NCBI RefSeq assembly: GCF_001704615.3
Contig: NZ_CP029397.2
Span: 372,001-436,000, forward strand
Reading direction: 5' to 3'
Source of the DNA: Acinetobacter defluvii
GTDB lineage: Bacteria > Pseudomonadota > Gammaproteobacteria > Pseudomonadales > Moraxellaceae
DNA length: 64,000 nt
The position numbers were made by a program, and so were the translations under genes. Below the pieces are notes generated by a model, which was given only the letters and a program-made list of their open reading frames with translations, did no database searches and had not been told where the DNA came from. Of the stretch, positions 1-64,000 are shown one piece after another (the first letter of the stretch is position 1; each line of letters opens with the position of its first letter).

Positions 1-2
1 TA

Positions 3-374
3 GATGCGCAGATACTCAAGCAGCCTGAAACGGTGATGGTCATGGGGCCTTTTCGTCAAGAGCTTGCACAATTGGGTGTGGTACAGTTAGAGATTCAATC
101 TTTAGCAGACTTACTCAAGACCCTCAAAGATTTTCAAATCTACGATGTGATGGTCGAAGCTGGTGTAACATTATCCTCTGCTTTTTTACAAGAAAACTTG
201 ATAGATGAAATCATCAGTTATATTGCGCCCACATTTTTAGGTCAATCCGCACGTGCTATGTTCAATGCAAACTTTGAACAGATGTCACAACAACTTCGTT
301 TTAAGCTTGAGGATGTAATCCAACTTGGTCAAGACATCCGTTTAAGATTAACTCCTTTGCAAGAGTCAGTATGA
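3..374 (+). CDS. ribD: RibD C-terminal part (5-amino-6-(5-phosphoribosylamino)uracil reductase), 5' end outside the window
   Basis: The reading frame is open from the window edge, so only about the last 123 residues are seen. They match the C-terminal reductase domain of bifunctional RibD, which reduces the deaminated pyrimidine intermediate of riboflavin synthesis with NADPH. A typical element is the EAGVTLSSAFL stretch, corresponding to the E-G-G-x-x-L-A segment of the family, followed by the hydrophobic core around ISYIAPTFLG. The deaminase domain must lie upstream of base 1. The stop codon overlaps the ATG of the next gene (ATGA), so the two are probably translationally coupled. ribE follows 1.5 kb downstream, which supports a riboflavin role. 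Confidence 0.85.
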   Translation, partial: DAQILKQPETVMVMGPFRQELAQLGVVQLEIQSLADLLKTLKDFQIYDVMVEAGVTLSSAFLQENLIDEIISYIAPTFLGQSARAMFNANFEQMSQQLRFKLEDVIQLGQDIRLRLTPLQESV

Positions 375-1675
375 ATTCAGAGACTTCTTCGGTATATCAC
401 AAACGTCGCCACGCTGCCCGTACGACGGATGAATATCTATTCAATCAACTTGTGCCCTATCTGGGCAATAAACGCCGATTGTTACATCTGATTTTAGAAG
501 CGCTTGAGCAAACAGGAACTTTGCATCGTAAAAGCAAAAGAGCTCCGATCTTTGCTGATTTTTTTGCAGGCAGTGGCGTGGTATCACGTTTAGCACGACA
601 AAATGGTTACCGTGTGATCGCTAATGATTGGGAACCTTATAGTCATGCATTGAATCATGCGATTTTAGCCTGTACTGATGCGCCTGCCTTTAAAGAGTTA
701 GGCGGTTATCAAAAAGCCATTGATTATTTAAACCGTTTGCCTGAAGTCAAAGGTTGGGTGACACATAATCTTTGTCCGAGAAATGATGAAGTTTATGATC
801 CGAGTCGTGACCGTTTATTCTTCAAGCGTCGTAATGGCATGCGCATTGATGCGATTCGCCAGCAAATTGCGACATGGCAAGCACAAGGCGCAATTGATGA
901 TGTCGAAATGAGTGCCTTACTTGCGCCATTACTCTATTCAGCAAGTTTTGTGAGTAATACCAGTGGCGTGTTTAAAAGCTTCCATCATGGTTGGGGAGGG
1001 CGTACGCAATCAGCGTTGGAACGTATCGAATCTTTATTGTGGCTCATGCCCAGCCGTTTTTGTGAAATTGGTTCAGATACCAAACAAAACACACCGATGG
1101 CTGAAATGTGGTGTGTCGATGCACAGCATCTCGCCAATCAAATGAGTGGTTTTGAGGTAGATGTTGCCTATCTTGATCCACCTTATAACCAGCATGCGTA
1201 TAGCAGTAATTACCATGTTTTAAACTCTTTAACTTTATGGGATCAGGTCGATTTACCGACACCAGATACCAAAGGTTTTAAGAGTGGCATTGACCGTGCT
1301 TGGCGTAAAGAGCGCCCAAGTCCTTATAATTCTTCAAAATATGCACAAGAAGCCTATGAGAAATTATTGTCGACTATTAATGCGCGTTATATTTTAACCA
1401 GTTATTCTACGGACGGTAATATTGAGGCGAAAGACTTACTTGAAGCCAATCTAAAACGTGGCAAAGTGACCTTATTAACCCAAGATGTGCCACGTTATCG
1501 TGTTAGTAAACAACGTCAGTCTGAGCGTGCACGGGTTTTAGAGTTTATTGTGATTACCGATACCCACGCCAAATCTGGACCACCTCTGCGTCAACTACTC
1601 AGCCAGTTGTATCATTTTGCTGAATTAGGCGGAGTAGATACTTCTGGAGTGAGTACCCAGTTAGATTTATGGTAA
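371..1675 (+). CDS. Solitary D12-class N6-adenine DNA methyltransferase
   Basis: A 434-residue protein with the SAM-binding motif I at about residues 68-75 (FADFFAGSGVVSR) and the catalytic motif IV DPPY at about residues 269-272 (AYLDPPYNQ). The order motif I, a long middle section of about 190 residues that would include target recognition, then DPPY is that of the alpha/D12 (Dam-like) N6-adenine methyltransferases. The predicted reaction is transfer of a methyl group from SAM to adenine N6 in a short DNA site that cannot be read from the sequence. No restriction endonuclease gene is adjacent; neighbours are ribD (overlapping) and ribE. It is therefore either a regulatory orphan methyltransferase or a remnant of a restriction-modification system. 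A terminator follows directly. Confidence 0.85.
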   Translation: MNSETSSVYHKRRHAARTTDEYLFNQLVPYLGNKRRLLHLILEALEQTGTLHRKSKRAPIFADFFAGSGVVSRLARQNGYRVIANDWEPYSHALNHAILACTDAPAFKELGGYQKAIDYLNRLPEVKGWVTHNLCPRNDEVYDPSRDRLFFKRRNGMRIDAIRQQIATWQAQGAIDDVEMSALLAPLLYSASFVSNTSGVFKSFHHGWGGRTQSALERIESLLWLMPSRFCEIGSDTKQNTPMAEMWCVDAQHLANQMSGFEVDVAYLDPPYNQHAYSSNYHVLNSLTLWDQVDLPTPDTKGFKSGIDRAWRKERPSPYNSSKYAQEAYEKLLSTINARYILTSYSTDGNIEAKDLLEANLKRGKVTLLTQDVPRYRVSKQRQSERARVLEFIVITDTHAKSGPPLRQLLSQLYHFAELGGVDTSGVSTQLDLW

Positions 1676-1687
1676 GGTGAAATAAAG

Positions 1688-1713
1688 AGATGCTTGAAAA
1701 CAGCATCTTTTTT
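1688..1713 (+). terminator. Intrinsic terminator after the methyltransferase
   Basis: Inverted repeat AGATGCT / AGCATCT with a 7-nt loop, followed by six T. It separates the ribD-methyltransferase unit from ribE. Confidence 0.85.
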
Positions 1714-1890
1714 GCGTTGAGAAATCAATGGATAGCATTTAAAAGTAGCTAGAATCGATATAGATTGTGAAATTGCTACAGCTTATAAATATTTTAAATT
1801 AATGCTTAGCAAGCATAGTTGCAAAGAAAAGATCGAATTAAATAACATTCTTGCTTAGAATAGCACTGTAACCCAAATGAAAGGTGAAAC

Positions 1891-2550
1891 ATGTTTACAG
1901 GCATTATTGAAAGTTTAGGTAAAGTAGAAAGTTTACAAAGCGTAGGCGGTGATGTGCGTTTGCGTATTCATACCGACTTAGATATGTCTGATGTGCATTT
2001 GGGTGATTCGATTGCAACCAATGGCATTTGTCTGACTGTGATTGATTGGGGAGAAAATTGGTACGCTGCAGATGTTTCACGGGAGAGCTTGAATCGTTCA
2101 ACTTTGGCTGATTGGAAAGTAGGTCAAGCGGTCAATGTCGAAAAAGCTATGTTGCCAACCACACGTTTTGGGGGGCATATCGTCAGTGGGCATGTTGATG
2201 TTGTTGGTGAGATTACTGTAGTACGCAGTGATGCACGTTCATTGTATTTTGAAGTGACAGCACCTGTTGAAATTGCAAAATATTTAGCAGAAAAAGGCTC
2301 AATTACAGTAGATGGTATTAGTTTAACCATCAACCATTTACGTGGAAATATTCTCAGTTTAAATTTGATTCCGCATACTGCAGAACGCACCAATATTGGC
2401 ACTTGGAAAGTCGGTACAAAAGTAAATTTGGAAGTAGATATTTTGGCACGTTATATTGAGCGGCTATTGCTCGGTGATAAAGCGGCTGAAGTTAAAGCTG
2501 AGTCAAAACTCAGTATGGAATTTTTAGCACAAAATGGTTTTTTGAAATAA
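1891..2550 (+). CDS. ribE: Riboflavin synthase, alpha chain
   Basis: A 219-residue protein beginning MFTGIIESLG, the hallmark N-terminus of riboflavin synthase. It consists of two tandem lumazine-binding barrels; the second begins at about residue 97 after the HIVSGHVDVVG stretch, which contains the conserved GHVD. The enzyme dismutates two molecules of 6,7-dimethyl-8-ribityllumazine to riboflavin and the pyrimidine precursor, in the cytoplasm. Length is normal for the family. A good ribosome binding site (AAAGGTGA) lies 7 nt upstream of the ATG. The gene has its own 215-bp upstream region and its own terminator, so it is probably transcribed separately from ribD. I saw no FMN riboswitch here. 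Confidence 0.95.
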   Translation: MFTGIIESLGKVESLQSVGGDVRLRIHTDLDMSDVHLGDSIATNGICLTVIDWGENWYAADVSRESLNRSTLADWKVGQAVNVEKAMLPTTRFGGHIVSGHVDVVGEITVVRSDARSLYFEVTAPVEIAKYLAEKGSITVDGISLTINHLRGNILSLNLIPHTAERTNIGTWKVGTKVNLEVDILARYIERLLLGDKAAEVKAESKLSMEFLAQNGFLK

Positions 2551-2572
2551 ATTTCGCTTACACTGGTATTTT

Positions 2573-2603
2573 ACAGCCTAATTTTAGGCTGTTTTGATTT
2601 TTT
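2573..2603 (+). terminator. Intrinsic terminator after ribE
   Basis: Perfect 8-bp stem ACAGCCTA / TAGGCTGT with a 4-nt loop, followed by a T-rich tract. Confidence 0.85.
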
Positions 2604-2655
2604 GCTCAGTCGTTAAAATGAGTATGTTTGTGAATCACTAGCAGAGAGTTTTCTA

Positions 2656-3201
2656 TTGATTGACTTTTTAATGCATATAGAACAATTATTGCCTGTATTG
2701 CTTGATCAGTATGGTTTGTGGATTTATGCCATTTTATTTTTGATCATTTTTGCAGAAACAGGATCAGTCTTTATGTTCTTTTTACCGGGTGATAGTTTGC
2801 TGATCGCCATTGGTGCTTTGTGCTCAACAGCAGAAGCGGTACATTTGAGCTATATGGGGATTTTGCTGATTGCTGCGTCTATTTTAGGCTATATTGTTAA
2901 TTATTATACAGGGCGAGCACTGGGTTTTCGATTCTTTAAAAAGCATCCTAAAATTTTTAAACCTGAATATATTGAAAAAACCAACGCCTATTTTCTAAAA
3001 CATGGCGGTAAGACCATTATGATGGCACGTTTTATTCCTTTTGTACGTTCATTTGCGCCTTTTGCTGCAGGGGCTGGGCGGATGAAAATGAGTAATTTTA
3101 TGTTTTTCAATATCGTTGGCGGGATTATTTGGATTGGTTTATTGCTAGGGATTGGTTATGGCACGGGTAATTTAATCTCATATACGCTAGATGTGTTGTA
3201 A
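2656..3201 (+). CDS. DedA-family integral membrane protein
   Basis: A 181-residue protein with about four to five hydrophobic segments. It has the DedA/VTT signatures FFLPGDSLL (about residues 36-44) and ARFIPFVRSFAPFAAG (about residues 125-140), with the arginines and glycines typical of the family. DedA proteins act in the inner membrane; several are undecaprenyl-phosphate or phospholipid transporters needed for envelope integrity and resistance to cationic peptides. Which substrate this one handles cannot be read from the sequence. The start is a TTG with GAGAG about 8 nt upstream; an alternative ATG lies five codons further in. Confidence 0.85.
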   Translation: MIDFLMHIEQLLPVLLDQYGLWIYAILFLIIFAETGSVFMFFLPGDSLLIAIGALCSTAEAVHLSYMGILLIAASILGYIVNYYTGRALGFRFFKKHPKIFKPEYIEKTNAYFLKHGGKTIMMARFIPFVRSFAPFAAGAGRMKMSNFMFFNIVGGIIWIGLLLGIGYGTGNLISYTLDVL

Positions 3202-3262
3202 TTTATGTAGATAAAATATAACCAAGCGCAATATACATATCGAACTTGGTTAAAAATAAAAA

Positions 3263-3481
3263 TTAATTTTTGGTGATGGTTAAAGTTGTTTGTTCAAACC
3301 ATGGATTTTTGGGCGTTTGCTGGTCAATTGAAAAAAGACCTTTTTCAGCTTCACGGAGCAAATACACAAAAATAGAATGAAAATCTGCCCGACTGATCAG
3401 TAAATCTTGAGCAGAAACTGTCCACTTTTCACCAGTATCCAGCACTGCAATTTGCTCAAAGATTTTGTTTAACATATTCAT
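3263..3481 (-). CDS. Small uncharacterised protein (72 aa)
   Basis: I do not recognise a family. The product is a soluble-looking 72-residue protein with no signal peptide or membrane segment. A plausible ribosome binding site (AGGA) precedes the ATG at 3481, and a second ATG two codons later gives better spacing. It stands alone between the DedA gene (convergent) and the pepA-holC group (same strand, 129 bp away). Ordinary codon use and a good start region support it as real, but function is unknown. Confidence 0.6.
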   Translation of the reverse strand: MNMLNKIFEQIAVLDTGEKWTVSAQDLLISRADFHSIFVYLLREAEKGLFSIDQQTPKNPWFEQTTLTITKN

Positions 3482-3610
3482 TTTTCCTAGTCATTCAGTT
3501 TAGAATTTCCAAAACTGTTTTTTATCATAAAGATATTTAAAACATGACTATGGTGTGACATTTATATGTCAGTTTTATGACATTTTAACTTTAAATGATG
3601 ACTACTAGAG

Positions 3611-4240
3611 TTATTCTGAGGTGTCTGAAAACTTACTGTTTTTGAGAATATACTTGATTTCCTCATCTGAGGCTGCTTTAAGTTTTGCTCTAAAGTCTTG
3701 CACTGCGTGTTCAATAAAAGTTTCTGCTTCAAGTTCTAAACGTAAGCGTACACTTTCAAGTTCAGACATAATCTGATGATCTGCAACTTTAAAATGATTA
3801 TTGGCATAATCTGGTGCAGGAGTGCTTGGATTTTCAGTATAGCGTGCAGTATATTCTATAATTTCACTTTGAATATCTTCGCGCATGGCTGCAAGAGATA
3901 CAGTTTGTTGTTGAAATTGACGTATTTCATCATCTATAAGCTGTTGATTATATTGTTGTTGGAGGGCACGCTTTTCAGCCAAAGATTTCTCTAAAGCCAA
4001 TTGTTTACGAACACGAGCCTCTTCGATCAATTGTGCTTTGAGATCAGCATAGGCTTGTTCAACTTTAAGTTGTGCCACTTGCATAGCACGTTTGTCATTG
4101 TCTAGCCATGCTTGGAGATTGGATTCGGGGGTTAATAAATCACAGATGCGATTGAGATCATCTAAATAGGTTTGGCGGACTGCCTCAGGCGCATCCAACC
4201 AACGTTTTTTAAAATCTTGACCTACATTTAATGCCACCAC
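3611..4240 (-). CDS. Uncharacterised coiled-coil protein downstream of holC
   Basis: A 209-residue protein without signal peptide or membrane segment. Residues about 55-125 are strongly charged and Gln/Glu/Lys/Ala-rich with heptad-like spacing (for example EEARVRKQLALEKSL), so a long coiled coil is likely. The C-terminal part is also helical and acidic. The start is GTG: AAGGAG lies 4 nt upstream of the first GTG (4240) and 7 nt upstream of a second GTG (4237), which may be the true start. It follows holC by 30 bp on the same strand, so it is probably the last gene of a pepA-holC operon. I do not assign a function. Confidence 0.7.
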   Translation of the reverse strand: MVALNVGQDFKKRWLDAPEAVRQTYLDDLNRICDLLTPESNLQAWLDNDKRAMQVAQLKVEQAYADLKAQLIEEARVRKQLALEKSLAEKRALQQQYNQQLIDDEIRQFQQQTVSLAAMREDIQSEIIEYTARYTENPSTPAPDYANNHFKVADHQIMSELESVRLRLELEAETFIEHAVQDFRAKLKAASDEEIKYILKNSKFSDTSE

Positions 4241-4270
4241 GCATCTCCTTGTTGAGATTTGAAAATACTT

Positions 4271-4678
4271 TTAGAGTTTAAATGTTTGAGGGGTAAAGCC
4301 TAAACGTCGGTATGTTTTATACTTTTCACGACCAAGTTGTTTGGCTAACTCATCATTTTCAACGATTTCAATAATGTGACTAAATTGTGCTACCTGTTCA
4401 AGTGCTTGATTGTTAAAATTAAACACAATCCACTCAGATGCGTTGGGTAAACGGGCAGAAATACAAATTGGTGCTGTGTCTTGATCAATGCCATGTGCAA
4501 GGAAACTACTAGGGTCAAATTCCCATAATAAGTCATCAAGTTGCTGCTGTGTGTCTACATCAGCACAATAAATCCAGATTTTGGCATGTTGTTTTGAAAT
4601 TTTACGGCAGAGACGACAAGTGCTCTGCACTCGTCGTTCTGGGCTTTTTTCAAACAGATAAAAGCTAATCTTAGCCAT
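4271..4678 (-). CDS. holC: DNA polymerase III chi subunit
   Basis: A 135-residue protein starting MAKISFYLF, typical of HolC (E. coli chi is 147 aa). Family features include the [20 protein letters not shown] helix-strand element and the acidic [16 protein letters not shown] segment (D-x-x-L-W-x-F-x-P-x-x-F-x-P-H in the family). Chi binds psi in the clamp loader and the C-terminal tail of single-stranded DNA-binding protein, so it links the replisome to SSB-coated DNA. The start at 4678 is chosen because upstream in-frame codons lie inside pepA and the family begins here. Its ATG overlaps the pepA stop region (ATGGCTAA), which indicates coupling to pepA, as in many gammaproteobacteria. Confidence 0.9.
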
Positions 4679-6125
4679 TCGCTTTGGCACGATTGGCAAT
4701 GAATTGCATTAATAACGGCACTGGGCGACCTGTAGAGCCCTTGGCTGCACCTGATAACCATGCTGTTCCTGCCACATCTAAATGTGCCCAACGGTATTCA
4801 CGCGTGAAGCGTTCTAAGAAACATGCCGCTAAAATTGCGCCTGCTTGTGGACCTGCACCACTGATATTGCCAATATCGGCAAAGTTTGAGTCCAACATTT
4901 CTTGATAATCATCAATGACAGGTAAGCGCCATACACGGTCAAAGCTTTCTTCACCAGCAACATTGATTTCTTGCGCCAGTTCATCATCTGGCGTAAATAA
5001 ACCACTTAACACTTTACCGAGTGCAACCACACATGCACCTGTTAAGGTCGCAATATCGATCACCACCGCAGGATTAAAGCGTTTTACATAAGTCAGTGTG
5101 TCACAAAGTACCAAACGACCTTCTGCATCCGTGTTTAAAATTTCAACGGTTTGTCCACTCATTGTGGTGACAATATCACCTGGACGTGTTGCATGACCCG
5201 ATGGCATATTTTCTGCAGCAGCAATGGTACCAACCACATGGATAGGTAGATTTGCTTCACATAAAGCACGCAATGTTCCTAGTACTGAAGCAGCACCGCA
5301 CATATCGTACTTCATCTCATCCATACCGACGCCTGGTTTGAGTGAAATACCGCCTGTATCAAAGGTAATACCTTTACCGACTAAGACCACAGGTGCTTGA
5401 TCAGAGTTGGCTTTATATTCAAGGGTAATTACACGCCCCGGGCGTTCTGAACCTTTGCTCACAGCGAGGAATGAATGCATGCCCAAATCCGCCAATTGCT
5501 GTTCTTCAAGTACCGTTACTTTCAAAACATTGGGGAATTCAGCCGCTAAAGCACGTGCTTGCTCTGCTAAGTATTCAGGGAAACAAATATTTGCAGGGCA
5601 GTTGCCTAAGTCACGCGCAAAGTTTTGACCTTGTTGTACTGCTTCGATCAAACTGATTTGTGCAACATCTAAACTTGTGGATGCAGCAATCAATTCAATT
5701 TGTTCCAAGACAAAATTATTTTTTTTGCTTTTAAACTCATCGTAACCATAAGCCGCTTGTGTCAAACTCAATGCAAATAGATAGTGCAACTCATTTGGCA
5801 AAGCGGAAATATCAATACTGATTTGTTTGAATTTTTTTTGTGACGCTTTGATAATAATTTGTGCGATTTTTGCTAATTTTGCAGCTTTTAATTCAGCAGC
5901 TTTATCAATACCCACTAATATACTATGTGGATTTTGCGCAATTTGACCAAGCAAAGGTAGGGTTTCAGCTATGCCAGCTTTAAATTGCGTTGCTGCGATT
6001 AAATTGTCTAAACCATTGATTTGATAGTTGGATTTTAGTTCTGCTAGGTTCTCAGTGCTCGCCAAAATAAAAAGTGCTTGGCTGGTACTACTGTTGGCTG
6101 GTGCAGTATTTAAACTTAATTTCAT
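4671..6125 (-). CDS. pepA: Leucyl aminopeptidase (M17)
   Basis: A 484-residue cytosolic aminopeptidase of family M17. It has the metal-binding [10 protein letters not shown] at about residues 250-260 and the signature [10 protein letters not shown] at about residues 330-340, holding the metal-binding Asp and Glu and the catalytic Arg. It removes N-terminal residues, preferably Leu, from peptides using two divalent metal ions. In E. coli PepA also binds DNA and assists Xer recombination at cer; that second role is not demonstrable here. The N-terminal domain is more divergent than the catalytic domain, as usual. The gene overlaps holC and is divergent from lptF. Confidence 0.95.
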
Positions 6126-6272
6126 ATGCGATCTATATGCCTTTTAAACACGTTTTAAAACATTAAACCATTGAATCACTACCAATGATAGAATTTCAAT
6201 GTGGTTTTATATTTTTAACATTCGGGTAAAATACTTAAACGCTATTCCCCCAACTCACTTTGGAAGATTCTC

Positions 6273-7373
6273 TTGATTATAAGACGTTATCTCGTCAAAC
6301 AAGTTGTTTCAACATCTTTGGTTGTTGTTGCATTGCTCACCCTGATCATGATGGGTGGACGTTTGATCAAGTATTTTGGTGTCGCAGCTCAAGGGCGCTT
6401 GGATGCCACGATTTTATTTAGCATTATTGGTTACCGTTTACCTGAGTTTTTGACTTTAATTCTTCCTCTTGGATTTTTTATTGGTTTAATGCTGGTTTTT
6501 GGTCGTCTTTATGTGGATCATGAAATGGCAGTACTCAACGGCAGTGGCGTGAGTAAAATTCAGTTATCACGCTTACTGATTCCGCTTACTGTGGTGTATT
6601 TGGCAGTACAAAGTGTGTTAATGATTTGGATGTCGCCTTGGGGAATTCGTGAATATGAAAAATTAGTCTCCACACAAGCAGTACGCACAGGTTTTGATTT
6701 GGTACGCCCCAAAGAATTTATTTCTTCAGGACCCTATACGATTTATGCAGGGTCGTTGTCAGATGACCGTAAGAATTTAAAAGACATTTTCTTTTATCAG
6801 CGTGCAGAAAAAGCAGATAAGCCTGATGTCATGATTTTGGCAAAAGAGGCGACTCGAGTTGAAGTTGCAGATGATACTGCCAATGTCGTAGATTTATTGC
6901 AAGGGCGTCGTTACGAGATTTATCCAGGCACACCCAAATATACCCAAGCTGAGTTTCAGTCTTATCGCCTACGTTTGGAAAATGACAAAGAAGCGAAGTT
7001 TGAAAGTGCTGATGTAGAAGCGTTGCCATTTTCTAAATTGCTCAAAAATAGAGATGACCCTGTGGTGAGCAGTGAGTTGGGTTGGCGTATCTTTGTCCCT
7101 TTTAGCATGATTGTGGCGGTTATGTTAGCAACCGCTTTGTCTGAAGTGAGTCCACGTCAAGGACGTTATTTAAAACTTTTTCCAGCATTGCTTATTTTTG
7201 CCAGTTTGATTGTAGCGTTGATGGCGATCAAAACGCGTATCAGTAAAGATGAAATCGGTATATGGGCATATCCTACGGTGTTGGTATTCTATGCAGTTGC
7301 TGCTGCATTATTTTCCCGTAAACAAAAATTAGCCCCTAAAATCAAAAAACAAATTCAGCGAGTGAAATCATAA
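6273..7373 (+). CDS. lptF: LPS/LOS export ABC permease LptF
   Basis: A 366-residue inner-membrane protein of the LptF/YjgP family. It has N-terminal membrane segments at about residues 10-30, 50-75 and 95-120, a large periplasmic beta-jellyroll domain (about 125-265), and C-terminal membrane segments. With LptG and the ATPase LptB (not in this window) it extracts lipooligosaccharide from the inner membrane and passes it to LptC/LptA. The start is TTG with GGAAGA about 6 nt upstream. The stop overlaps the lptG start by one base (TAATG), so translation is coupled. Confidence 0.93.
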   Translation: MIIRRYLVKQVVSTSLVVVALLTLIMMGGRLIKYFGVAAQGRLDATILFSIIGYRLPEFLTLILPLGFFIGLMLVFGRLYVDHEMAVLNGSGVSKIQLSRLLIPLTVVYLAVQSVLMIWMSPWGIREYEKLVSTQAVRTGFDLVRPKEFISSGPYTIYAGSLSDDRKNLKDIFFYQRAEKADKPDVMILAKEATRVEVADDTANVVDLLQGRRYEIYPGTPKYTQAEFQSYRLRLENDKEAKFESADVEALPFSKLLKNRDDPVVSSELGWRIFVPFSMIVAVMLATALSEVSPRQGRYLKLFPALLIFASLIVALMAIKTRISKDEIGIWAYPTVLVFYAVAAALFSRKQKLAPKIKKQIQRVKS

Positions 7374-8443
7374 TGTTAGCACGTAAAATTGTCGCCAAGC
7401 ATGTGGTCAATACAACAGCACTCGCGATGTTGGGTGCAACAGCAGTATTATCTGTCCTGCAAATTCTATTTACCTATTTGGGTGAATTGGGTGATTTAAA
7501 AGAAGGTTATAGTGCTTGGAATGCGTTGCAATATGTGTTGTGGGGCGCACCAAAATACCTCTATGAAATTTTACCCATTTCCGCTTTAATTGGTGCAGTT
7601 CTCGGTTTGGGTACTTTGGCATCGAACAGTGAGCTGATCGTGATGCGAGCGTCAGGAATCAGTCTGTGGCGTATTGTCGGTTGGGTGATGCGTTCTGCGA
7701 TGTTGTTAGTCGTTTTGTCCTTTGTGCTGAGTCAGTTTGTAGTGCCATATACCAATGAACAAGCCAAAAGTATTAAAAGTAAAAAAAGTGTAGCCGCTTT
7801 AGGTGAGGTTAAAGGCTATTGGTCACGTGAAGGACAACGTTTTATTTATATTGACTATGCCAACTCTAAAGGGAATTTAAAGCAAGTACAAGTGGTGGAT
7901 TTTGATCAAGATTATCGTATGCAATCCGTGTTAAATGCTGAGCAAGGTAATTTTGTCAAAAATGGACAATGGAATCTGACTCAAGCTACACAAGTCCGCC
8001 TTCAAGAGGATGGAAGAGCAACAATCAATCAAGACAGCCAACATAATTTAGCTTTGGCATTACAACCAAAATATGTGCATATGGTCACGATTGATCCTGA
8101 AGACTTAGCACCAAGTCAGTTGATCAGTTTTATGCGCTATATGGAACAATACAGCCAAGTACCAAAAACGTATTTATTGGCATTTTGGCAAAATGTCGGT
8201 TCGCCATTTGCTTTGTTAGCATTAGTGCTCATTGCTTGCTCTTTTATTTTTGGACCATTACGTCAACAGTCGATGGGCTTTCGCTTAGTGATCGCCTTAT
8301 TTGTGGGACTTGGTTTTTATTATATCCAAGACTTTTTAGGCTATGCGAGTTTGGTATATTCACCATCGCCTGCATGGTTTGTATTTGTACCAATTGTAAT
8401 GATGTTTGGCGTAGGCAGTTATTTATTATATCGAGCAAGGTAA
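7373..8443 (+). CDS. lptG: LPS/LOS export ABC permease LptG
   Basis: A 356-residue permease partner of LptF with the same layout: membrane segments near the N-terminus (about residues 13-35, 60-85 and 100-120), a periplasmic jellyroll, and three C-terminal membrane segments ending at about residue 354. The segment around YEILPISALIGAVLGLG is typical of LptG. It forms the heterodimeric channel LptB2FG. The start codon overlaps the lptF stop. Confidence 0.93.
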   Translation: MLARKIVAKHVVNTTALAMLGATAVLSVLQILFTYLGELGDLKEGYSAWNALQYVLWGAPKYLYEILPISALIGAVLGLGTLASNSELIVMRASGISLWRIVGWVMRSAMLLVVLSFVLSQFVVPYTNEQAKSIKSKKSVAALGEVKGYWSREGQRFIYIDYANSKGNLKQVQVVDFDQDYRMQSVLNAEQGNFVKNGQWNLTQATQVRLQEDGRATINQDSQHNLALALQPKYVHMVTIDPEDLAPSQLISFMRYMEQYSQVPKTYLLAFWQNVGSPFALLALVLIACSFIFGPLRQQSMGFRLVIALFVGLGFYYIQDFLGYASLVYSPSPAWFVFVPIVMMFGVGSYLLYRAR

Positions 8444-8565
8444 TCATCTTTCTCATTTAAAAAAATAATGGTACATAAGTTATTGCCATTGATAGAAGAT
8501 AGAGTCTTATCTAAAAAAAAGGTAAGATATGCCGATGAATTTGTAAACAGAAAAGAGTGTAAATC

Positions 8566-10113
8566 ATGACGGATGCAACTGCTGGCAAAATCCCTCACGT
8601 TCTTGTGATCATGGATGGTGTGGGTCATCGTGAAGCGGTCGAAGATAATGCGTTTTTAGCAGCCAAAACGCCAAATCTAACCATGATGCAAGACAAGCAT
8701 CCGCATAGTTTAATTTCTGGTTCAGGTGAAGATGTCGGTCTGCCTGATGGACAAATGGGCAACTCTGAAGTGGGGCACATGAACTTGGGCGCAGGTCGTG
8801 TGCTGTATCAAGATTTTACCCGCATTACCAAAGATATTCGTACAGGTGATTTCTTTGAACATGAAGTTTTGGTTGATGCAGTAGAAAAAGCCAAAGCAGC
8901 GGGTGGTGCAGTGCATATCATGGGTTTATTGTCACAAGGTGGCGTACATTCTCATGAAGATCATATTGTTGCGATGTGTGAATTGGCACTTAAACGTGGT
9001 GCAAAAGTCTATTTACATGCTTTCCTTGATGGTCGTGATACGCCACCACGTAGCGCACAGCCTTCTTTAGAAAAGCTGGATGCTTTATTTGCACAATATC
9101 CAAATCAAGGTCGTATCGCAACGATGATCGGGCGTTACTTTGCCATGGATCGTGATAATCGTTGGGAGCGTGTTGAGCAAGCCTATCGTTTAATGACCGA
9201 AGGTGAAGCAGTTCGTGTTGTAAACTCTGCAGTGGAAGGCTTGGAACAAGCCTATGCAGCCAATGAAAATGACGAGTTTGTCAAAGCAACACGCATCGGT
9301 GAGATTGCTAAAATTGCTGATGGTGATAGCGTTATATTTATGAATTTCCGTGCAGATCGTGCCCGTGAAATTACCAAAGCTTTTGTTGAAAAAGACTTTG
9401 CTGGTTTTGAGCGTAAAGTTGTACCAAATTTATCTAAATATGTGATGTTGACGCGCTACCAAGCAACCATTGATGCACCTGTGGCGTATATGCCAGAAGA
9501 ATTAAAAAATTCAATCGGTGAATATTTATCTACACTTGGTAAAACTCAATTACGTATTGCTGAAACTGAGAAATATGCGCATGTAACATTCTTCTTTAGT
9601 GGTGGACGTGAAGATGAATATCCTGGTGAAAAGCGTATTTTAATTCCTTCACCAAAAGTGGCAACTTATGATCTACAACCTGAAATGAGTGCGCCAGAAG
9701 TGACTGAGCAATTGGTGGCTGCGATTAATTCAGGTGAGTATGACTTATTGGTAGTTAACTATGCCAATGGTGATATGGTTGGTCATACAGGTGTATTTGA
9801 TGCTGCGGTGAAAGCAGTTGAAGCGGTTGATGTCAGTTTAGGTCGCTTATATGAAGCAGTGATGGCAAAACATGGTCACATGCTGATTACTGCTGATCAT
9901 GGGAATGTGGAACAAATGCAGGACTATGTCAGTGGGCAAGTGCATACACAACATACCACTGAACTTGTACCCTTTATTTATGTTGGTCCAACCTCGGCGA
10001 CGATTGCAGAGGGTGGTGTATTGGCGGATGTTGCGCCTACATTACTGCACCTCATGAATATTCCTGCACCCAAAGAAATGCAAGGGCGTAATCTGATTAC
10101 GTTAAGTTCATAA
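8566..10113 (+). CDS. gpmI: 2,3-bisphosphoglycerate-independent phosphoglycerate mutase
   Basis: A 515-residue enzyme of the alkaline-phosphatase superfamily. The N-terminal metal-site segment is [12 protein letters not shown] (about residues 12-23), and the catalytic serine sits in [17 protein letters not shown] (about residues 62-78). C-terminal metal ligands are in [12 protein letters not shown] and [10 protein letters not shown]. It interconverts 3- and 2-phosphoglycerate in a manganese-dependent reaction. Length is normal. The S41 peptidase follows 37 bp downstream on the same strand. Confidence 0.96.
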
Positions 10114-10150
10114 CATCACTAAACATAAGATCAATAAAGAAGGTAAGTGC

Positions 10151-11323
10151 ATGGCTCAAACTTGGAAATATGGTGTTGTTTTAAGCGCTTTACTTGCAAG
10201 TACAAGCCATTCACTTTGGGCTGCGGAGCGATCCGCAGTGCTAGATTTTGATGATGAAATGGAACAAAGCACTGCAGAAGTACCGATCGAGTCCATTGAA
10301 CAATTTGTGCAAATTTATGGCATTGTTAAAGATAATTATGTACAGGAAAAGTCTGATGATTTTTTGTTTTTGCAAGCAATCAAAGGTTTGGTCAGTGGTT
10401 TAGATCGTTACTCACGTTATCTTAGTGCTGAAGAATATAAGCAATTGATTCAATATACCGAGGCTGATTTGGCAACGGTTGATTTCAAACTGATTTTTGA
10501 TTCACATACGCATCAATGGCAAATTAGCAACTTAAAAGAAAATACAGATCTTACTAAACAAGGTATTAAAAATGGTTTTAGTGTTTTTAAAATCGATAAT
10601 CAAGAACTAAAAAATCTAAATGCCGAACAGGTTGAAGATTTATTACATGGTTCAATCGGTTCAAGCTTCCAGTTGCAACTCAATCCCAAAAGTCCTGCCA
10701 TTACTTTATTACGCAACAAAAAATTAGAAATTGCAGATATCGAACCTGTGATGTTGCATAATCAAGTCTTAGTTTTAAAAGTTAAAGTTTTTCAGCAAGA
10801 TACAGCTAATGAAGTGAAGCGTCTTCTTGAAGAGTATGATACAACACGGTTAAAAGCTGTTCTGATTGATTTGCGTAATAACCCCGGTGGATTGCTGTCT
10901 GCAGCAGTAGAAACGGCTGATTTATTTTTAAATCAAGGCACGATCGTGTCTACTAAAAGCCGTTCGGAAGGTAATCAACAATTCCAAGCATTGCCGGGCA
11001 ATGAATTTCCTAATGTTAAAATGGGAATTTTAATTAATAATCGTTCAGCATCTGCGGCTGAGGTGTTTACTGCAGCGATGAAAGAACATCAACGTGCTTG
11101 GGTAATCGGTGAGAAAAGTTATGGTAAGGGGGTGGTACAAAAACTGTTCCCATTACCCAATGGCGCAGCCTTGCAAATGACAGTATCACATTATTTTACA
11201 CCGAAAGGCAGTATGATTGATGGCTCTGGAATTGCACCAAATCAAGAATATGTGTGGCCTTTGGAAATGAAAGAAGACACATATTTAAATAATGTGTCTG
11301 AACTTTTATTGAAACATCGTTAA
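10151..11323 (+). CDS. S41-family carboxy-terminal processing peptidase
   Basis: A 390-residue protein with a Sec signal peptide (about residues 1-24, cleavage near LWAAE). It then has a CtpA-like domain with a degenerate PDZ region (about 105-185) and the S41 catalytic core. The catalytic serine is in NNRSASAAEVFTAAM (about residues 297-311) and the lysine in GEKSYGKGVVQ (about 322-332). Such enzymes cut the C-termini of periplasmic or envelope proteins. The PDZ part lacks the usual glycine-rich carboxylate-binding loop in clear form, so substrate gating may differ. It probably shares a transcript with gpmI (AAGGTAAG ribosome binding site, 37-bp gap). Confidence 0.88.
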   Translation: MAQTWKYGVVLSALLASTSHSLWAAERSAVLDFDDEMEQSTAEVPIESIEQFVQIYGIVKDNYVQEKSDDFLFLQAIKGLVSGLDRYSRYLSAEEYKQLIQYTEADLATVDFKLIFDSHTHQWQISNLKENTDLTKQGIKNGFSVFKIDNQELKNLNAEQVEDLLHGSIGSSFQLQLNPKSPAITLLRNKKLEIADIEPVMLHNQVLVLKVKVFQQDTANEVKRLLEEYDTTRLKAVLIDLRNNPGGLLSAAVETADLFLNQGTIVSTKSRSEGNQQFQALPGNEFPNVKMGILINNRSASAAEVFTAAMKEHQRAWVIGEKSYGKGVVQKLFPLPNGAALQMTVSHYFTPKGSMIDGSGIAPNQEYVWPLEMKEDTYLNNVSELLLKHR

Positions 11324-11345
11324 TTAAGGTTTCGTAAGTTAAAAC

Positions 11346-12755
11346 TTAATCATCCTCGCTGTCTAAGCCGAATTTTTTCAAACGATAACGCAAAGAACGG
11401 AAGGTCATGCCGAGTTTTTTTGCGGCTAAGGTTCTATTCCAATGCGTTTGGTTTAAGGCATTTAATAAAACTTCTTTTTCAACTTTTTCTAAGAACTGTT
11501 CTAAGCCTTCAGATGGAATTTGATTAGAGCTTTCTTGTGTATTAGAAAGGCTTTCTGAGTTTAACGGGGCTTCTACGAGAGGGGCACTAAAATTACGCTT
11601 TTGCGAATATTGTAAATGTTCTAGACCAATAATCTGACCATCGCATAAGGTAATGGCACGTTCAATCATATTGCGTAGTTCACGCACATTTCCAGCATAG
11701 CTTTGGTTTTGTAAAAAACGTTTACTTTCTTCGGCTAACTCTTTGCTTGGAATATCCCATTCTAAACAAATATTTTTTATAAAATGCTCTGCAAGCAATA
11801 GGATATCTTTACCACGTTCACGTAAAGGCGGTAAATGTAAGTCCATCACATGAATACGGAAAAATAAATCTTGTCTGAACTTGCCTTGTTGGACGCGTTC
11901 TTCCAGGTTTTGATTGGTGGCGCTAATGATTCGAAAATCTACATCAATTTCTTGTTCAGAGCCTAATGGGCGAATTTTCTTTTCTTGTAAAGCACGTAAT
12001 AATTTACTTTGTGTGGTTAAGGAAAGCTCAGCAATTTCATCTAGGAATAAACAACCACCATTGGCAGATTGGATCAGTCCCAGTTTATCTTGGGTCGCAC
12101 CTGCAAAGCTGTGGCTGACATAGCCAAATAACTCTCTTTCGATAAGCTCTTCGGAGATTGCGCCACAATTAATCACCACAAAAGGGCTGTCACTGCGGTT
12201 ACTGAGTTTATGGATCAAATGAGCAACGACATCTTTACCTGTGCCTGATTCACCAGAAATAAAAACAGGTGCTTGAGAACGAGCTACTTTTTTAATGGTG
12301 TCTTTCAACTTCAACATAGGTTTAGATTCACCGATTAAAAGTTGATGCTCAAGTTGCAAATTATCTTCACTATAGTCGACCAAAGGTACATGTAAAGCTT
12401 TGGTCAGCAGTTGATGTAAATGCTGTTGATTAATCGGTTTATTGACGAAATCAAAAGCACCTGCTTTAAGTGAGGCAATTGCGATCTCCATGTTGCCATA
12501 AGCGGTAAGTACCGCTATAGGGACTTTAGGATAATTTTGCGTGACGTGTTTAACCAAATCTAAGCCACTTCCATCAGGAAGATTGAGATCAGTAATACAT
12601 GCATTGTATTTGTGTTCACTAAAGAACAGTTTTGCTTGTTGTAGATGATGTGCGATATGGGTTTTGATTCCCATTCGTGCCAATGTCATTTGCATCAGTA
12701 CGCACAAGTCATGTTCATCATCTACCAGTAGAACCAATGGTTGTTTTGTGGCCAT
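11346..12755 (-). CDS. pilR: PilR-like sigma-54-type response regulator (altered GAFTGA loop)
   Basis: A 469-residue NtrC-type regulator. It has a receiver domain (residues about 7-120, phospho-acceptor Asp in CITDLNLPDGSG) and a AAA+ domain with Walker A GESGTGKD (about 168-175) and Walker B FLDEIAEL. The C-terminal Fis-type helix-turn-helix is NRTLAAKKLGMTFRSLRYRL. It lies directly downstream of pilS, as in the type IV pilus control system that drives pilA through sigma-54. Oddity: the loop that contacts sigma-54, normally GAFTGA, reads HSFAGA (residues 215-220), with Ala at the normally essential Thr position. Other core residues look intact. Confidence 0.9.
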   Translation of the reverse strand: MATKQPLVLLVDDEHDLCVLMQMTLARMGIKTHIAHHLQQAKLFFSEHKYNACITDLNLPDGSGLDLVKHVTQNYPKVPIAVLTAYGNMEIAIASLKAGAFDFVNKPINQQHLHQLLTKALHVPLVDYSEDNLQLEHQLLIGESKPMLKLKDTIKKVARSQAPVFISGESGTGKDVVAHLIHKLSNRSDSPFVVINCGAISEELIERELFGYVSHSFAGATQDKLGLIQSANGGCLFLDEIAELSLTTQSKLLRALQEKKIRPLGSEQEIDVDFRIISATNQNLEERVQQGKFRQDLFFRIHVMDLHLPPLRERGKDILLLAEHFIKNICLEWDIPSKELAEESKRFLQNQSYAGNVRELRNMIERAITLCDGQIIGLEHLQYSQKRNFSAPLVEAPLNSESLSNTQESSNQIPSEGLEQFLEKVEKEVLLNALNQTHWNRTLAAKKLGMTFRSLRYRLKKFGLDSEDD

Positions 12756-12772
12756 ATCCCCAATAACCTAAC

Positions 12773-14365
12773 TTAAGTTTTCAATAGGCACTCAATTCTG
12801 AAGCATGCCCCTTTTTGTTTTTGCTCTATATAAATCAATTTTGCTTGATTTGCTTCACAAATACTTTGTGATAAATATAAACCCAATCCAGTTCCATTAA
12901 TTTCCGTAGTGAAAAAGGGTTGGAAGAGTTGTGCAAGATTTTGTCGCGCAATACCTTCACCGAAGTCTATCACATCAATATACAGATGTTGAGCCTCTGC
13001 ATGCACCAGAATTTGGATAAAATCAGCATCAGGTGCATTGTGGTGGAGTGCATTTCGTATGAGATTAATTAACACTTGTCTTAATTGTGAGTCATCAAAT
13101 CGAATCACAAAAGGCTTAGGGAGGCTTAAGGCAATTTGATTTTTTACATCATTTAAATCATTGTTAAATAAATCTTTAAAAAAAACATCCAAATGAATAT
13201 CTGACATACAGGTTTTTTTATTTTTTGCCATGTCTAAGGTTTGTTGAATGATGTGATTGATTCGATGACTTTGTTTATCAATCATTTGATTGAGCATGAG
13301 TCTTTGTTCCGGCTCAGCATCTAAGCTAAGTTCATTGGCTTGAGCGATTGCTGCCAAAGGATTACGAATTTCATGCGCAATACTGGCAGAAAGTTGTCCT
13401 AAAGACGCCAGTTTTAACTGCTGTACTTTTTGATTAATTTTTTGTGAGTCTTCTAGTGTGAGTAAAGTCAAAGCTTGATGCGGCACGATCAGCTTTTGGA
13501 CTCGGATATCTACAGTATAATGGCTTTGACTCGATTTAAACTCAAAGCGTTGTCCTTCTTCTAAGGATTTATTCTGCAAAAGGTCATATAGCTCTTTTTG
13601 AAATTTAATTAAAGAATACTGTTCGTGTGCATAGGCATAGAGGGGGGCAATACCGATCAAAGAGCAAGCTGCAGGATTAGACACCACAATTCGATAATTT
13701 TCATCTAAAACCAAATAGCCAAGCTCAATTTGCTCTAAAATATAACGGTTAATATTTTGTAATTGTAGTAATTCTAGAGATTGTAAGGAATTAATAGTTT
13801 CAAGCACTCTAAAGCGTTGAATGGAAATTTGACCAATCCCATAAACAATAAAAAATAAAAAAGCCAGTAAGGCACTATTACTAATATTATTTAAATTAGA
13901 AGCGTCAAAAAAGCTCCCTACAAATTGCTGATAGATAACTGCAATAACAGAAACTAAAGTAACAATTAAAGCTTCATTTTTTTTGAGTAAAAAATTGGCT
14001 GAAAAAACCATGATTACAAACAGTAGACTGATGGATAGACTTGGTCCACCCAAAGCAAAAGTCAGGGTACTTAAAAATAAAATATCAACTAAAAAAATAG
14101 CAAAGAGTTGTTCAGAAATAAATTTAGTAAAAAATTTAAGAAGTAATAGCTGAGCAAGACTGACAACAATAAAAGTGACTAAACCATCAAAATATAAAGA
14201 ACTGTGGGGATAATTAAGAGTATTATGCTCAGCAGTTAGCACAAAAATAAGAACTAAGGATACGGCTAAAGTAAGTCGATAAACGGAATACAATGTGCCT
14301 AGACGATAAATCGTTTGTTGTAAGGAAGTTGTTGCTGTCGTAGGCCACGTTGTATTCATTTTCAT
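12773..14365 (-). CDS. pilS: PilS-like sensor histidine kinase
   Basis: A 530-residue membrane kinase with about six hydrophobic segments in residues 25-185. These are followed by a short coiled segment, a PAS-like region (about 205-305), a HisKA domain with the phospho-acceptor in SIAHEIRNPLAA, and an ATPase domain with the N-box LINLIRNALHHNA and G-boxes DFGEGIA and GTGLGLYLSQS. In Pseudomonas PilS senses PilA levels in the inner membrane and controls PilR. It sits 17 bp upstream of pilR and 6 bp downstream of the gacA-like gene, so all three are probably co-transcribed. Confidence 0.9.
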   Translation of the reverse strand: MKMNTTWPTTATTSLQQTIYRLGTLYSVYRLTLAVSLVLIFVLTAEHNTLNYPHSSLYFDGLVTFIVVSLAQLLLLKFFTKFISEQLFAIFLVDILFLSTLTFALGGPSLSISLLFVIMVFSANFLLKKNEALIVTLVSVIAVIYQQFVGSFFDASNLNNISNSALLAFLFFIVYGIGQISIQRFRVLETINSLQSLELLQLQNINRYILEQIELGYLVLDENYRIVVSNPAACSLIGIAPLYAYAHEQYSLIKFQKELYDLLQNKSLEEGQRFEFKSSQSHYTVDIRVQKLIVPHQALTLLTLEDSQKINQKVQQLKLASLGQLSASIAHEIRNPLAAIAQANELSLDAEPEQRLMLNQMIDKQSHRINHIIQQTLDMAKNKKTCMSDIHLDVFFKDLFNNDLNDVKNQIALSLPKPFVIRFDDSQLRQVLINLIRNALHHNAPDADFIQILVHAEAQHLYIDVIDFGEGIARQNLAQLFQPFFTTEINGTGLGLYLSQSICEANQAKLIYIEQKQKGACFRIECLLKT

Positions 14366-14371
14366 GTTATT

Positions 14372-15007
14372 TTATGGTTTGATTAGTCCATAACGTATGG
14401 CTAAATGAGTCAATTTAACATCGCTATCAATGCCTAATTTTTCAAAAATACGATAACGATAGGTATTGACGGTTTTGACACTGACAAAAAGTTTATCTGA
14501 AATCTCTTGCGCACTAATACAATTGACCACCATCATTGCAACTTGCATTTCACGTTCAGACAAAGCATCGAAAGGCGAGCTTTGATTGTCTGATAAATAA
14601 GAGCTTGCAAGCTGTTCGGCAATATCTGCACTAAAGTACTTACCCCCTTGCATCACTTTGTTGATCGCTCGCACCATCTCAGAAATCGGTGCGCCTTTTG
14701 TAATATAACCGCGTGCGCCAGCTTTTAATAATAATGAAGGATAAGGTTCTTCTGCTAAACCACTGACTGCTAGGACTTTCGTTTCGGGTGCTGTTTGTAG
14801 TAAACGGCGAGTTGTTTCCACACCGCCAATACCTGGCATATTGACATCTAATAACACCACATTAGGATGTTGCTGACGAACGATTGCAATCGCTTCTTCA
14901 CCAGATTCAGCTTGTCCGATCACTTGAATATCTGACTGATCTTCAAGCATGCGACAAATACCTGTGCGGACTAATTCATGGTCATCTACCACTAAAACCG
15001 TGATCAC
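14372..15007 (-). CDS. gacA: GacA/UvrY-like response regulator (NarL/LuxR family)
   Basis: A 211-residue response regulator. It has a receiver domain with the acidic pair DDHE near the N-terminus and the phospho-acceptor Asp in VVLLDVNMPGIGG. The LuxR-type helix-turn-helix is the AQEISDKLFVSVKTVNTYRYR segment (about residues 165-185). The start is a GTG at 15007, preceded by a near-perfect AAGGAGG about 5 nt upstream; the longer in-frame extension is not supported. GacA proteins activate small RNAs that titrate RsmA/CsrA. The partner kinase GacS is not in the window. The gene is followed after 6 bp by pilS. Confidence 0.88.
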   Translation of the reverse strand: MITVLVVDDHELVRTGICRMLEDQSDIQVIGQAESGEEAIAIVRQQHPNVVLLDVNMPGIGGVETTRRLLQTAPETKVLAVSGLAEEPYPSLLLKAGARGYITKGAPISEMVRAINKVMQGGKYFSADIAEQLASSYLSDNQSSPFDALSEREMQVAMMVVNCISAQEISDKLFVSVKTVNTYRYRIFEKLGIDSDVKLTHLAIRYGLIKP

Positions 15008-15238
15008 TAAGACCTCCTTATATTTTGCAAAAAGCAACTTTTTTGTTACACAAAGCAAAAAGTACTTGCAAAGCCATAACAAAATTAGCAATGCTAGTCG
15101 TAATCTTTCTTAAATATTTATGCACAATGACGTCACTAATTTGTTTCTTCAATATTAGTCATGTTTAGGTATAAATGTAAGTCATAATTGAGGCAATAAG
15201 CAATAGCGCAAAAAGCCTCCCTGAATGAGTAAGTTACC

Positions 15239-16303
15239 GTGAAAAAGTCTAAAAAAACGTTAATGCATGCCCTGTCTGCCGCAGTGCTACTCAGTTTGAG
15301 TTCAGCAAGCTTCGCAGATCTTGTGATGAATGCTTCAGGGGGGACACAACGTGCTTCTATGAGCTGGTCAACTGACGATGCAAGCCAATTGTTAAATGGT
15401 GATGTTTCAATCAGTAATGAAGGTGAGGCGCCATCTCCACCAGGTTCTGTTACCTATTTATCTACTCCTCCTAGCAAATCTTATTCTACAACAAACGTTG
15501 CTCCAGTTCAGCGATCAGTTCAAATTACAGATACCAATCGTTATCTGAATCAGCCTTCTGTGAGTGCTCGTGCTGCTTTGGTGATGGATGCCAATACAGG
15601 TGAGGTGCTATACAGTAAAAATACCAATACGGCATTGCCAATTGCGTCAATCACTAAGCTGATGACTGCGGTCGTAACTGCGGATGCACGTTTAAATATG
15701 TCTGAAGACATTACCTTGCAATCCATCGATTTTGCGGGTGCAGGCGGTAAAAACTCTAGCTCAACTTTAAAAGTTGGCGATACCATGAACCGTGCTGAGA
15801 TGTTATTACTCGCACTTATGAAGTCTGAGAACCCAGCAGCAGCAGCCTTAGCACGCACTTACCCAGGCGGTCGTCCTGCTTTTGTCGCAGCAATGAACGC
15901 GAAAGCACGTCAACTTGGAATGCATTCAACCTATTACACAGAGTCTACGGGTTTAGACCCTCGTAATGTTTCTTCAGCACGTGATCTTGGTATTTTAGTC
16001 AGTGCCTCTTCTCAGTATGGTTTGATTCGTCAGTTCTCAACGACTGCTCACTATGACTTTAACTTGGGTTATCGTGTATTAAAATCCAATAATACCAATG
16101 CGATGGTGCGTAATGGTGGTTGGAATATTAATATTTCTAAAACAGGATATATTAATGAAGCAGGTCGCTGTGTGGTGATGCATACGACTGTAAATAGTCG
16201 TCCTGCGGTTGTGGTCTTATTAGGTGCAAGCACTTCGCAATCTCGTACCAATGATGCTACCAATTTGTTGAATTGGGTGAGTAATTTACCGAAACGTATT
16301 TAA
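15239..16303 (+). CDS. pbpG: Periplasmic D-Ala-D-Ala endopeptidase (PBP7/8-type)
   Basis: A 354-residue serine peptidase of the S11 family with a signal peptide (about residues 1-26, cleavage near ASFAD). A low-complexity Ser/Pro/Thr linker (about 50-105) precedes the catalytic domain. Active-site motifs are SxxK in ASITKLM (about residues 135-141), SxN in KSENPAA, and KTG in ISKTGYINEAGR. PBP7/8 cleaves DD-crosslinks in peptidoglycan and contributes to remodelling and serum survival. The start is GTG. The gene is convergent with the following lipoprotein gene and shares a bidirectional terminator. Confidence 0.9.
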   Translation: MKKSKKTLMHALSAAVLLSLSSASFADLVMNASGGTQRASMSWSTDDASQLLNGDVSISNEGEAPSPPGSVTYLSTPPSKSYSTTNVAPVQRSVQITDTNRYLNQPSVSARAALVMDANTGEVLYSKNTNTALPIASITKLMTAVVTADARLNMSEDITLQSIDFAGAGGKNSSSTLKVGDTMNRAEMLLLALMKSENPAAAALARTYPGGRPAFVAAMNAKARQLGMHSTYYTESTGLDPRNVSSARDLGILVSASSQYGLIRQFSTTAHYDFNLGYRVLKSNNTNAMVRNGGWNINISKTGYINEAGRCVVMHTTVNSRPAVVVLLGASTSQSRTNDATNLLNWVSNLPKRI

Positions 16304-16309
16304 TAATTT

Positions 16310-16341
16310 TTGGCCTCTTTTTTAAGATGAGGCCAATTTTT
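16310..16341. terminator. Bidirectional terminator between pbpG and the lipoprotein gene
   Basis: Perfect 8-bp stem TTGGCCTC / GAGGCCAA flanked by A/T tracts on both sides. The last codons and stop of the minus-strand gene lie inside the hairpin. Confidence 0.85.
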
Positions 16342-17149
16342 GATTAAATATATATACTTGAGGAAATGTACCTCCAAGACCGTCTTTTAATGCTGCTATA
16401 CAATAATTTTTCTTATTTTCTATGAAGTAAAAGTTAACTTTATTGATTGGCGTTATTTTTCCCCAAGTTTTCCCTGATATTTTTTCACATTTTGTTTGTA
16501 GATTTTGATCAAGCTTTTTAAGATCAATTTCTTTATTTAAATCCATTGCAAGTAATTCTACTAACTCATTTAAAGCAGTGTCTGCAATAACTCTAAACTT
16601 TTCTTCATTGATATCTTCTACTTTATTGAAACTACGATCTCTATATTTATAAAGTTTGATTTTATTTTTAATTTCAGATACTAGAGTGAAATCTAAGAAA
16701 AAATCTTTTGGCGAAGATGAGATGAAAACAAAAGGAATTATTTTTAAATCGGGTTGATCAGAATGAATAATTTTTAAATGAATATTTTGCTCAGGAAAAT
16801 TTTGCTTAATTCTTTCTTCCACCTGATTTGAAAAGTTTAAGGAATTTAAAAAATTAAGCTTATTATAAGTGCCTTTATTTGCTCCCGTGCCTGAAAATGC
16901 GATAGTAGTTATTAAACTTGTTAATGGTGCTATACCGCTATTTGGAGGGTTAATCGGAGATGGGCCAATTAAAACTTGAGAATTTGCAATGGATTTATCT
17001 GCAGGTTTACCATATCGTGCTTTGCTTATCGCATTGGATGAAATAGAAATGGTATTTTCTGCAGTATAGGTTGGGTAATTTGTTAAAGGTCTTGTGACAC
17101 ATGCAGATAACCCCATAGTTAAAATTATTATTAAACTTTTAAACATCAT
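16322..17149 (-). CDS. Uncharacterised lipoprotein (275 aa)
   Basis: The N-terminus MMFKSLIIILTMGLSAC is a lipoprotein signal peptide with lipobox L-S-A-C, so the mature protein is predicted to be lipidated at about Cys17. The rest is a basic/Asn/Ile-rich globular domain without a motif I recognise. Its base composition is clearly more AT-rich than the neighbours pbpG and thrC, and long AT-rich spacers flank it, so it may have been acquired or be fast-evolving. It is a single gene between convergent pbpG and the thrC terminator. Confidence 0.7.
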   Translation of the reverse strand: MMFKSLIIILTMGLSACVTRPLTNYPTYTAENTISISSNAISKARYGKPADKSIANSQVLIGPSPINPPNSGIAPLTSLITTIAFSGTGANKGTYNKLNFLNSLNFSNQVEERIKQNFPEQNIHLKIIHSDQPDLKIIPFVFISSSPKDFFLDFTLVSEIKNKIKLYKYRDRSFNKVEDINEEKFRVIADTALNELVELLAMDLNKEIDLKKLDQNLQTKCEKISGKTWGKITPINKVNFYFIENKKNYCIAALKDGLGGTFPQVYIFNQKLASS

Positions 17150-17239
17150 TTCTTCTTTTCCTAGTTTATTTAAATTACTTTAATTTTTTGTTTAATAAAT
17201 ATGTATATTTATTAATTTTTTACTATTCTGATTGTTTTA

Positions 17240-17269
17240 GCATCAACAGAGGAGATCCTCTGTTGATGT
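17240..17269 (-). terminator. Hairpin after thrC (probable terminator)
   Basis: Perfect 13-bp inverted repeat (17241-17253 and 17256-17268) with a 2-nt centre, 10 bp after the thrC stop. There is no strong T-run on the minus strand, so efficiency is uncertain. Confidence 0.6.
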
Positions 17270-17278
17270 ATTCAAACT

Positions 17279-18418
17279 TTACATATTTGAAAGAATAGAA
17301 TCACGAACTTGGTTGAGTTCAGCATCAATTGATAACATCACTGCATCTTCACATTGTTTGATGGCAGTATCAGGGTCTTTCAAGCCATTACCTGTCACAG
17401 TACATACGATCACAGAACCTTCAGCAATTTTACCTGCTTTAATGTCACGGATCGCACCACCGATAGACGCAGCAGAAGCAGGTTCAACGAATACGCCTTC
17501 ATACATTGAAAGCATACGTTGTGCTTCTAAGATTTCAGCATCAGTCAATTCATCAAACCAACCATTTGAATCACGTACTACTGCTTTGGCATGGTTAAAG
17601 CTTTGTGGATTACCGATACGAATCGCAGTTGCAACAGTTTCTGGATTTTCTACAGGACCACCACGTAGGAATGGTGCTGCGCCAGATGCTTGGTAACCGA
17701 CCATGATTGGACGACCTATTGGAGTTTGACCTGTGAAAGCATCTGCTTCTGCATCATAAACCACTTGGTCTTTTTCAAAGCTGAAATTTTCAGTTAAAGC
17801 TTCGGTATAACCCATCCAGTGTGCAGTGATGTTCCCAGCATTACCTACTGGCAAGCAGTGATAATCTGGCGCACGACCTAAAGCATCTACGATTTCGTAA
17901 GCAATGGTTTTTTGACCTTGCAAACGGAAAGGGTTGATTGAGTTTACGATGGTGACAGGTGCTTGGTCAGCAACTTCTTTTACCAGGCGCATGCCATCAT
18001 CGAAGTTGCCATGAATTTGTAAAGTCACCGCACCATACATCATGGATTGCGCCATTTTACCCATGGCAATTTTGCCTTCTGGGATTAAAACAAAGGCTTT
18101 GATGCCTGCACGTGCAGCATAAGCAGCCGCAGCCGCTGATGTATTCCCTGTAGATGCACAGATGATGGCTTTAGAACCTTCTTCTACAGCTTTGGTTACA
18201 GCCATGGTCATACCACGGTCTTTAAATGAACCAGTCGGGTTTAAGCCCTCATACTTCACATAGATTTCAACATTTTTACCGATCAAACGTGGAATATTGT
18301 CCAGTTTAATGAGCGGCGTATTACCTTCATTTAACGAGATAGCACGTGTAGTTTTAGATACTGGTAAGCGGTCACGATAGCGATCAACAAGTCCTGTATA
18401 GCGATTTGCATTAGACAT
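17279..18418 (-). CDS. thrC: Threonine synthase
   Basis: A 379-residue PLP enzyme of fold type II. The PLP lysine is in NPTGSFKDRGM (about residues 58-68), and a phosphate-binding glycine-rich segment GNAGNIT lies at about 190. It converts O-phosphohomoserine to threonine. It is the shorter type of threonine synthase, close to the Bacillus/cyanobacterial form, not the long E. coli form. It lies downstream of hom on the same strand with a 135-bp spacer that contains a small hairpin. Confidence 0.94.
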   Translation of the reverse strand: MSNANRYTGLVDRYRDRLPVSKTTRAISLNEGNTPLIKLDNIPRLIGKNVEIYVKYEGLNPTGSFKDRGMTMAVTKAVEEGSKAIICASTGNTSAAAAAYAARAGIKAFVLIPEGKIAMGKMAQSMMYGAVTLQIHGNFDDGMRLVKEVADQAPVTIVNSINPFRLQGQKTIAYEIVDALGRAPDYHCLPVGNAGNITAHWMGYTEALTENFSFEKDQVVYDAEADAFTGQTPIGRPIMVGYQASGAAPFLRGGPVENPETVATAIRIGNPQSFNHAKAVVRDSNGWFDELTDAEILEAQRMLSMYEGVFVEPASAASIGGAIRDIKAGKIAEGSVIVCTVTGNGLKDPDTAIKQCEDAVMLSIDAELNQVRDSILSNM

Positions 18419-18507
18419 GAGGGTGTTCCAAGTGTTGTGTAGAGCAAATAGTGATATTTGTTAATTTTCCTAAACTACGCATTTTCAATGAATTTATTTG
18501 CATAATG

Positions 18508-18535
18508 ACTCCCCTTAGCAATAAGAGGAGTTTTA
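18508..18535. terminator. Hairpin in the hom-thrC spacer
   Basis: Stem ACTCC-x-CTTA / TAAG-x-GGAGT with a 4-nt loop. The T-run is only on the plus strand, so it may act as a weak attenuating or processing hairpin for the minus-strand hom-thrC transcript. Confidence 0.4.
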
Positions 18536-18553
18536 GGAAAATTTAAAACCCGA

Positions 18554-19858
18554 TTAGTTATCAAGCAATTCTAAACGAATTCGTACGATTTCGCCATGAA
18601 TCACTGGTAAAGCTTGTATTTGAGACAAAGCTTCGTTCATTTTAGATTCAACTACTGGGTCAGTTAAAATCACAATAGGAATCAAGTCTTTCAAACGAGG
18701 CTGTTGCATAATGGCATCAATACTAATGCCTGCACGACTTAAAATCGTGGTGACATCTGCCAATACGCCGGTTTGGTCTTCGGCATTGATGCGGATGTAA
18801 TAACCTGTTGTCATTTCATCACTTTCTAAAATCGGTAAATCTGAAAGTGCTTCAAATGCCAGTTGAGGAATCGTACCTGAGCCATCTTCTGTATAGATAA
18901 TGTCACGAACGATATCAACCACATCCGCAACCACAGCAGAAGCTGTTGGACCCGCACCCGCACCCGCACCATAATACAGTGTTGGACCCACCGCATTGGC
19001 TTGGACAAGGACTGCATTTTTCACGCCATTGACATTAGCGATCAATTCTTCTTCTGGAATTAAGGTTGGGTGTACTCGTAGCTCAATGCCTTTTGGCGTG
19101 CGACGTGCAATACCTAAGTGTTTGATGTTATAGCCTAATTCAGCTGCATATTTGACATCTTGTGCCGTCACTTTGGTAATGCCTTCGGTATAGACTTTGT
19201 CAAACTGTAATGGAATACCAAATGCACATGACGCTAAAATAGTTAGCTTATGTGCAGCATCAATGCCTTCGACATCAAACGTTGGATCAGCCTCAGCATA
19301 ACCGAGTTCTTGAGCTTCTTTTAATACATCTGCAAAAGCACGACCTTTTTCACTCATTTCCGTCAGGATAAAGTTCCCTGTACCGTTAATGATGCCTGCA
19401 AGCCATTCGATTTTATTGGCAGCTAAACCTTCACGGATGACTTTGATGATTGGAATACCGCCTGCAACAGCAGCTTCATACGCGATTTGGACAGAGTGAT
19501 CATCTGCAGCTTTAAAGAGTTCATTGCCGTGTTCAGCGAGCAATGCTTTATTTGCTGTCACAACTTGTTTGCCGTGCTTGATGGCTTCCATAATCACTTC
19601 ATAAGCAGGGTGAATACCGCCCATAACTTCAACAACAACATCGACATCTGGTTGACGCACGATGTCGAGTAGATCAGCGCTTTGCTTCACACTTGCAGGC
19701 AAATTTAAATCAGGACGTGGACGGCGTGTACCGACATGGGTAATTTCAATTTCTCGACCGGTGCGACGTCTAATTTCAGCAGCGTTTTCTTGTAATAGTT
19801 TAAGGGCACCACCACCTACGGTTCCAAGACCGAGTATTGCCAGACGTACTGGTTTCAC
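18554..19858 (-). CDS. hom: Homoserine dehydrogenase
   Basis: A 434-residue monofunctional enzyme with an N-terminal NAD(P)-binding domain (RLAILGLGTVGGG). The central catalytic domain includes the INGTGNFILTEM segment and the conserved AEADPTFDVEGIDAAHK stretch. A C-terminal ACT domain (about residues 350-434) implies feedback control by threonine. It reduces aspartate semialdehyde to homoserine. The start is taken as the GTG at 19858 with GGAG a few bases upstream; an in-frame TTG four codons earlier is less likely. Confidence 0.94.
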   Translation of the reverse strand: MKPVRLAILGLGTVGGGALKLLQENAAEIRRRTGREIEITHVGTRRPRPDLNLPASVKQSADLLDIVRQPDVDVVVEVMGGIHPAYEVIMEAIKHGKQVVTANKALLAEHGNELFKAADDHSVQIAYEAAVAGGIPIIKVIREGLAANKIEWLAGIINGTGNFILTEMSEKGRAFADVLKEAQELGYAEADPTFDVEGIDAAHKLTILASCAFGIPLQFDKVYTEGITKVTAQDVKYAAELGYNIKHLGIARRTPKGIELRVHPTLIPEEELIANVNGVKNAVLVQANAVGPTLYYGAGAGAGPTASAVVADVVDIVRDIIYTEDGSGTIPQLAFEALSDLPILESDEMTTGYYIRINAEDQTGVLADVTTILSRAGISIDAIMQQPRLKDLIPIVILTDPVVESKMNEALSQIQALPVIHGEIVRIRLELLDN

Positions 19859-19906
19859 GTCACACTCCAAAATATATAAAAAATTTTATTCGGATTAGAT
19901 CATAGC

Positions 19907-19940
19907 TAAAAAATGCGCCAGACTCTAGAGGTTGGCGCAT
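19907..19940 (-). terminator. Intrinsic terminator after dsbC
   Basis: 8-bp stem ATGCGCCA / TGGCGCAT followed, on the minus strand, by six T. It separates dsbC from hom. Confidence 0.85.
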
Positions 19941-19987
19941 CTTTATATTTTGCTATAAAAAATAGTAAATTAACTTATAAATGTTGG

Positions 19988-20797
19988 TTATTTAAGGCGA
20001 GCAGCTAACTCATCTGCTGTCATATAGGCACCAATATGTTCACCTTCTGCATTATAAATCGCTGGTGTACCATTTACACCCATTTTTAAGCCCAGATCGT
20101 ATTGGGCACGAACAGGATTTTGACACGTTGCAGGTGGAAGTTGCGCTCCCGCAATGGCTTGATCAAAAGCTTCTTGGCGGTTGGCACTACACCAGACACT
20201 TTCCATCGCAGGCATAAATTGTTTACCACGAGGCCATGCGATATAACGCACCTCAATACCTTTGGCATTGATCGCAGGAATTTGCTCATGCAGTTTGTGG
20301 CAGTATGGACAACTTGCATCGGTAAAGACATAAATTACATGTTTGGTTTTGCCTTTGGCAGGGTAGACCAGTAAATCTTCTGTTTTTAATTGTGCTAAAT
20401 GTTTTTTATTTTCGGCAGCTTGCAATGAATCCCCGATACTGCTGAGTTGTTTATCACCTAAGCGAATCACATCACCTTGGATTAAATATTTTCCATCACC
20501 TGTAGCATAGACTGAGCTCATCCCTTCTAAACTGACCCAATATAAATTTGGCATTTCAGTGGGTTTGACATCTAAAATTTTGGCATCAATGTTGGCTTTC
20601 TTTAAATGCCCTTGTAAGGTTTGGATGAGGCGTTGTTGCGCATTACGTTCAGTCAAATTCGATGCTTCGCCCGTTGCAGGTGCTGTCGCTGTTAAAGTGT
20701 CCTCTTTTTTTGTATCAGGAGATTTTGAACAAGCACTGAGCGCAAGTCCACTTGCGAGCATACACGCTAGCATCAATTTCGAACGTTTTAATTGCAT
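19988..20797 (-). CDS. dsbC: DsbC-type thiol:disulfide isomerase, predicted lipoprotein
   Basis: A 269-residue protein with an N-terminal dimerisation domain (about residues 50-115) and a thioredoxin fold containing the active site DASCPYCHKLH (CPYC, about residues 150-153). A cis-proline loop NGTPAIY lies at about 240. DsbC shuffles incorrect disulfides in the periplasm and is kept reduced by DsbD. The N-terminus MQLKRSKLMLACMLASGLALSAC has a clear lipobox LSAC, so this protein is probably membrane-anchored, unlike soluble E. coli DsbC. It lies downstream of xerD, as in many gammaproteobacteria. Confidence 0.92.
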   Translation of the reverse strand: MQLKRSKLMLACMLASGLALSACSKSPDTKKEDTLTATAPATGEASNLTERNAQQRLIQTLQGHLKKANIDAKILDVKPTEMPNLYWVSLEGMSSVYATGDGKYLIQGDVIRLGDKQLSSIGDSLQAAENKKHLAQLKTEDLLVYPAKGKTKHVIYVFTDASCPYCHKLHEQIPAINAKGIEVRYIAWPRGKQFMPAMESVWCSANRQEAFDQAIAGAQLPPATCQNPVRAQYDLGLKMGVNGTPAIYNAEGEHIGAYMTADELAARLK

Positions 20798-20940
20798 AAA
20801 TCACTCTTTGGGTTGTTCTGCATGATTTTTGAAAATATATTTTGAATCACTAAGCATAGCAAAAAATTATCACTTGTACTTTAAAACTTGATTAAGGGTA
20901 CTAAATGAACGCTATCAAGATTGCCCTCATTGTTAAGTGA

Positions 20941-21858
20941 TTATGCTCGTGGATGATGTTGTGCATGTAGCTGTTGTAAACGTACCTGTGCCACATGGGT
21001 ATAAATTTGTGTCGTAGATAAATCACTGTGTCCAAGTAACATCTGTACCACACGCAAGTCTGCACCATGATTGAGTAAATGTGTAGCAAAAGCATGTCTC
21101 AAAGTGTGAGGTGACAGCTCTGTTTGAATATTGGCTTGCAAAGCATAGCGTTTAATCGCATACCAAAAGTTTTGTCGGCTCATGATGCCACCATGTTGGG
21201 TTAAAAATAAATAATCAGTCGAGGATTTATACAATTGTGGGCGTGCATCTGTTAAATATTGTTCGACCCATTCACAAGCAACTTGTCCTAAAGGAACCAA
21301 ACGTTCTTTATTACCTTTCCCTAAAATTCTTAAATAGCCTTGCTTTAAATTAATCAAATCTAAACGTAAATTGAGCAACTCACTGACCCGTAAACCGCAG
21401 GCATACAGCACTTCTAGCATTGCCCGATCACGTAAGCCTAAAGCTGTACTTAAATCAGGGGCTTGAATCAATGTTTCGACATCCTGTTCAGACAAATCTT
21501 TTGGCAAGGCACGTCCTAACTTTGGGGTTTTATGCGCCACCATGGGGTTATCTAAGCGGATTTTTTGTTCACGTAAAAATTTATAAAATGAACGTAATGC
21601 TGAAAGACAACGGGCTATAGAGCGTGGGCTTTTACCCTGTTTGGTTAACGCAATCATCACATCGGAAATATCCTCATGTGACCATTCTGGCAGGTAGTGT
21701 TTAGAACATTCACTGCATTGGATTAGGTCGGAAAGATACGCATTGCGTGTATGTGGACTCACAGTTTGTGCAATGAGATAGTCTTTATACCCATTTAAAA
21801 AACTCAGTTTTTCTGGAATGGTGACAGCAGCAGGCGTACGTGGTTTTTTATTGAGCAT
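20941..21858 (-). CDS. xerD: Tyrosine recombinase XerD
   Basis: A 305-residue tyrosine recombinase. It has an N-terminal SAM-like core-binding domain (about residues 18-100) and the catalytic residues: Arg in CGLRVSELL, HxxR in SPHTLRHAFATHLLNHGADLR (about 250-270), H in LGHSDLSTT, and the nucleophile Tyr in QIYTHV. With XerC it resolves chromosome dimers at dif. XerD identity is preferred over XerC because of the KKLGRALPKDLSEQDVETLI-like linker and the xerD-dsbC-hom order. It is a housekeeping recombinase, not a mobile-element integrase: nothing nearby looks mobile. Confidence 0.92.
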   Translation of the reverse strand: MLNKKPRTPAAVTIPEKLSFLNGYKDYLIAQTVSPHTRNAYLSDLIQCSECSKHYLPEWSHEDISDVMIALTKQGKSPRSIARCLSALRSFYKFLREQKIRLDNPMVAHKTPKLGRALPKDLSEQDVETLIQAPDLSTALGLRDRAMLEVLYACGLRVSELLNLRLDLINLKQGYLRILGKGNKERLVPLGQVACEWVEQYLTDARPQLYKSSTDYLFLTQHGGIMSRQNFWYAIKRYALQANIQTELSPHTLRHAFATHLLNHGADLRVVQMLLGHSDLSTTQIYTHVAQVRLQQLHAQHHPRA

Positions 21859-21935
21859 GATTAATAGGGGCTAAATTTTTCATCTATTGAGGCAATGTAG
21901 ACCAAAAAAATCAAGAAGTCGAATATGGGTGGGAA

Positions 21936-21978
21936 ATGAGAATTGTAATCAAACCTTACTTGGTAATTATTCTCATTT
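21936..21978 (+). promoter_or_regulatory. Two Fur-box-like sites upstream of feoA
   Basis: Two imperfect copies related to the GATAATGATAATCATTATC Fur consensus: AAATGAGAATTGTAATC (21936-21952) and, on the opposite strand, AAATGAGAATAATTAC (21962-21977). They lie 50-90 bp upstream of feoA, where a Fur-repressed promoter of an iron-uptake operon would be. The inference rests on motif similarity only. Confidence 0.65.
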
Positions 21979-22026
21979 GTATGTATAATTAGCGCAAATA
22001 CCAGTTCCTTTTTAGGGTCAATTGCA

Positions 22027-22296
22027 GTGCGTTTGTCAGAATTGAAAGTAAAGCAGACTGCTATTATCACTAAGGTCAATCGAACATTGGCTGATAATAC
22101 AAGTCAAACCGATCTCGTTGCGAGTCGTTTAGAAACCTTGGGATTTGTGCCAGGCACAACTGTGCAAGTAATTACCAAAGGTATTTTTGGTGGTGACCCT
22201 ATCCTTATTCAAATTGGCTTTACACGTTTTGCGCTACGTAAAGTTGAAGCGGAGAAAGTTGAAATTGACTTAAGCACTGAAGGAGTTCCCGCATGA
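22027..22296 (+). CDS. feoA: Ferrous iron transport protein FeoA
   Basis: An 89-residue SH3-like cytoplasmic protein (RLSELKVKQTAIITKV at the N-terminus, the RLETLGFVPGTTVQVI segment in the middle). FeoA is needed for FeoB function and may modulate its GTPase. The start is GTG. Its stop overlaps the feoB ATG (ATGA), so the pair is translationally coupled. Confidence 0.93.
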   Translation: MRLSELKVKQTAIITKVNRTLADNTSQTDLVASRLETLGFVPGTTVQVITKGIFGGDPILIQIGFTRFALRKVEAEKVEIDLSTEGVPA

Positions 22297-24155
22297 GCGA
22301 AACTTTACGTATTGCTTTGGTCGGAAATCCTAACTGCGGTAAAACGTCTTTATTTAACCATCTGACAGGTACACGTCAAAAAGTAGCGAACTATGCGGGT
22401 GTAACAGTAGAACGTAAAGTCGGTAGTTTTAATTTACCTTCTGGGCGTGCTGTACGTGTATTGGATTTGCCTGGTACCTATAGTTTAGATGCAACCAGTC
22501 CTGATGAAGCAATTACGCGTGATGTAGTGTTGGGTAAAATTGCCGAAGAGCAAGCACAAGATGCTTTCTTGTGTGTGGTGGATGCCACGAACTTAAAGCT
22601 ACATTTGGGTTTGGTGCTAGAAGTCATTGCACAGGGTAAACCCATTTTACTTGTGCTGAACATGATGGACGAAGCCCGTCGTCGTGGTATGCAAATCAAT
22701 TCTGAAAAGTTGTCTCAGCGTTTAGGTATTCCTGTGGTAGAAACGGTTGCAGTACGTAATGCAGGCATTGAGAACCTGATGGCGGCACTGGATCAAGAGA
22801 AGTTTCGTAAGCCAAGTACTGAATTAAGTGATGTTAACTTAACGGGAAGCAATCATGAGAAAGTCACTCAAATCTTAAAAGATGTAGTGATTTTTGTAGA
22901 TCATGAAGACAAACGCACTGATAAACTGGATAAGATTTTTTTGCATCCTGTATGGGGCTTGATCACGCTTGCTGTGATGATGTTCATCGTATTCCAAGCG
23001 GTATTTGCTTGGGCAGCACCATTTATGGACTGGATCGAAGCTTTCTTTGGCTGGTTAGGTGAAACAGTTGGACAAGTTATTTCCCAACCCTTACTGAATA
23101 GTTTGGTTGTCGATGGTGTGATTGCTGGTGCTGGTGGTGTCGTGGTGTTCTTGCCACAAATTTTGATTTTATTCTTTTTTATCTTAGTCTTAGAAGAGTC
23201 TGGTTATTTACCACGAGCGGCGTTCTTACTCGATAAACTCATGTTTAAAGCGGGTTTAAGTGGTCGGGCATTTATTCCTTTACTTTCTAGTTTTGCCTGT
23301 GCGGTGCCTGGGATTATGGCAACACGCAGCATTCAAGACCCACGAGATCGTTTAGTTACGATTTTGGTTGCGCCTTTGATGACCTGTTCAGCACGCTTAC
23401 CTGTGTATGCGTTGTTGATTGCTGCTTTTATTCCATCAACAACCGTGTGGGGATTTTTAAATCTACAAGGTTTGGTACTATTTGGTTTGTATATGGCAGG
23501 GATAGTCAGTGCATTGCTGGTTGCGACTGTGCTGAAGTTTTTCCAAAAAGACAAATCACAACATGCCTTACTCATGGAGCTGCCAAGCTATCGTTTCCCT
23601 GATCTGCAAAGTGTCTGGATCGGGTTGCTTGATCGTGCCAAGATTTTCTTAAAACGTGTCGGTGGCATTATCTTTGCCTTGTCTATTTTACTTTGGTTTT
23701 TGTGTACTTTCCCACAACCGCCAGAGGGAGGCACTTTACCTGCGATTGATTATTCATTTGCGGGGATGTTAGGGCATGTCATGCAACCGATTTTTGCGCC
23801 ACTCGGTTTTAATTGGCAAATTTGTATTGCATTGATTCCTGCAATGGCAGCACGTGAAGTATTGGTGTCGTCATTAGGTGTGGTATATGCTTTGTCGGTA
23901 ACTGATGAAGATGCTGTGGCAAAAGGTTTAGAAAGTTTGATTACGACGGGGGATCTAAGCTGGTCATTGGCAACTGGTTTATCATTGCTGGTATGGTTTA
24001 TCTATGCGCCACATTGTTTGGCGACTTTGGCAACCGTAAAACGTGAAACAGGTTCATTGAGAACTGTGTTTGGAATGACAGTTTATTTGTTTGGTTTGGC
24101 TTATTTAATGTCATTCTTTACTTATCAAGTTGCGACACGTTATTTCGGCTTATAA
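22293..24155 (+). CDS. feoB: Ferrous iron permease FeoB
   Basis: A 620-residue protein with an N-terminal GTPase domain: G1 GNPNCGKTSLF at about residues 11-21, G3 DLPGTYS, G4 NMMDE. A GDI-like helical region follows, then a membrane domain with two Gate motifs, including the Cys-containing FACAVPGIMATR and LTCSARLPVYALLI-type segments (here MTCSARLPVYALL). It imports Fe2+ across the inner membrane. It is shorter than E. coli FeoB (773 aa), similar to the compact form of Pseudomonas/Acinetobacter relatives, with a shorter C-terminal section. Confidence 0.95.
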   Translation: MSETLRIALVGNPNCGKTSLFNHLTGTRQKVANYAGVTVERKVGSFNLPSGRAVRVLDLPGTYSLDATSPDEAITRDVVLGKIAEEQAQDAFLCVVDATNLKLHLGLVLEVIAQGKPILLVLNMMDEARRRGMQINSEKLSQRLGIPVVETVAVRNAGIENLMAALDQEKFRKPSTELSDVNLTGSNHEKVTQILKDVVIFVDHEDKRTDKLDKIFLHPVWGLITLAVMMFIVFQAVFAWAAPFMDWIEAFFGWLGETVGQVISQPLLNSLVVDGVIAGAGGVVVFLPQILILFFFILVLEESGYLPRAAFLLDKLMFKAGLSGRAFIPLLSSFACAVPGIMATRSIQDPRDRLVTILVAPLMTCSARLPVYALLIAAFIPSTTVWGFLNLQGLVLFGLYMAGIVSALLVATVLKFFQKDKSQHALLMELPSYRFPDLQSVWIGLLDRAKIFLKRVGGIIFALSILLWFLCTFPQPPEGGTLPAIDYSFAGMLGHVMQPIFAPLGFNWQICIALIPAMAAREVLVSSLGVVYALSVTDEDAVAKGLESLITTGDLSWSLATGLSLLVWFIYAPHCLATLATVKRETGSLRTVFGMTVYLFGLAYLMSFFTYQVATRYFGL

Positions 24156-24173
24156 GCGAATAAGGAGTCTGAA

Positions 24174-24422
24174 ATGGTTGAGTTATTGATTATTACAGCT
24201 TTGGTGGTTTGGAGTGCTATTTTTGTATTTAAAAAAGTATTTCCAAAAACGGCATATAAAGTGTTTATGGTGCTTTCTCAGGCGTGTAGAGCCAAAGGTT
24301 GGACACGTTTAGCCAATTGGTTACAACCTGCGATGTTGAGTGGCTGTGGTGGTTGTGGATGTTCAAGTAGCGAGTCTGAAGCACCCAAAAAAACTGAAGT
24401 CCAAGCGGTCAAATGGAAATAA
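24174..24422 (+). CDS. Small Cys-rich membrane protein of the feo operon
   Basis: An 82-residue protein with one N-terminal membrane helix (about residues 3-20), a basic amphipathic middle and the C-terminal cluster SGCGGCGCSSS. It starts 18 bp after feoB with a good AAGGAG ribosome binding site, so it is part of the feoAB operon. It resembles the FeoB-associated Cys-rich membrane protein / DUF6587 type and occupies the place of feoC, but lacks a winged helix. The three clustered cysteines could bind iron or an iron-sulfur cluster; that is inference. Confidence 0.8.
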   Translation: MVELLIITALVVWSAIFVFKKVFPKTAYKVFMVLSQACRAKGWTRLANWLQPAMLSGCGGCGCSSSESEAPKKTEVQAVKWK

Positions 24423-24442
24423 AAAGTTGAATTGTTTAAAAA

Positions 24443-24474
24443 AGCCATTCTGATTATAGAGTGGCTTTTTTGTT
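24443..24474 (+). terminator. Intrinsic terminator of the feo operon
   Basis: Stem AGCCATTCT / AGAGTGGCT (one G-U pair) followed by TTTTTTGTTTT. Confidence 0.85.
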
Positions 24475-24501
24475 TTATATGACTGTTTTTTTACGCCCTG
24501 A

Positions 24502-25947
<1,446 letters not shown>

Positions 25948-25968
25948 AAGAATCATAAGGATAACAGT

Positions 25969-27165
25969 ATGGCTGGGTTAGCTCAGACAACGGTCAGTAA
26001 AATTAGTGAAGTCTTTGAACGTTGGATTCCCAAACTTCCAACCGAAATTACGCCTCGAAATGTACTTATTTTCTGCGTCATTTCATTACTGTGTATTGGT
26101 ACAGTGATGGTCGCTTCGGCATCTATGCCTTATGCAGAACGGATGCATGAGGCACCTTTTCATTATGTGATTCGTCATGCAATTTCGATTGTGGTTGCAG
26201 CAGTGGCTGCATTTTGTGTATATCGTGTCTCGTTGAATGTTTGGTTTAATAACACCTTTCCTTTATGGCTGATTACGATTGCTTTGTTACTTGCCGTATT
26301 GGTAGTTGGACGAGAGGTGAATGGTTCAACCCGATGGATCAGTATTGGTGGTTTTAGTTTGCAAGCCACTGAGATTGCTAAAGTCATGATGGCAATTTTT
26401 ACCGCTGATTATGTGGTGCGTCGTGCTGAAGAGGTGAGAAACAACATTAAAGGCTTGATTCGTTTAGGGATCATCATGCTCCTCACTGTAGGTTTAATTA
26501 TCGCTGAGCCAGATTTAGGGGCAACGGTGGTGATTGCGGTGTCGATGTTGGGAGTATTTTTCTTGGCGGGTGCACCCTTGATCCAATTTGGTATTGCCTT
26601 TGGTGCGATTGTGGGTGCATTTGTATTCTTGATCATCTTTGAGCCATATCGTTATGAACGACTGATGTCATTTTCTAATCCTTGGGCAGACCCACTGGGT
26701 ACAGGTTATCAGCTTTCCAATGCCTTGATGGCATTTGGTCGAGGGGAATGGACAGGGGTTGGTTTGGGACACAGTATCCAAAAAATGTCATATTTACCTG
26801 AAGCACATACTGACTTTATGTTGGCAATTTTAGGTGAAGAGTTTGGTTTCTTTGGTATTGCCACAGTTTTGGTTTTATCGTTTGGTATGCTGTTTTGTTG
26901 TATTCGTATTGCGCATCGTGCCTTGAAACATCAATACCTACGTGCAGGTTATTTGGCGTATGGGATTAGCATCATTTTCTTATTGCAGATTTTGGTCAAT
27001 GCAGGCATGAATATGGGAATGTTACCGACCAAAGGTCTTACCTTGCCATTTATTAGTTATGGGGGGTCATCATTGATTATGTGTGCGGTAATGATCAGTT
27101 TAATGTTAAAAATTGATGCAACAACCCAGCAGAAAAATCCTGCGCGAGAACAATCAAGTTTCTAA
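25969..27165 (+). CDS. ftsW: Septal peptidoglycan polymerase FtsW (SEDS family)
   Basis: A 398-residue polytopic membrane protein with about ten membrane segments. SEDS hallmarks are GSTRWISIGGFSLQATEIAKV (about residues 110-130), the catalytic-Asp-region loop IAEPDLGATVVI, and the C-terminal NAGMNMGMLPTKGLTLPFISYGGSS region. It polymerises lipid II at the division septum together with PBP3/FtsI. It sits directly downstream of murD (21-bp gap), probably co-transcribed. Confidence 0.95.
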   Translation: MAGLAQTTVSKISEVFERWIPKLPTEITPRNVLIFCVISLLCIGTVMVASASMPYAERMHEAPFHYVIRHAISIVVAAVAAFCVYRVSLNVWFNNTFPLWLITIALLLAVLVVGREVNGSTRWISIGGFSLQATEIAKVMMAIFTADYVVRRAEEVRNNIKGLIRLGIIMLLTVGLIIAEPDLGATVVIAVSMLGVFFLAGAPLIQFGIAFGAIVGAFVFLIIFEPYRYERLMSFSNPWADPLGTGYQLSNALMAFGRGEWTGVGLGHSIQKMSYLPEAHTDFMLAILGEEFGFFGIATVLVLSFGMLFCCIRIAHRALKHQYLRAGYLAYGISIIFLLQILVNAGMNMGMLPTKGLTLPFISYGGSSLIMCAVMISLMLKIDATTQQKNPAREQSSF

Positions 27166-27189
27166 GTTTTTACTTAAACTTTGTTTTAG

Positions 27190-27226
27190 AAATGGTGCGA
27201 TGACTTAATGGTCTAGCACCATTTTT
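27190..27226. terminator. Bidirectional terminator between ftsW and the zinc-ribbon gene
   Basis: 9-bp stem AAATGGTGC / GCACCATTT followed by T on the plus strand and preceded by A on the other side. It overlaps the 3' end of the minus-strand gene. Confidence 0.75.
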
Positions 27227-27426
27227 GGCATATGCGTACCACAATTTAAACATACTACAGCACTTTCTCTTGGTTTGGATACTGGAAAAAGTTTAATAAA
27301 AAATAATGAAAAATAATTACGCTGCGTTTTAATTTCATAAGCACTGCGCGTTTTACAAATCGGGCAGACAAATTGCCCTTGATCCGTTTTAACAGTTTTC
27401 GGTGATATTCCAAAAATAAACAACAT
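27205..27426 (-). CDS. Small zinc-ribbon protein
   Basis: A 73-residue protein with two Cys pairs, CPIC (about residues 21-24) and CLNC (about 60-63). They flank a hydrophobic YFSLFFIKLFPV segment, the layout of zinc-ribbon-domain proteins that start MxFxxG. The start at 27426 (MLFIFG) is chosen by comparison with that family; a longer in-frame start at 27459 exists. Function is unknown. It is transcribed toward ftsW and lies 39 bp downstream of gluQ, with which it is not necessarily co-transcribed. Confidence 0.65.
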   Translation of the reverse strand: MLFIFGISPKTVKTDQGQFVCPICKTRSAYEIKTQRNYFSLFFIKLFPVSKPRESAVVCLNCGTHMPKMVLDH

Positions 27427-27498
27427 ACAAATGCTCAAATAAAAACAAGATACGATCAATATAATGGATTTTTCTTGATTAAAACCAGTTGATCCGTG

Positions 27499-28434
27499 TT
27501 ACTGAAAAGTACCTTGAATCTGTGTACCTTTGGGAATACGTTGAATATCCCATTGAGCGACTGCCTGAGCCAACATTTTATGCGGCTGATCTAGATCTAT
27601 AGGTAATTGTCCCAGTGTTAAAATAGCTTGTCTGAGCAATTGTGGCGCATGTTGAATATCGAGGGCTTGTGCTAAGTTTTGCTTAGAGAGTTTTTGTCCT
27701 TGATCATTCATGGCAAGAGGAAGGTGCATATAATTCAGTTGTGGATAACCAAGACATTGTCCAAGCCAAATTTGGCGTTCAGTATTATCTAGAAGATCTG
27801 CGCCACGCACCACATGCGTTATGCCTTGTAGATAATCATCGACCACCACAGCAAGTTGATAATTTATAATGCCATCACGGCGTTTTAAAACAAAATCACC
27901 TAAATCACGTTGTAAATTTGAACAATGCTGACCTTGAAGACGATCTTCGAAACAAATTAATGCATCTGAAACTTTGAGTCGAATGGCTTGGTCTTGAAAA
28001 TTTAAATGCTTTTCCCGACAAGTACCGACATAGACATGATTTGAACCCAACATTTTGCGGGTACATTCACAGGCATAAACCAAGTTTGTTTGTTTGAGTT
28101 GTTGAATGACATTGTCATAAATGTCTAAACGCTCTTTTTGATAAATAATCTCAACATCAGACTCAAATTCAAATGCATCTAAGCATTGTAGAATATGTTG
28201 TTCACTGTTGGGATAGATCCGAGGAATATCGGTATCTTCAATCCGCACGATCCACTGACCGTGGTGCGCTTTGGCATCACAATAACTGGCTACTGCCGTA
28301 ATTAAAGAGCCAAAATGCAAAGGGCCGGTTGGCGATGGCGCAAACCGACCTGAGTAGCGATTAAGCGAAACATTGTTTCGCCGCTGCGCAAGAGCCAAGC
28401 TATGCTTGGCTGCTAAACTTTCAACAGTCATCAT
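27499..28434 (-). CDS. gluQ: Glutamyl-Q tRNA(Asp) synthetase
   Basis: A 311-residue paralogue of glutamyl-tRNA synthetase lacking the anticodon-binding domain. The HIGH-like element is in FAPSPTGPLHFGSLITAV (about residues 31-48) and the KMSKS-like element is KLSKQ (about 234-238). It glutamylates the queuosine base in the anticodon of tRNA-Asp. The start overlaps the dksA stop by one base (TAATG), the classical dksA-gluQ arrangement. A second in-frame ATG follows immediately. Confidence 0.93.
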   Translation of the reverse strand: MMTVESLAAKHSLALAQRRNNVSLNRYSGRFAPSPTGPLHFGSLITAVASYCDAKAHHGQWIVRIEDTDIPRIYPNSEQHILQCLDAFEFESDVEIIYQKERLDIYDNVIQQLKQTNLVYACECTRKMLGSNHVYVGTCREKHLNFQDQAIRLKVSDALICFEDRLQGQHCSNLQRDLGDFVLKRRDGIINYQLAVVVDDYLQGITHVVRGADLLDNTERQIWLGQCLGYPQLNYMHLPLAMNDQGQKLSKQNLAQALDIQHAPQLLRQAILTLGQLPIDLDQPHKMLAQAVAQWDIQRIPKGTQIQGTFQ

Positions 28435-28970
28435 TAACCGTTATTTTGCTTCTCTTTGATCTCAGCAAGCGTTTTGCAGTCGATACATAAAGTCGCAGTT
28501 GGACGTGCTTCTAAACGACGTAAACCAATCTCGATACCACAGGTTTCACAGAAACCATAGTCATCATTCTTGATGGCTTCGATTGACTGCTCGATTTTAC
28601 GAATCAATTTACGTTCACGGTCACGTGTGCGTAATTCAATTGCAAACTCTTCTTCTTGGGTTGCACGGTCATTTACATCAGGCAGAGAAGAAGACTCATC
28701 TTGCATGGTGTTTAAAGTACGATCCACTTCCGACATGAGTTCCGCTTTCCACGCTTGTAGAATGCTACGGAAATGCTCAAGTTGTCCCTCAGACATGTAT
28801 TCTTCATTTTTCTTAGGCTGATAAGGCTCAATACCAAAAAGGCTTGCAGTGCTACCGCCTTCAGTTGCTTTTGGCTTGGTTTTACGTACACGTTTTACAG
28901 ACTTTTCGTCTAAAACATCAGTTTGTTCGTCCAAGACTGGATTTTGGTTGTCATTCGCCATAAAGGGCAT
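28434..28970 (-). CDS. dksA: RNA polymerase-binding transcription factor DksA
   Basis: A 178-residue protein with the central coiled coil (about residues 60-135, acidic tip region SSLPDVNDRATQEEE with the D-x-x-D-x-A motif). The C-terminal zinc finger FCETCGIEIG...LCIDCK (C-x2-C-x17-C-x2-C) lies at about 146-170. With ppGpp it adjusts rRNA and amino-acid promoter activity. The N-terminal extension is about 25 residues longer than in E. coli (151 aa), Lys-rich, and typical of Moraxellaceae. gluQ overlaps downstream. Confidence 0.94.
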   Translation of the reverse strand: MPFMANDNQNPVLDEQTDVLDEKSVKRVRKTKPKATEGGSTASLFGIEPYQPKKNEEYMSEGQLEHFRSILQAWKAELMSEVDRTLNTMQDESSSLPDVNDRATQEEEFAIELRTRDRERKLIRKIEQSIEAIKNDDYGFCETCGIEIGLRRLEARPTATLCIDCKTLAEIKEKQNNG

Positions 28971-29034
28971 TCCTCATCATATACGTATGTTTATACGTAA
29001 AAAATATGGTGATATGCAAGTATTTTTATCGCTA

Positions 29035-29055
29035 CCGATAGAATGCTGCTATCGG
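29035..29055. other. Hairpin in the dksA upstream region
   Basis: Stem CCGATAG / CTATCGG with a 7-nt loop in the 199-bp space between dksA and cpdA. No clear T-run follows; role unknown. Confidence 0.4.
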
Positions 29056-29169
29056 GGGTCGTCATCATATAGACTTTTTCACAAAGATGAAAGCAGTGAA
29101 GTTTTCAATTTTGTGCTCAAACTTCCTTAGAGGAGGAATAACTTAAAGCAAAACAACTAAAATGAAAAG

Positions 29170-29979
29170 CTAATAACCTGAAATTTCGCTATTTATACTT
29201 TGATTATAGTCTTTGAGGCGATAAATTGTTGTCTCAATTTGCCCATCGGATTTTAAATGTAAATAACGGTAACCAGGTGCCAGATCATCTAATGCAAACT
29301 CATTACTGCGTGGTTTAAATTGTGCGCATGTCGCAGGCACCGATAAAAATGCAATATTTTCCCAAAGTACTTTTGATTCTTGATGTACATGCCCAAACAA
29401 TACGGCTTTAATATTTGTAAATTGTGACAACAGTAGGGTGAGTTGTTCGGTATTTTTAAGTTTATGTTGATCAATCCACTGTGACTTCATTTCAAATGGA
29501 TGATGATGACATGCCAAAATCACAAACTTATCTTGGATCGTATTGAGGATTTTTTCTAAATGGACTAATTGTTCAGACTGAATCCACCCATCGACTTGAT
29601 GTTTTACTGCACTATTTAGCAAAATCAGACACCAGTCACCTAAATCCACCACAGTTGGCTCTGGATGAGAATTTAAGAACGGAAACACTGCCAAATCATC
29701 ATGATTGCCTGGGATTTGAAAAAAAGGAATCCCTAAGCTTTGCATATAAGTTTGGTAACGTTGATAGGTTTCAACAGTCGCTTGCTGTGCAACATCACCT
29801 GTATGCAAAATCGCATCAATATGTGAATGTTCTTGTAAGATTTGCGTGATAACGGCATGAAAATTTTGTTCAGGATTGATGCCAATAAAACTGTCATTCG
29901 GATCAGTCATCAGATGGGTGTCTGAAATCTGAATAATAATGGGATTGTGAGGATTTGAGATTACCTGATGGGCTGACAT
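29170..29979 (-). CDS. cpdA: 3',5'-cyclic-AMP phosphodiesterase (metallophosphatase)
   Basis: A 269-residue calcineurin-like phosphoesterase with all metal-binding motifs: DTH in IIQISDTHLM (about residues 15-24), GD in LHTGDVAQQ, GNHD in IPGNHDDL, and H in LACHHHPF and LFGHVHQE. It hydrolyses cAMP. Its stop precedes the dksA region by 199 bp, and it follows nudF by 9 bp, so nudF-cpdA form an operon as in E. coli. Confidence 0.9.
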   Translation of the reverse strand: MSAHQVISNPHNPIIIQISDTHLMTDPNDSFIGINPEQNFHAVITQILQEHSHIDAILHTGDVAQQATVETYQRYQTYMQSLGIPFFQIPGNHDDLAVFPFLNSHPEPTVVDLGDWCLILLNSAVKHQVDGWIQSEQLVHLEKILNTIQDKFVILACHHHPFEMKSQWIDQHKLKNTEQLTLLLSQFTNIKAVLFGHVHQESKVLWENIAFLSVPATCAQFKPRSNEFALDDLAPGYRYLHLKSDGQIETTIYRLKDYNQSINSEISGY

Positions 29980-29988
29980 GGTGATCTC

Positions 29989-30609
29989 CTAACTTATATT
30001 CAGCGATGCAATATGTTGTTTTAGCCACTGCAATGCAATAATAATGGGGGCATTGCGTAAACGTGAACCTGCAAGTAACTCATCCAAAACTGCATACTCT
30101 AAAATGTGTAATTGGATATTTTCACCTTCATCAGCAACGCCAAATATTCCCCCAGTTTCAGGTAAATTCGCTTGTGCGGTATATAAATGAAAAATCTCAT
30201 CACATGCACCAGCGGAGGGATAAAAACTGAAAATATGCTGTAATTGCTTAACCTCACAACCAGATTCTTCTAAACTCTCTCTACGAACACAGCTTTCAGG
30301 TGACTCATCCCCATCCAATACCCCCGCAATAACCTCAAGTTGCCAAGGTGAGATCTCATCATCTACAGCACCTATACGAAACTGTTCGATTAAAGCAAAT
30401 TTTTGTTGTAAATCACTATAAATCAATACACCTGCCGCTTGTTTACGCTGGATGAGTTCCCGCTGAATGACTGAGGTATATTCAGTTTGATTAAATAAAC
30501 GATGTCTTAAGCTGACTTTTTCGACCTGAATAAAGCCAGAATAAAGGATTTTGCGTGACTGAACTTCAACATCTTGGTGTGAATAAGTTGCGTGTTGGAT
30601 AATATTCAT
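29989..30609 (-). CDS. nudF: ADP-ribose pyrophosphatase (Nudix)
   Basis: A 206-residue Nudix hydrolase. The Nudix box G-x5-E-x7-RE-x2-EE-x-G is visible in GVLDGDESPESCVRRESLEE and the following SG (about residues 91-112). It splits ADP-ribose to AMP and ribose-5-phosphate. The position directly upstream of cpdA agrees with the E. coli nudF-cpdA order. Length is normal. Confidence 0.9.
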   Translation of the reverse strand: MNIIQHATYSHQDVEVQSRKILYSGFIQVEKVSLRHRLFNQTEYTSVIQRELIQRKQAAGVLIYSDLQQKFALIEQFRIGAVDDEISPWQLEVIAGVLDGDESPESCVRRESLEESGCEVKQLQHIFSFYPSAGACDEIFHLYTAQANLPETGGIFGVADEGENIQLHILEYAVLDELLAGSRLRNAPIIIALQWLKQHIASLNIS

Positions 30610-30687
30610 GAATCAGGGTTAGGATGAAACATAGTCGTTCCATCCTAACGGAGAATTGATTAAAGACAAATCATTTTTTCACAGAAT

Positions 30688-32823
<2,136 letters not shown>

Positions 32824-32915
32824 AGCGATACGCAGATACTAACATGATCAGATTGAAATAGTGCTGAATGTTGTATCAAATTACGTTAAGCCAAAATTCT
32901 TTAGGGTATTTTGTT

Positions 32916-33977
32916 TTAAGCTTTTGTTTTTAATAGTTGATCAACCGCATTTTGAATCTTTTCTTGTAACTGTGCTCTTTGTGCCCGAATCTGCTGTTGC
33001 TCGGGAGTATCATAATCATCATTTGGTTGAGAAGGTTTCGGCAGTTGCTGCCATTGTGCTTCACTTGCTTGAATCAATTTTAAAAACTTTTGTGCCGTTT
33101 GATTGCTAGAAGAGTGGCTGGCAGCAAGTTTTTCAATGGCTTTTAAGGCATCATGATCTGCAATTTTGTCCTGGTCAAACCAAAGTGTACGGGTATTTTC
33201 ATGTCCATGAAATAGATCATCACGATAGCTCGAAATCAGTGCTTTTACTTGGGGACTATAGTGCGCTTTGGGATAATGCTGTAGATAATTTTCCCAAAAC
33301 ATTAAACGCTGTGCGACCTCATCAAAGCTAATTGCAAGTCCTGCATCTAAAATATAATTGGAACCTGTATATTCTTTGCGAAGTTGTTTGAAATAAATTT
33401 GATCAGCTTTTTCAAGATCAGGGACAAAAAGATCAATATAATATTGCGGATGTTGTACAAATGTATATTCACCCTCACCCACATAATATTTTTCTAAATA
33501 TAATGCTTTGGCATGGTCCACAAGATATTGCTCTTCAGGCTTAAGTTGGGCATATAACGCTTTTTTAGACGCTGTAGTCATTTCTTCACGATCGCCAATC
33601 GTATCGGTCATATATTGATAGACTTCAGTAGAAGATTTTGCCAATAAATTGGCATAGATTTGTTCACTGTCTTGAATCCATTGATAGCGTTTTTCTAAAG
33701 CAACATGGGGAATGCATGTTTTTAAGGATTGGTTTAATTCATTCAGTTTTTTTGGCGCAAATTTGTTTGTTAATGCCTTGATTTTTAAATTAAGGCTTTG
33801 ACATTTGGCTGTGAGTTGCTGTTCGGCATTCTGTTTTGTAGAAACAGTTGCTGTCGTTTTTTGTGCATCTTCTGTTTGCTCAGTATGTTTTTCTGTTTTT
33901 TGACAAGCAGTGATTACACAAGTCATTGCTAATAAATAGACTAAACGCATTTTATTGCTCATCTTCATTTTTCCCAT
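32916..33977 (-). CDS. Uncharacterised lipoprotein, copy 1 of a tandem paralogous trio
   Basis: A 353-residue protein whose N-terminus MKMSNKMRLVYLLAMTCVITAC ends in a lipobox (ITAC), so it is a predicted lipoprotein. It then has a Thr/Glu/Lys-rich linker and a helical domain. Its core shares with the two genes upstream a recognisable pattern: QYLVDHA, HPQYYIDLFVPDLEKA, MFWENYLQHYPK and YRDDLFHGHENT. The C-terminus is Gln/Lys-rich coiled-coil-like (about residues 305-353) and lacks the paired cysteines of the other two. The true start may be the third codon (ATG at 33971). Function unknown. Confidence 0.8.
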   Translation of the reverse strand: MGKMKMSNKMRLVYLLAMTCVITACQKTEKHTEQTEDAQKTTATVSTKQNAEQQLTAKCQSLNLKIKALTNKFAPKKLNELNQSLKTCIPHVALEKRYQWIQDSEQIYANLLAKSSTEVYQYMTDTIGDREEMTTASKKALYAQLKPEEQYLVDHAKALYLEKYYVGEGEYTFVQHPQYYIDLFVPDLEKADQIYFKQLRKEYTGSNYILDAGLAISFDEVAQRLMFWENYLQHYPKAHYSPQVKALISSYRDDLFHGHENTRTLWFDQDKIADHDALKAIEKLAASHSSSNQTAQKFLKLIQASEAQWQQLPKPSQPNDDYDTPEQQQIRAQRAQLQEKIQNAVDQLLKTKA

Positions 33978-34024
33978 TGCGCTTAAACCTTATGCTATTT
34001 TCAAAAAAATTGATCGAAATCGCT

Positions 34025-35053
34025 TTAAGGAGAATTTTTGCATAACGCAGCACGATGACAATCTCGATGAAAATCAGAGGGTGTTAATTGTAAGAGCGTT
34101 ATCAGCGAATCACGTTGCTTGTCATACTCATCTTGTTTCCAATCAGGGTAGTAGTTCGACGTATGCTTTAAAAAAAGCTTTGCTTTTTCAGAGAGTTTTG
34201 AATGGGGTTGTTGGGCAAGCCACAGCAATGCGGGTTTGACCTCTTTAGTTTCAACAAAATAGTGTCCATTTGCAAAACCAAAAGTATCGGAGTTGTCTGA
34301 ACCCATAAAACTCAAATATTCGTATTCTTTAAACAACAATTGTGCATCTTGAATAAAATAACTCTTGGGATATTGTTGAATATATTTTTCCCAAAACAGG
34401 GCACGTTCAACGAGTTCTTGCCAAGGAATCGCAATCGCTGCATCAGAATATAAAATATCAGAATTGTCCTTTGCCATGCGTTGAATGAACAGCGCTTCGG
34501 CTTTGGGTAAATAGGGAACAAACATATCTACTGCGTATTGGGGATTTTGTTTAAGCTCAAAATAACCTTCACCAATATCTAAAAATTGAATGTATTGTTT
34601 ACCGATGTGATCAATTAAATATTGATCACGTTGTGGTAAAGTTTTCTTGATAATTGCTGCATTTTCATAACCCAAATCTTTTGCATTTTCAGGATAAGCT
34701 TTGGCGTAACCATAGGCATTTAGACCTTCCATCGACTCATCGCCTGAAGCTGTGGTCAAAAACCGTTGATACATTAGATCTGTGCTTTCAAGTAGTTGAT
34801 AAATTTGTGTATTGTTCAGTTTTGGTGTGCATTTTTTGACTGCTGTATTGGCAGCGCTAAGCTGTTGAATAGAGCTTTCTTGGCTAATTCGAGATAAAAT
34901 TTCATGGGTATCAGCAAAACAATCTACTTGAGTGATCAGCTCCGCTTTAGCTTTTTGTTGGGTTTCGTGGTGTTGTGCGGTTGAAGTTGGCTTTTGGTGG
35001 CAGGCAGCTAAAACAATAAAACTGAGCGTGCAGTAGACTATTTTTTTCATCAT
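34025..35053 (-). CDS. Uncharacterised lipoprotein, copy 2 of a tandem paralogous trio
   Basis: A 342-residue predicted lipoprotein (MMKKIVYCTLSFIVLAAC, lipobox LAAC). The shared core reads RDQYLIDHIGKQYIQFLD, NPQYAVDMFVPYLPKAEALF, LFWEKYIQQYPKSYF and FKEYEYLSFMGSDNSDTFGF. The C-terminal tail has two cysteines in FHRDCHRAALCKNSP, matching the tail of copy 3. It lies 47 bp upstream of copy 1 on the same strand. No domain that I can name. Confidence 0.8.
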   Translation of the reverse strand: MMKKIVYCTLSFIVLAACHQKPTSTAQHHETQQKAKAELITQVDCFADTHEILSRISQESSIQQLSAANTAVKKCTPKLNNTQIYQLLESTDLMYQRFLTTASGDESMEGLNAYGYAKAYPENAKDLGYENAAIIKKTLPQRDQYLIDHIGKQYIQFLDIGEGYFELKQNPQYAVDMFVPYLPKAEALFIQRMAKDNSDILYSDAAIAIPWQELVERALFWEKYIQQYPKSYFIQDAQLLFKEYEYLSFMGSDNSDTFGFANGHYFVETKEVKPALLWLAQQPHSKLSEKAKLFLKHTSNYYPDWKQDEYDKQRDSLITLLQLTPSDFHRDCHRAALCKNSP

Positions 35054-35156
35054 AAAAGCTTTGATTTTAAAATGTATTATTTAAATATGAGAAGCAGCAT
35101 ATCTTATTTTTGACTTCCAGATAAGCTCATCTTTCATAATTATGAGGGTTTTTAGT

Positions 35157-36236
35157 TTAGCTTTGAGGCGAAATACAAATAGAATCGCTAAAGCAATCTC
35201 GATTTTTTGCAGTCAAGTGAATGTTTTTTAAATTTAACAATTGATTTAACTGTGCAACAGCCAATTGGTGTGGATCATTTTTAACTTTCTGCAATTGTGC
35301 AGCAGGTAGCTTTATTTTCTCAAGGCGCTGTTCAGGTGTCATATTGACATATTGAATAAACTGATTGGCTTGTTTTGCTAAGATGCTATTTTGTTGCTGA
35401 GCCAATGCTTCAATTTCTAGCCAGACTGAAGTTGAAATGTCATTTTGATCAATATACTGAACAGAGGTAGGGGAGTTCTCTGTGCCTTTAAATAATAAAG
35501 CACGATAGCTTTGTTCTAGATATTGCGCATCTTTAAGATAACTACTCTTAGGATAGTTTTTGATATAGCTTTCCCAGAAAATTGCCCGCTGTACAATTTC
35601 ATTGGGGCTAATGTTCAGTTTTTGATTTTGCAATAATGGATGACTGTTCTGTAATGCCAAGTGTTCAATAAAAACTTTTTCCGCTTCAGGTAAATAAGGT
35701 GCAAAAACCTTGGCTAAATATTGTGGATGACGGCGGTAATATATATTTTGTGGTCCTTGATCTACCAATTCAATATATGCCTGACCTTGATGACGAATCA
35801 GATATTGATCACGAATATTTAGTTGTTCAAAATGGCTCTGTTGAATCGTAGGATATTCAGATTTGTCGAGGGCATAATTTTCAAAGGCAAGTTGTTCTAA
35901 GGGAGTGCGCTCAATCGTTAAAAATTGTTTATACATCTGATTGGATAGATCTATAAGCTGCTTTTGCTCAGCCCATTCCATTAAAGGTAAACATAAACGA
36001 ATGTCTTGGTTCACCTGTTCAATGGCTAAAGTTGTGCGTTGTGGCGTCATTGCCAACATTTCTTGTTTTAAATTTTCACAAATTAAGGTGAGATCAGGTT
36101 GAACATTTTCAGGTTTAGGGGTTGTTTGGGTTTCTACGACGATCTCAGGTTCAGGTTTTTGACATGCCAAAAGCACAGCACAAACGCTGACAATGATACT
36201 CAGTGACTTTAGATTATTAAATAAATTTAAATTCAT
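35157..36236 (-). CDS. Uncharacterised lipoprotein, copy 3 of a tandem paralogous trio
   Basis: A 359-residue predicted lipoprotein (hydrophobic segment then LLACQKP, lipobox LLAC). The shared core reads RDQYLIRHQGQAYIELVD, HPQYLAKVFAPYLPEAEKVF, IFWESYIKNYPKSSYLKDAQYL and YRALLFKGTENS. The tail KNRDCFSDSICISPQS again carries two cysteines. The ATG at 36236 is chosen for the signal peptide; a longer in-frame start at 36281 exists and neither has a strong ribosome binding site. First gene of the cluster, 103 bp before copy 2. Confidence 0.78.
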   Translation of the reverse strand: MNLNLFNNLKSLSIIVSVCAVLLACQKPEPEIVVETQTTPKPENVQPDLTLICENLKQEMLAMTPQRTTLAIEQVNQDIRLCLPLMEWAEQKQLIDLSNQMYKQFLTIERTPLEQLAFENYALDKSEYPTIQQSHFEQLNIRDQYLIRHQGQAYIELVDQGPQNIYYRRHPQYLAKVFAPYLPEAEKVFIEHLALQNSHPLLQNQKLNISPNEIVQRAIFWESYIKNYPKSSYLKDAQYLEQSYRALLFKGTENSPTSVQYIDQNDISTSVWLEIEALAQQQNSILAKQANQFIQYVNMTPEQRLEKIKLPAAQLQKVKNDPHQLAVAQLNQLLNLKNIHLTAKNRDCFSDSICISPQS

Positions 36237-36502
36237 GCGATCATTTGAGATAAACGGGGGGGAGAGATTTTTACTAAGCATATTGTTACTTAAAACTGCA
36301 TCAAGGTATGCAATATTTTGTAGCTTTATGGCTTAAATGCGTTACATCGTATCAAGTTTTCAAGATAAAATTAGTCAAAAATGTATCCTAATAAAAGCAT
36401 TTATATCGACAATTAAAATCTGTCATCAAAACTTCATAATAAGTATGCTTAAATATGGCAACTTCTTTATCATGCCATTTCACTTGTTGTGGAGTAAACA
36501 CT

Positions 36503-37225
36503 TTGAGCCCAAATAATCCTGCATTAGGACACCATATTTCTTCACAATTTAATGAAGATTTACAGGCTGTAAATACAAAATTTATGACAATGGGTGGATT
36601 GGTTGAACAACAAGTTGCAAACGCAATTCATGCCTTATTGGATACCAATGCGAACCTTGCCATTGATGTGCAGTTTCAAGACAATGCAGTAAATCAGTTT
36701 GAACGCGAAATTGATGAAGCTTTAACTTTGATTTTGGCACGTCGCCATCCAGCGGCAATTGATTTACGCATGGTGATTGCGATGAGTAAAGCCAATACTG
36801 ATTTAGAGCGTATTGGGGATGAGGCAGCAAAAATTGCACGTATTGCGCAAACCCTATGTGAAGAAGGGGAGTCGCCACGCGGTTATATGGAAACACGTCA
36901 TATTGGAAACCAAGTACGTGTCATGATTCATGATGCTCTAGATGCCTTTGCACGAATTGATGCCGAACAAGCTTTAAAAGTTTTATTGGCAGATGCGGAT
37001 ATTGATCGCGAATATCAGTCTGCAACACGTACCTTGATGACTTATATGATCGAAGATCCTCGTCATATTAGTCGTGTGATCAATGTAATGTGGGTATTGC
37101 GTTCTTTAGAACGTATTGGTGATCATGCGCGAAATATTTCAGAACAAGTGATTTATATGGCAAAAGGATATGATGTGCGCCATACTAACATTGAAGAAAT
37201 TGAAGAAAAAGTACAAGGAAAATAA
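36503..37225 (+). CDS. phoU: Phosphate-signalling regulator PhoU
   Basis: A 240-residue protein of two PhoU helical-bundle repeats, with the conserved HISSQFNEDLQAVNTKF and MTMGGLVEQQV segments and ExxxD metal-site motifs (LERIGDEAAKIA and LERIGDHARNIS). PhoU holds PhoR in the off state when phosphate is plentiful and restrains the Pst transporter. The TTG at 36503 with GGAG 8 nt upstream fits the family; an earlier in-frame ATG (36455) would add a non-conserved Cys-rich extension. No pst genes are adjacent, so phoU stands alone here. Confidence 0.92.
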   Translation: MSPNNPALGHHISSQFNEDLQAVNTKFMTMGGLVEQQVANAIHALLDTNANLAIDVQFQDNAVNQFEREIDEALTLILARRHPAAIDLRMVIAMSKANTDLERIGDEAAKIARIAQTLCEEGESPRGYMETRHIGNQVRVMIHDALDAFARIDAEQALKVLLADADIDREYQSATRTLMTYMIEDPRHISRVINVMWVLRSLERIGDHARNISEQVIYMAKGYDVRHTNIEEIEEKVQGK

Positions 37226-37252
37226 AGTTTCAGTTTTGTACTTGTGTACAAG

Positions 37253-37284
37253 AGCCTTAGTGAAAAACTAGGGCTTTTTTTATT
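37253..37284 (+). terminator. Intrinsic terminator after phoU
   Basis: 9-bp stem AGCCTTAGT / ACTAGGGCT (one G-U pair) with a 5-nt loop, followed by seven T. Confidence 0.88.
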
Positions 37285-37328
37285 TTAGTTAAATAGAAAC
37301 AGAGATCTGCAATATAAAAATTTTAGAC

Positions 37329-37440
37329 AAAAAAATTCCTAGATTTTTGGGGGAAAATCTAGGAAAGAAAACAGAAATATTCTGGAGAATATTTACCTAA
37401 TGTTTATTGCCTTGGGGAAACAATAGTTTCATTAGCTGAT
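37329..37440 (-). ncRNA. Candidate small RNA between phoU and yggX
   Basis: Read on the minus strand, this stretch folds into three consecutive stem-loops. (a) 37397-37435: outer stem CTAATG/CATTAG and inner stem TATTG/CAATA with an 11-nt loop TTTCCCCAAGG. (b) 37375-37394: a 9-bp perfect palindrome AAATATTCT/AGAATATTT. (c) 37336-37365: a 12-bp perfect stem with loop CCCCCA, followed by seven T, a strong intrinsic terminator. A -10-like TATGAT (37447-37452) would start the RNA near 37440, giving about 110 nt; no good -35 is seen. No ORF or annotated gene on that strand explains the terminator, because yggX has its own. C-rich loops suggest base pairing with G-rich ribosome binding sites (inference). 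Confidence 0.65.
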
Positions 37441-37452
37441 GTAGTTATCATA

Positions 37453-37620
37453 CGAAAAAACTATGCAACAATCATGATGACTCGTGTGTGTTGAATGTAA
37501 AATTGCATTTCAGCATGTAATTAGCTCAATTAAAGTCATTGTGTAGTTATATTGCATAATGTGTTTTTTAAAATGGTAGAGCTTCTCGTCTTGCAATATA
37601 GCGGAGCAGTGCTCTTATGG
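37453..37620. other. Remaining noncoding stretch between phoU and yggX
   Basis: AT-rich, no ORF with a credible start. It contains a near-palindrome AATTGCAT/ATGTAATT (about 37500-37521) and could hold the promoter of the candidate sRNA. Otherwise I see nothing. Confidence 0.5.
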
Positions 37621-37624
37621 CATT

Positions 37625-37649
37625 AAAAAGGAGCCTGCTTAGACTCCTT
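37625..37649 (-). terminator. Intrinsic terminator of yggX
   Basis: On the minus strand: AAGGAG / CTCCTT stem followed by a T-run, about 70 bp after the yggX stop. Confidence 0.75.
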
Positions 37650-37690
37650 CTTGATCTTGGAAACTACGCGAACTTTGTCCTTGTTTTGCG

Positions 37691-37721
37691 TAATTTTTAG
37701 CGTAGCACTCTAAAAATTACT
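37691..37721. repeat. Inverted repeat at the yggX stop codon
   Basis: Perfect 11-bp inverted repeat GTAATTTTTAG / CTAAAAATTAC with a 9-nt loop; the stop codon of yggX is inside one arm. It could protect the 3' end of the mRNA from exonucleases. Confidence 0.7.
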
Positions 37722-37986
37722 CAGGCTTTAGACCTTCCGCTTTTTCCAATGATTCATCATTGTTGAAGAATTTCTCACGCTGTTCTTCAAGAAACTTTTT
37801 CGCATCTGCTTCAAACACATTTAAGCGTTTTTCATTAATTAAAGTGGTTTGATGTTTGAGCCATTCTTGCCAAGCTTGTTTAGACACCGTGTCAAATAAC
37901 TCTTGACCCTTTGCACCCGGAAATGGAGCAAAATCTAAAGCTTCCATTTCTTTTTGATATTTACGGCAAAATACTTGTCGAGACAT
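37717..37986 (-). CDS. yggX: Fe(2+)-trafficking / oxidative-damage protection protein YggX
   Basis: An 89-residue protein with the family N-terminus [21 protein letters not shown], including the conserved Cys7, the [15 protein letters not shown] segment and the [18 protein letters not shown] helix. YggX guards iron-sulfur enzymes against oxidative damage and may deliver iron. It lies 28 bp downstream of argH on the same strand and may be co-transcribed with it. Confidence 0.93.
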
Positions 37987-38014
37987 ATCAATACTCCAAA
38001 TTGAATTAAGAAAA

Positions 38015-39445
38015 TTAAGCGTAAAGTTTTTCTAAACGTGTATAGGCACGTTCAATTGCCGCTGCAACTTGTGCAGGCGCAGTTCCACCAATGTGGTTAC
38101 GTGCATTTACTGAGGCTTCTAAAGTTAATGCTTTTTCAAAGACATCCGCTTGGATCAAGTCAGAGAATTGTTGCAGTTGTTCTAAGGTGAGCTCAGATAA
38201 ATCTTTAGATTCTTGAACGCCCAAAGCAACTGCTTTACCGACAATTTCATGTGCATCACGGAAGGCAACGCCATTTTTAACCAAGTAGTCAGCTAAATCT
38301 GTTGCCGTTGAGAAGCCACGCAGTGCTGCTTCACGCATGATTTCAATATTTGGAACTAAGGCTGGGATCATGTCCGCAAATGCCATGAGTGAGCCACGAA
38401 CTGTATCAATTGCATCAAACAAAGGTTCTTTGTCTTCTTGGTTGTCTTTATTATAAGCGAGTGGTTGACCTTTCATGAGTGTTAATAGACTCATTAAGTC
38501 ACCGTATACGCGACCCGTTTTACCACGGATTAACTCAGGTACATCTGGGTTTTTCTTTTGTGGCATGATTGAAGAACCCGTACAGAAACGATCAGGGATA
38601 TTCACAAATTTAAACTGTGCTGATGTCCATAAAATCATTTCTTCTGACATGCGTGATAAATGCATCATGATGAGAGATGCAGCAGCATTAAATTCGATAC
38701 CAAAGTCACGATCAGAAACGGCATCAAGTGAGTTTTCTGTAACTGCTTCAAAGCCTAATAGTTCTGCTGTATAAGCACGGTCAATCGGGTAGGTAGTGCC
38801 AGCAAGTGCAGCAGAGCCTAACGGCATGCGGTTGGTACGTTTACGGCAATCGATTAAACGTTCAGAATCACGCACCAACATTTCAAACCATGCCATCAAA
38901 TGATGACCAAAGGTCACAGGCTGAGCCGTCTGTAAATGGGTGAAACCAGGCATAATGGTGTCAGTATTTTTTGCAGCTAAAGCCAAAATACCTTTTTGTA
39001 ATTTTTCTAATAATTTTAAGATTTCATCAATTTCATCACGCACATAAAGACGAATGTCGGTTGCAACTTGGTCATTACGGCTACGTCCTGTATGGAGTTT
39101 TTTACCTGTAATACCAATGCGCTGCGTCAAGCGTGATTCGATATTCATATGCACATCTTCAAGGTCGATGCGCCATTCAAACTGACCTGCTTCAATCTCA
39201 GCTTTAATTGTGTTCAGACCATTGATAATGTCATCACGCTCTTGCTCTGTTAAAACGCCAACTTTCGCAAGCATGGTGGCATGCGCAATTGAACCTGCAA
39301 TATCTTGTTTATAAAAGCGTTGGTCAAATTGCACAGATGCTGTAAATTCAGCAACAAAAGCATCAGTTGCTTCAGAAAAACGACCGCCCCACATACCCGA
39401 AGTTTGGGTTTGTGACGGATTTGAGGAATTAGAAGATGTGGTCAT
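38015..39445 (-). CDS. argH: Argininosuccinate lyase
   Basis: A 476-residue enzyme of the fumarase/aspartase superfamily. The N-terminal family motif is [14 protein letters not shown]; the catalytic signature loop [12 protein letters not shown] lies at about residues 290-301. It releases fumarate from argininosuccinate to give arginine. An N-terminal Ser/Thr/Asn-rich extension of about 17 residues precedes the usual start; M18 is an alternative start. It is the last step of arginine synthesis; the other arg genes are not adjacent. Confidence 0.95.
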
Positions 39446-39537
39446 GTCGGCTCATTTAAAAAGCAGTAGAACTGGAAAAGAGTATAGCAAATTCAAGCTT
39501 ACTTTCCGTAATGCAGTAACATGAAACTGGTTTAAAT

Positions 39538-40587
39538 ATGCAAAATGCTCAAAATCGCTCACATTTTTTTAGCAAAATCAGCCAATGGCAATATTTTATT
39601 GAGCTTTTTATTGGCAGTAATGTCTTGGCTTTGCTGTTGGCATTGGCTGAGGCACAGGCATGGTCAAACTTACAATTGAATCATGTGCTGCAATATATTT
39701 TATATATTAATTGGGTGCTACTGGCATTTACGGCATGGATTGATTTTTTTCAACATATACTAAAAAAAATGAGTGATGTCCAAGCTGCAATTTTTGGATT
39801 TGTTTTGCTTGAGTTGATTGTTTGGGTGACTACAGTTGTTTTAAATATTGTCTTACACTGGGGGGGGCATTTTTCATTAAGCCAACTAAGCAGCGATATT
39901 GTTTTTGAAAATGTCATTTTACATTTGAGTTATGGCGCACTCTTGGGGGCGTTTTGTCTGCGTTATATTTATATGCGTGGACAATGGTTTAAACAACAAA
40001 ACAGCGAATTAAATGCGCGTGTACAAGCCATGCAAGCACGTATTCACCCACATTTTTTATTTAACAGTTTAAACAGTGTGGTGAGTTTGATTAGTATTGA
40101 TCCTGATAAAGCAGAGCAGATGCTCATTGATTTGTCGAAATTATTTCGGGTCAGTTTTCAAGAATTAAAACTGGTGACTTTGGCAGAAGAAATTGAATTA
40201 TCTAAAAAATACATAGGAATTGAACAAATTCGACTGGGAGAGCGTTTAAATGTTGAATGGAATATTCAACAACCCGAGCTGTTGCATAAAGTCAAAATTC
40301 CTCTATTAACCTTACAACCTTTGGTTGAAAACAGTATTTTTCATGGGGTTGAAAAGAAACATATCAATGCAAAAATTGGGATACTGGTTGAAATATTGCA
40401 AAATCAAGTCACTATAGTCATTACTAACCCATTTATACAAGATAGAATGAATTTGAGAGAAGGACATGGTATTGCATTGGAAAATGTAAAACAGCGCTTA
40501 TATGCGCACTTTGGGGATTCTGTTCAATTTCGAAATTTTGCAGGAAATGGACGTTTTACCACAGTCATGCAATATCAATATAAGTAA
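39538..40587 (+). CDS. LytS/AlgZ-type sensor histidine kinase
   Basis: A 349-residue membrane kinase with four to five hydrophobic segments (about residues 20-150). The His-kinase domain follows with the phospho-acceptor in HPHFLFNSLNSV (about 171-182), then an ATPase domain with LVENSIFHG (N-box) and GHGIALENV (G-box). This layout is that of LytS, YehU and AlgZ/FimS. In Pseudomonas AlgZ works with AlgR, and algR precedes hemC; the same order is found here. Signal and regulon are unknown in this organism. Confidence 0.85.
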   Translation: MQNAQNRSHFFSKISQWQYFIELFIGSNVLALLLALAEAQAWSNLQLNHVLQYILYINWVLLAFTAWIDFFQHILKKMSDVQAAIFGFVLLELIVWVTTVVLNIVLHWGGHFSLSQLSSDIVFENVILHLSYGALLGAFCLRYIYMRGQWFKQQNSELNARVQAMQARIHPHFLFNSLNSVVSLISIDPDKAEQMLIDLSKLFRVSFQELKLVTLAEEIELSKKYIGIEQIRLGERLNVEWNIQQPELLHKVKIPLLTLQPLVENSIFHGVEKKHINAKIGILVEILQNQVTIVITNPFIQDRMNLREGHGIALENVKQRLYAHFGDSVQFRNFAGNGRFTTVMQYQYK

Positions 40588-40638
40588 TACAATTCGTGAT
40601 GAATACATTAAAATAATGATGATGTAAAAGGAGGGAAA

Positions 40639-41376
40639 ATGGACATCCTAATTTGTGATGATGAGCCTCTAGCAGTTGAGCGATTGTCACGGTTAGTATC
40701 GCAATTGGGGCATCATGTGGTTGCCACTGCGCAACATGGTCAACAAGCATTAGAACTCGCAGCACAATATGCACCTGATGTGGTTTTGTTGGATATCCAA
40801 ATGCCTGAAATGGATGGTTTGGAGTGTGCCAAACATTTAAGTCAACTTGACCCAATGCCTGCAATTATTTTTTGCACAGCTTATGACGAGCATGCATTAC
40901 AGGCGATTCAATCTCAAGCAAAAGGATATTTGTTAAAACCAATCGCGAAAGACGATTTAAATGCGGTATTGGAGAGTTTAACCAAGTTAACTCAAGCCCA
41001 AATAACTAACTTAGAAAAAAAAGAACTCATGGAAGAAAAAGTGCAAAGACAGCAAATTGCTGCAAAAACTTATCGTGGTCTGGAATTGATACCCATTGAA
41101 AATATTTATTATTTTTTAGCGGATCAAAAATATGTCACTGTACGCCATAAAAATGGCAGCGTGCTTATCGATGAAACTTTAAAAGATTTAGAGCAGGAGT
41201 TTGCTGATAAATTTATTCGTATCCATCGTAATGCTTTAATTTCTTTAGATTATTTAGATGGTTTGGAAATGGTGGCATCTGGGCAATACCAAGTTCGTTG
41301 TCGAGAATTAGGTGAAAAATTAGCCGTGAGTCGCCGACATTTACCGAGTTTAAGAGAGCGTATGCAAAACTTATAA
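40639..41376 (+). CDS. AlgR/LytTR-type response regulator
   Basis: A 245-residue regulator with a receiver domain (acidic DDEP at residues 6-9, phospho-acceptor Asp in VVLLDIQMPEMDG) and a LytTR DNA-binding domain (about residues 140-240, with the conserved KYVTVRH and FIRIHRNALISLDYL segments). It follows its kinase by 51 bp and precedes hemC by 91 bp. It is probably the orthologue of Pseudomonas AlgR; I leave the symbol open because the regulon cannot be inferred. Confidence 0.87.
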   Translation: MDILICDDEPLAVERLSRLVSQLGHHVVATAQHGQQALELAAQYAPDVVLLDIQMPEMDGLECAKHLSQLDPMPAIIFCTAYDEHALQAIQSQAKGYLLKPIAKDDLNAVLESLTKLTQAQITNLEKKELMEEKVQRQQIAAKTYRGLELIPIENIYYFLADQKYVTVRHKNGSVLIDETLKDLEQEFADKFIRIHRNALISLDYLDGLEMVASGQYQVRCRELGEKLAVSRRHLPSLRERMQNL

Positions 41377-41467
41377 TGTGCTTGCGTTATACTTTCTCAC
41401 ATAATTTACTTGCATTTTTAGAGCAGGACGTTAAGTTTAGAGTGTTTAAACCTTTGGCAAAGCTGAA

Positions 41468-42397
41468 ATGATGAAAACCCTGAAAATAGCGACCAGACAA
41501 AGTCCGCTGGCGATGTGGCAAGCAGAACACATTCGTGACCGATTAGAAGCACTTCATCCGCACATTTCTGTGGAGTTGGTGACCTTTGTGACACAGGGCG
41601 ATAAAATTTTGGATACGCCATTGGCAAAAATAGGTGGAAAAGGGTTATTTGTTAAAGAGTTAGAAGCGGCATTGTTGGATGGGCGTGCTGACTTGGCTGT
41701 ACATTCCATGAAAGATGTACCAATGCAATTACCTGAGGGTTTAGAGCTTGCGGTGATCTGTGAGCGAGAAGACCCATTTGATGCTTTTGTGTCAAATCAG
41801 TATGAAAAATTTGAAGATCTACCACACGGTGCAAAGCTCGGTACTTCAAGTTTACGCCGTAAATGTCAGGTTCTAAAACAGCGTCCAGATTTAGAGGTGA
41901 TTGATCTGCGTGGCAATGTCGGTACACGTTTATCAAAGCTAGATGCGGGGCAATATGATGCCATTATTTTAGCCAGTTCAGGTTTAAAGCGTTTAGGTTT
42001 AGATGAGCGTATTCGTCATACACTTGCACCTGAAATAAGTTTACCTGCGGTAGGACAAGGTGCTTTAGGCTTAGAGTGCCGTCGTGATGATCAAGAGGTT
42101 TTAGATTTGATCCTGCCTTTAATGCATCATGAAACTAATGTCTGTGTACGTGCAGAGCGTGCTTTCAATGCATATTTGGAAGGTGGTTGCCAAGTGCCGA
42201 TTGCAGGTTATGCAACTTTAGATGGTCAAACCATTCAGCTCGAAGGACGTGTCGGGAGTCCTGACGGTCAAACATTATTGGTACAACAAGTTCAAGGTCA
42301 TGCCGATCAAGCTGAGCAATTGGGTGTACAACTCGGTAAAGCATTACTTGCACTGGGTGCAGGTGATTTACTTAAAGCACTCTATCATCAAGATTAA
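41468..42397 (+). CDS. hemC: Porphobilinogen deaminase
   Basis: A 309-residue enzyme with [14 protein letters not shown] at the N-terminus, the active-site Asp in HSMKDVP, and the dipyrromethane-cofactor Cys in [13 protein letters not shown] (about residue 242). It links four porphobilinogens to hydroxymethylbilane. A double ATG starts the gene. The stop overlaps the hemD start by one base (TAATG), so synthesis of the two enzymes is coupled. Confidence 0.95.
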
Positions 42398-43179
42398 TGT
42401 TATTTATAAATACGCGACCGACTGACCGTGCTCAGACATTAACCCAATGTCTGACACAGGCAGGGGTGGCGGTTGTTGAATTGCCTTTATTGGTGTTGTC
42501 TGCTCGTCCCTTTTCGCCAGAATTGCAAACATTGTATCAACGGTTGTGTGATACTGATGTGATTGTGGTGGTCAGCCCAACTGCTGTTGAAATTGGGATG
42601 CAATATTTACAACAAAGTGGCTTGCACCTAGCACAATTAGAGCATATTGAGTGGATTGCTGTGGGGCAAACGACAGCGCAAGCCTTAAAAAAATATCAGA
42701 TTGAAAGTTTAGTTCCTGCTGTAGAAACCTCCGAAGGAATGTTGGGGTTGAGTATTTTTGAAAATCGAGAAAATCTAAAAAAAATTGCATTTTGGCGTGG
42801 TGAGGGTGGACGTCAGTTTATGATGCAACATTGCCAAAGTCGTCAGATCGAAGTGTTAAACTTTGTTTTATATGAGCGCCATTTACCAGCGACGACATTA
42901 GAAAAATATACTGCCATGTTGTTGATATTGTCTGATTTCTCTGTGCCTTATGTAGTTTGCATCAGTAGTGAGGCGAGCTGGTTAAACTGGCTAGATTTAA
43001 ATGTATCTAATTTAAACTTGATTCCGCAATGTCATTATTTGGTATTGGGTGAACGTTTGTATCAAATTTTGCAAGAACATAAGAGAAAAGCTGGGATGTG
43101 TTTTAATATCAGCATCCTTGATAATTTAAAAGCCAGCACAGTGTTGCAGCAAATTCAGCAATTGCAAAGGAATGTATGA
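42397..43179 (+). CDS. hemD: Uroporphyrinogen-III synthase
   Basis: A 260-residue protein of the divergent HemD family. It has the typical start FINTRPTDRAQTLTQCL, the VVVSPTAVEIGMQYL segment and AVGQTTAQALKKYQI. It closes hydroxymethylbilane to uroporphyrinogen III. Its last bases overlap the start of the next gene by 4 bp (ATGA), continuing the coupled hem cluster. Confidence 0.92.
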   Translation: MLFINTRPTDRAQTLTQCLTQAGVAVVELPLLVLSARPFSPELQTLYQRLCDTDVIVVVSPTAVEIGMQYLQQSGLHLAQLEHIEWIAVGQTTAQALKKYQIESLVPAVETSEGMLGLSIFENRENLKKIAFWRGEGGRQFMMQHCQSRQIEVLNFVLYERHLPATTLEKYTAMLLILSDFSVPYVVCISSEASWLNWLDLNVSNLNLIPQCHYLVLGERLYQILQEHKRKAGMCFNISILDNLKASTVLQQIQQLQRNV

Positions 43180-44018
43180 AAAAGTTTATCTATCTCTTAT
43201 TTTTTATAGCGATGGCATGGCTGATTAAACTTAGTTATGACTTTTATCATGTATCCAAACAGCTCACAGAGATTCAAAATAGTTTGCATCAAAGTGAGCA
43301 AAAAAGTGCTACATTGAATGATCAGGTGGTCGCACTACAGCGAGATCCTACAGCGAACAGAGCAACACCTGCTAAAAACACACAAAATACTATTGTACCT
43401 AAACAGCCTGAAACGCAAACTATTCAAGCTTCAACTGTTATTAAGCAACAGTTAGAATTGGTTAAGTTTGCCTTGCAGCAACAGCAGTATATTTTTGCTT
43501 TAGAACAATTGGTTTCGCTAAATCAAAATCTTGATCAATACAATTTAGCAGAAGCACTTAAAGGAAGTTTGCATCAAGCGATTCAACAAGATATACAAAG
43601 TATTCAAAAGTTTAGTCAAGCACGTCAAGAACAACAGCAACAGTTAAATAATGTGCTACACCAATTCGACCATGATATTCACAGTGAAATTCAACATCCA
43701 AATTTAAGTCCTGCTCAACCTAATGCTGAGCATTTCTGGCAACGTTGGTTTCAGGTTCAACGAGTAGATCAGCACACTCCAGAACTGGTAAATCGCAGAC
43801 TGATTTTAAAAGAAAGTCAGTTGAGAATTATCTTGGCACAGCAAGCGTTGCTGCGTGGTGAATATGTTGAATACCAAAATATATTAAAACTGGTGATTCA
43901 GCAATTAGACCAGTTACCTGATGCTAAAAGTCAAAAGCTCAAACAACAGTTAATCAAAATACAGCAAATACCAATTTTGACGGCCCCTAAACTCAATACA
44001 GCCACGGTATTGGGGTGA
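43176..44018 (+). CDS. hemX: HemX-like membrane protein
   Basis: A 280-residue protein with one N-terminal membrane helix (about residues 3-20), a periplasmic coiled coil (about 26-55), a Thr/Pro/Gln-rich linker and a helical Gln-rich domain. It matches the architecture of HemX (annotated in databases as uroporphyrinogen-III C-methyltransferase, though it lacks a methyltransferase domain). Its role is thought to be structural in heme synthesis and is not proven. It overlaps hemD and precedes hemY by 4 bp. Confidence 0.82.
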   Translation: MKKFIYLLFFIAMAWLIKLSYDFYHVSKQLTEIQNSLHQSEQKSATLNDQVVALQRDPTANRATPAKNTQNTIVPKQPETQTIQASTVIKQQLELVKFALQQQQYIFALEQLVSLNQNLDQYNLAEALKGSLHQAIQQDIQSIQKFSQARQEQQQQLNNVLHQFDHDIHSEIQHPNLSPAQPNAEHFWQRWFQVQRVDQHTPELVNRRLILKESQLRIILAQQALLRGEYVEYQNILKLVIQQLDQLPDAKSQKLKQQLIKIQQIPILTAPKLNTATVLG

Positions 44019-44022
44019 GTAG

Positions 44023-45219
44023 ATGAAGCAAATTGTTTTAGTGTATGGATTTATTGCTTTAATTATATTGGCATTGCTGAGTCTGTTCAGTTATTCCGCA
44101 GGGGCGGGCTATATTTATATCTATTGGCACACGATACAAATCCAAACCAATATTTGGATAATGGTGTTTTTCTTTCTCATTTTAAGCTTTATTGCACATG
44201 CCACTTGGTATTTGATTAAACGTTATGTTAATCGAGAGCGTCGTAAAATTGAAAATGCCTTAAGCTTTAGTCGATTGCATCCTTATGAACAACTGGGTGT
44301 GGTTTGGTTATTAGAAGGTGAACGAGATAAACAAGATTTTATTGAAACGATATTTAATCAGTCTGCTTTATTAAAACAAATTGTTCAGGCTCGTCTTTTG
44401 TTTAGACAACAAGATTATGCAGCAGCATTAAAGATACTTGAGCAAAGTTCAACTGCTGCTTTTGAGTTGGCAGAAATCCAACGCATAGAAATTCATTTGG
44501 CACAAAATCAAGCCCAACACGCACTGACTCATTTAGAGTTTTTAAATGGACATCAACTCTCCCCTTGGTTAAACCAAGTCAGTGATGCCTATGCACATAA
44601 ATTACAAGCATTATGGGGCGAGTTTGCTATTCAATATCCATTTCAGTATTTACATTCTACTCAATTTGGAAAGTTATTAAGTTTAGAAGCCAAACAACAG
44701 TGGTTAACTGAATTATTATCTCAAATTGAAAATGCAAGCTTAGAGGAAAACGAGCTTATTCAGCAGCGCTATTTAAATATAATGCCTTCTTTAGAGATGT
44801 TGCCTTATGCAATAAAAGTGCTCTGGTTAAAATTATTAACTCGTTATCCTGAAATGGCGCAACAGCATCAAAATCTAGCTTTGCATTTATTAAATGAAAA
44901 ATTTGATCAAGATGTATTTTATTTGTTGTTCCAACAACATTTATTGCGTCAAAATCCAGATTATGAATATATTGAGCAGCAAATTGACGCTTTAGAGAAG
45001 AAATATTTAGGTATGCCTGTTTTTGCTTTTGCCAAATGGCATATCTATACTGCAACAGGGAAAATTGAGCAAGCTGAACAATTATTGTCTTTATATCCAG
45101 ATGATATTTTAATGAATTATTTAAGGATTAAATCGACCTTAAAAGGTGATGAGACACTGATTTTACAGTTAAACTCAATTTTTGAAAATGATGCAAATTT
45201 TGTGAAATTTAAAATTTAA
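44023..45219 (+). CDS. hemY: HemY-like TPR membrane protein
   Basis: A 398-residue protein with two N-terminal membrane helices (about residues 5-25 and 42-63), the HemY_N region, and C-terminal TPR-like helical repeats. It closes the hemCDXY cluster common in gammaproteobacteria; the function in heme synthesis is unresolved. It is distinct from the protoporphyrinogen oxidase also called HemY in Bacillus. A thioesterase gene begins 9 bp downstream. Confidence 0.85.
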   Translation: MKQIVLVYGFIALIILALLSLFSYSAGAGYIYIYWHTIQIQTNIWIMVFFFLILSFIAHATWYLIKRYVNRERRKIENALSFSRLHPYEQLGVVWLLEGERDKQDFIETIFNQSALLKQIVQARLLFRQQDYAAALKILEQSSTAAFELAEIQRIEIHLAQNQAQHALTHLEFLNGHQLSPWLNQVSDAYAHKLQALWGEFAIQYPFQYLHSTQFGKLLSLEAKQQWLTELLSQIENASLEENELIQQRYLNIMPSLEMLPYAIKVLWLKLLTRYPEMAQQHQNLALHLLNEKFDQDVFYLLFQQHLLRQNPDYEYIEQQIDALEKKYLGMPVFAFAKWHIYTATGKIEQAEQLLSLYPDDILMNYLRIKSTLKGDETLILQLNSIFENDANFVKFKI

Positions 45220-45228
45220 GGACAATTC

Positions 45229-45660
45229 ATGATTGAACTATCGCATTATCCAGTTATTTATGAACAAAAAGTTGCATGGGGTGATATGGATGCATTTGGT
45301 CATGTGAATAATGTGCAATATTATCGTTATATTGAAAGCGCAAGAATTGAATATTTCGATGCCTTAAATGTATTTGCGGAAGAAACTTTAACAGTGGTTG
45401 CTTCAAGTCAATGTAAATATTTAAAACCCGTTTTTTATCCAGATCAATTAAAAATATATACTCGAACTGATGAAATGCGAAATAGTGCGATTCGTATGCA
45501 TTATGTTTTATATAGTGAACAACAACAGCAAATCGTTGCGGACGGCGAGGCTGTAGTTGTCTTTGTGGATAAAATAAATATGAAAAAAATGGCTATTCCT
45601 GAAAGTTTAAGACAAAAAATAATGGCTTTAGAAAGTCAGGTTGGGAATTATTTGAAATAG
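45229..45660 (+). CDS. Acyl-CoA thioesterase (hot-dog fold)
   Basis: A 143-residue protein of the 4-hydroxybenzoyl-CoA thioesterase/YbgC type. The catalytic loop WGDMDAFGHVNNVQYYRYIE contains the conserved Asp and the HVNN motif at about residues 18-37. It hydrolyses acyl-CoA thioesters; the substrate is not predictable. It is placed 9 bp after hemY with a clear AAGGA ribosome binding site, so it is probably the last gene of the hem operon. Confidence 0.87.
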   Translation: MIELSHYPVIYEQKVAWGDMDAFGHVNNVQYYRYIESARIEYFDALNVFAEETLTVVASSQCKYLKPVFYPDQLKIYTRTDEMRNSAIRMHYVLYSEQQQQIVADGEAVVVFVDKINMKKMAIPESLRQKIMALESQVGNYLK

Positions 45661-45920
45661 AATATTTTTTTAGTCAATGCGTAAAATTTAATTTAGTTTA
45701 TATTATGTTTGGCTCTTAAATATTTAAATTAAAATGAATAAAACCTAGGTATTTTAAAATATTAAGTGTTTTTATTTGGTTTTATAAAGCCGCAGGCTAT
45801 ATTATTTTTTTGTTTATTTATGTGAGTGGGTAGAAGGTTAAGTATTGCTAATTAATATGATTAAAAATATTATAAGCAAGAATTATTTCAAATAATTATT
45901 ACATTGACTATGGAGTTAAT
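45661..45920 (+). promoter_or_regulatory. Very AT-rich region upstream of the H-NS-like gene
   Basis: About 260 bp with many A/T tracts, resembling the curved promoter regions to which H-NS proteins bind. It contains a weak terminator-like hairpin (AGCC / GGCT at 45788-45798, then T-rich DNA) that may end the hem operon transcript. No other gene seen. Confidence 0.5.
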
Positions 45921-46247
45921 ATGATGCCGGATATTAGTAATCTTTCAGTAGAAGAGTTAGAGCGTTTAACAGCACAAGCAGAGGCATTGATTGAATCAAA
46001 AAAAGATCAAAAAATTGAAGACGCTTATAATAAAATTTTAGAAATTGCTGAATCCGCAGGTTTAACTTTAGAGCAATTTATTGAGTATGGTTCACACAAA
46101 CGTAAAAAAACTACACGTAAAGCAGTAGAACCACGTTATCGCAATAAGAATAATGCTTCAGAAACGTGGACAGGGCGTGGCAAACAACCACGTTGGTTAG
46201 TTGCTGAAATTGAAAAAGGTGCAAAATTAGAAGATTTCTTGATCTAA
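45921..46247 (+). CDS. H-NS-family nucleoid-associated protein
   Basis: A 108-residue protein with an N-terminal oligomerisation helix (about residues 5-45). The C-terminal DNA-binding motif is NASETWTGRGKQPRWLVAEI (about residues 78-97), the TWTGRGRxPxW hallmark of H-NS. It is shorter than E. coli H-NS (137 aa), as in Acinetobacter. It silences AT-rich, often foreign, genes; autorepression is plausible given the AT-rich upstream region. ATG codons at 45921 and 45924 are both possible. Confidence 0.9.
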   Translation: MMPDISNLSVEELERLTAQAEALIESKKDQKIEDAYNKILEIAESAGLTLEQFIEYGSHKRKKTTRKAVEPRYRNKNNASETWTGRGKQPRWLVAEIEKGAKLEDFLI

Positions 46248-46283
46248 TCTTCATCTTAATGTCATTCAATGATCATAAAATCC

Positions 46284-46314
46284 AAAAACCAAGCAAATCT
46301 GCTTGGTTTTTTTA
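46284..46314 (+). terminator. Intrinsic terminator after the H-NS-like gene
   Basis: Perfect 10-bp stem AAAACCAAGC / GCTTGGTTTT with a 6-nt loop, followed by TTT. Confidence 0.9.
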
Positions 46315-46409
46315 TAAGAGTGAATTGGAGATATTCAAAAATTATGCATAATGTGTAGCTAGGGCATCATCTTGCATGGAAGAATAAATGAATATGTTGG
46401 TATGGCTAG

Positions 46410-47153
46410 ATGAATAAAAAATCAAAACAGTTAACTTGGTGGATGATTGGCATCATTGCCTTTTTTGTTTTTGTATTGTTACAAGTTCCAGCGACATGGT
46501 TAATTTCGAAATTTTATAAAAATAATCAAAGCTTACAAAACGTCAGCGGTAATATTTGGCAAGGTCAAGCCGATTGGCATAAAGGCAATTTACGCGGTTC
46601 TATCACTTGGCGCACGCGTCCTTTAGATTTAATTTTATTACGTGCGGGTGCAAATATTGAAATCCATAGCGGACAAACACAACTCAAAGGAGTTGCTGCA
46701 TATGGTTTGGGGAAACGCATTACGATTAAAAATATGACAGGACAAATCGCCCCTGAAACGTTAAAAACTATTGTGGATTGGCAATGGCCTACCAATGCCA
46801 TTCAACTTAAAGATGTCAGTTTTAAATTTAAAAAAGACATAGGCTTTAGTGATAGTGATGGGCAGTTACAATGGGCAGGGGGTGAACTCATTTACACCTA
46901 TGCACAACGTCAAGATCGTATGAATATGCCGTCACTGAATGGTCAGTTGAAAGATGAAGCTGGAAAACTTATTTTTGATATCCAAGATCAACGTAGCCAG
47001 AAAATGGTTAATCTGACGCTTGATCCCAGTATGATGTTAGATGTCCAATTAACACAGCGCTTTTTGTTGAATGTTCCGTCTTATGATGGTAAAGCGGGTT
47101 TGGATACCTATGTGATTAGTAGTCGTCAACCCTTGTTGCAAGGTGGGGTATAA
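46410..47153 (+). CDS. gspN: Type II secretion protein N
   Basis: A 247-residue protein with one N-terminal membrane helix (about residues 10-33) and a periplasmic beta-rich domain (SGNIWQGQADW and the RTRPLDLILL segment are typical of GspN). GspN is an accessory component of the type II secretion apparatus. gspC follows 2 bp downstream and then gspD, so the unit is gspN-C-D; the other gsp genes must be elsewhere, as is usual in Acinetobacter. Confidence 0.88.
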   Translation: MNKKSKQLTWWMIGIIAFFVFVLLQVPATWLISKFYKNNQSLQNVSGNIWQGQADWHKGNLRGSITWRTRPLDLILLRAGANIEIHSGQTQLKGVAAYGLGKRITIKNMTGQIAPETLKTIVDWQWPTNAIQLKDVSFKFKKDIGFSDSDGQLQWAGGELIYTYAQRQDRMNMPSLNGQLKDEAGKLIFDIQDQRSQKMVNLTLDPSMMLDVQLTQRFLLNVPSYDGKAGLDTYVISSRQPLLQGGV

Positions 47154-47155
47154 CG

Positions 47156-48013
47156 ATGAATATTAAACAACAATTTGAACACATTTCTTGGAAAAAACTA
47201 GATCATCTTGCACCTGTGGTTTTGTTGTTGCTTATTTTGGCGTTATGTTGGAAATTAGCAGCTATGTTTTGGTGGACAATTGCACCACCGCAAGTGATGC
47301 AGCCTGAAACCGTACAGTTAGGGGCACAACAACCCCAAGTCCCGAATATTTCAAGTTTTGCGCTGTTTTATGAAGCGAATCAAAGCCAAGCACAAGCAGA
47401 TGAGACTATTCCTATGCAGCTCCAAGGGGTTGTGGTGGGTTATCCAAGCCGTAATTCTTCCGCCGTGATCAAGGTGAATGAAGTGGCTGATCGTTTTGTG
47501 GTAGGGCAAGAGATTGAAAATAGTGGTTATCAATTATCGGAAGTGTATTGGGATCGGGTTATTTTACGTCAAGCTAGCGGTGCAACACGAGAGTTGAAAT
47601 TTAATAGCTTAGGTAATTTGTATCAGCCGATTGAGCCAAATCCAACAGCTTCGGCAGGTGTCGCACCACTACAACAACAAGCGCAGCCTACCCAAGAGTC
47701 TTCGCCAAGTAATAGTCAAACTGCACTGACGCAAGCAATTGAGAAAATGAATCAAGACAAAGATCAATATCTAAAAAATATGGGTGTCAATACGCAAGGT
47801 GGGCAGGGATATGAGGTTACAGACCAAACCCCTTCAGCACTCCGTAATAAATTAGGCTTAAGATCAGGTGATCGCATTATTTCTTTAAATGGGCAGCCTG
47901 TAGGTCAAGGACAAAGTGATGTACAACTGCTAGAACAAGCAAAACGCGATGGCAAAGTACGAATCGAAATTAAGCGTGGTGATCAGGTGATGACCATTCA
48001 GCAAAGTTTGTAA
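47156..48013 (+). CDS. gspC: Type II secretion protein C
   Basis: A 285-residue inner-membrane protein: one membrane helix (about residues 17-42), a periplasmic HR domain (about 70-150, including LQGVVVGYPSRNSSAVI), a Gln/Pro/Ser linker and a C-terminal PDZ domain (about 215-285; LGLRSGDRIISLNGQPVG). GspC links the inner-membrane platform to the secretin GspD encoded next. Confidence 0.92.
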   Translation: MNIKQQFEHISWKKLDHLAPVVLLLLILALCWKLAAMFWWTIAPPQVMQPETVQLGAQQPQVPNISSFALFYEANQSQAQADETIPMQLQGVVVGYPSRNSSAVIKVNEVADRFVVGQEIENSGYQLSEVYWDRVILRQASGATRELKFNSLGNLYQPIEPNPTASAGVAPLQQQAQPTQESSPSNSQTALTQAIEKMNQDKDQYLKNMGVNTQGGQGYEVTDQTPSALRNKLGLRSGDRIISLNGQPVGQGQSDVQLLEQAKRDGKVRIEIKRGDQVMTIQQSL

Positions 48014-48054
48014 GTGATCAGAACTACAAATAGAACTAGGAAAGATAATAAGTT

Positions 48055-50298
48055 ATGGCTTTTTTGAATCATCGACCAGTCTGGGCTCTCGTAGCTGCTG
48101 CTCCTTTAATGACGGTTATCAGTACGGCAAGCTATGCACAAACGTGGAAAATCAACTTACGTGATGCGGATTTAACAGCTTTTATTAATGAAGTTGCGGA
48201 CATCACAGGTAAAAACTTTGCAGTTGATCCTCGTGTACGTGGCAATGTGACTGTGATTTCAAACAAGCCATTAAATAAAAATGAAGTCTATGACTTATTT
48301 TTAGGTGTGTTGAATGTCAATGGTGTGGTGGCTGTGCCTTCAGGCAACACCATTCGCCTAATTCCAGACAGTAATATCCGTAACTCAAGTGTACAGTATG
48401 ATCCTCGTAATAATGCACGAGGCGATCAGATCGTGACACGGGTGATTTGGCTTGAAAATACCAACCCCAATGATTTGATTCCAGCATTACGTCCTTTAAT
48501 GCCACAATTTGCACATATGGCAGCGATTCAAGGGACGAATGCTTTAATCGTTTCAGATCGTGCTAGTAATATTTATCAAATTGAAACCATTATCCGTAAC
48601 TTAGATGGTACGGGGCAAAATGATATTGAAGCAATTACTTTGCAGTCTAGCCAAGCAGAGGAAATTATTACTTTACTCGACTCTATGGCAGCCACAGGTG
48701 CTTCAAAAGATTTTGCAGGTTCTCGGGTGCGAATTATTGCGGATAAACGCACCAATCGTATTATCTTAAAAGGTGATCCAACTTCACGTAAGCGTTTACG
48801 TCATATGGTAGAAATGCTGGATGTACCTTCAGCAGATCTGTTAGGCGGATTAAAAGTATTCAAATTAAAATATGCCAACGCTAAAAATCTGTCTGAAATT
48901 TTACAAGGTCTTGTCACAGGACAAGCAGTTAATTCAAGCACTAACAATAATAATGGCACAAGCAATACTTCAATGAGTAGCTTAACCAATAGCAGTAGTA
49001 GCGGCTCTTCGATCAGTAATACATCAAGTGGATCAAGTACTACAGGTTCATCAATTAATTTAAATAGTAATTCATCCAATAACAACCAAAACAATATCAG
49101 TAGTTTTAATGCCAATGGTGTCAGTATTATTGCGGACAGTACCCAAAATGCACTGATCGTAAAAGCTGAACCGCAACTTATGCGTGAAATTGATACTGCG
49201 ATTCAACAATTAGATCTGCGTCGTCAACAAGTTTTGATTGAAGCTGCGATTATTGAAATTGAAGGGAGTGATACCGATCAACTCGGTGTACAGTGGGCGA
49301 TGGGAGATTTGAGTACGGGTGTAGGCTTGATTAACTTCTCTAATGTGGGTTCAAGTTTGGCAAATCTTGCAGCAGGTTATTTAACAGGTGGCGCGGCAGG
49401 GATTGGTGCTGCAATGGCTGGAAATAGTAATCAAGGTGCAGGTACATCTTTAATCTTAGGTGACTATAAAGAAGGGGCAAATGGTTCACGTAAACTCTAT
49501 GGTGCGATGATCCAAGCCTTAAAACAGAAGACCAAGTCTAATCTATTGTCTACTCCCTCTATTGTAACCATGGACAATGAAGAAGCCTATATCGTAGTGG
49601 GTGAAAACGTTCCTTTTGTTACAGGTTCGGTGAGTACAACGGGAGGTACTGCAAATCCTTATACTTCAATTGAACGTAAAGATGTCGGGATTACCTTAAA
49701 AGTGACGCCACAAATCGGAGAGGGTGGTTCAGTGCGTCTAGCTGTTGAGCAAGAGGTTTCTGATGTTAAAAATAATCGTGGTCAAGCAGCAGATTTGGTG
49801 ACCAGTAAGCGTGCGATTAAAACCACGGTATTGGCAGACCATGGGCAAACAGTCGTTTTGGGTGGGTTAATTTCAGATGACACTACAGTAGGTCGTCAGT
49901 CTGTACCCTTCTTAGGGGCGATTCCGGGCTTAGGGCGTTTATTTCGATCGGACAATAACAACAATCAAAAACGCAATTTGTTGATCTTTATTCATCCAAC
50001 CATCGTGGATGACAATAATGATATGCGTCGTTTAACGCAGCAGCGTTATGATCAAGTATATGGTTTGCAATTGGCGATGGATAAAGATGGCAACTTTGCT
50101 AAATTGCCTGCTCAAGTTGAAGATATCTATCAACAGCGTTTACCCTTTACCTCAAACTCTCAAGCTCAGCCAAAGATAGTGCAGCCTGCACCTGCGCCAC
50201 AAAATTATCAGCAAGTGCCTTCTGGTGGTAAAAATCAAGCTGTGACAACACCAGTAGCGGAAGATCAGTCACAAATTCAGCAACAAAAGATCAATTAA
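48055..50298 (+). CDS. gspD: Type II secretion outer-membrane secretin
   Basis: A 747-residue secretin: signal peptide (about residues 1-28, cleavage near SYAQ), N0 domain (about 30-100), N1-N3 repeats, the secretin barrel domain (about 420-650) with the family signature VPFLGAIPGLGRLF, and a Gln/Pro-rich C-terminal tail that may carry the S domain. A 60-residue Ser/Asn/Gly low-complexity insert (about residues 292-352) sits in the N3 domain. It forms the pore through which folded enzymes such as lipases are exported. Confidence 0.95.
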   Translation: MAFLNHRPVWALVAAAPLMTVISTASYAQTWKINLRDADLTAFINEVADITGKNFAVDPRVRGNVTVISNKPLNKNEVYDLFLGVLNVNGVVAVPSGNTIRLIPDSNIRNSSVQYDPRNNARGDQIVTRVIWLENTNPNDLIPALRPLMPQFAHMAAIQGTNALIVSDRASNIYQIETIIRNLDGTGQNDIEAITLQSSQAEEIITLLDSMAATGASKDFAGSRVRIIADKRTNRIILKGDPTSRKRLRHMVEMLDVPSADLLGGLKVFKLKYANAKNLSEILQGLVTGQAVNSSTNNNNGTSNTSMSSLTNSSSSGSSISNTSSGSSTTGSSINLNSNSSNNNQNNISSFNANGVSIIADSTQNALIVKAEPQLMREIDTAIQQLDLRRQQVLIEAAIIEIEGSDTDQLGVQWAMGDLSTGVGLINFSNVGSSLANLAAGYLTGGAAGIGAAMAGNSNQGAGTSLILGDYKEGANGSRKLYGAMIQALKQKTKSNLLSTPSIVTMDNEEAYIVVGENVPFVTGSVSTTGGTANPYTSIERKDVGITLKVTPQIGEGGSVRLAVEQEVSDVKNNRGQAADLVTSKRAIKTTVLADHGQTVVLGGLISDDTTVGRQSVPFLGAIPGLGRLFRSDNNNNQKRNLLIFIHPTIVDDNNDMRRLTQQRYDQVYGLQLAMDKDGNFAKLPAQVEDIYQQRLPFTSNSQAQPKIVQPAPAPQNYQQVPSGGKNQAVTTPVAEDQSQIQQQKIN

Positions 50299-50423
50299 AT
50301 TCTAGCGCAACTAGTTTTTATATAGGAATGATGTGGGATTCAGTGTGATGTGCGGTTGTTAGTACTATTAAAAACTGAATTTCACATGTTAATATGTTTT
50401 TGAATCAGAATGAGAAGATCATC

Positions 50424-51128
50424 ATGACTTGGAAATTAAAGGCAATTAGCGCAGAACTTGAAGGCAAAGAAGTCCTCATTAACAAAGATATGTTGGTGGG
50501 TCGTCATCAAGATGCAGAAATTCAATTGCAATCGGCTGAAGTATCTCGCCGCCATGCTGCTTTTTTAGTAAAAGATGATGCACTTTGGGTTCAAGATTTG
50601 AAATCATCCAATGGTACATTTGTAAATGATGTTCGTGTCGATGATCAAAAACTATTAAAAGATAATGATATTGTTCAATTTGCCAGTTTAAAGTTTCATG
50701 TCTATGCTCCTGCTGTACAAGCAGAGGTGATGCCTGAACAGGCATCAACCGTTGTTGTTCCAGACGTTGTAGAAGAAATTATACAACCTGTAGAAGCGAT
50801 TGCGACTTCAGAAATTGACCAAAAAGATGTAGAAAAGACAGCTGCACAACAAATGAATGAGCAAGGTATGTCTGAGCTTTCTGCACGAGATGAGAATGTT
50901 CAACTCTCTCGTGATGGTATGCCAACCCATATCGGTGTGCCAAAACCTGCACCAATTCCAAAAGATGTGGATATTCATGCACCAAGCACACCAGAAGCAT
51001 GTGATATTAAAACACCTGATGTTTGTGTAGAGAAAGAAGCTGAAACGCAAAAAAATGCACAAATCGGTTTAATTACCATCATTGCTTTGGTGATTCTAGC
51101 AGTGATAGCTTGGCTATTTTTTAAATAA
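50424..51128 (+). CDS. FHA-domain protein with C-terminal membrane anchor
   Basis: A 234-residue protein: FHA domain (about residues 1-95; LVGRHQDAEIQL, VSRRHAAF and SSNGTFVND are the phospho-threonine-binding motifs), a long acidic Pro/Glu/Val linker, and a C-terminal membrane helix (about 212-232). FHA domains bind phosphothreonine. The ATG at 50424 is chosen over a start ten codons earlier because GAGAAG precedes it. It follows gspD by 125 bp; a link with secretion is only contextual. Confidence 0.85.
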   Translation: MTWKLKAISAELEGKEVLINKDMLVGRHQDAEIQLQSAEVSRRHAAFLVKDDALWVQDLKSSNGTFVNDVRVDDQKLLKDNDIVQFASLKFHVYAPAVQAEVMPEQASTVVVPDVVEEIIQPVEAIATSEIDQKDVEKTAAQQMNEQGMSELSARDENVQLSRDGMPTHIGVPKPAPIPKDVDIHAPSTPEACDIKTPDVCVEKEAETQKNAQIGLITIIALVILAVIAWLFFK

Positions 51129-51150
51129 GCCTTGTTTTCGATTTACAATC

Positions 51151-51178
51151 AAGGCATGCAATCGCATGCCTTTGTTTT
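51151..51178 (+). terminator. Intrinsic terminator after the FHA gene
   Basis: 9-bp stem AAGGCATGC / GCATGCCTT with a 4-nt loop, followed by TGTTTT. Confidence 0.8.
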
Positions 51179-51202
51179 ATCAGTGATCATTGGATGTAAA
51201 GT

Positions 51203-51871
51203 ATGAATGTTGCAAAGTTGGATCAACGAGAACTTATTTTATTTGATTTGGATGGCACGTTGGTTGACTCTGCCTTTGACTTATATCGAGCAATGAATCT
51301 GAGTTTAGAGCGTTTAGGATTGCCTTTGGTCACAGAAGCGCAAGTGCGTATTTGGATTGGAAAAGGTACAGCATTGTTTTGTGAAAGCACTTTGCGCTAC
51401 TTAAAAGGGGAGGTTGATCCAAGTTTACAGCAACAGCTTTTGGCGACATTTTTAGAGATTTATAATGCTGATCCTTGTGTGGACACGAAACCCTTTCCTG
51501 GTGTTTTAGAATTTTTACAATGGGGAATACAAAATAATAAGAAACTGATTTGTGTGACCAATAAGCCCGAGCAACCTGCACGAAAAATTTTAGAAATACT
51601 ACAGATGGATCATTACTTTGTAGATGTGGTCGGTGGGGATCGCTTTGATCGACGGAAGCCTGATCCGATACAGTTAAACTACTGCATAGAGCGCTATCAA
51701 TCATCGGCTGAAAAAACCTTAATGATTGGTGATTCAAGTAATGATGTCGAGGCTGCACGTCGTGCGCAGGTTGATTGTGTTGTGCTCAGCTATGGCTATA
51801 ATCATGGTGAAGATATTCAATTGTGTCAGCCACAACAAGTGATTGATAATGTCATGGAATTATTCGCTTAA
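51203..51871 (+). CDS. gph: Phosphoglycolate phosphatase (HAD family)
   Basis: A 222-residue HAD-superfamily phosphatase with motif I LFDLDGTLVDS (about residues 12-22), motif II VTNKPEQ and motif III/IV RRKPDP and GDSSNDVEAA. It removes phosphate from 2-phosphoglycolate, which arises from DNA repair. It lies just upstream of trpE, the arrangement found in Pseudomonas relatives. There are 149 bp to the trpE start, which include the leader peptide below. Confidence 0.9.
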   Translation: MNVAKLDQRELILFDLDGTLVDSAFDLYRAMNLSLERLGLPLVTEAQVRIWIGKGTALFCESTLRYLKGEVDPSLQQQLLATFLEIYNADPCVDTKPFPGVLEFLQWGIQNNKKLICVTNKPEQPARKILEILQMDHYFVDVVGGDRFDRRKPDPIQLNYCIERYQSSAEKTLMIGDSSNDVEAARRAQVDCVVLSYGYNHGEDIQLCQPQQVIDNVMELFA

Positions 51872-51930
51872 AATCATGTGACTCCTTACACTAGAGCCTG
51901 CAAAAATAAATTGATGAAAAGGAAAGAGGA

Positions 51931-51966
51931 ATGAACAGTAAACAAGTTTTTCGATGGCGACACTAA
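51931..51966 (+). CDS. Candidate trpE leader peptide (11 aa, one Trp)
   Basis: A short ORF encodes MNSKQVFRWRH and has a strong ribosome binding site (AAAGAGGA) directly upstream. The single Trp codon (51955-51957) is followed by Arg, His and a stop. It ends 54 nt before trpE. Leader peptides of this size are known before trpE in Pseudomonas, where attenuation occurs; the role here is inferred from position and Trp content. Confidence 0.6.
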   Translation: MNSKQVFRWRH

Positions 51967-52006
51967 GTGCAATCCATATTTCAATCAACTTAGTAAAATC
52001 GAAAAA
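51947..52006 (+). promoter_or_regulatory. Leader secondary structure before trpE
   Basis: Two nested helices: outer TTTTTCGAT (51947-51955) with ATCGAAAAA (51998-52006), 9 bp perfect; inner ACTAAGT (51962-51968) with ACTTAGT (51988-51994), 7 bp perfect. The outer left arm covers the Phe-Arg-Trp codons of the leader peptide and the right arm ends immediately before GAGA, the probable trpE ribosome binding site. No T-run follows, so translational control is more likely than classical transcription attenuation. Confidence 0.5.
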
Positions 52007-52020
52007 GAGAAAATTTCCTG

Positions 52021-53514
52021 ATGACTACATTCAATCAATTTGAGCAATTAAAAACGGCAGGCTACAACCTGATTCCTATCTATCGCCAACGCCTTGCAGA
52101 TACAGATACACCACTATCTGTGTTTGCACGAATAAAAGATCATAAACAAGCGTATTTATTTGAATCTGTAGAGGGTGGTGAGAATTGGGCACGCTATTCA
52201 ATCATTGGTTTAGGCGAATCAACAGTTTTCTCTTGTAATGCAGGACAACTAACTATTCAACATGCCAATGGTGAGTTGAGCCAACAAGCTTGCTCAGACC
52301 CATTTCAATACATTCGAGATTTTCAAGCGCAGTTTAAAGTGCCATCACATGATTTAATTCCAGTGTTGCCAAAATTCACAGGGGGATTGGTGGGGTACTT
52401 TGGTTATGATTCTGTGCGCTATATTGAGCCCCGTTTAAGCAATATGCCTGAAGCTGACCCTGTAGGGCTGCCTGATCTATGGATGATGTTGTCTAAAACA
52501 GTAATCGTATTTGATAACCTAAAAGACACCTTATTTTTAATTGTGCATGCAGATGTTCATGATGCAGAAGCGTATACAAAAGCACAGCAACAATTAGATG
52601 AATTAGAAGCTTTGCTGGCAACACCGATTAGCTTACAAGCCAAAACACACACAGCACCACACTTTGAATCCTTAACAGGCAAAGAACGTTATTTGGCTTC
52701 GATTGAAAAAGTCAAAGAATACATTCGTGCAGGCGATGTCATGCAAGTGGTACCTGGGCATCGCATGGTATCGGATTTCGATGGTGAGCCTTTACAAGTT
52801 TACCGTGCATTGCGTCATTTAAACCCATCACCCTATTTATTCTTAGTACAAGGGCAGACTTTAGAAAATAATCAACCCTTCCATATAGTCGGTTCGTCAC
52901 CAGAAATTTTATCCCGTTTGGAAAATGGTATTGCCACAGTAAGACCACTTGCAGGTACACGCCCACGTGGAAAAACCAAAGAAGAAGATTTGGCACTTGA
53001 GCAAGATTTACTTTCTGATGAAAAAGAAATCGCAGAACATTTAATGTTGATTGATTTGGGGCGTAATGACGTTGGTCGTGTCTCAAAAATTGGCAAAGTC
53101 AAAGTGACTGATCAAATGGTGATCGAACGTTACTCGCATGTCATGCATATTGTTTCGAATGTGCAAGGAGAAGTGTTGGATGATGTCGATGCTTTGGATG
53201 TTTTTAAAGCAACTTTCCCTGCTGGAACACTTTCAGGCGCACCTAAAATCCGTGCAATGGAAATTATTGACGAAGTTGAACCTGTAAAACGTGGAATTTT
53301 TGGTGGTGCTGTTGGTTATTTAGGCTGGCATGGTGAAATGGACATGTCGATTGCGATCCGTACCTGCGTAATTCGTGAAAATAAGGTCTATGTACAGGCT
53401 GGAGCTGGCTTAGTTTATGACTCAAATCCCGAATCTGAGTGGAATGAAACCCAAATAAAAGCTCGTGCAGTGATCAAAGCGGTTGAATTATCATCAAATG
53501 GATTGATTTTATAG
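52021..53514 (+). CDS. trpE: Anthranilate synthase component I
   Basis: A 497-residue chorismate-utilising enzyme. The N-terminal domain has LLESVEGGENWARYSIIG-like Trp-binding segments (here YLFESVEGGENWARYS), and the C-terminal catalytic domain has the signatures VRPLAGTRPRG, DEKEIAEHLMLIDLGRND and FPAGTLSGAPKIRAM. With TrpG it makes anthranilate from chorismate and is feedback-inhibited by tryptophan. The trpGDC genes are not here, so trpE is separate, as in Pseudomonas. Confidence 0.96.
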   Translation: MTTFNQFEQLKTAGYNLIPIYRQRLADTDTPLSVFARIKDHKQAYLFESVEGGENWARYSIIGLGESTVFSCNAGQLTIQHANGELSQQACSDPFQYIRDFQAQFKVPSHDLIPVLPKFTGGLVGYFGYDSVRYIEPRLSNMPEADPVGLPDLWMMLSKTVIVFDNLKDTLFLIVHADVHDAEAYTKAQQQLDELEALLATPISLQAKTHTAPHFESLTGKERYLASIEKVKEYIRAGDVMQVVPGHRMVSDFDGEPLQVYRALRHLNPSPYLFLVQGQTLENNQPFHIVGSSPEILSRLENGIATVRPLAGTRPRGKTKEEDLALEQDLLSDEKEIAEHLMLIDLGRNDVGRVSKIGKVKVTDQMVIERYSHVMHIVSNVQGEVLDDVDALDVFKATFPAGTLSGAPKIRAMEIIDEVEPVKRGIFGGAVGYLGWHGEMDMSIAIRTCVIRENKVYVQAGAGLVYDSNPESEWNETQIKARAVIKAVELSSNGLIL

Positions 53515-53543
53515 GTTTTTCGCAATTTTTTTTAAAAAAACAC

Positions 53544-53571
53544 TTGCAAGGATTTTTGTTTTTGCTAAACT
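53544..53571 (+). promoter_or_regulatory. Promoter of the tRNA-tufB operon
   Basis: -35 TTGCAA (53544-53549), 16-bp spacer, -10 TAAACT (53566-53571), followed by a GC-rich discriminator. It lies about 40 bp before the first tRNA. The GC-rich discriminator is typical of stringently controlled promoters. Confidence 0.7.
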
Positions 53572-53611
53572 GCACACCGTTCCGATACGAAACGTACGAA
53601 ACAAAAGAAAC

Positions 53612-53687
<76 letters not shown>

Positions 53688-53742
53688 TCTTAAAGTTTTG
53701 TGATATAGTAGTAAAGGTTCAGCACTGAAAGTAAGTGTAATT

Positions 53743-53826
53743 GGTGAGGTTCCCGAGCGGTCAAAGGGAGCAGACTGTAACTCTGCCACGAAAGTTTCGA
53801 AGGTTCGAATCCTTCCCTCACCACCA
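53743..53826 (+). tRNA. tRNA-Tyr (anticodon GUA)
   Basis: 84-nt tRNA with a long variable arm (class II), as expected for bacterial tRNA-Tyr; anticodon GUA; CCA encoded. Confidence 0.95.
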
Positions 53827-53861
53827 TTAACTTTGATTGAAGTGGTTTATACCAACATTAA

Positions 53862-53937
53862 GCGGGAGTAGCTCAGTTGGTAGAGCGGTAGCCTTCCAAG
53901 CTACATGTCGCGAGTTCGACCCTCGTCTCCCGCTCCA
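53862..53937 (+). tRNA. tRNA-Gly (anticodon UCC)
   Basis: 76-nt cloverleaf, acceptor GCGGGAG / CTCCCGC, anticodon UCC. The three bases after the discriminator are CCA. Confidence 0.95.
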
Positions 53938-53950
53938 ATCGAAGATGATT

Positions 53951-54025
<75 letters not shown>

Positions 54026-54064
54026 GATTACAGTTTAGTAGATTGAAATCTACAAAAATTTTTA

Positions 54065-54090
54065 AAAAGCAGGCTTATTAGTCTGCTTTT
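54065..54090 (+). terminator. Hairpin between the tRNA cluster and tufB
   Basis: 8-bp stem AAAAGCAG / CTGCTTTT with only a short T-run. It may be a partial terminator or a processing site between the tRNAs and tufB. Confidence 0.6.
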
Positions 54091-54173
54091 CAAGTATTGG
54101 GTGTCTGGTTTTTAGACAATATGTCGATGGGTTGTATTTAGAACTGTGTTCGACGTAAACGAGGAAAATAAAC

Positions 54174-55364
54174 ATGGCTAAGGCTAAGTTTGAACGTAAT
54201 AAGCCACACGTAAACGTGGGCACAATCGGTCACGTTGACCATGGTAAAACAACTTTAACAGCTGCAATTGCAACTGTATGTGCAAAAACTTTTGGCGGTG
54301 AAGCGAAAGATTACGCTGCAATTGACTCTGCACCAGAAGAAAAAGCACGTGGTATTACAATTAATACGTCTCACGTAGAATACGACTCTCCAATCCGTCA
54401 CTATGCACACGTAGACTGCCCAGGACACGCCGATTATGTTAAAAACATGATCACAGGTGCTGCTCAAATGGATGGCGCGATCCTTGTATGTTCAGCGACT
54501 GATGGTCCAATGCCACAAACTCGTGAACACATCCTTCTTTCTCGTCAAGTAGGTGTACCTTACATTATTGTTTTCTTAAACAAATGTGACATCGTTGATG
54601 ATGAAGAGTTAATCGAATTGGTTGAAATGGAAGTTCGTGAACTTCTTTCTACTTATGACTTCCCGGGTGATGACACTCCGGTGATCCGTGGTTCAGCTTT
54701 AGCTGCACTTAACGGTGAAGACGGTCAATACGGTGTTCCAGCTGTTCTTCAACTTGTTGAAGCACTTGACACTTACATCCCAGAACCAGAACGTGCGATC
54801 GATAAAGCATTCTTAATGCCAATCGAGGACGTATTCTCTATCTCTGGTCGTGGTACAGTAGTCACTGGTCGTGTTGAATCAGGTATTGTGAAAGTAGGCG
54901 AAGAAGTTGAAATCGTAGGTATCAAAGACACGGTTAAAACAACTGTAACTGGCGTTGAAATGTTCCGTAAACTTCTTGACGAAGGTCGTGCGGGTGAGAA
55001 CTGTGGTATTCTTCTACGTGGTACTAAACGTGAAGACGTACAACGTGGTCAAGTATTGGCTAAACCAGGTTCAATCAAACCACACACTAAATTCGACGCA
55101 GAAGTATATGTACTTTCTAAAGACGAAGGTGGTCGCCATACACCATTCCTTAACGGTTACCGTCCACAATTCTATTTCCGTACAACTGACGTAACTGGTG
55201 CAATCCAGTTGAAAGAAGGCGTTGAAATGGTAATGCCTGGTGACAACGTTGAAATGTCAGTAGAATTGATCCACCCAATCGCAATGGACCCAGGTCTACG
55301 TTTCGCGATTCGTGAAGGTGGTCGTACAGTAGGTGCTGGTGTAGTTTCTAAAGTTACTGCATAA
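54174..55364 (+). CDS. tufB: Elongation factor Tu
   Basis: A 396-residue translation GTPase with G1 [14 protein letters not shown] (about residues 19-32), the switch [15 protein letters not shown]4 NKCD and the C-terminal barrel domains. It carries aminoacyl-tRNA to the ribosome. Codon use is strongly biased to a few codons, as for highly expressed genes. The gene follows the tRNA cluster and precedes tRNA-Trp. The kirromycin- and EF-Ts-contacting regions look intact. Confidence 0.98.
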
Positions 55365-55376
55365 TCATTATATCTC

Positions 55377-55404
55377 AAACCGAGGATTACGATTCTCGGT
55401 TTGT
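55377..55404 (+). terminator. Terminator-like hairpin after tufB
   Basis: 8-bp stem AAACCGAG / CTCGGTTT with a 10-nt loop and a poor T-run, so readthrough to tRNA-Trp and secE is possible. Confidence 0.65.
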
Positions 55405-55409
55405 ATTAT

Positions 55410-55485
55410 AGGTCAGTAGTTCAATTGGTAGAGCGTCGGTCTCCAAAACCGAATGTTGGGGGTTCGAGTCCCTCCTGACCTGCCA
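55410..55485 (+). tRNA. tRNA-Trp (anticodon CCA)
   Basis: 76-nt cloverleaf, acceptor AGGTCAG / CTGACCT, anticodon CCA; CCA end encoded. It sits between tufB and secE, as in Pseudomonas but not in E. coli. Confidence 0.95.
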
Positions 55486-55561
55486 TATTTTTTAAATAAA
55501 AAGCTTGATGCCGACTGATCTGGTCATATAATAAGTCGCGAATCCTACGACGAGTAAAAGA

Positions 55562-56002
55562 ATGTCGAATGATAAATCGCGTGACGCAATGGGCGGCGCG
55601 CCAATTCCTCAAAGAAATAACCCTGCTGAAGTAGTCAGTTCTGGTACACCATTTGATGTGGTGTTATGGATTGTCGCATTGGTATTGTTGGTCGGTGCAA
55701 TGTTGGTAAATCAGTTTTTACCTGCATATTGGGCGCCTGCAAATAGTATTTGGGTGCGTATTGGGGTAATTATAGCTTGTATCGTAGTGGCTTTAGGTTT
55801 ATTATACGCCACCCATCAAGGCAAAGGCTTTGTTCGTTTGTTGAAAGATGCTCGATTAGAATTACGTCGAGTGACTTGGCCGACGAAACATGAAACAGTC
55901 ACAACTTCATGGCAAGTCCTGCTGGTAGTAGTAGTTGCTGCAATCATTCTGTGGTGTTTTGACTACATCATTGGTTGGTTTATGAAGTTTATTATCGGGT
56001 AA
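55562..56002 (+). CDS. secE: Preprotein translocase subunit SecE
   Basis: A 146-residue protein with about three membrane segments (about residues 32-54, 60-80 and 117-140) and the conserved cytoplasmic amphipathic stretch ARLELRRVTWPTKHETVTTS between the second and third. It stabilises SecY in the SecYEG channel. The three-segment form with an N-terminal extension resembles E. coli SecE (127 aa). nusG follows 7 bp downstream. Confidence 0.95.
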   Translation: MSNDKSRDAMGGAPIPQRNNPAEVVSSGTPFDVVLWIVALVLLVGAMLVNQFLPAYWAPANSIWVRIGVIIACIVVALGLLYATHQGKGFVRLLKDARLELRRVTWPTKHETVTTSWQVLLVVVVAAIILWCFDYIIGWFMKFIIG

Positions 56003-56009
56003 GAGAGCT

Positions 56010-56543
56010 ATGAAACGTTGGTACATTATTCATGCCTATTCTGGTTATGAAAAACAAGTGATGCGTTCACTTAATGATCGAATCCAGCGTAGCGCTGTTG
56101 CTGATAGCTTTGGTGAAGTTCTTGTCCCTACTGAAGAAGTAGTGGAAATGAAGGATGGTAAGAAACGTAAATCAGAGCGTAAATTCTTTCCGGGCTATGT
56201 ATTAGTTGAAATGGAAATGAATGATGAGACTTGGCATATCGTGAAAGAATGTCCAAAAGTATTAGGTTTCATCGGTGGTACAGCAGAAAAACCTGCACCG
56301 ATTACGCAAAAAGAAGCTGATGCGATTCTTGCACGTGTACGCAATACGGGTGAAGCACCACGTCCTAAGACGATGTTTGAGCCAGGCGAAGAATTATTGG
56401 TGATTGACGGTCCATTCACAGACTTTAAGGGTGTGGTGGAAGAAGTTATATACGATAAATCACGTTTAACCTTAACGATTAACGTGTTTAATCGACCAAC
56501 GCAAGTGGAATTGGAATTTCGCCAAGTCGAAAAAACAATTTAA
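56010..56543 (+). CDS. nusG: Transcription antitermination factor NusG
   Basis: A 177-residue protein with the NGN domain (KRWYIIHAYSGYEKQVMRSL, and FFPGYVLVEM at about residues 62-75) and a C-terminal KOW domain (PGEELLVIDGPFTDFKGVVEEV). It binds RNA polymerase to aid elongation and couples it to ribosomes or Rho. It is in the conserved secE-nusG-rplK order. Confidence 0.96.
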   Translation: MKRWYIIHAYSGYEKQVMRSLNDRIQRSAVADSFGEVLVPTEEVVEMKDGKKRKSERKFFPGYVLVEMEMNDETWHIVKECPKVLGFIGGTAEKPAPITQKEADAILARVRNTGEAPRPKTMFEPGEELLVIDGPFTDFKGVVEEVIYDKSRLTLTINVFNRPTQVELEFRQVEKTI

Positions 56544-56562
56544 CTCTCAGTGGTTGAAAAGC

Positions 56563-56590
56563 GCCCGATTTAATCGGGCATTGTTATTAT
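56563..56590 (+). terminator. Hairpin after nusG
   Basis: 7-bp stem GCCCGAT / ATCGGGC with a 3-nt loop, then AT-rich DNA with few T. A partial terminator separating secE-nusG from the ribosomal protein operon. Confidence 0.55.
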
Positions 56591-56659
56591 CGCAACAAAC
56601 TGTTTGTTGTGTGAATAAATGGGGAGCCTAGCGGCGTTACTACCCAGAGGTAATAGATA
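56591..56659 (+). promoter_or_regulatory. rplK leader with possible L1 autoregulatory site
   Basis: The leader has the palindrome CAACAAA / TTTGTTG and a GGGGAGCC...CCCAGAGGT stretch just before the rplK start. In E. coli L1 represses rplKA through a leader site resembling its 23S rRNA target. That this leader serves the same role is inferred from position only. Confidence 0.35.
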
Positions 56660-57088
56660 ATGGCTAAGAAGATTGACGGCTATATCAAGCTGCAAGTTCC
56701 AGCTGGTAAAGCGAATCCATCTCCACCGATTGGTCCTGCACTAGGTCAACGTGGTGTGAACATCATGGCATTCTGTAAAGAATTCAATGCTGCAACACAA
56801 AAAGTTGAAGCTGGTCTGCCAATTCCAGTTGTGATTACTGTGTACAACGATAAATCGTTCACATTCATCATGAAAACTCCACCTGCTGCGATTCTTCTTA
56901 AGAAAGCTGCGGGTATCCAAAAAGGTTCAGCTGTACCTAACAAAACTAAAGTTGGTAAGTTGACTCGTGCTCAATTGGAAGAAATTGCGACTACTAAAGA
57001 ACCAGATTTAACTGGTGCTGATTTAGACGCACGTGTTCGTACCATCGCTGGTTCTGCACGTTCTATGGGCTTGGAAGTGGAGCTATAA
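56660..57088 (+). CDS. rplK: 50S ribosomal protein L11
   Basis: A 142-residue protein with the N-terminal domain ([22 protein letters not shown], about residues 8-30) and the C-terminal rRNA-binding domain ending [10 protein letters not shown]. It forms the GTPase-associated centre and is needed for RelA activation. rplA starts 3 bp after its stop. Confidence 0.98.
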
Positions 57089-57091
57089 GAC

Positions 57092-57787
57092 ATGGCAAAG
57101 TTAACTAAACGTCAAAAAGCCATTGTTGCTGCTATTGAAGCAAACAAAGTTTACACTTTGGAAGAAGCAGTTGCAGTTCTTAACGGCCTTCCTGCAGTAA
57201 AATTCAAAGAATCTTTGGATATCGCTGTAAATCTAGGTGTTGATCCTCGTAAATCTGACCAAGTTGTTCGTGGCGCGACTACACTTCCTGCAGGTACTGG
57301 TAAAACTGTACGTGTTGCTGTGTTTGCACAAGGTGCTGCTGCTGAAGCTGCTAAAGCTGAAGGTGCAGACGTTGTTGGTTTTGATGATCTTGCTGAAAGT
57401 ATCCAAGCGGGTAACCTTGATTTCGACGTAGTCATTGCTGCGCCTGACGCAATGCGTGTTGTTGGTAAATTGGGTACGATTCTTGGTCCACGTGGCTTAA
57501 TGCCAAACCCTAAAGTGGGTACTGTAACTCCTGACGTAGCAAACGCTGTTAAAAATGCGAAAGCGGGTCAAGCGCGTTACCGTGTAGACAAAGCGGGTAT
57601 CATTCACGCTGCGATCGGTCAAGTTGGTTTTACTGCTGAAGCTGTTCGTTCAAACGTTGAAGCACTTGTTGCTGACCTTAAGAAAGCAAAACCAGCAACT
57701 TCTAAAGGTATCTACATTCAAAAGATCACTTTGAGCTCAACTATGGGTCCTGGTCTTACAATTGATGTAACAAACGTTTCTAAATAA
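57092..57787 (+). CDS. rplA: 50S ribosomal protein L1
   Basis: A 231-residue protein with the signature [19 protein letters not shown] (about residues 130-150). It forms the L1 stalk that helps release deacylated tRNA, and represses the rplKA mRNA in many bacteria. It follows rplK directly. Confidence 0.98.
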
Positions 57788-58098
57788 GTTTTGGCTTATT
57801 TGACGAGATAAAAGAATTTTAAAGCCCTGAGTAGAAGTCAAAGTGCTACTTTGAATTTTGCGCAAGAAACGCTCTGTCGTATTTTGCAAGCTTAGGCGAA
57901 CTTTGAATTGATAAATAAATATTTATCAGCGTCAAAGACCTCAGGCGAGGTCGCTTTTCGAAGTGACTTCTTAAAAATCCAGTCTGAGTAGACGCGGTGG
58001 TGTGATTTGTTCATCCTCCGCGTGTAAATCGAAAGATTTACGAATTGGGAGTGCATCATCTTTTGTAGATGCATAAATCACCGTTAGGAGGTTTTACA
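57788..58098 (+). promoter_or_regulatory. rplJL leader with multiple stem-loops (likely L10 autoregulation region)
   Basis: A 311-bp noncoding leader. Stems seen in order: CAAAGT/ACTTTG (about 57839-57855); CTTTGA (57901-57906) with TCAAAG (57932-57937) enclosing GATAAATA/TATTTATC (57910-57927); GACCTC/GAGGTC (57937-57952, then TTTT); ACGCGG/CCGCGT (57992-58023); GTAAATC/GATTTAC (58024-58041); TGCATC/GATGCA (58052-58073). In E. coli the complex L10(L12)4 binds such a leader and blocks rplJ translation. The ribosome binding site AGGAGG lies just before rplJ. Confidence 0.65.
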
Positions 58099-58605
58099 AT
58101 GGCTCTTCTTATCGAAGACAAAAAACAGATCGTAGCGGAAGTAACTGAAGTTGCTTCAACTGCGTATGCTGCTGTTGTTGCTGACTATCAAGGTTTAACT
58201 GTTGAGCAATTAACTGCTCTTCGTGTTGAAGCGCGTAAACTTGGTGTTGCTACACGTGTTGTACGTAATACTTTGGCGAAACGTGCGCTTCAAGATACTC
58301 AATTTAATATCTTGAGCGACAACCTTGTTGGTCCAACAATCTTAGCTTTCTCGACTTCTGAAGATGACATGGGTGCAGCTGCACGCTTGTTTGAAGAATT
58401 CGCTAAAACGAACAAAGCATTTGAACTTAAAGCTGCTGCATTTGATGGCAAAGTTTATCAAGGTGCTGAAGTTAGCGTGATTGCGAATCTTCCAAACCAA
58501 GAAAAAGCGCTTACTATGCTTGCAAACGTTCTTCAAGCTCCTATTTCGAAATTGGGTCGCCTTATTACAGCGCTCAAAGAGAAAAACGAGTCAGAAGCTG
58601 CATAA
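58099..58605 (+). CDS. rplJ: 50S ribosomal protein L10
   Basis: A 168-residue protein starting MALLIEDKKQIVAEV, with the conserved VADYQGLTVEQLTALR segment and the C-terminal helix that carries L7/L12 dimers. The ATG at 58099 is chosen because AGGAGG is 8 nt upstream and the family begins there. It anchors the stalk to 23S rRNA. Confidence 0.97.
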   Translation: MALLIEDKKQIVAEVTEVASTAYAAVVADYQGLTVEQLTALRVEARKLGVATRVVRNTLAKRALQDTQFNILSDNLVGPTILAFSTSEDDMGAAARLFEEFAKTNKAFELKAAAFDGKVYQGAEVSVIANLPNQEKALTMLANVLQAPISKLGRLITALKEKNESEAA

Positions 58606-58653
58606 GCTTAAATCTATTTACACACCATTCAATATCCATTTGGAGTTACTCTC

Positions 58654-59025
58654 ATGGCTTTAACTAACGAAGAAATCCTAAACGCAGTTGCTGAAAAAAC
58701 TGTTCTTGAACTTGTTGAATTAATTTCTGCTTTCGAAGAAAAATTCAATGTATCTGCTGCTGCTGTAGCTGTAGCTGCTGCTCCAGGTGCTGGTGCTGCT
58801 GCTGCTGAAGAGCAATCAGAATTCACAGTTGAACTTGCTAGCTTCGGTGCGAACAAAGTTGCTGTAATTAAAGCAGTTCGTGAAGCAACTGGTCTTGGTC
58901 TTAAAGAAGCGAAAGATCTTGTTGAAGGCGCTCCTTCTGCAATTAAAGAAGGCGTTTCTAAAGAAGAAGCTGAAGAACTTAAGAAAAAACTTGAAGAAGC
59001 TGGTGCTGAAGTTAAACTTAAGTAA
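58654..59025 (+). CDS. rplL: 50S ribosomal protein L7/L12
   Basis: A 123-residue acidic protein: N-terminal dimerisation helices, an Ala/Gly hinge (about residues 36-52) and the C-terminal factor-binding domain ([23 protein letters not shown]). It recruits translation GTPases to the ribosome. Codon use is strongly biased. Spacing to rplJ is 48 bp. Confidence 0.98.
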
Positions 59026-59067
59026 TCGCTTAGGGAGTCGATTATTTAAAAATCGACTCCACAAATT

Positions 59068-59098
59068 GGCTGATAGCTCTTGGGCTATCAGCCTTTTT
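59068..59098 (+). terminator. Attenuator between rplL and rpoB
   Basis: Perfect 10-bp stem GGCTGATAGC / GCTATCAGCC with a 6-nt loop followed by TTTTT. It probably ends part of the rplJL transcripts and lets the rest run into rpoB. Confidence 0.88.
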
Positions 59099-59173
59099 GC
59101 GTTACAATAATCGGCTCGATTTTGGATTGAATGATATAAAAATCATCAATTTTAAAAATAAGCAAATAAAATC

Positions 59174-59220
59174 AAACGCTTAACAATATTTTTCCATTTT
59201 AAAAATATTGTTAAGCGTTT
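59174..59220. repeat. 20-bp perfect inverted repeat before rpoB
   Basis: Arms at 59174-59193 and 59201-59220 are exact reverse complements around a 7-nt loop. The resulting RNA stem could be an RNase III cleavage site (inference). Confidence 0.9.
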
Positions 59221-59331
59221 TATACCACTGAAAATTGCAGCATTTGTAAAAGGTGGTGGTCATATCGACCTGCGTAATTCCTTCTAAATCCGTTCTGCAG
59301 GCGGGTTTAGTTTACTTTCCGAGGACTCCAG

Positions 59332-62300
59332 ATGGCATACTCATATACCGAAAAGAAACGGATCCGTAAGAATTTTGGTAAATTGCCCCAAGTTATGGAT
59401 GCTCCGTACCTGCTCGCGATCCAAGTCGACTCGTACAGAACATTCTTACAAGATGGCAAAACTCCAAAAAACCGCGAAGATATCGGTCTCCAAGCCGCAT
59501 TTCGTTCAGTGTTTCCAATAGAAAGTTATTCTGGCAATGCTGCTTTAGAATTCGTTGAGTATAGCCTTGGTAAACCTGAGTTTGATGTGCGTGAATGTAT
59601 TCTTCGCGGCTCAACTTATGCGGCACCAATGCGCGTAAAAATTCGTTTGATCATTAAAGATCGTGAAACGAAATCAATCAAAGACGTTCGTGAGCAAGAA
59701 GTGTACATGGGTGAAATGCCACTCATGACTGAGAACGGTACATTTGTGATTAACGGGACTGAGCGTGTAATCGTATCTCAGTTACATCGTTCACCAGGTG
59801 TATTCTTTGACCATGATAAAGGTAAAACCCATTCAAGCGGTAAAGTGTTGTATTCAGCACGTATTATTCCTTATCGTGGTTCATGGTTAGACTTTGAATT
59901 TGATGCGAAAGATTTAGTTTATGTCCGTATTGACCGTCGTCGTAAATTGCTTGCGACTGTGGTTTTACGTGCCTTGAATTATACTAATGAACAAATTCTA
60001 GACATGTTCTATGAGAAAGTTCCGGTATATCTTGATATGGGCAGCTATCAAATTGACCTTGTTCCAGAGCGCCTACGTGGTGAAATGGCACAATTTGATA
60101 TCCTTGATAATGATGGCAAAGCGATCGTTGAACAGGGCAAGCGTATTAATGCACGTCATGTACGTCAAATGGAAGCAGCAGGTTTAACTAAGCTCCCTGT
60201 TCCTGATGAATACTTGTATGAGCGTATTGTTGCACAAGACATTACTTTGCATGATGGTGAAGTGATTGCAGCAAATACAGTGCTTAGTCATGAAGTGATG
60301 GTAAAAATCGCTGAAGGCGGCGTTAAACAATTTAACGTATTGTATACCAATGATATCGACCGTGGTCCATTCGTTGCAGATACTTTACGTGCAGATACAA
60401 CAACAGGTCGTGAAGAAGCACTTGTTGAAATCTATAAAGTGATGCGTCCAGGCGAGCCACCAACAAAAGAAGCGGCTGAGAATCTATTCAATAACTTATT
60501 CTTCTCAACTGAGCGTTATGATTTGTCGCCAGTGGGTCGTATGAAGTTTAATCGTCGTTTAGGTCGTCCATATGAAGTGGGTACTGACCAAAAATCACGT
60601 GAAGTTGAAGGTATCTTATCGAACGAAGATATCACTGATGTATTAAAAACATTGGTTGAAATCCGTAACGGTAAAGGCGAAGTCGACGATATTGACCATT
60701 TAGGTAACCGTCGTGTGCGTTCTGTTGGTGAAATGACAGAAAACCAATTCCGTGTAGGTCTTGTTCGTGTTGAGCGTGCTGTAAAAGAACGTTTAAGCCA
60801 AGCTGAAACAGATAATTTGTCACCACAAGATTTGATCAATGCCAAACCAGTTGCTGCTGCGATCAAAGAATTCTTTGGTTCAAGCCAATTGTCTCAGTTC
60901 ATGGATCAAAACAACCCATTGTCTGAAATTACACACAAGCGTCGTGTATCAGCACTCGGTCCTGGTGGTTTAACACGTGAACGTGCGGGCTTTGAGGTAC
61001 GTGACGTACATCAAACTCACTATGGTCGTGTATGTCCAATTGAGACTCCTGAGGGTCCAAACATTGGTTTGATCAACTCACTATCCGTTTATGCGAAATG
61101 TAATAATTTCGGTTTCTTGGAAACACCATATCGTAAAGTGGTCGATGGTCGTGTAACAGATGACGTTGAATATTTATCTGCGATTGAAGAAGTAGGGACT
61201 GTCATTGCACAAGCCGACTCCATTGTAGATCAAGATGGCAACTTACAAGAAGAGTTCGTATCTGTACGTCATCAAGGTGATTTTGTTCGTATGCCTCCTG
61301 AAAAAGTGACGCATATGGATGTTTCTGCGCAGCAAGTTGTATCTGTAGCAGCATCATTGATTCCATTCCTTGAACACGATGATGCCAACCGTGCATTGAT
61401 GGGTTCAAACATGCAACGTCAGGCTGTTCCTACCTTACTTGCTGACAAACCACTTGTTGGTACGGGTATGGAAGCAAACGTAGCGCATGACTCTGGTGTA
61501 TGTGTGATTGCAAAACGTGGCGGACGTATAGAGTACGTGGATGCTTCTCGTGTGGTAATTCGTGTAAATGAAGACGAAATGATCGCAGGTGAAGCAGGTG
61601 TAGATATCTATAACTTGATTAAATACACCCGCTCAAATCAAAACACCTGTATTAACCAAAAAGTGCTTGTAAGCCTTGGTGATAAAGTAGGTCGTGGTGA
61701 TGTACTGGCTGATGGTCCATCGACTGATGGTGGTGAGTTAGCACTTGGTCAAAACATGCGTGTCGCATTTATGACTTGGAATGGTTATAACTACGAAGAC
61801 TCGATCTTATTATCTGAACGTGTCCTCCAAGAAGACCGTTTAACCTCGATTCACATTCAAGAATTGTCATGTGTTGCACGTGATACCAAGCTAGGTGCAG
61901 AAGAAATCACTGCCGATATTCCTAACGTAGGTGAAGCAGCGCTGTCTAAACTTGACGAATCAGGGATTGTTTACATCGGTGCTGAAGTTACCGCAGGCGA
62001 TATCCTTGTAGGTAAAGTAACACCAAAAGGTGAAACGCAATTAACACCTGAAGAAAAATTGCTTCGTGCAATCTTTGGTGAAAAAGCGGCTGACGTAAAA
62101 GATTCATCTTTACGTGTATCTTCTGGTGTGAAAGGTACTGTTATCGATGTTCAAGTCTTCACTCGTGATGGTATTGAGAAAGATGAGCGTGCTCAAGCGA
62201 TTGAGAAAGCACAACTTGATGCTTATCGTAAAGACTTGAAAGAAGAATACAAAATCTTTGAAGAAGCAGCACGCGAACGTATTGTTCGTTTGTTGAATGG

Positions 62301-63420
62301 TCAAGAGTCAAATGGTGGCGGTACCACTAAACGTGGTCAAAAAATCACTGAAGATTTATTGTCTAGTTTAGAGCTTGTTGATCTTCTTGAAATTCAGCCT
62401 GTTGACGAAGCTATTGCAGAGCGTTTAACGCAAATTCAAGTATTCTTAAAAGAGAAGAGTCTTGAAATTGATGAGAAGTTTGCTGAGAAAAAACGCAAAC
62501 TTTCGACTGGTGATGAGCTTACAACTGGCGTATTGAAAGTTGTGAAAGTGTACTTGGCTGTGAAACGTCGTATCCAACCGGGTGATAAAATGGCGGGTCG
62601 TCACGGGAACAAAGGTGTTGTATCAAACATCTTGCCTGTCGAAGATATGCCACATGATGCAAACGGTGTACCTGTAGATATCGTATTGAACCCGCTTGGC
62701 GTACCATCTCGTATGAACGTGGGTCAGATTCTTGAAACGCACTTAGGTATGGCTGCCAAAGGTCTTGGTGACAAGATTGACAAGATGTTACAAGAACAAC
62801 GTACGATCCTTGAGTTACGTGAGTTCTTAGACAAGATTTATAACAAAGTGGGTGGCGAGCAAGAAGATCTTGATAGCTTAACTGATGAAGAAATCTTGGT
62901 ATTGTCAGGTAACTTACGTAAAGGTGTACCTTTAGCGACTCCAGTATTTGATGGTGCTGAAGAAGGTCAAATCAAAGACTTACTTGAACTTGCGAATATT
63001 TCACGTACAGGTCAAACTGTATTGTATGATGGTCGTACAGGTGAGCAATTTGACCGTCCAGTAACTGTTGGTTACATGTATATGCTGAAGTTGAACCACT
63101 TGGTTGATGACAAAATGCATGCGCGTTCTACAGGTTCTTACTCTCTTGTTACACAACAACCATTGGGCGGTAAAGCTCAATTCGGTGGTCAGCGTTTCGG
63201 TGAGATGGAGGTTTGGGCACTTGAGGCTTATGGTGCTGCTTATACACTTCAAGAAATGCTTACTGTGAAGTCGGATGACGTTGAAGGTCGTACCCGTATC
63301 TATAAGAATATTGTAGATGGTAACCATTATATGGACCCAGGTATGCCTGAATCGTTCAACGTATTGACCAAAGAGATCCGTTCTTTAGGTATCAACATTG
63401 AACTGAAAAATGGTGACTAA
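59332..63420 (+). CDS. rpoB: RNA polymerase beta subunit
   Basis: A full-length 1362-residue protein. The rifampicin region (about residues 517-560) reads [24 protein letters not shown]; the residues corresponding to E. coli D516, H526 and S531 (here D525, H535 and S540) are wild type, so no classical rifampicin-resistance substitution is present. The C-terminal switch region [11 protein letters not shown] and ends [20 protein letters not shown] are intact. The gene is preceded by the long rplL-rpoB spacer and co-transcribed with rpoC. Confidence 0.99.
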
Positions 63421-63432
63421 TTAGTTCCATTG

Positions 63433-63489
63433 AATCTCCCTTGCGAAGCAATGCTTCTCACCTCTTAATAAAGAGGGGCAAGGGGGATT
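63433..63489. repeat. Cloverleaf-like palindromic element between rpoB and rpoC
   Basis: Outer arms AATCTCCCTTGC (63433-63444) and GCAAGGGGGATT (63478-63489) pair with one G-U. Inside are two hairpins, GAAGC/GCTTC (63445-63457) and CCTCTT/AAGAGG (63461-63476). The three-way structure of about 57 nt resembles dispersed intergenic repeats. No second copy occurs in this window. Confidence 0.65.
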
Positions 63490-63526
63490 TGTCAGTGAAA
63501 AAACAATATTTGTGACCCAGTTGTAG

Positions 63527-64000
<474 letters not shown>

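Follow-up and report, generated by a model that had tools for sequence, protein, structure and literature searches.

Between yggX and phoU, the genome of Acinetobacter defluvii very probably contains an independent gene for a small RNA (sRNA), predicted at about 112 nt and read from the minus strand. The window, i.e., the whole stretch of DNA that was analysed, comprises 64,000 nucleotides (contig NZ_CP029397.2, positions 372,001 to 436,000 of the forward strand), and all coordinates below count from its first letter. The gene is well supported by a promoter in fixed register, a terminator of its own, a bounded conserved block, a covarying stem, a near-constant loop and a single copy. As judged from the letters, both the promoter and the intrinsic terminator of the element lie within the intergenic region. 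The full reading, that of a genus-wide, activator-driven, trans-acting sRNA whose C-rich loop blocks G-rich ribosome binding sites (RBSs), is given a probability of about 0.65; the action of the C loop on RBSs, taken by itself, is fairly probable.

For transcription, Hfq, the activator, the pairing and the targets, we infer the following course. An activator sitting at the -35 position, on an overlapping 10-bp direct repeat, would turn on a promoter in which only the -10 box is good. The resulting transcript would measure about 112 nt in the window, with a 5' end and a length varying by clade, and would have at its 3' end a terminator with a U tail, to which Hfq probably binds; such a tail is a typical Hfq site. 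A run of about five C in the terminator loop would serve as the seed, assisted in many clades by a second C run upstream, and would pair with G-rich stretches (UUUGGGGGAA-like) at RBSs, with translation being blocked as the outcome. The mRNAs of pilZ and perhaps pilH may be among those controlled. The parts of the locus are the following.

36455..37225, plus: phoU, the convergent neighbour (TIGR02135 / PF01895)
37329..37440, minus: predicted sRNA transcript of about 112 nt (fold, conserved block, span between -10 box and terminator)
37329..37335, minus: seven T 3' of the terminator stem, i.e., the U tail (sequence), with a putative role for Hfq
37336..37365, minus: intrinsic terminator hairpin of 12 bp, with a stem that covaries genus-wide (terminator scan, fold, covariation)
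37349..37353, minus: CCCCC of the terminator loop, the proposed seed (C-run counts over 140 loci)
37375..37394, minus: middle hairpin of 8 bp, AAATATTC-TCCA-GAATATTT (fold; identical in the window and the four nearest sequences)
37397..37435, minus: two-tier 5' hairpin with outer stem CTAATG/CATTAG (fold; kept in the window and the four nearest sequences)
37414..37417, minus: second C run (CCCC) in the loop of the 5' hairpin (count over 129 distinct regions)
37441..37516, minus: conserved promoter and regulatory region (conserved-block alignment)
37447..37452, minus: -10 box TATGAT (sequence; 19-nt register with the repeat)
37472..37487, minus: direct repeat ACACGA-N4-TCATGA at the -35 position, the proposed activator site (sequence, genus comparison)
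37628..37649, minus: inverted repeat AAGGAGTC/GGCTCCTT, the likely yggX terminator, with a short T tail (sequence; absent from the terminator-scan list)
37717..37986, minus: yggX, oxidative damage protection protein, the upstream neighbour on the same strand (NF003817 / PF04362)

Fold and boundaries of the predicted RNA

An earlier note on this DNA had proposed three consecutive stem-loops on the minus strand, the last of them a terminator, and sequence, folding and a terminator scan all agree with this. The terminator reads TTCCTAGATTTT-CCCCCA-AAAATCTAGGAA-TTTTTTT (37365-37329, minus), with the 12 perfect pairs, the 6-nt loop and the seven T that had been described, and as the T run is found on one side only, transcription should stop on the minus strand. 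The segment 37440-37329 folds with a minimum free energy (MFE) of -26.2, compared to -14.0 +/- 2.8 for 200 shuffled versions (z -4.4), none of which folds as well. Other details were adjusted. The palindrome in the middle, described as 9 bp, does form a hairpin, but with 8 pairs in the fold. Both loops do carry C runs, CCCCC in the terminator and CCCC in the 5' hairpin, but the latter loop narrows to CCCCA in the MFE structure. The picture of three hairpins is confined to the window and its four nearest sequences, in one of which (L005) the inner stem of the 5' hairpin is weakened, and other aligned clades have a 5' hairpin of different sequence. The TATGAT announced near the 5' end is located at 37452-37447, 6 nt ahead of 37440 (-12 to -7).

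On the minus strand between the predicted RNA and yggX no open reading frame of at least 40 aa was found, as had been stated. Within the 5' hairpin there is an ATG...TAG frame of 11 codons (37432-37397, minus), and the RNA could in principle specify a short peptide, either as a dual-function RNA or as a leader. The frame is open in the window and in the four nearest sequences, with a length of 36 or 33 nt. Against a peptide, it has no visible RBS, and its start and stop are located in the self-complementary stem CTAATG/CATTAG, which alone yields the pair. Since, moreover, no equivalent frame was seen by eye in the few other clades inspected, this explanation is extremely unlikely.

The element is a bounded conserved block of 200 bp (37516-37317) amid drifting surroundings, and contains approximately 76 nt of promoter region besides the RNA. 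This follows from an intergenic alignment of the window with three relatives (L002, L004 and L005; L003, which ends at a contig end, was left out), counted in bins of 20 nt. The bins before 37517 have 0-16 identical bases, and those from 37516 to 37337 have 11-20, with at least 16 in 24 of 27 values. The bin of the T tail still has 13-20 identical bases and the next one 5-7, after which the values rise again to 10-19 towards the phoU terminator.

At the gathering threshold, Rfam 15 recognizes in the whole window only five tRNAs and a TPP riboswitch, and on eight homologous loci one TPP riboswitch and nothing else. Scanned at a relaxed cutoff (E up to 5), the segment 37240-37520 gave 10 matches, all below threshold, with NsiR1 having the lowest E-value (21.4 bits, threshold 39). 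The TPP riboswitch of the window (RF00059, 32697-32830, minus, 63.4 bits) is located upstream of a 639-aa ORF (about 30688-32607, minus), presumably thiC. The five tRNA genes are found at 53612-55482 on the plus strand, with a 396-aa ORF (about 54174-55364) between the last one and the rest. Further features seen by eye are the adjacent ORFs 34025-35053 and 35157-36281 on the minus strand (342 and 374 aa), which look like diverged copies of a single lipoprotein-like protein, and, at 39538-41376 on the plus strand, a membrane sensor kinase-like ORF followed by a 245-aa ORF in a LytS/LytR- or AlgZ/AlgR-like arrangement.

Distribution in the genus and variation of stem, loop and 5' half

The number of Acinetobacter genomes in which the element is detected depends on the search. 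By blastn it is present in 43 of 175, with no copies on plasmids, whereas a covariance model of the terminator (R1) has one match each in 150 of the 175. Applied without filters to 16 loci that had been missed, R1 recovered four more (38.7-52.9 bits, none of them in the training set), two of which belong to genomes without a match in the filtered search. Approximately 23 of the 175 genomes have no match after both searches. In 389 other genomes of the order, of which at least two do belong to Acinetobacter, R1 had 0 matches, 17 candidates having been scored per genome. Its presence as a single copy in 150 of 175 sampled genomes makes the element a strong candidate core regulator. A pattern scan of named genomes is unspecific by itself, as Acinetobacter accounts for 20 of the 80 matches listed (from at least 120 stretches); among these matches are A. 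nosocomialis, A. lactucae, A. calcoaceticus, A. haemolyticus, A. venetianus, A. beijerinckii, A. tandoii, A. courvalinii and A. dispersus. From the membership of its complex, A. baumannii would be expected to carry the element as well.

YggX (PF04362) is encoded in 174 of the 175 genomes, and the locus set comprises 156 loci from 153 of them. A terminator finder requiring CCCC and at least seven clean pairs matched 140 of the 156 loci, with a double match in one. Three of the 140 have no yggX in the fetched stretch, two of them near contig ends (L003, L015) and one mid-contig (L008). In L008 the element (1501-1550) adjoins phoU and yggX is located on another contig, so that the neighbourhood seems rearranged. 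Two further loci (L103, L135) have yggX-phoU gaps of 131 and 137 bp and no sRNA; they seem to lack it cleanly or to have lost it.

This neighbourhood bears on the possibility that the element is a product of the yggX 3' UTR or a second yggX terminator, lacking its own promoter, with a hairpin that only stops read-through towards phoU. In all 137 loci holding both, the terminator is indeed downstream on the yggX strand, and the main text of PMC12802169 reports the 3' UTR-derived sRNAs HemZ and OmpZ in A. baumannii. The distance to yggX nevertheless ranges from 171 to 950 nt, and in L008 the element stands beside phoU mid-contig without yggX in the fetched flank. In addition, yggX appears to have a terminator of its own, as the earlier note had claimed: the inverted repeat is there (37649-37628), but its T tail is short and the terminator scan does not list it. 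Conservation is poor from yggX up to the block, in contrast to the -10 box and the repeat, which are retained in fixed register, and a plain terminator has no need for a constant C run. An origin from yggX is thus unlikely, and an independent gene is the preferred reading.

A conserved element acting at the DNA level, e.g., a barrier between convergent genes, would fit the convergent orientation of phoU in 94 of the 137 loci. The fetched stretch of the other 43 yielded no phoU, and the element is nevertheless present. As the one-sided T run, the -10 box and repeat in register and the pairwise compensatory changes also argue for an RNA, a DNA-level function is very unlikely.

These compensatory changes were examined in an alignment of 55 distinct terminators, in which 10 of the 11 stem pairs are changed on both sides. 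There are 77 cells with both sides changed, compared to 22.9 +/- 3.9 after shuffling, which ignores relatedness, and no more than 11 with the partner slid. At sequence level, the terminator stem is a conserved RNA structure with compensatory change, and forms as different as TCCTAGATTT, GTCCTGAACTT, CTCCCAGACTTT and CCCAGTTCTT occur among the terminators of the genus. The earlier note had named non-compensatory loss of stems and loops as evidence against the RNA; for the terminator the opposite is seen, and the pairs of the 5' domain hardly vary within clades but differ between them. The longest C run in the hairpin is 5 in 116 of the 140 loci, 6 in 19 and 4 in 5, although both this run and the percentage of pairing are partly so by construction, because the finder accepted only hairpins with CCCC and seven or more clean pairs. 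Matches by blastn are independent of this finder, as are the four later R1 finds, though the training set of R1 came from it. The loop thus appears near-constant at about five C while the sequence of the stem keeps changing, which suggests that it switches genes off by pairing with the G-rich start signals of mRNAs. If true, stem, 5' half and length have been rewritten many times around an unchanged loop.

The 5' half is, in the aligned sequences, clade-specific and changes freely between clades. According to the clade alignments, the A. baumannii-like group has the hairpin CACGA/TCGTG, whose loop contains CCC, the haemolyticus-like group has GAGA/TCTC and another clade AAGAT/ATCTT; the consensus fold of the lwoffii-like group has no 5' hairpin. 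Of 129 distinct regions, 52 have a second CCCC no more than 75 nt from the terminator, compared to a mean of 8.0 (maximum 22) after shuffling; this second run is missing in 13 of the 14 haemolyticus-like rows printed. As controls, GGGG is found in 1 of 129 regions, and CCCC in the stretch further upstream in 4 of 133.

Instead of an antisense seed, the C-rich loop could be a protein-binding or titration site, making the RNA a decoy. The constant core is short, and the bases beside it change together with the stem; a protein reading a C-rich loop would tolerate this too. The second C run in 52 of the 129 regions is better suited to pairing. Two further points count against a decoy: a regulator binding C loops is not known from Acinetobacter, and CsrA binds GGA, i.e., the opposite sense. 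A decoy function is therefore improbable, and base pairing by the loop is preferred.

Promoter and proposed activator

Of 134 distinct upstream regions, 90 contain a direct repeat ACARGA-N4-ACATGA (unchanged in 41), compared to 5.8 per mononucleotide-shuffled set, when at most one change per half and a spacer of 3-5 are tolerated; 44 of the 134 have no match, and a few matches are out of register. In 82 of the 90, the best TATAAT-like hexamer follows exactly 19 nt after the repeat, ties having been broken towards 19, and in 43 it is TATAAT itself. The window conforms to this arrangement: the repeat (37487-37472, one change per half) is followed by 19 nt and then by TATGAT (37452-37447). A promoter scan of the window does not list the sRNA promoter, because it has no TTGACA-like -35 region. 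Activators of the OmpR/PhoB type sit on a 10-bp repeat that replaces a -35 region, and such a protein may act here.

In the genome, a regulon search with the repeat gave 99 matches, compared to 50 for the reversed control, most of them in long open frames. Thirty of the matches were examined, and a 5-of-6 -10 box at 19 nt was present at the sRNA alone; in another of them (L299) the -10 box is located at 21 nt instead. A PhoB box next to phoU was rejected, as the repeat does not read TGTCA-N6-TGTCA by eye. The RstA box TACATNTNGTTACA has a 10-bp spacing, like the repeat of the sRNA promoter. A paper from 2025 on BfmR reportedly deals with a direct-repeat motif and with sRNAs, and BfmR is a tentative candidate for the activator; in the literature searched by title listings, no motif was found.

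Candidate targets and relation to known sRNAs

The exact complement of the terminator loop, TTTGGGGGAA, has five copies in the 3.8 Mb genome, compared to one for the reversed pattern. The first lies opposite the RNA itself; a second is at the RBS of a gene encoding a PilZ-domain protein (PF07238), flanked by what we take to be holB and tatD frames; the remaining three appear to fall in coding sequence. Among the 30 best matches from 169 genomes with this pilZ gene, all 30 have GGGG within 30 nt of its start and three have GGGGG. As a background, 3 of 53 long ORFs of the window have GGGG within 22 nt of their start, the starts being uncurated. The wider pattern GGGGGA-N3-10-ATG has 72 places in the genome (43 for the reversed control), of which 71 were inspected. 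Many are not gene starts, and besides pilZ and pilH a dozen or so look like real ones. The gene taken for pilH starts at one of these places and encodes a single-domain response regulator (PF00072); of 26 genomes looked at, 14 have its G run conserved.

The predicted duplexes depend on the part of the RNA that is used. With the 40-nt terminator stretch, pilZ ranks 27th and pilH 61st of the 72 rows by duplex energy, and several other apparent gene starts rank above both. The 22-nt apical part by itself places both ahead of all 53 leaders of the window; when the 5' domain is used, pilZ is ahead of all 53 and pilH of 50 (3 of 53 match or beat it). These pairing scores are no test, since both genes were picked after the fact, for matching, and GGGGA is also a plain Shine-Dalgarno sequence. 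On such evidence pilZ is a doubtful target, judged slightly less probable once the energy ranks were set beside the rest, and pilH is a less sure candidate still. The most far-reaching version of the model takes the loop of five C for the whole portable seed of a genus-defining sRNA under a two-component activator, controlling mRNAs with a G run at the RBS, including pilZ and pilH, throughout Acinetobacter, its pathogens included; it can be put forward only tentatively. If true, the targets include regulators of twitching and type IV pili, which would fit the 13 type IV pilus targets in exponential phase reported by an Hfq RIL-seq study (PMC12802169, Table 1); pilZ is not mentioned in its main text. 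The near-constant loop is a directly testable seed and the promoter points to one activator.

The RNA had been called likely undescribed, and this stands as far as Rfam, which has no matching family, and the main texts compared are concerned. Those of PMC11472050, PMC12802169, PMC5538643 and PMC3976366 mention neither phoU nor yggX, PMC12646401 does not mention phoU, and in the AbsR table none of 31 rows gives PhoU or YggX as neighbour. Searches with the letters of the element returned unrelated papers only, and among the titles listed for Acinetobacter sRNAs with phoU or yggX none was relevant. As the comparison covered Rfam and main texts, the A. baumannii orthologue may already be catalogued and carry a number in published sRNA lists.

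Among known systems, RNAs of the Staphylococcus RsaE type and Bacillus FsrA have UCCC-type loops, whose exposed C runs act on G-rich RBSs. The same action is proposed here; phyla and structures differ.

Within the genus, SabS of A. baumannii is described as an intergenic sRNA that depends on the ECF sigma factor SigAb (PMC12153292). A dedicated regulator is proposed for the new element as well, but its promoters mostly have a TATAAT-like -10 box. As the comparison is with the published description of SabS, the two RNAs could in principle be identical. Aar (sRNA21) is found in Acinetobacter only, measures about 100 nt, has a less conserved 5' end and most conserved 3' hairpins, and sequesters RBSs, according to the main text of PMC11472050; its seed holds CUCC at nt 29-32 (main text of PMC12802169). 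It resembles the new element in genus, size, variable 5' end and conserved 3' hairpin. The two are set apart, on the description of Aar, by the A. baumannii-like forms of the element, which show no CTCC when read by eye from the -10 box to the T run.

In its proposed mechanism the element would resemble RepG from Helicobacter pylori, described in PMC8295292 as an intergenic sRNA, located between hp1043 and hp1044, that uses the C/U-rich loop of its terminator to bind a G run in the leader of an mRNA. The Acinetobacter element likewise has a C-rich terminator loop, which is nearly constant, but it belongs to another genus and another locus, and the sites proposed for it are short G runs at RBSs.
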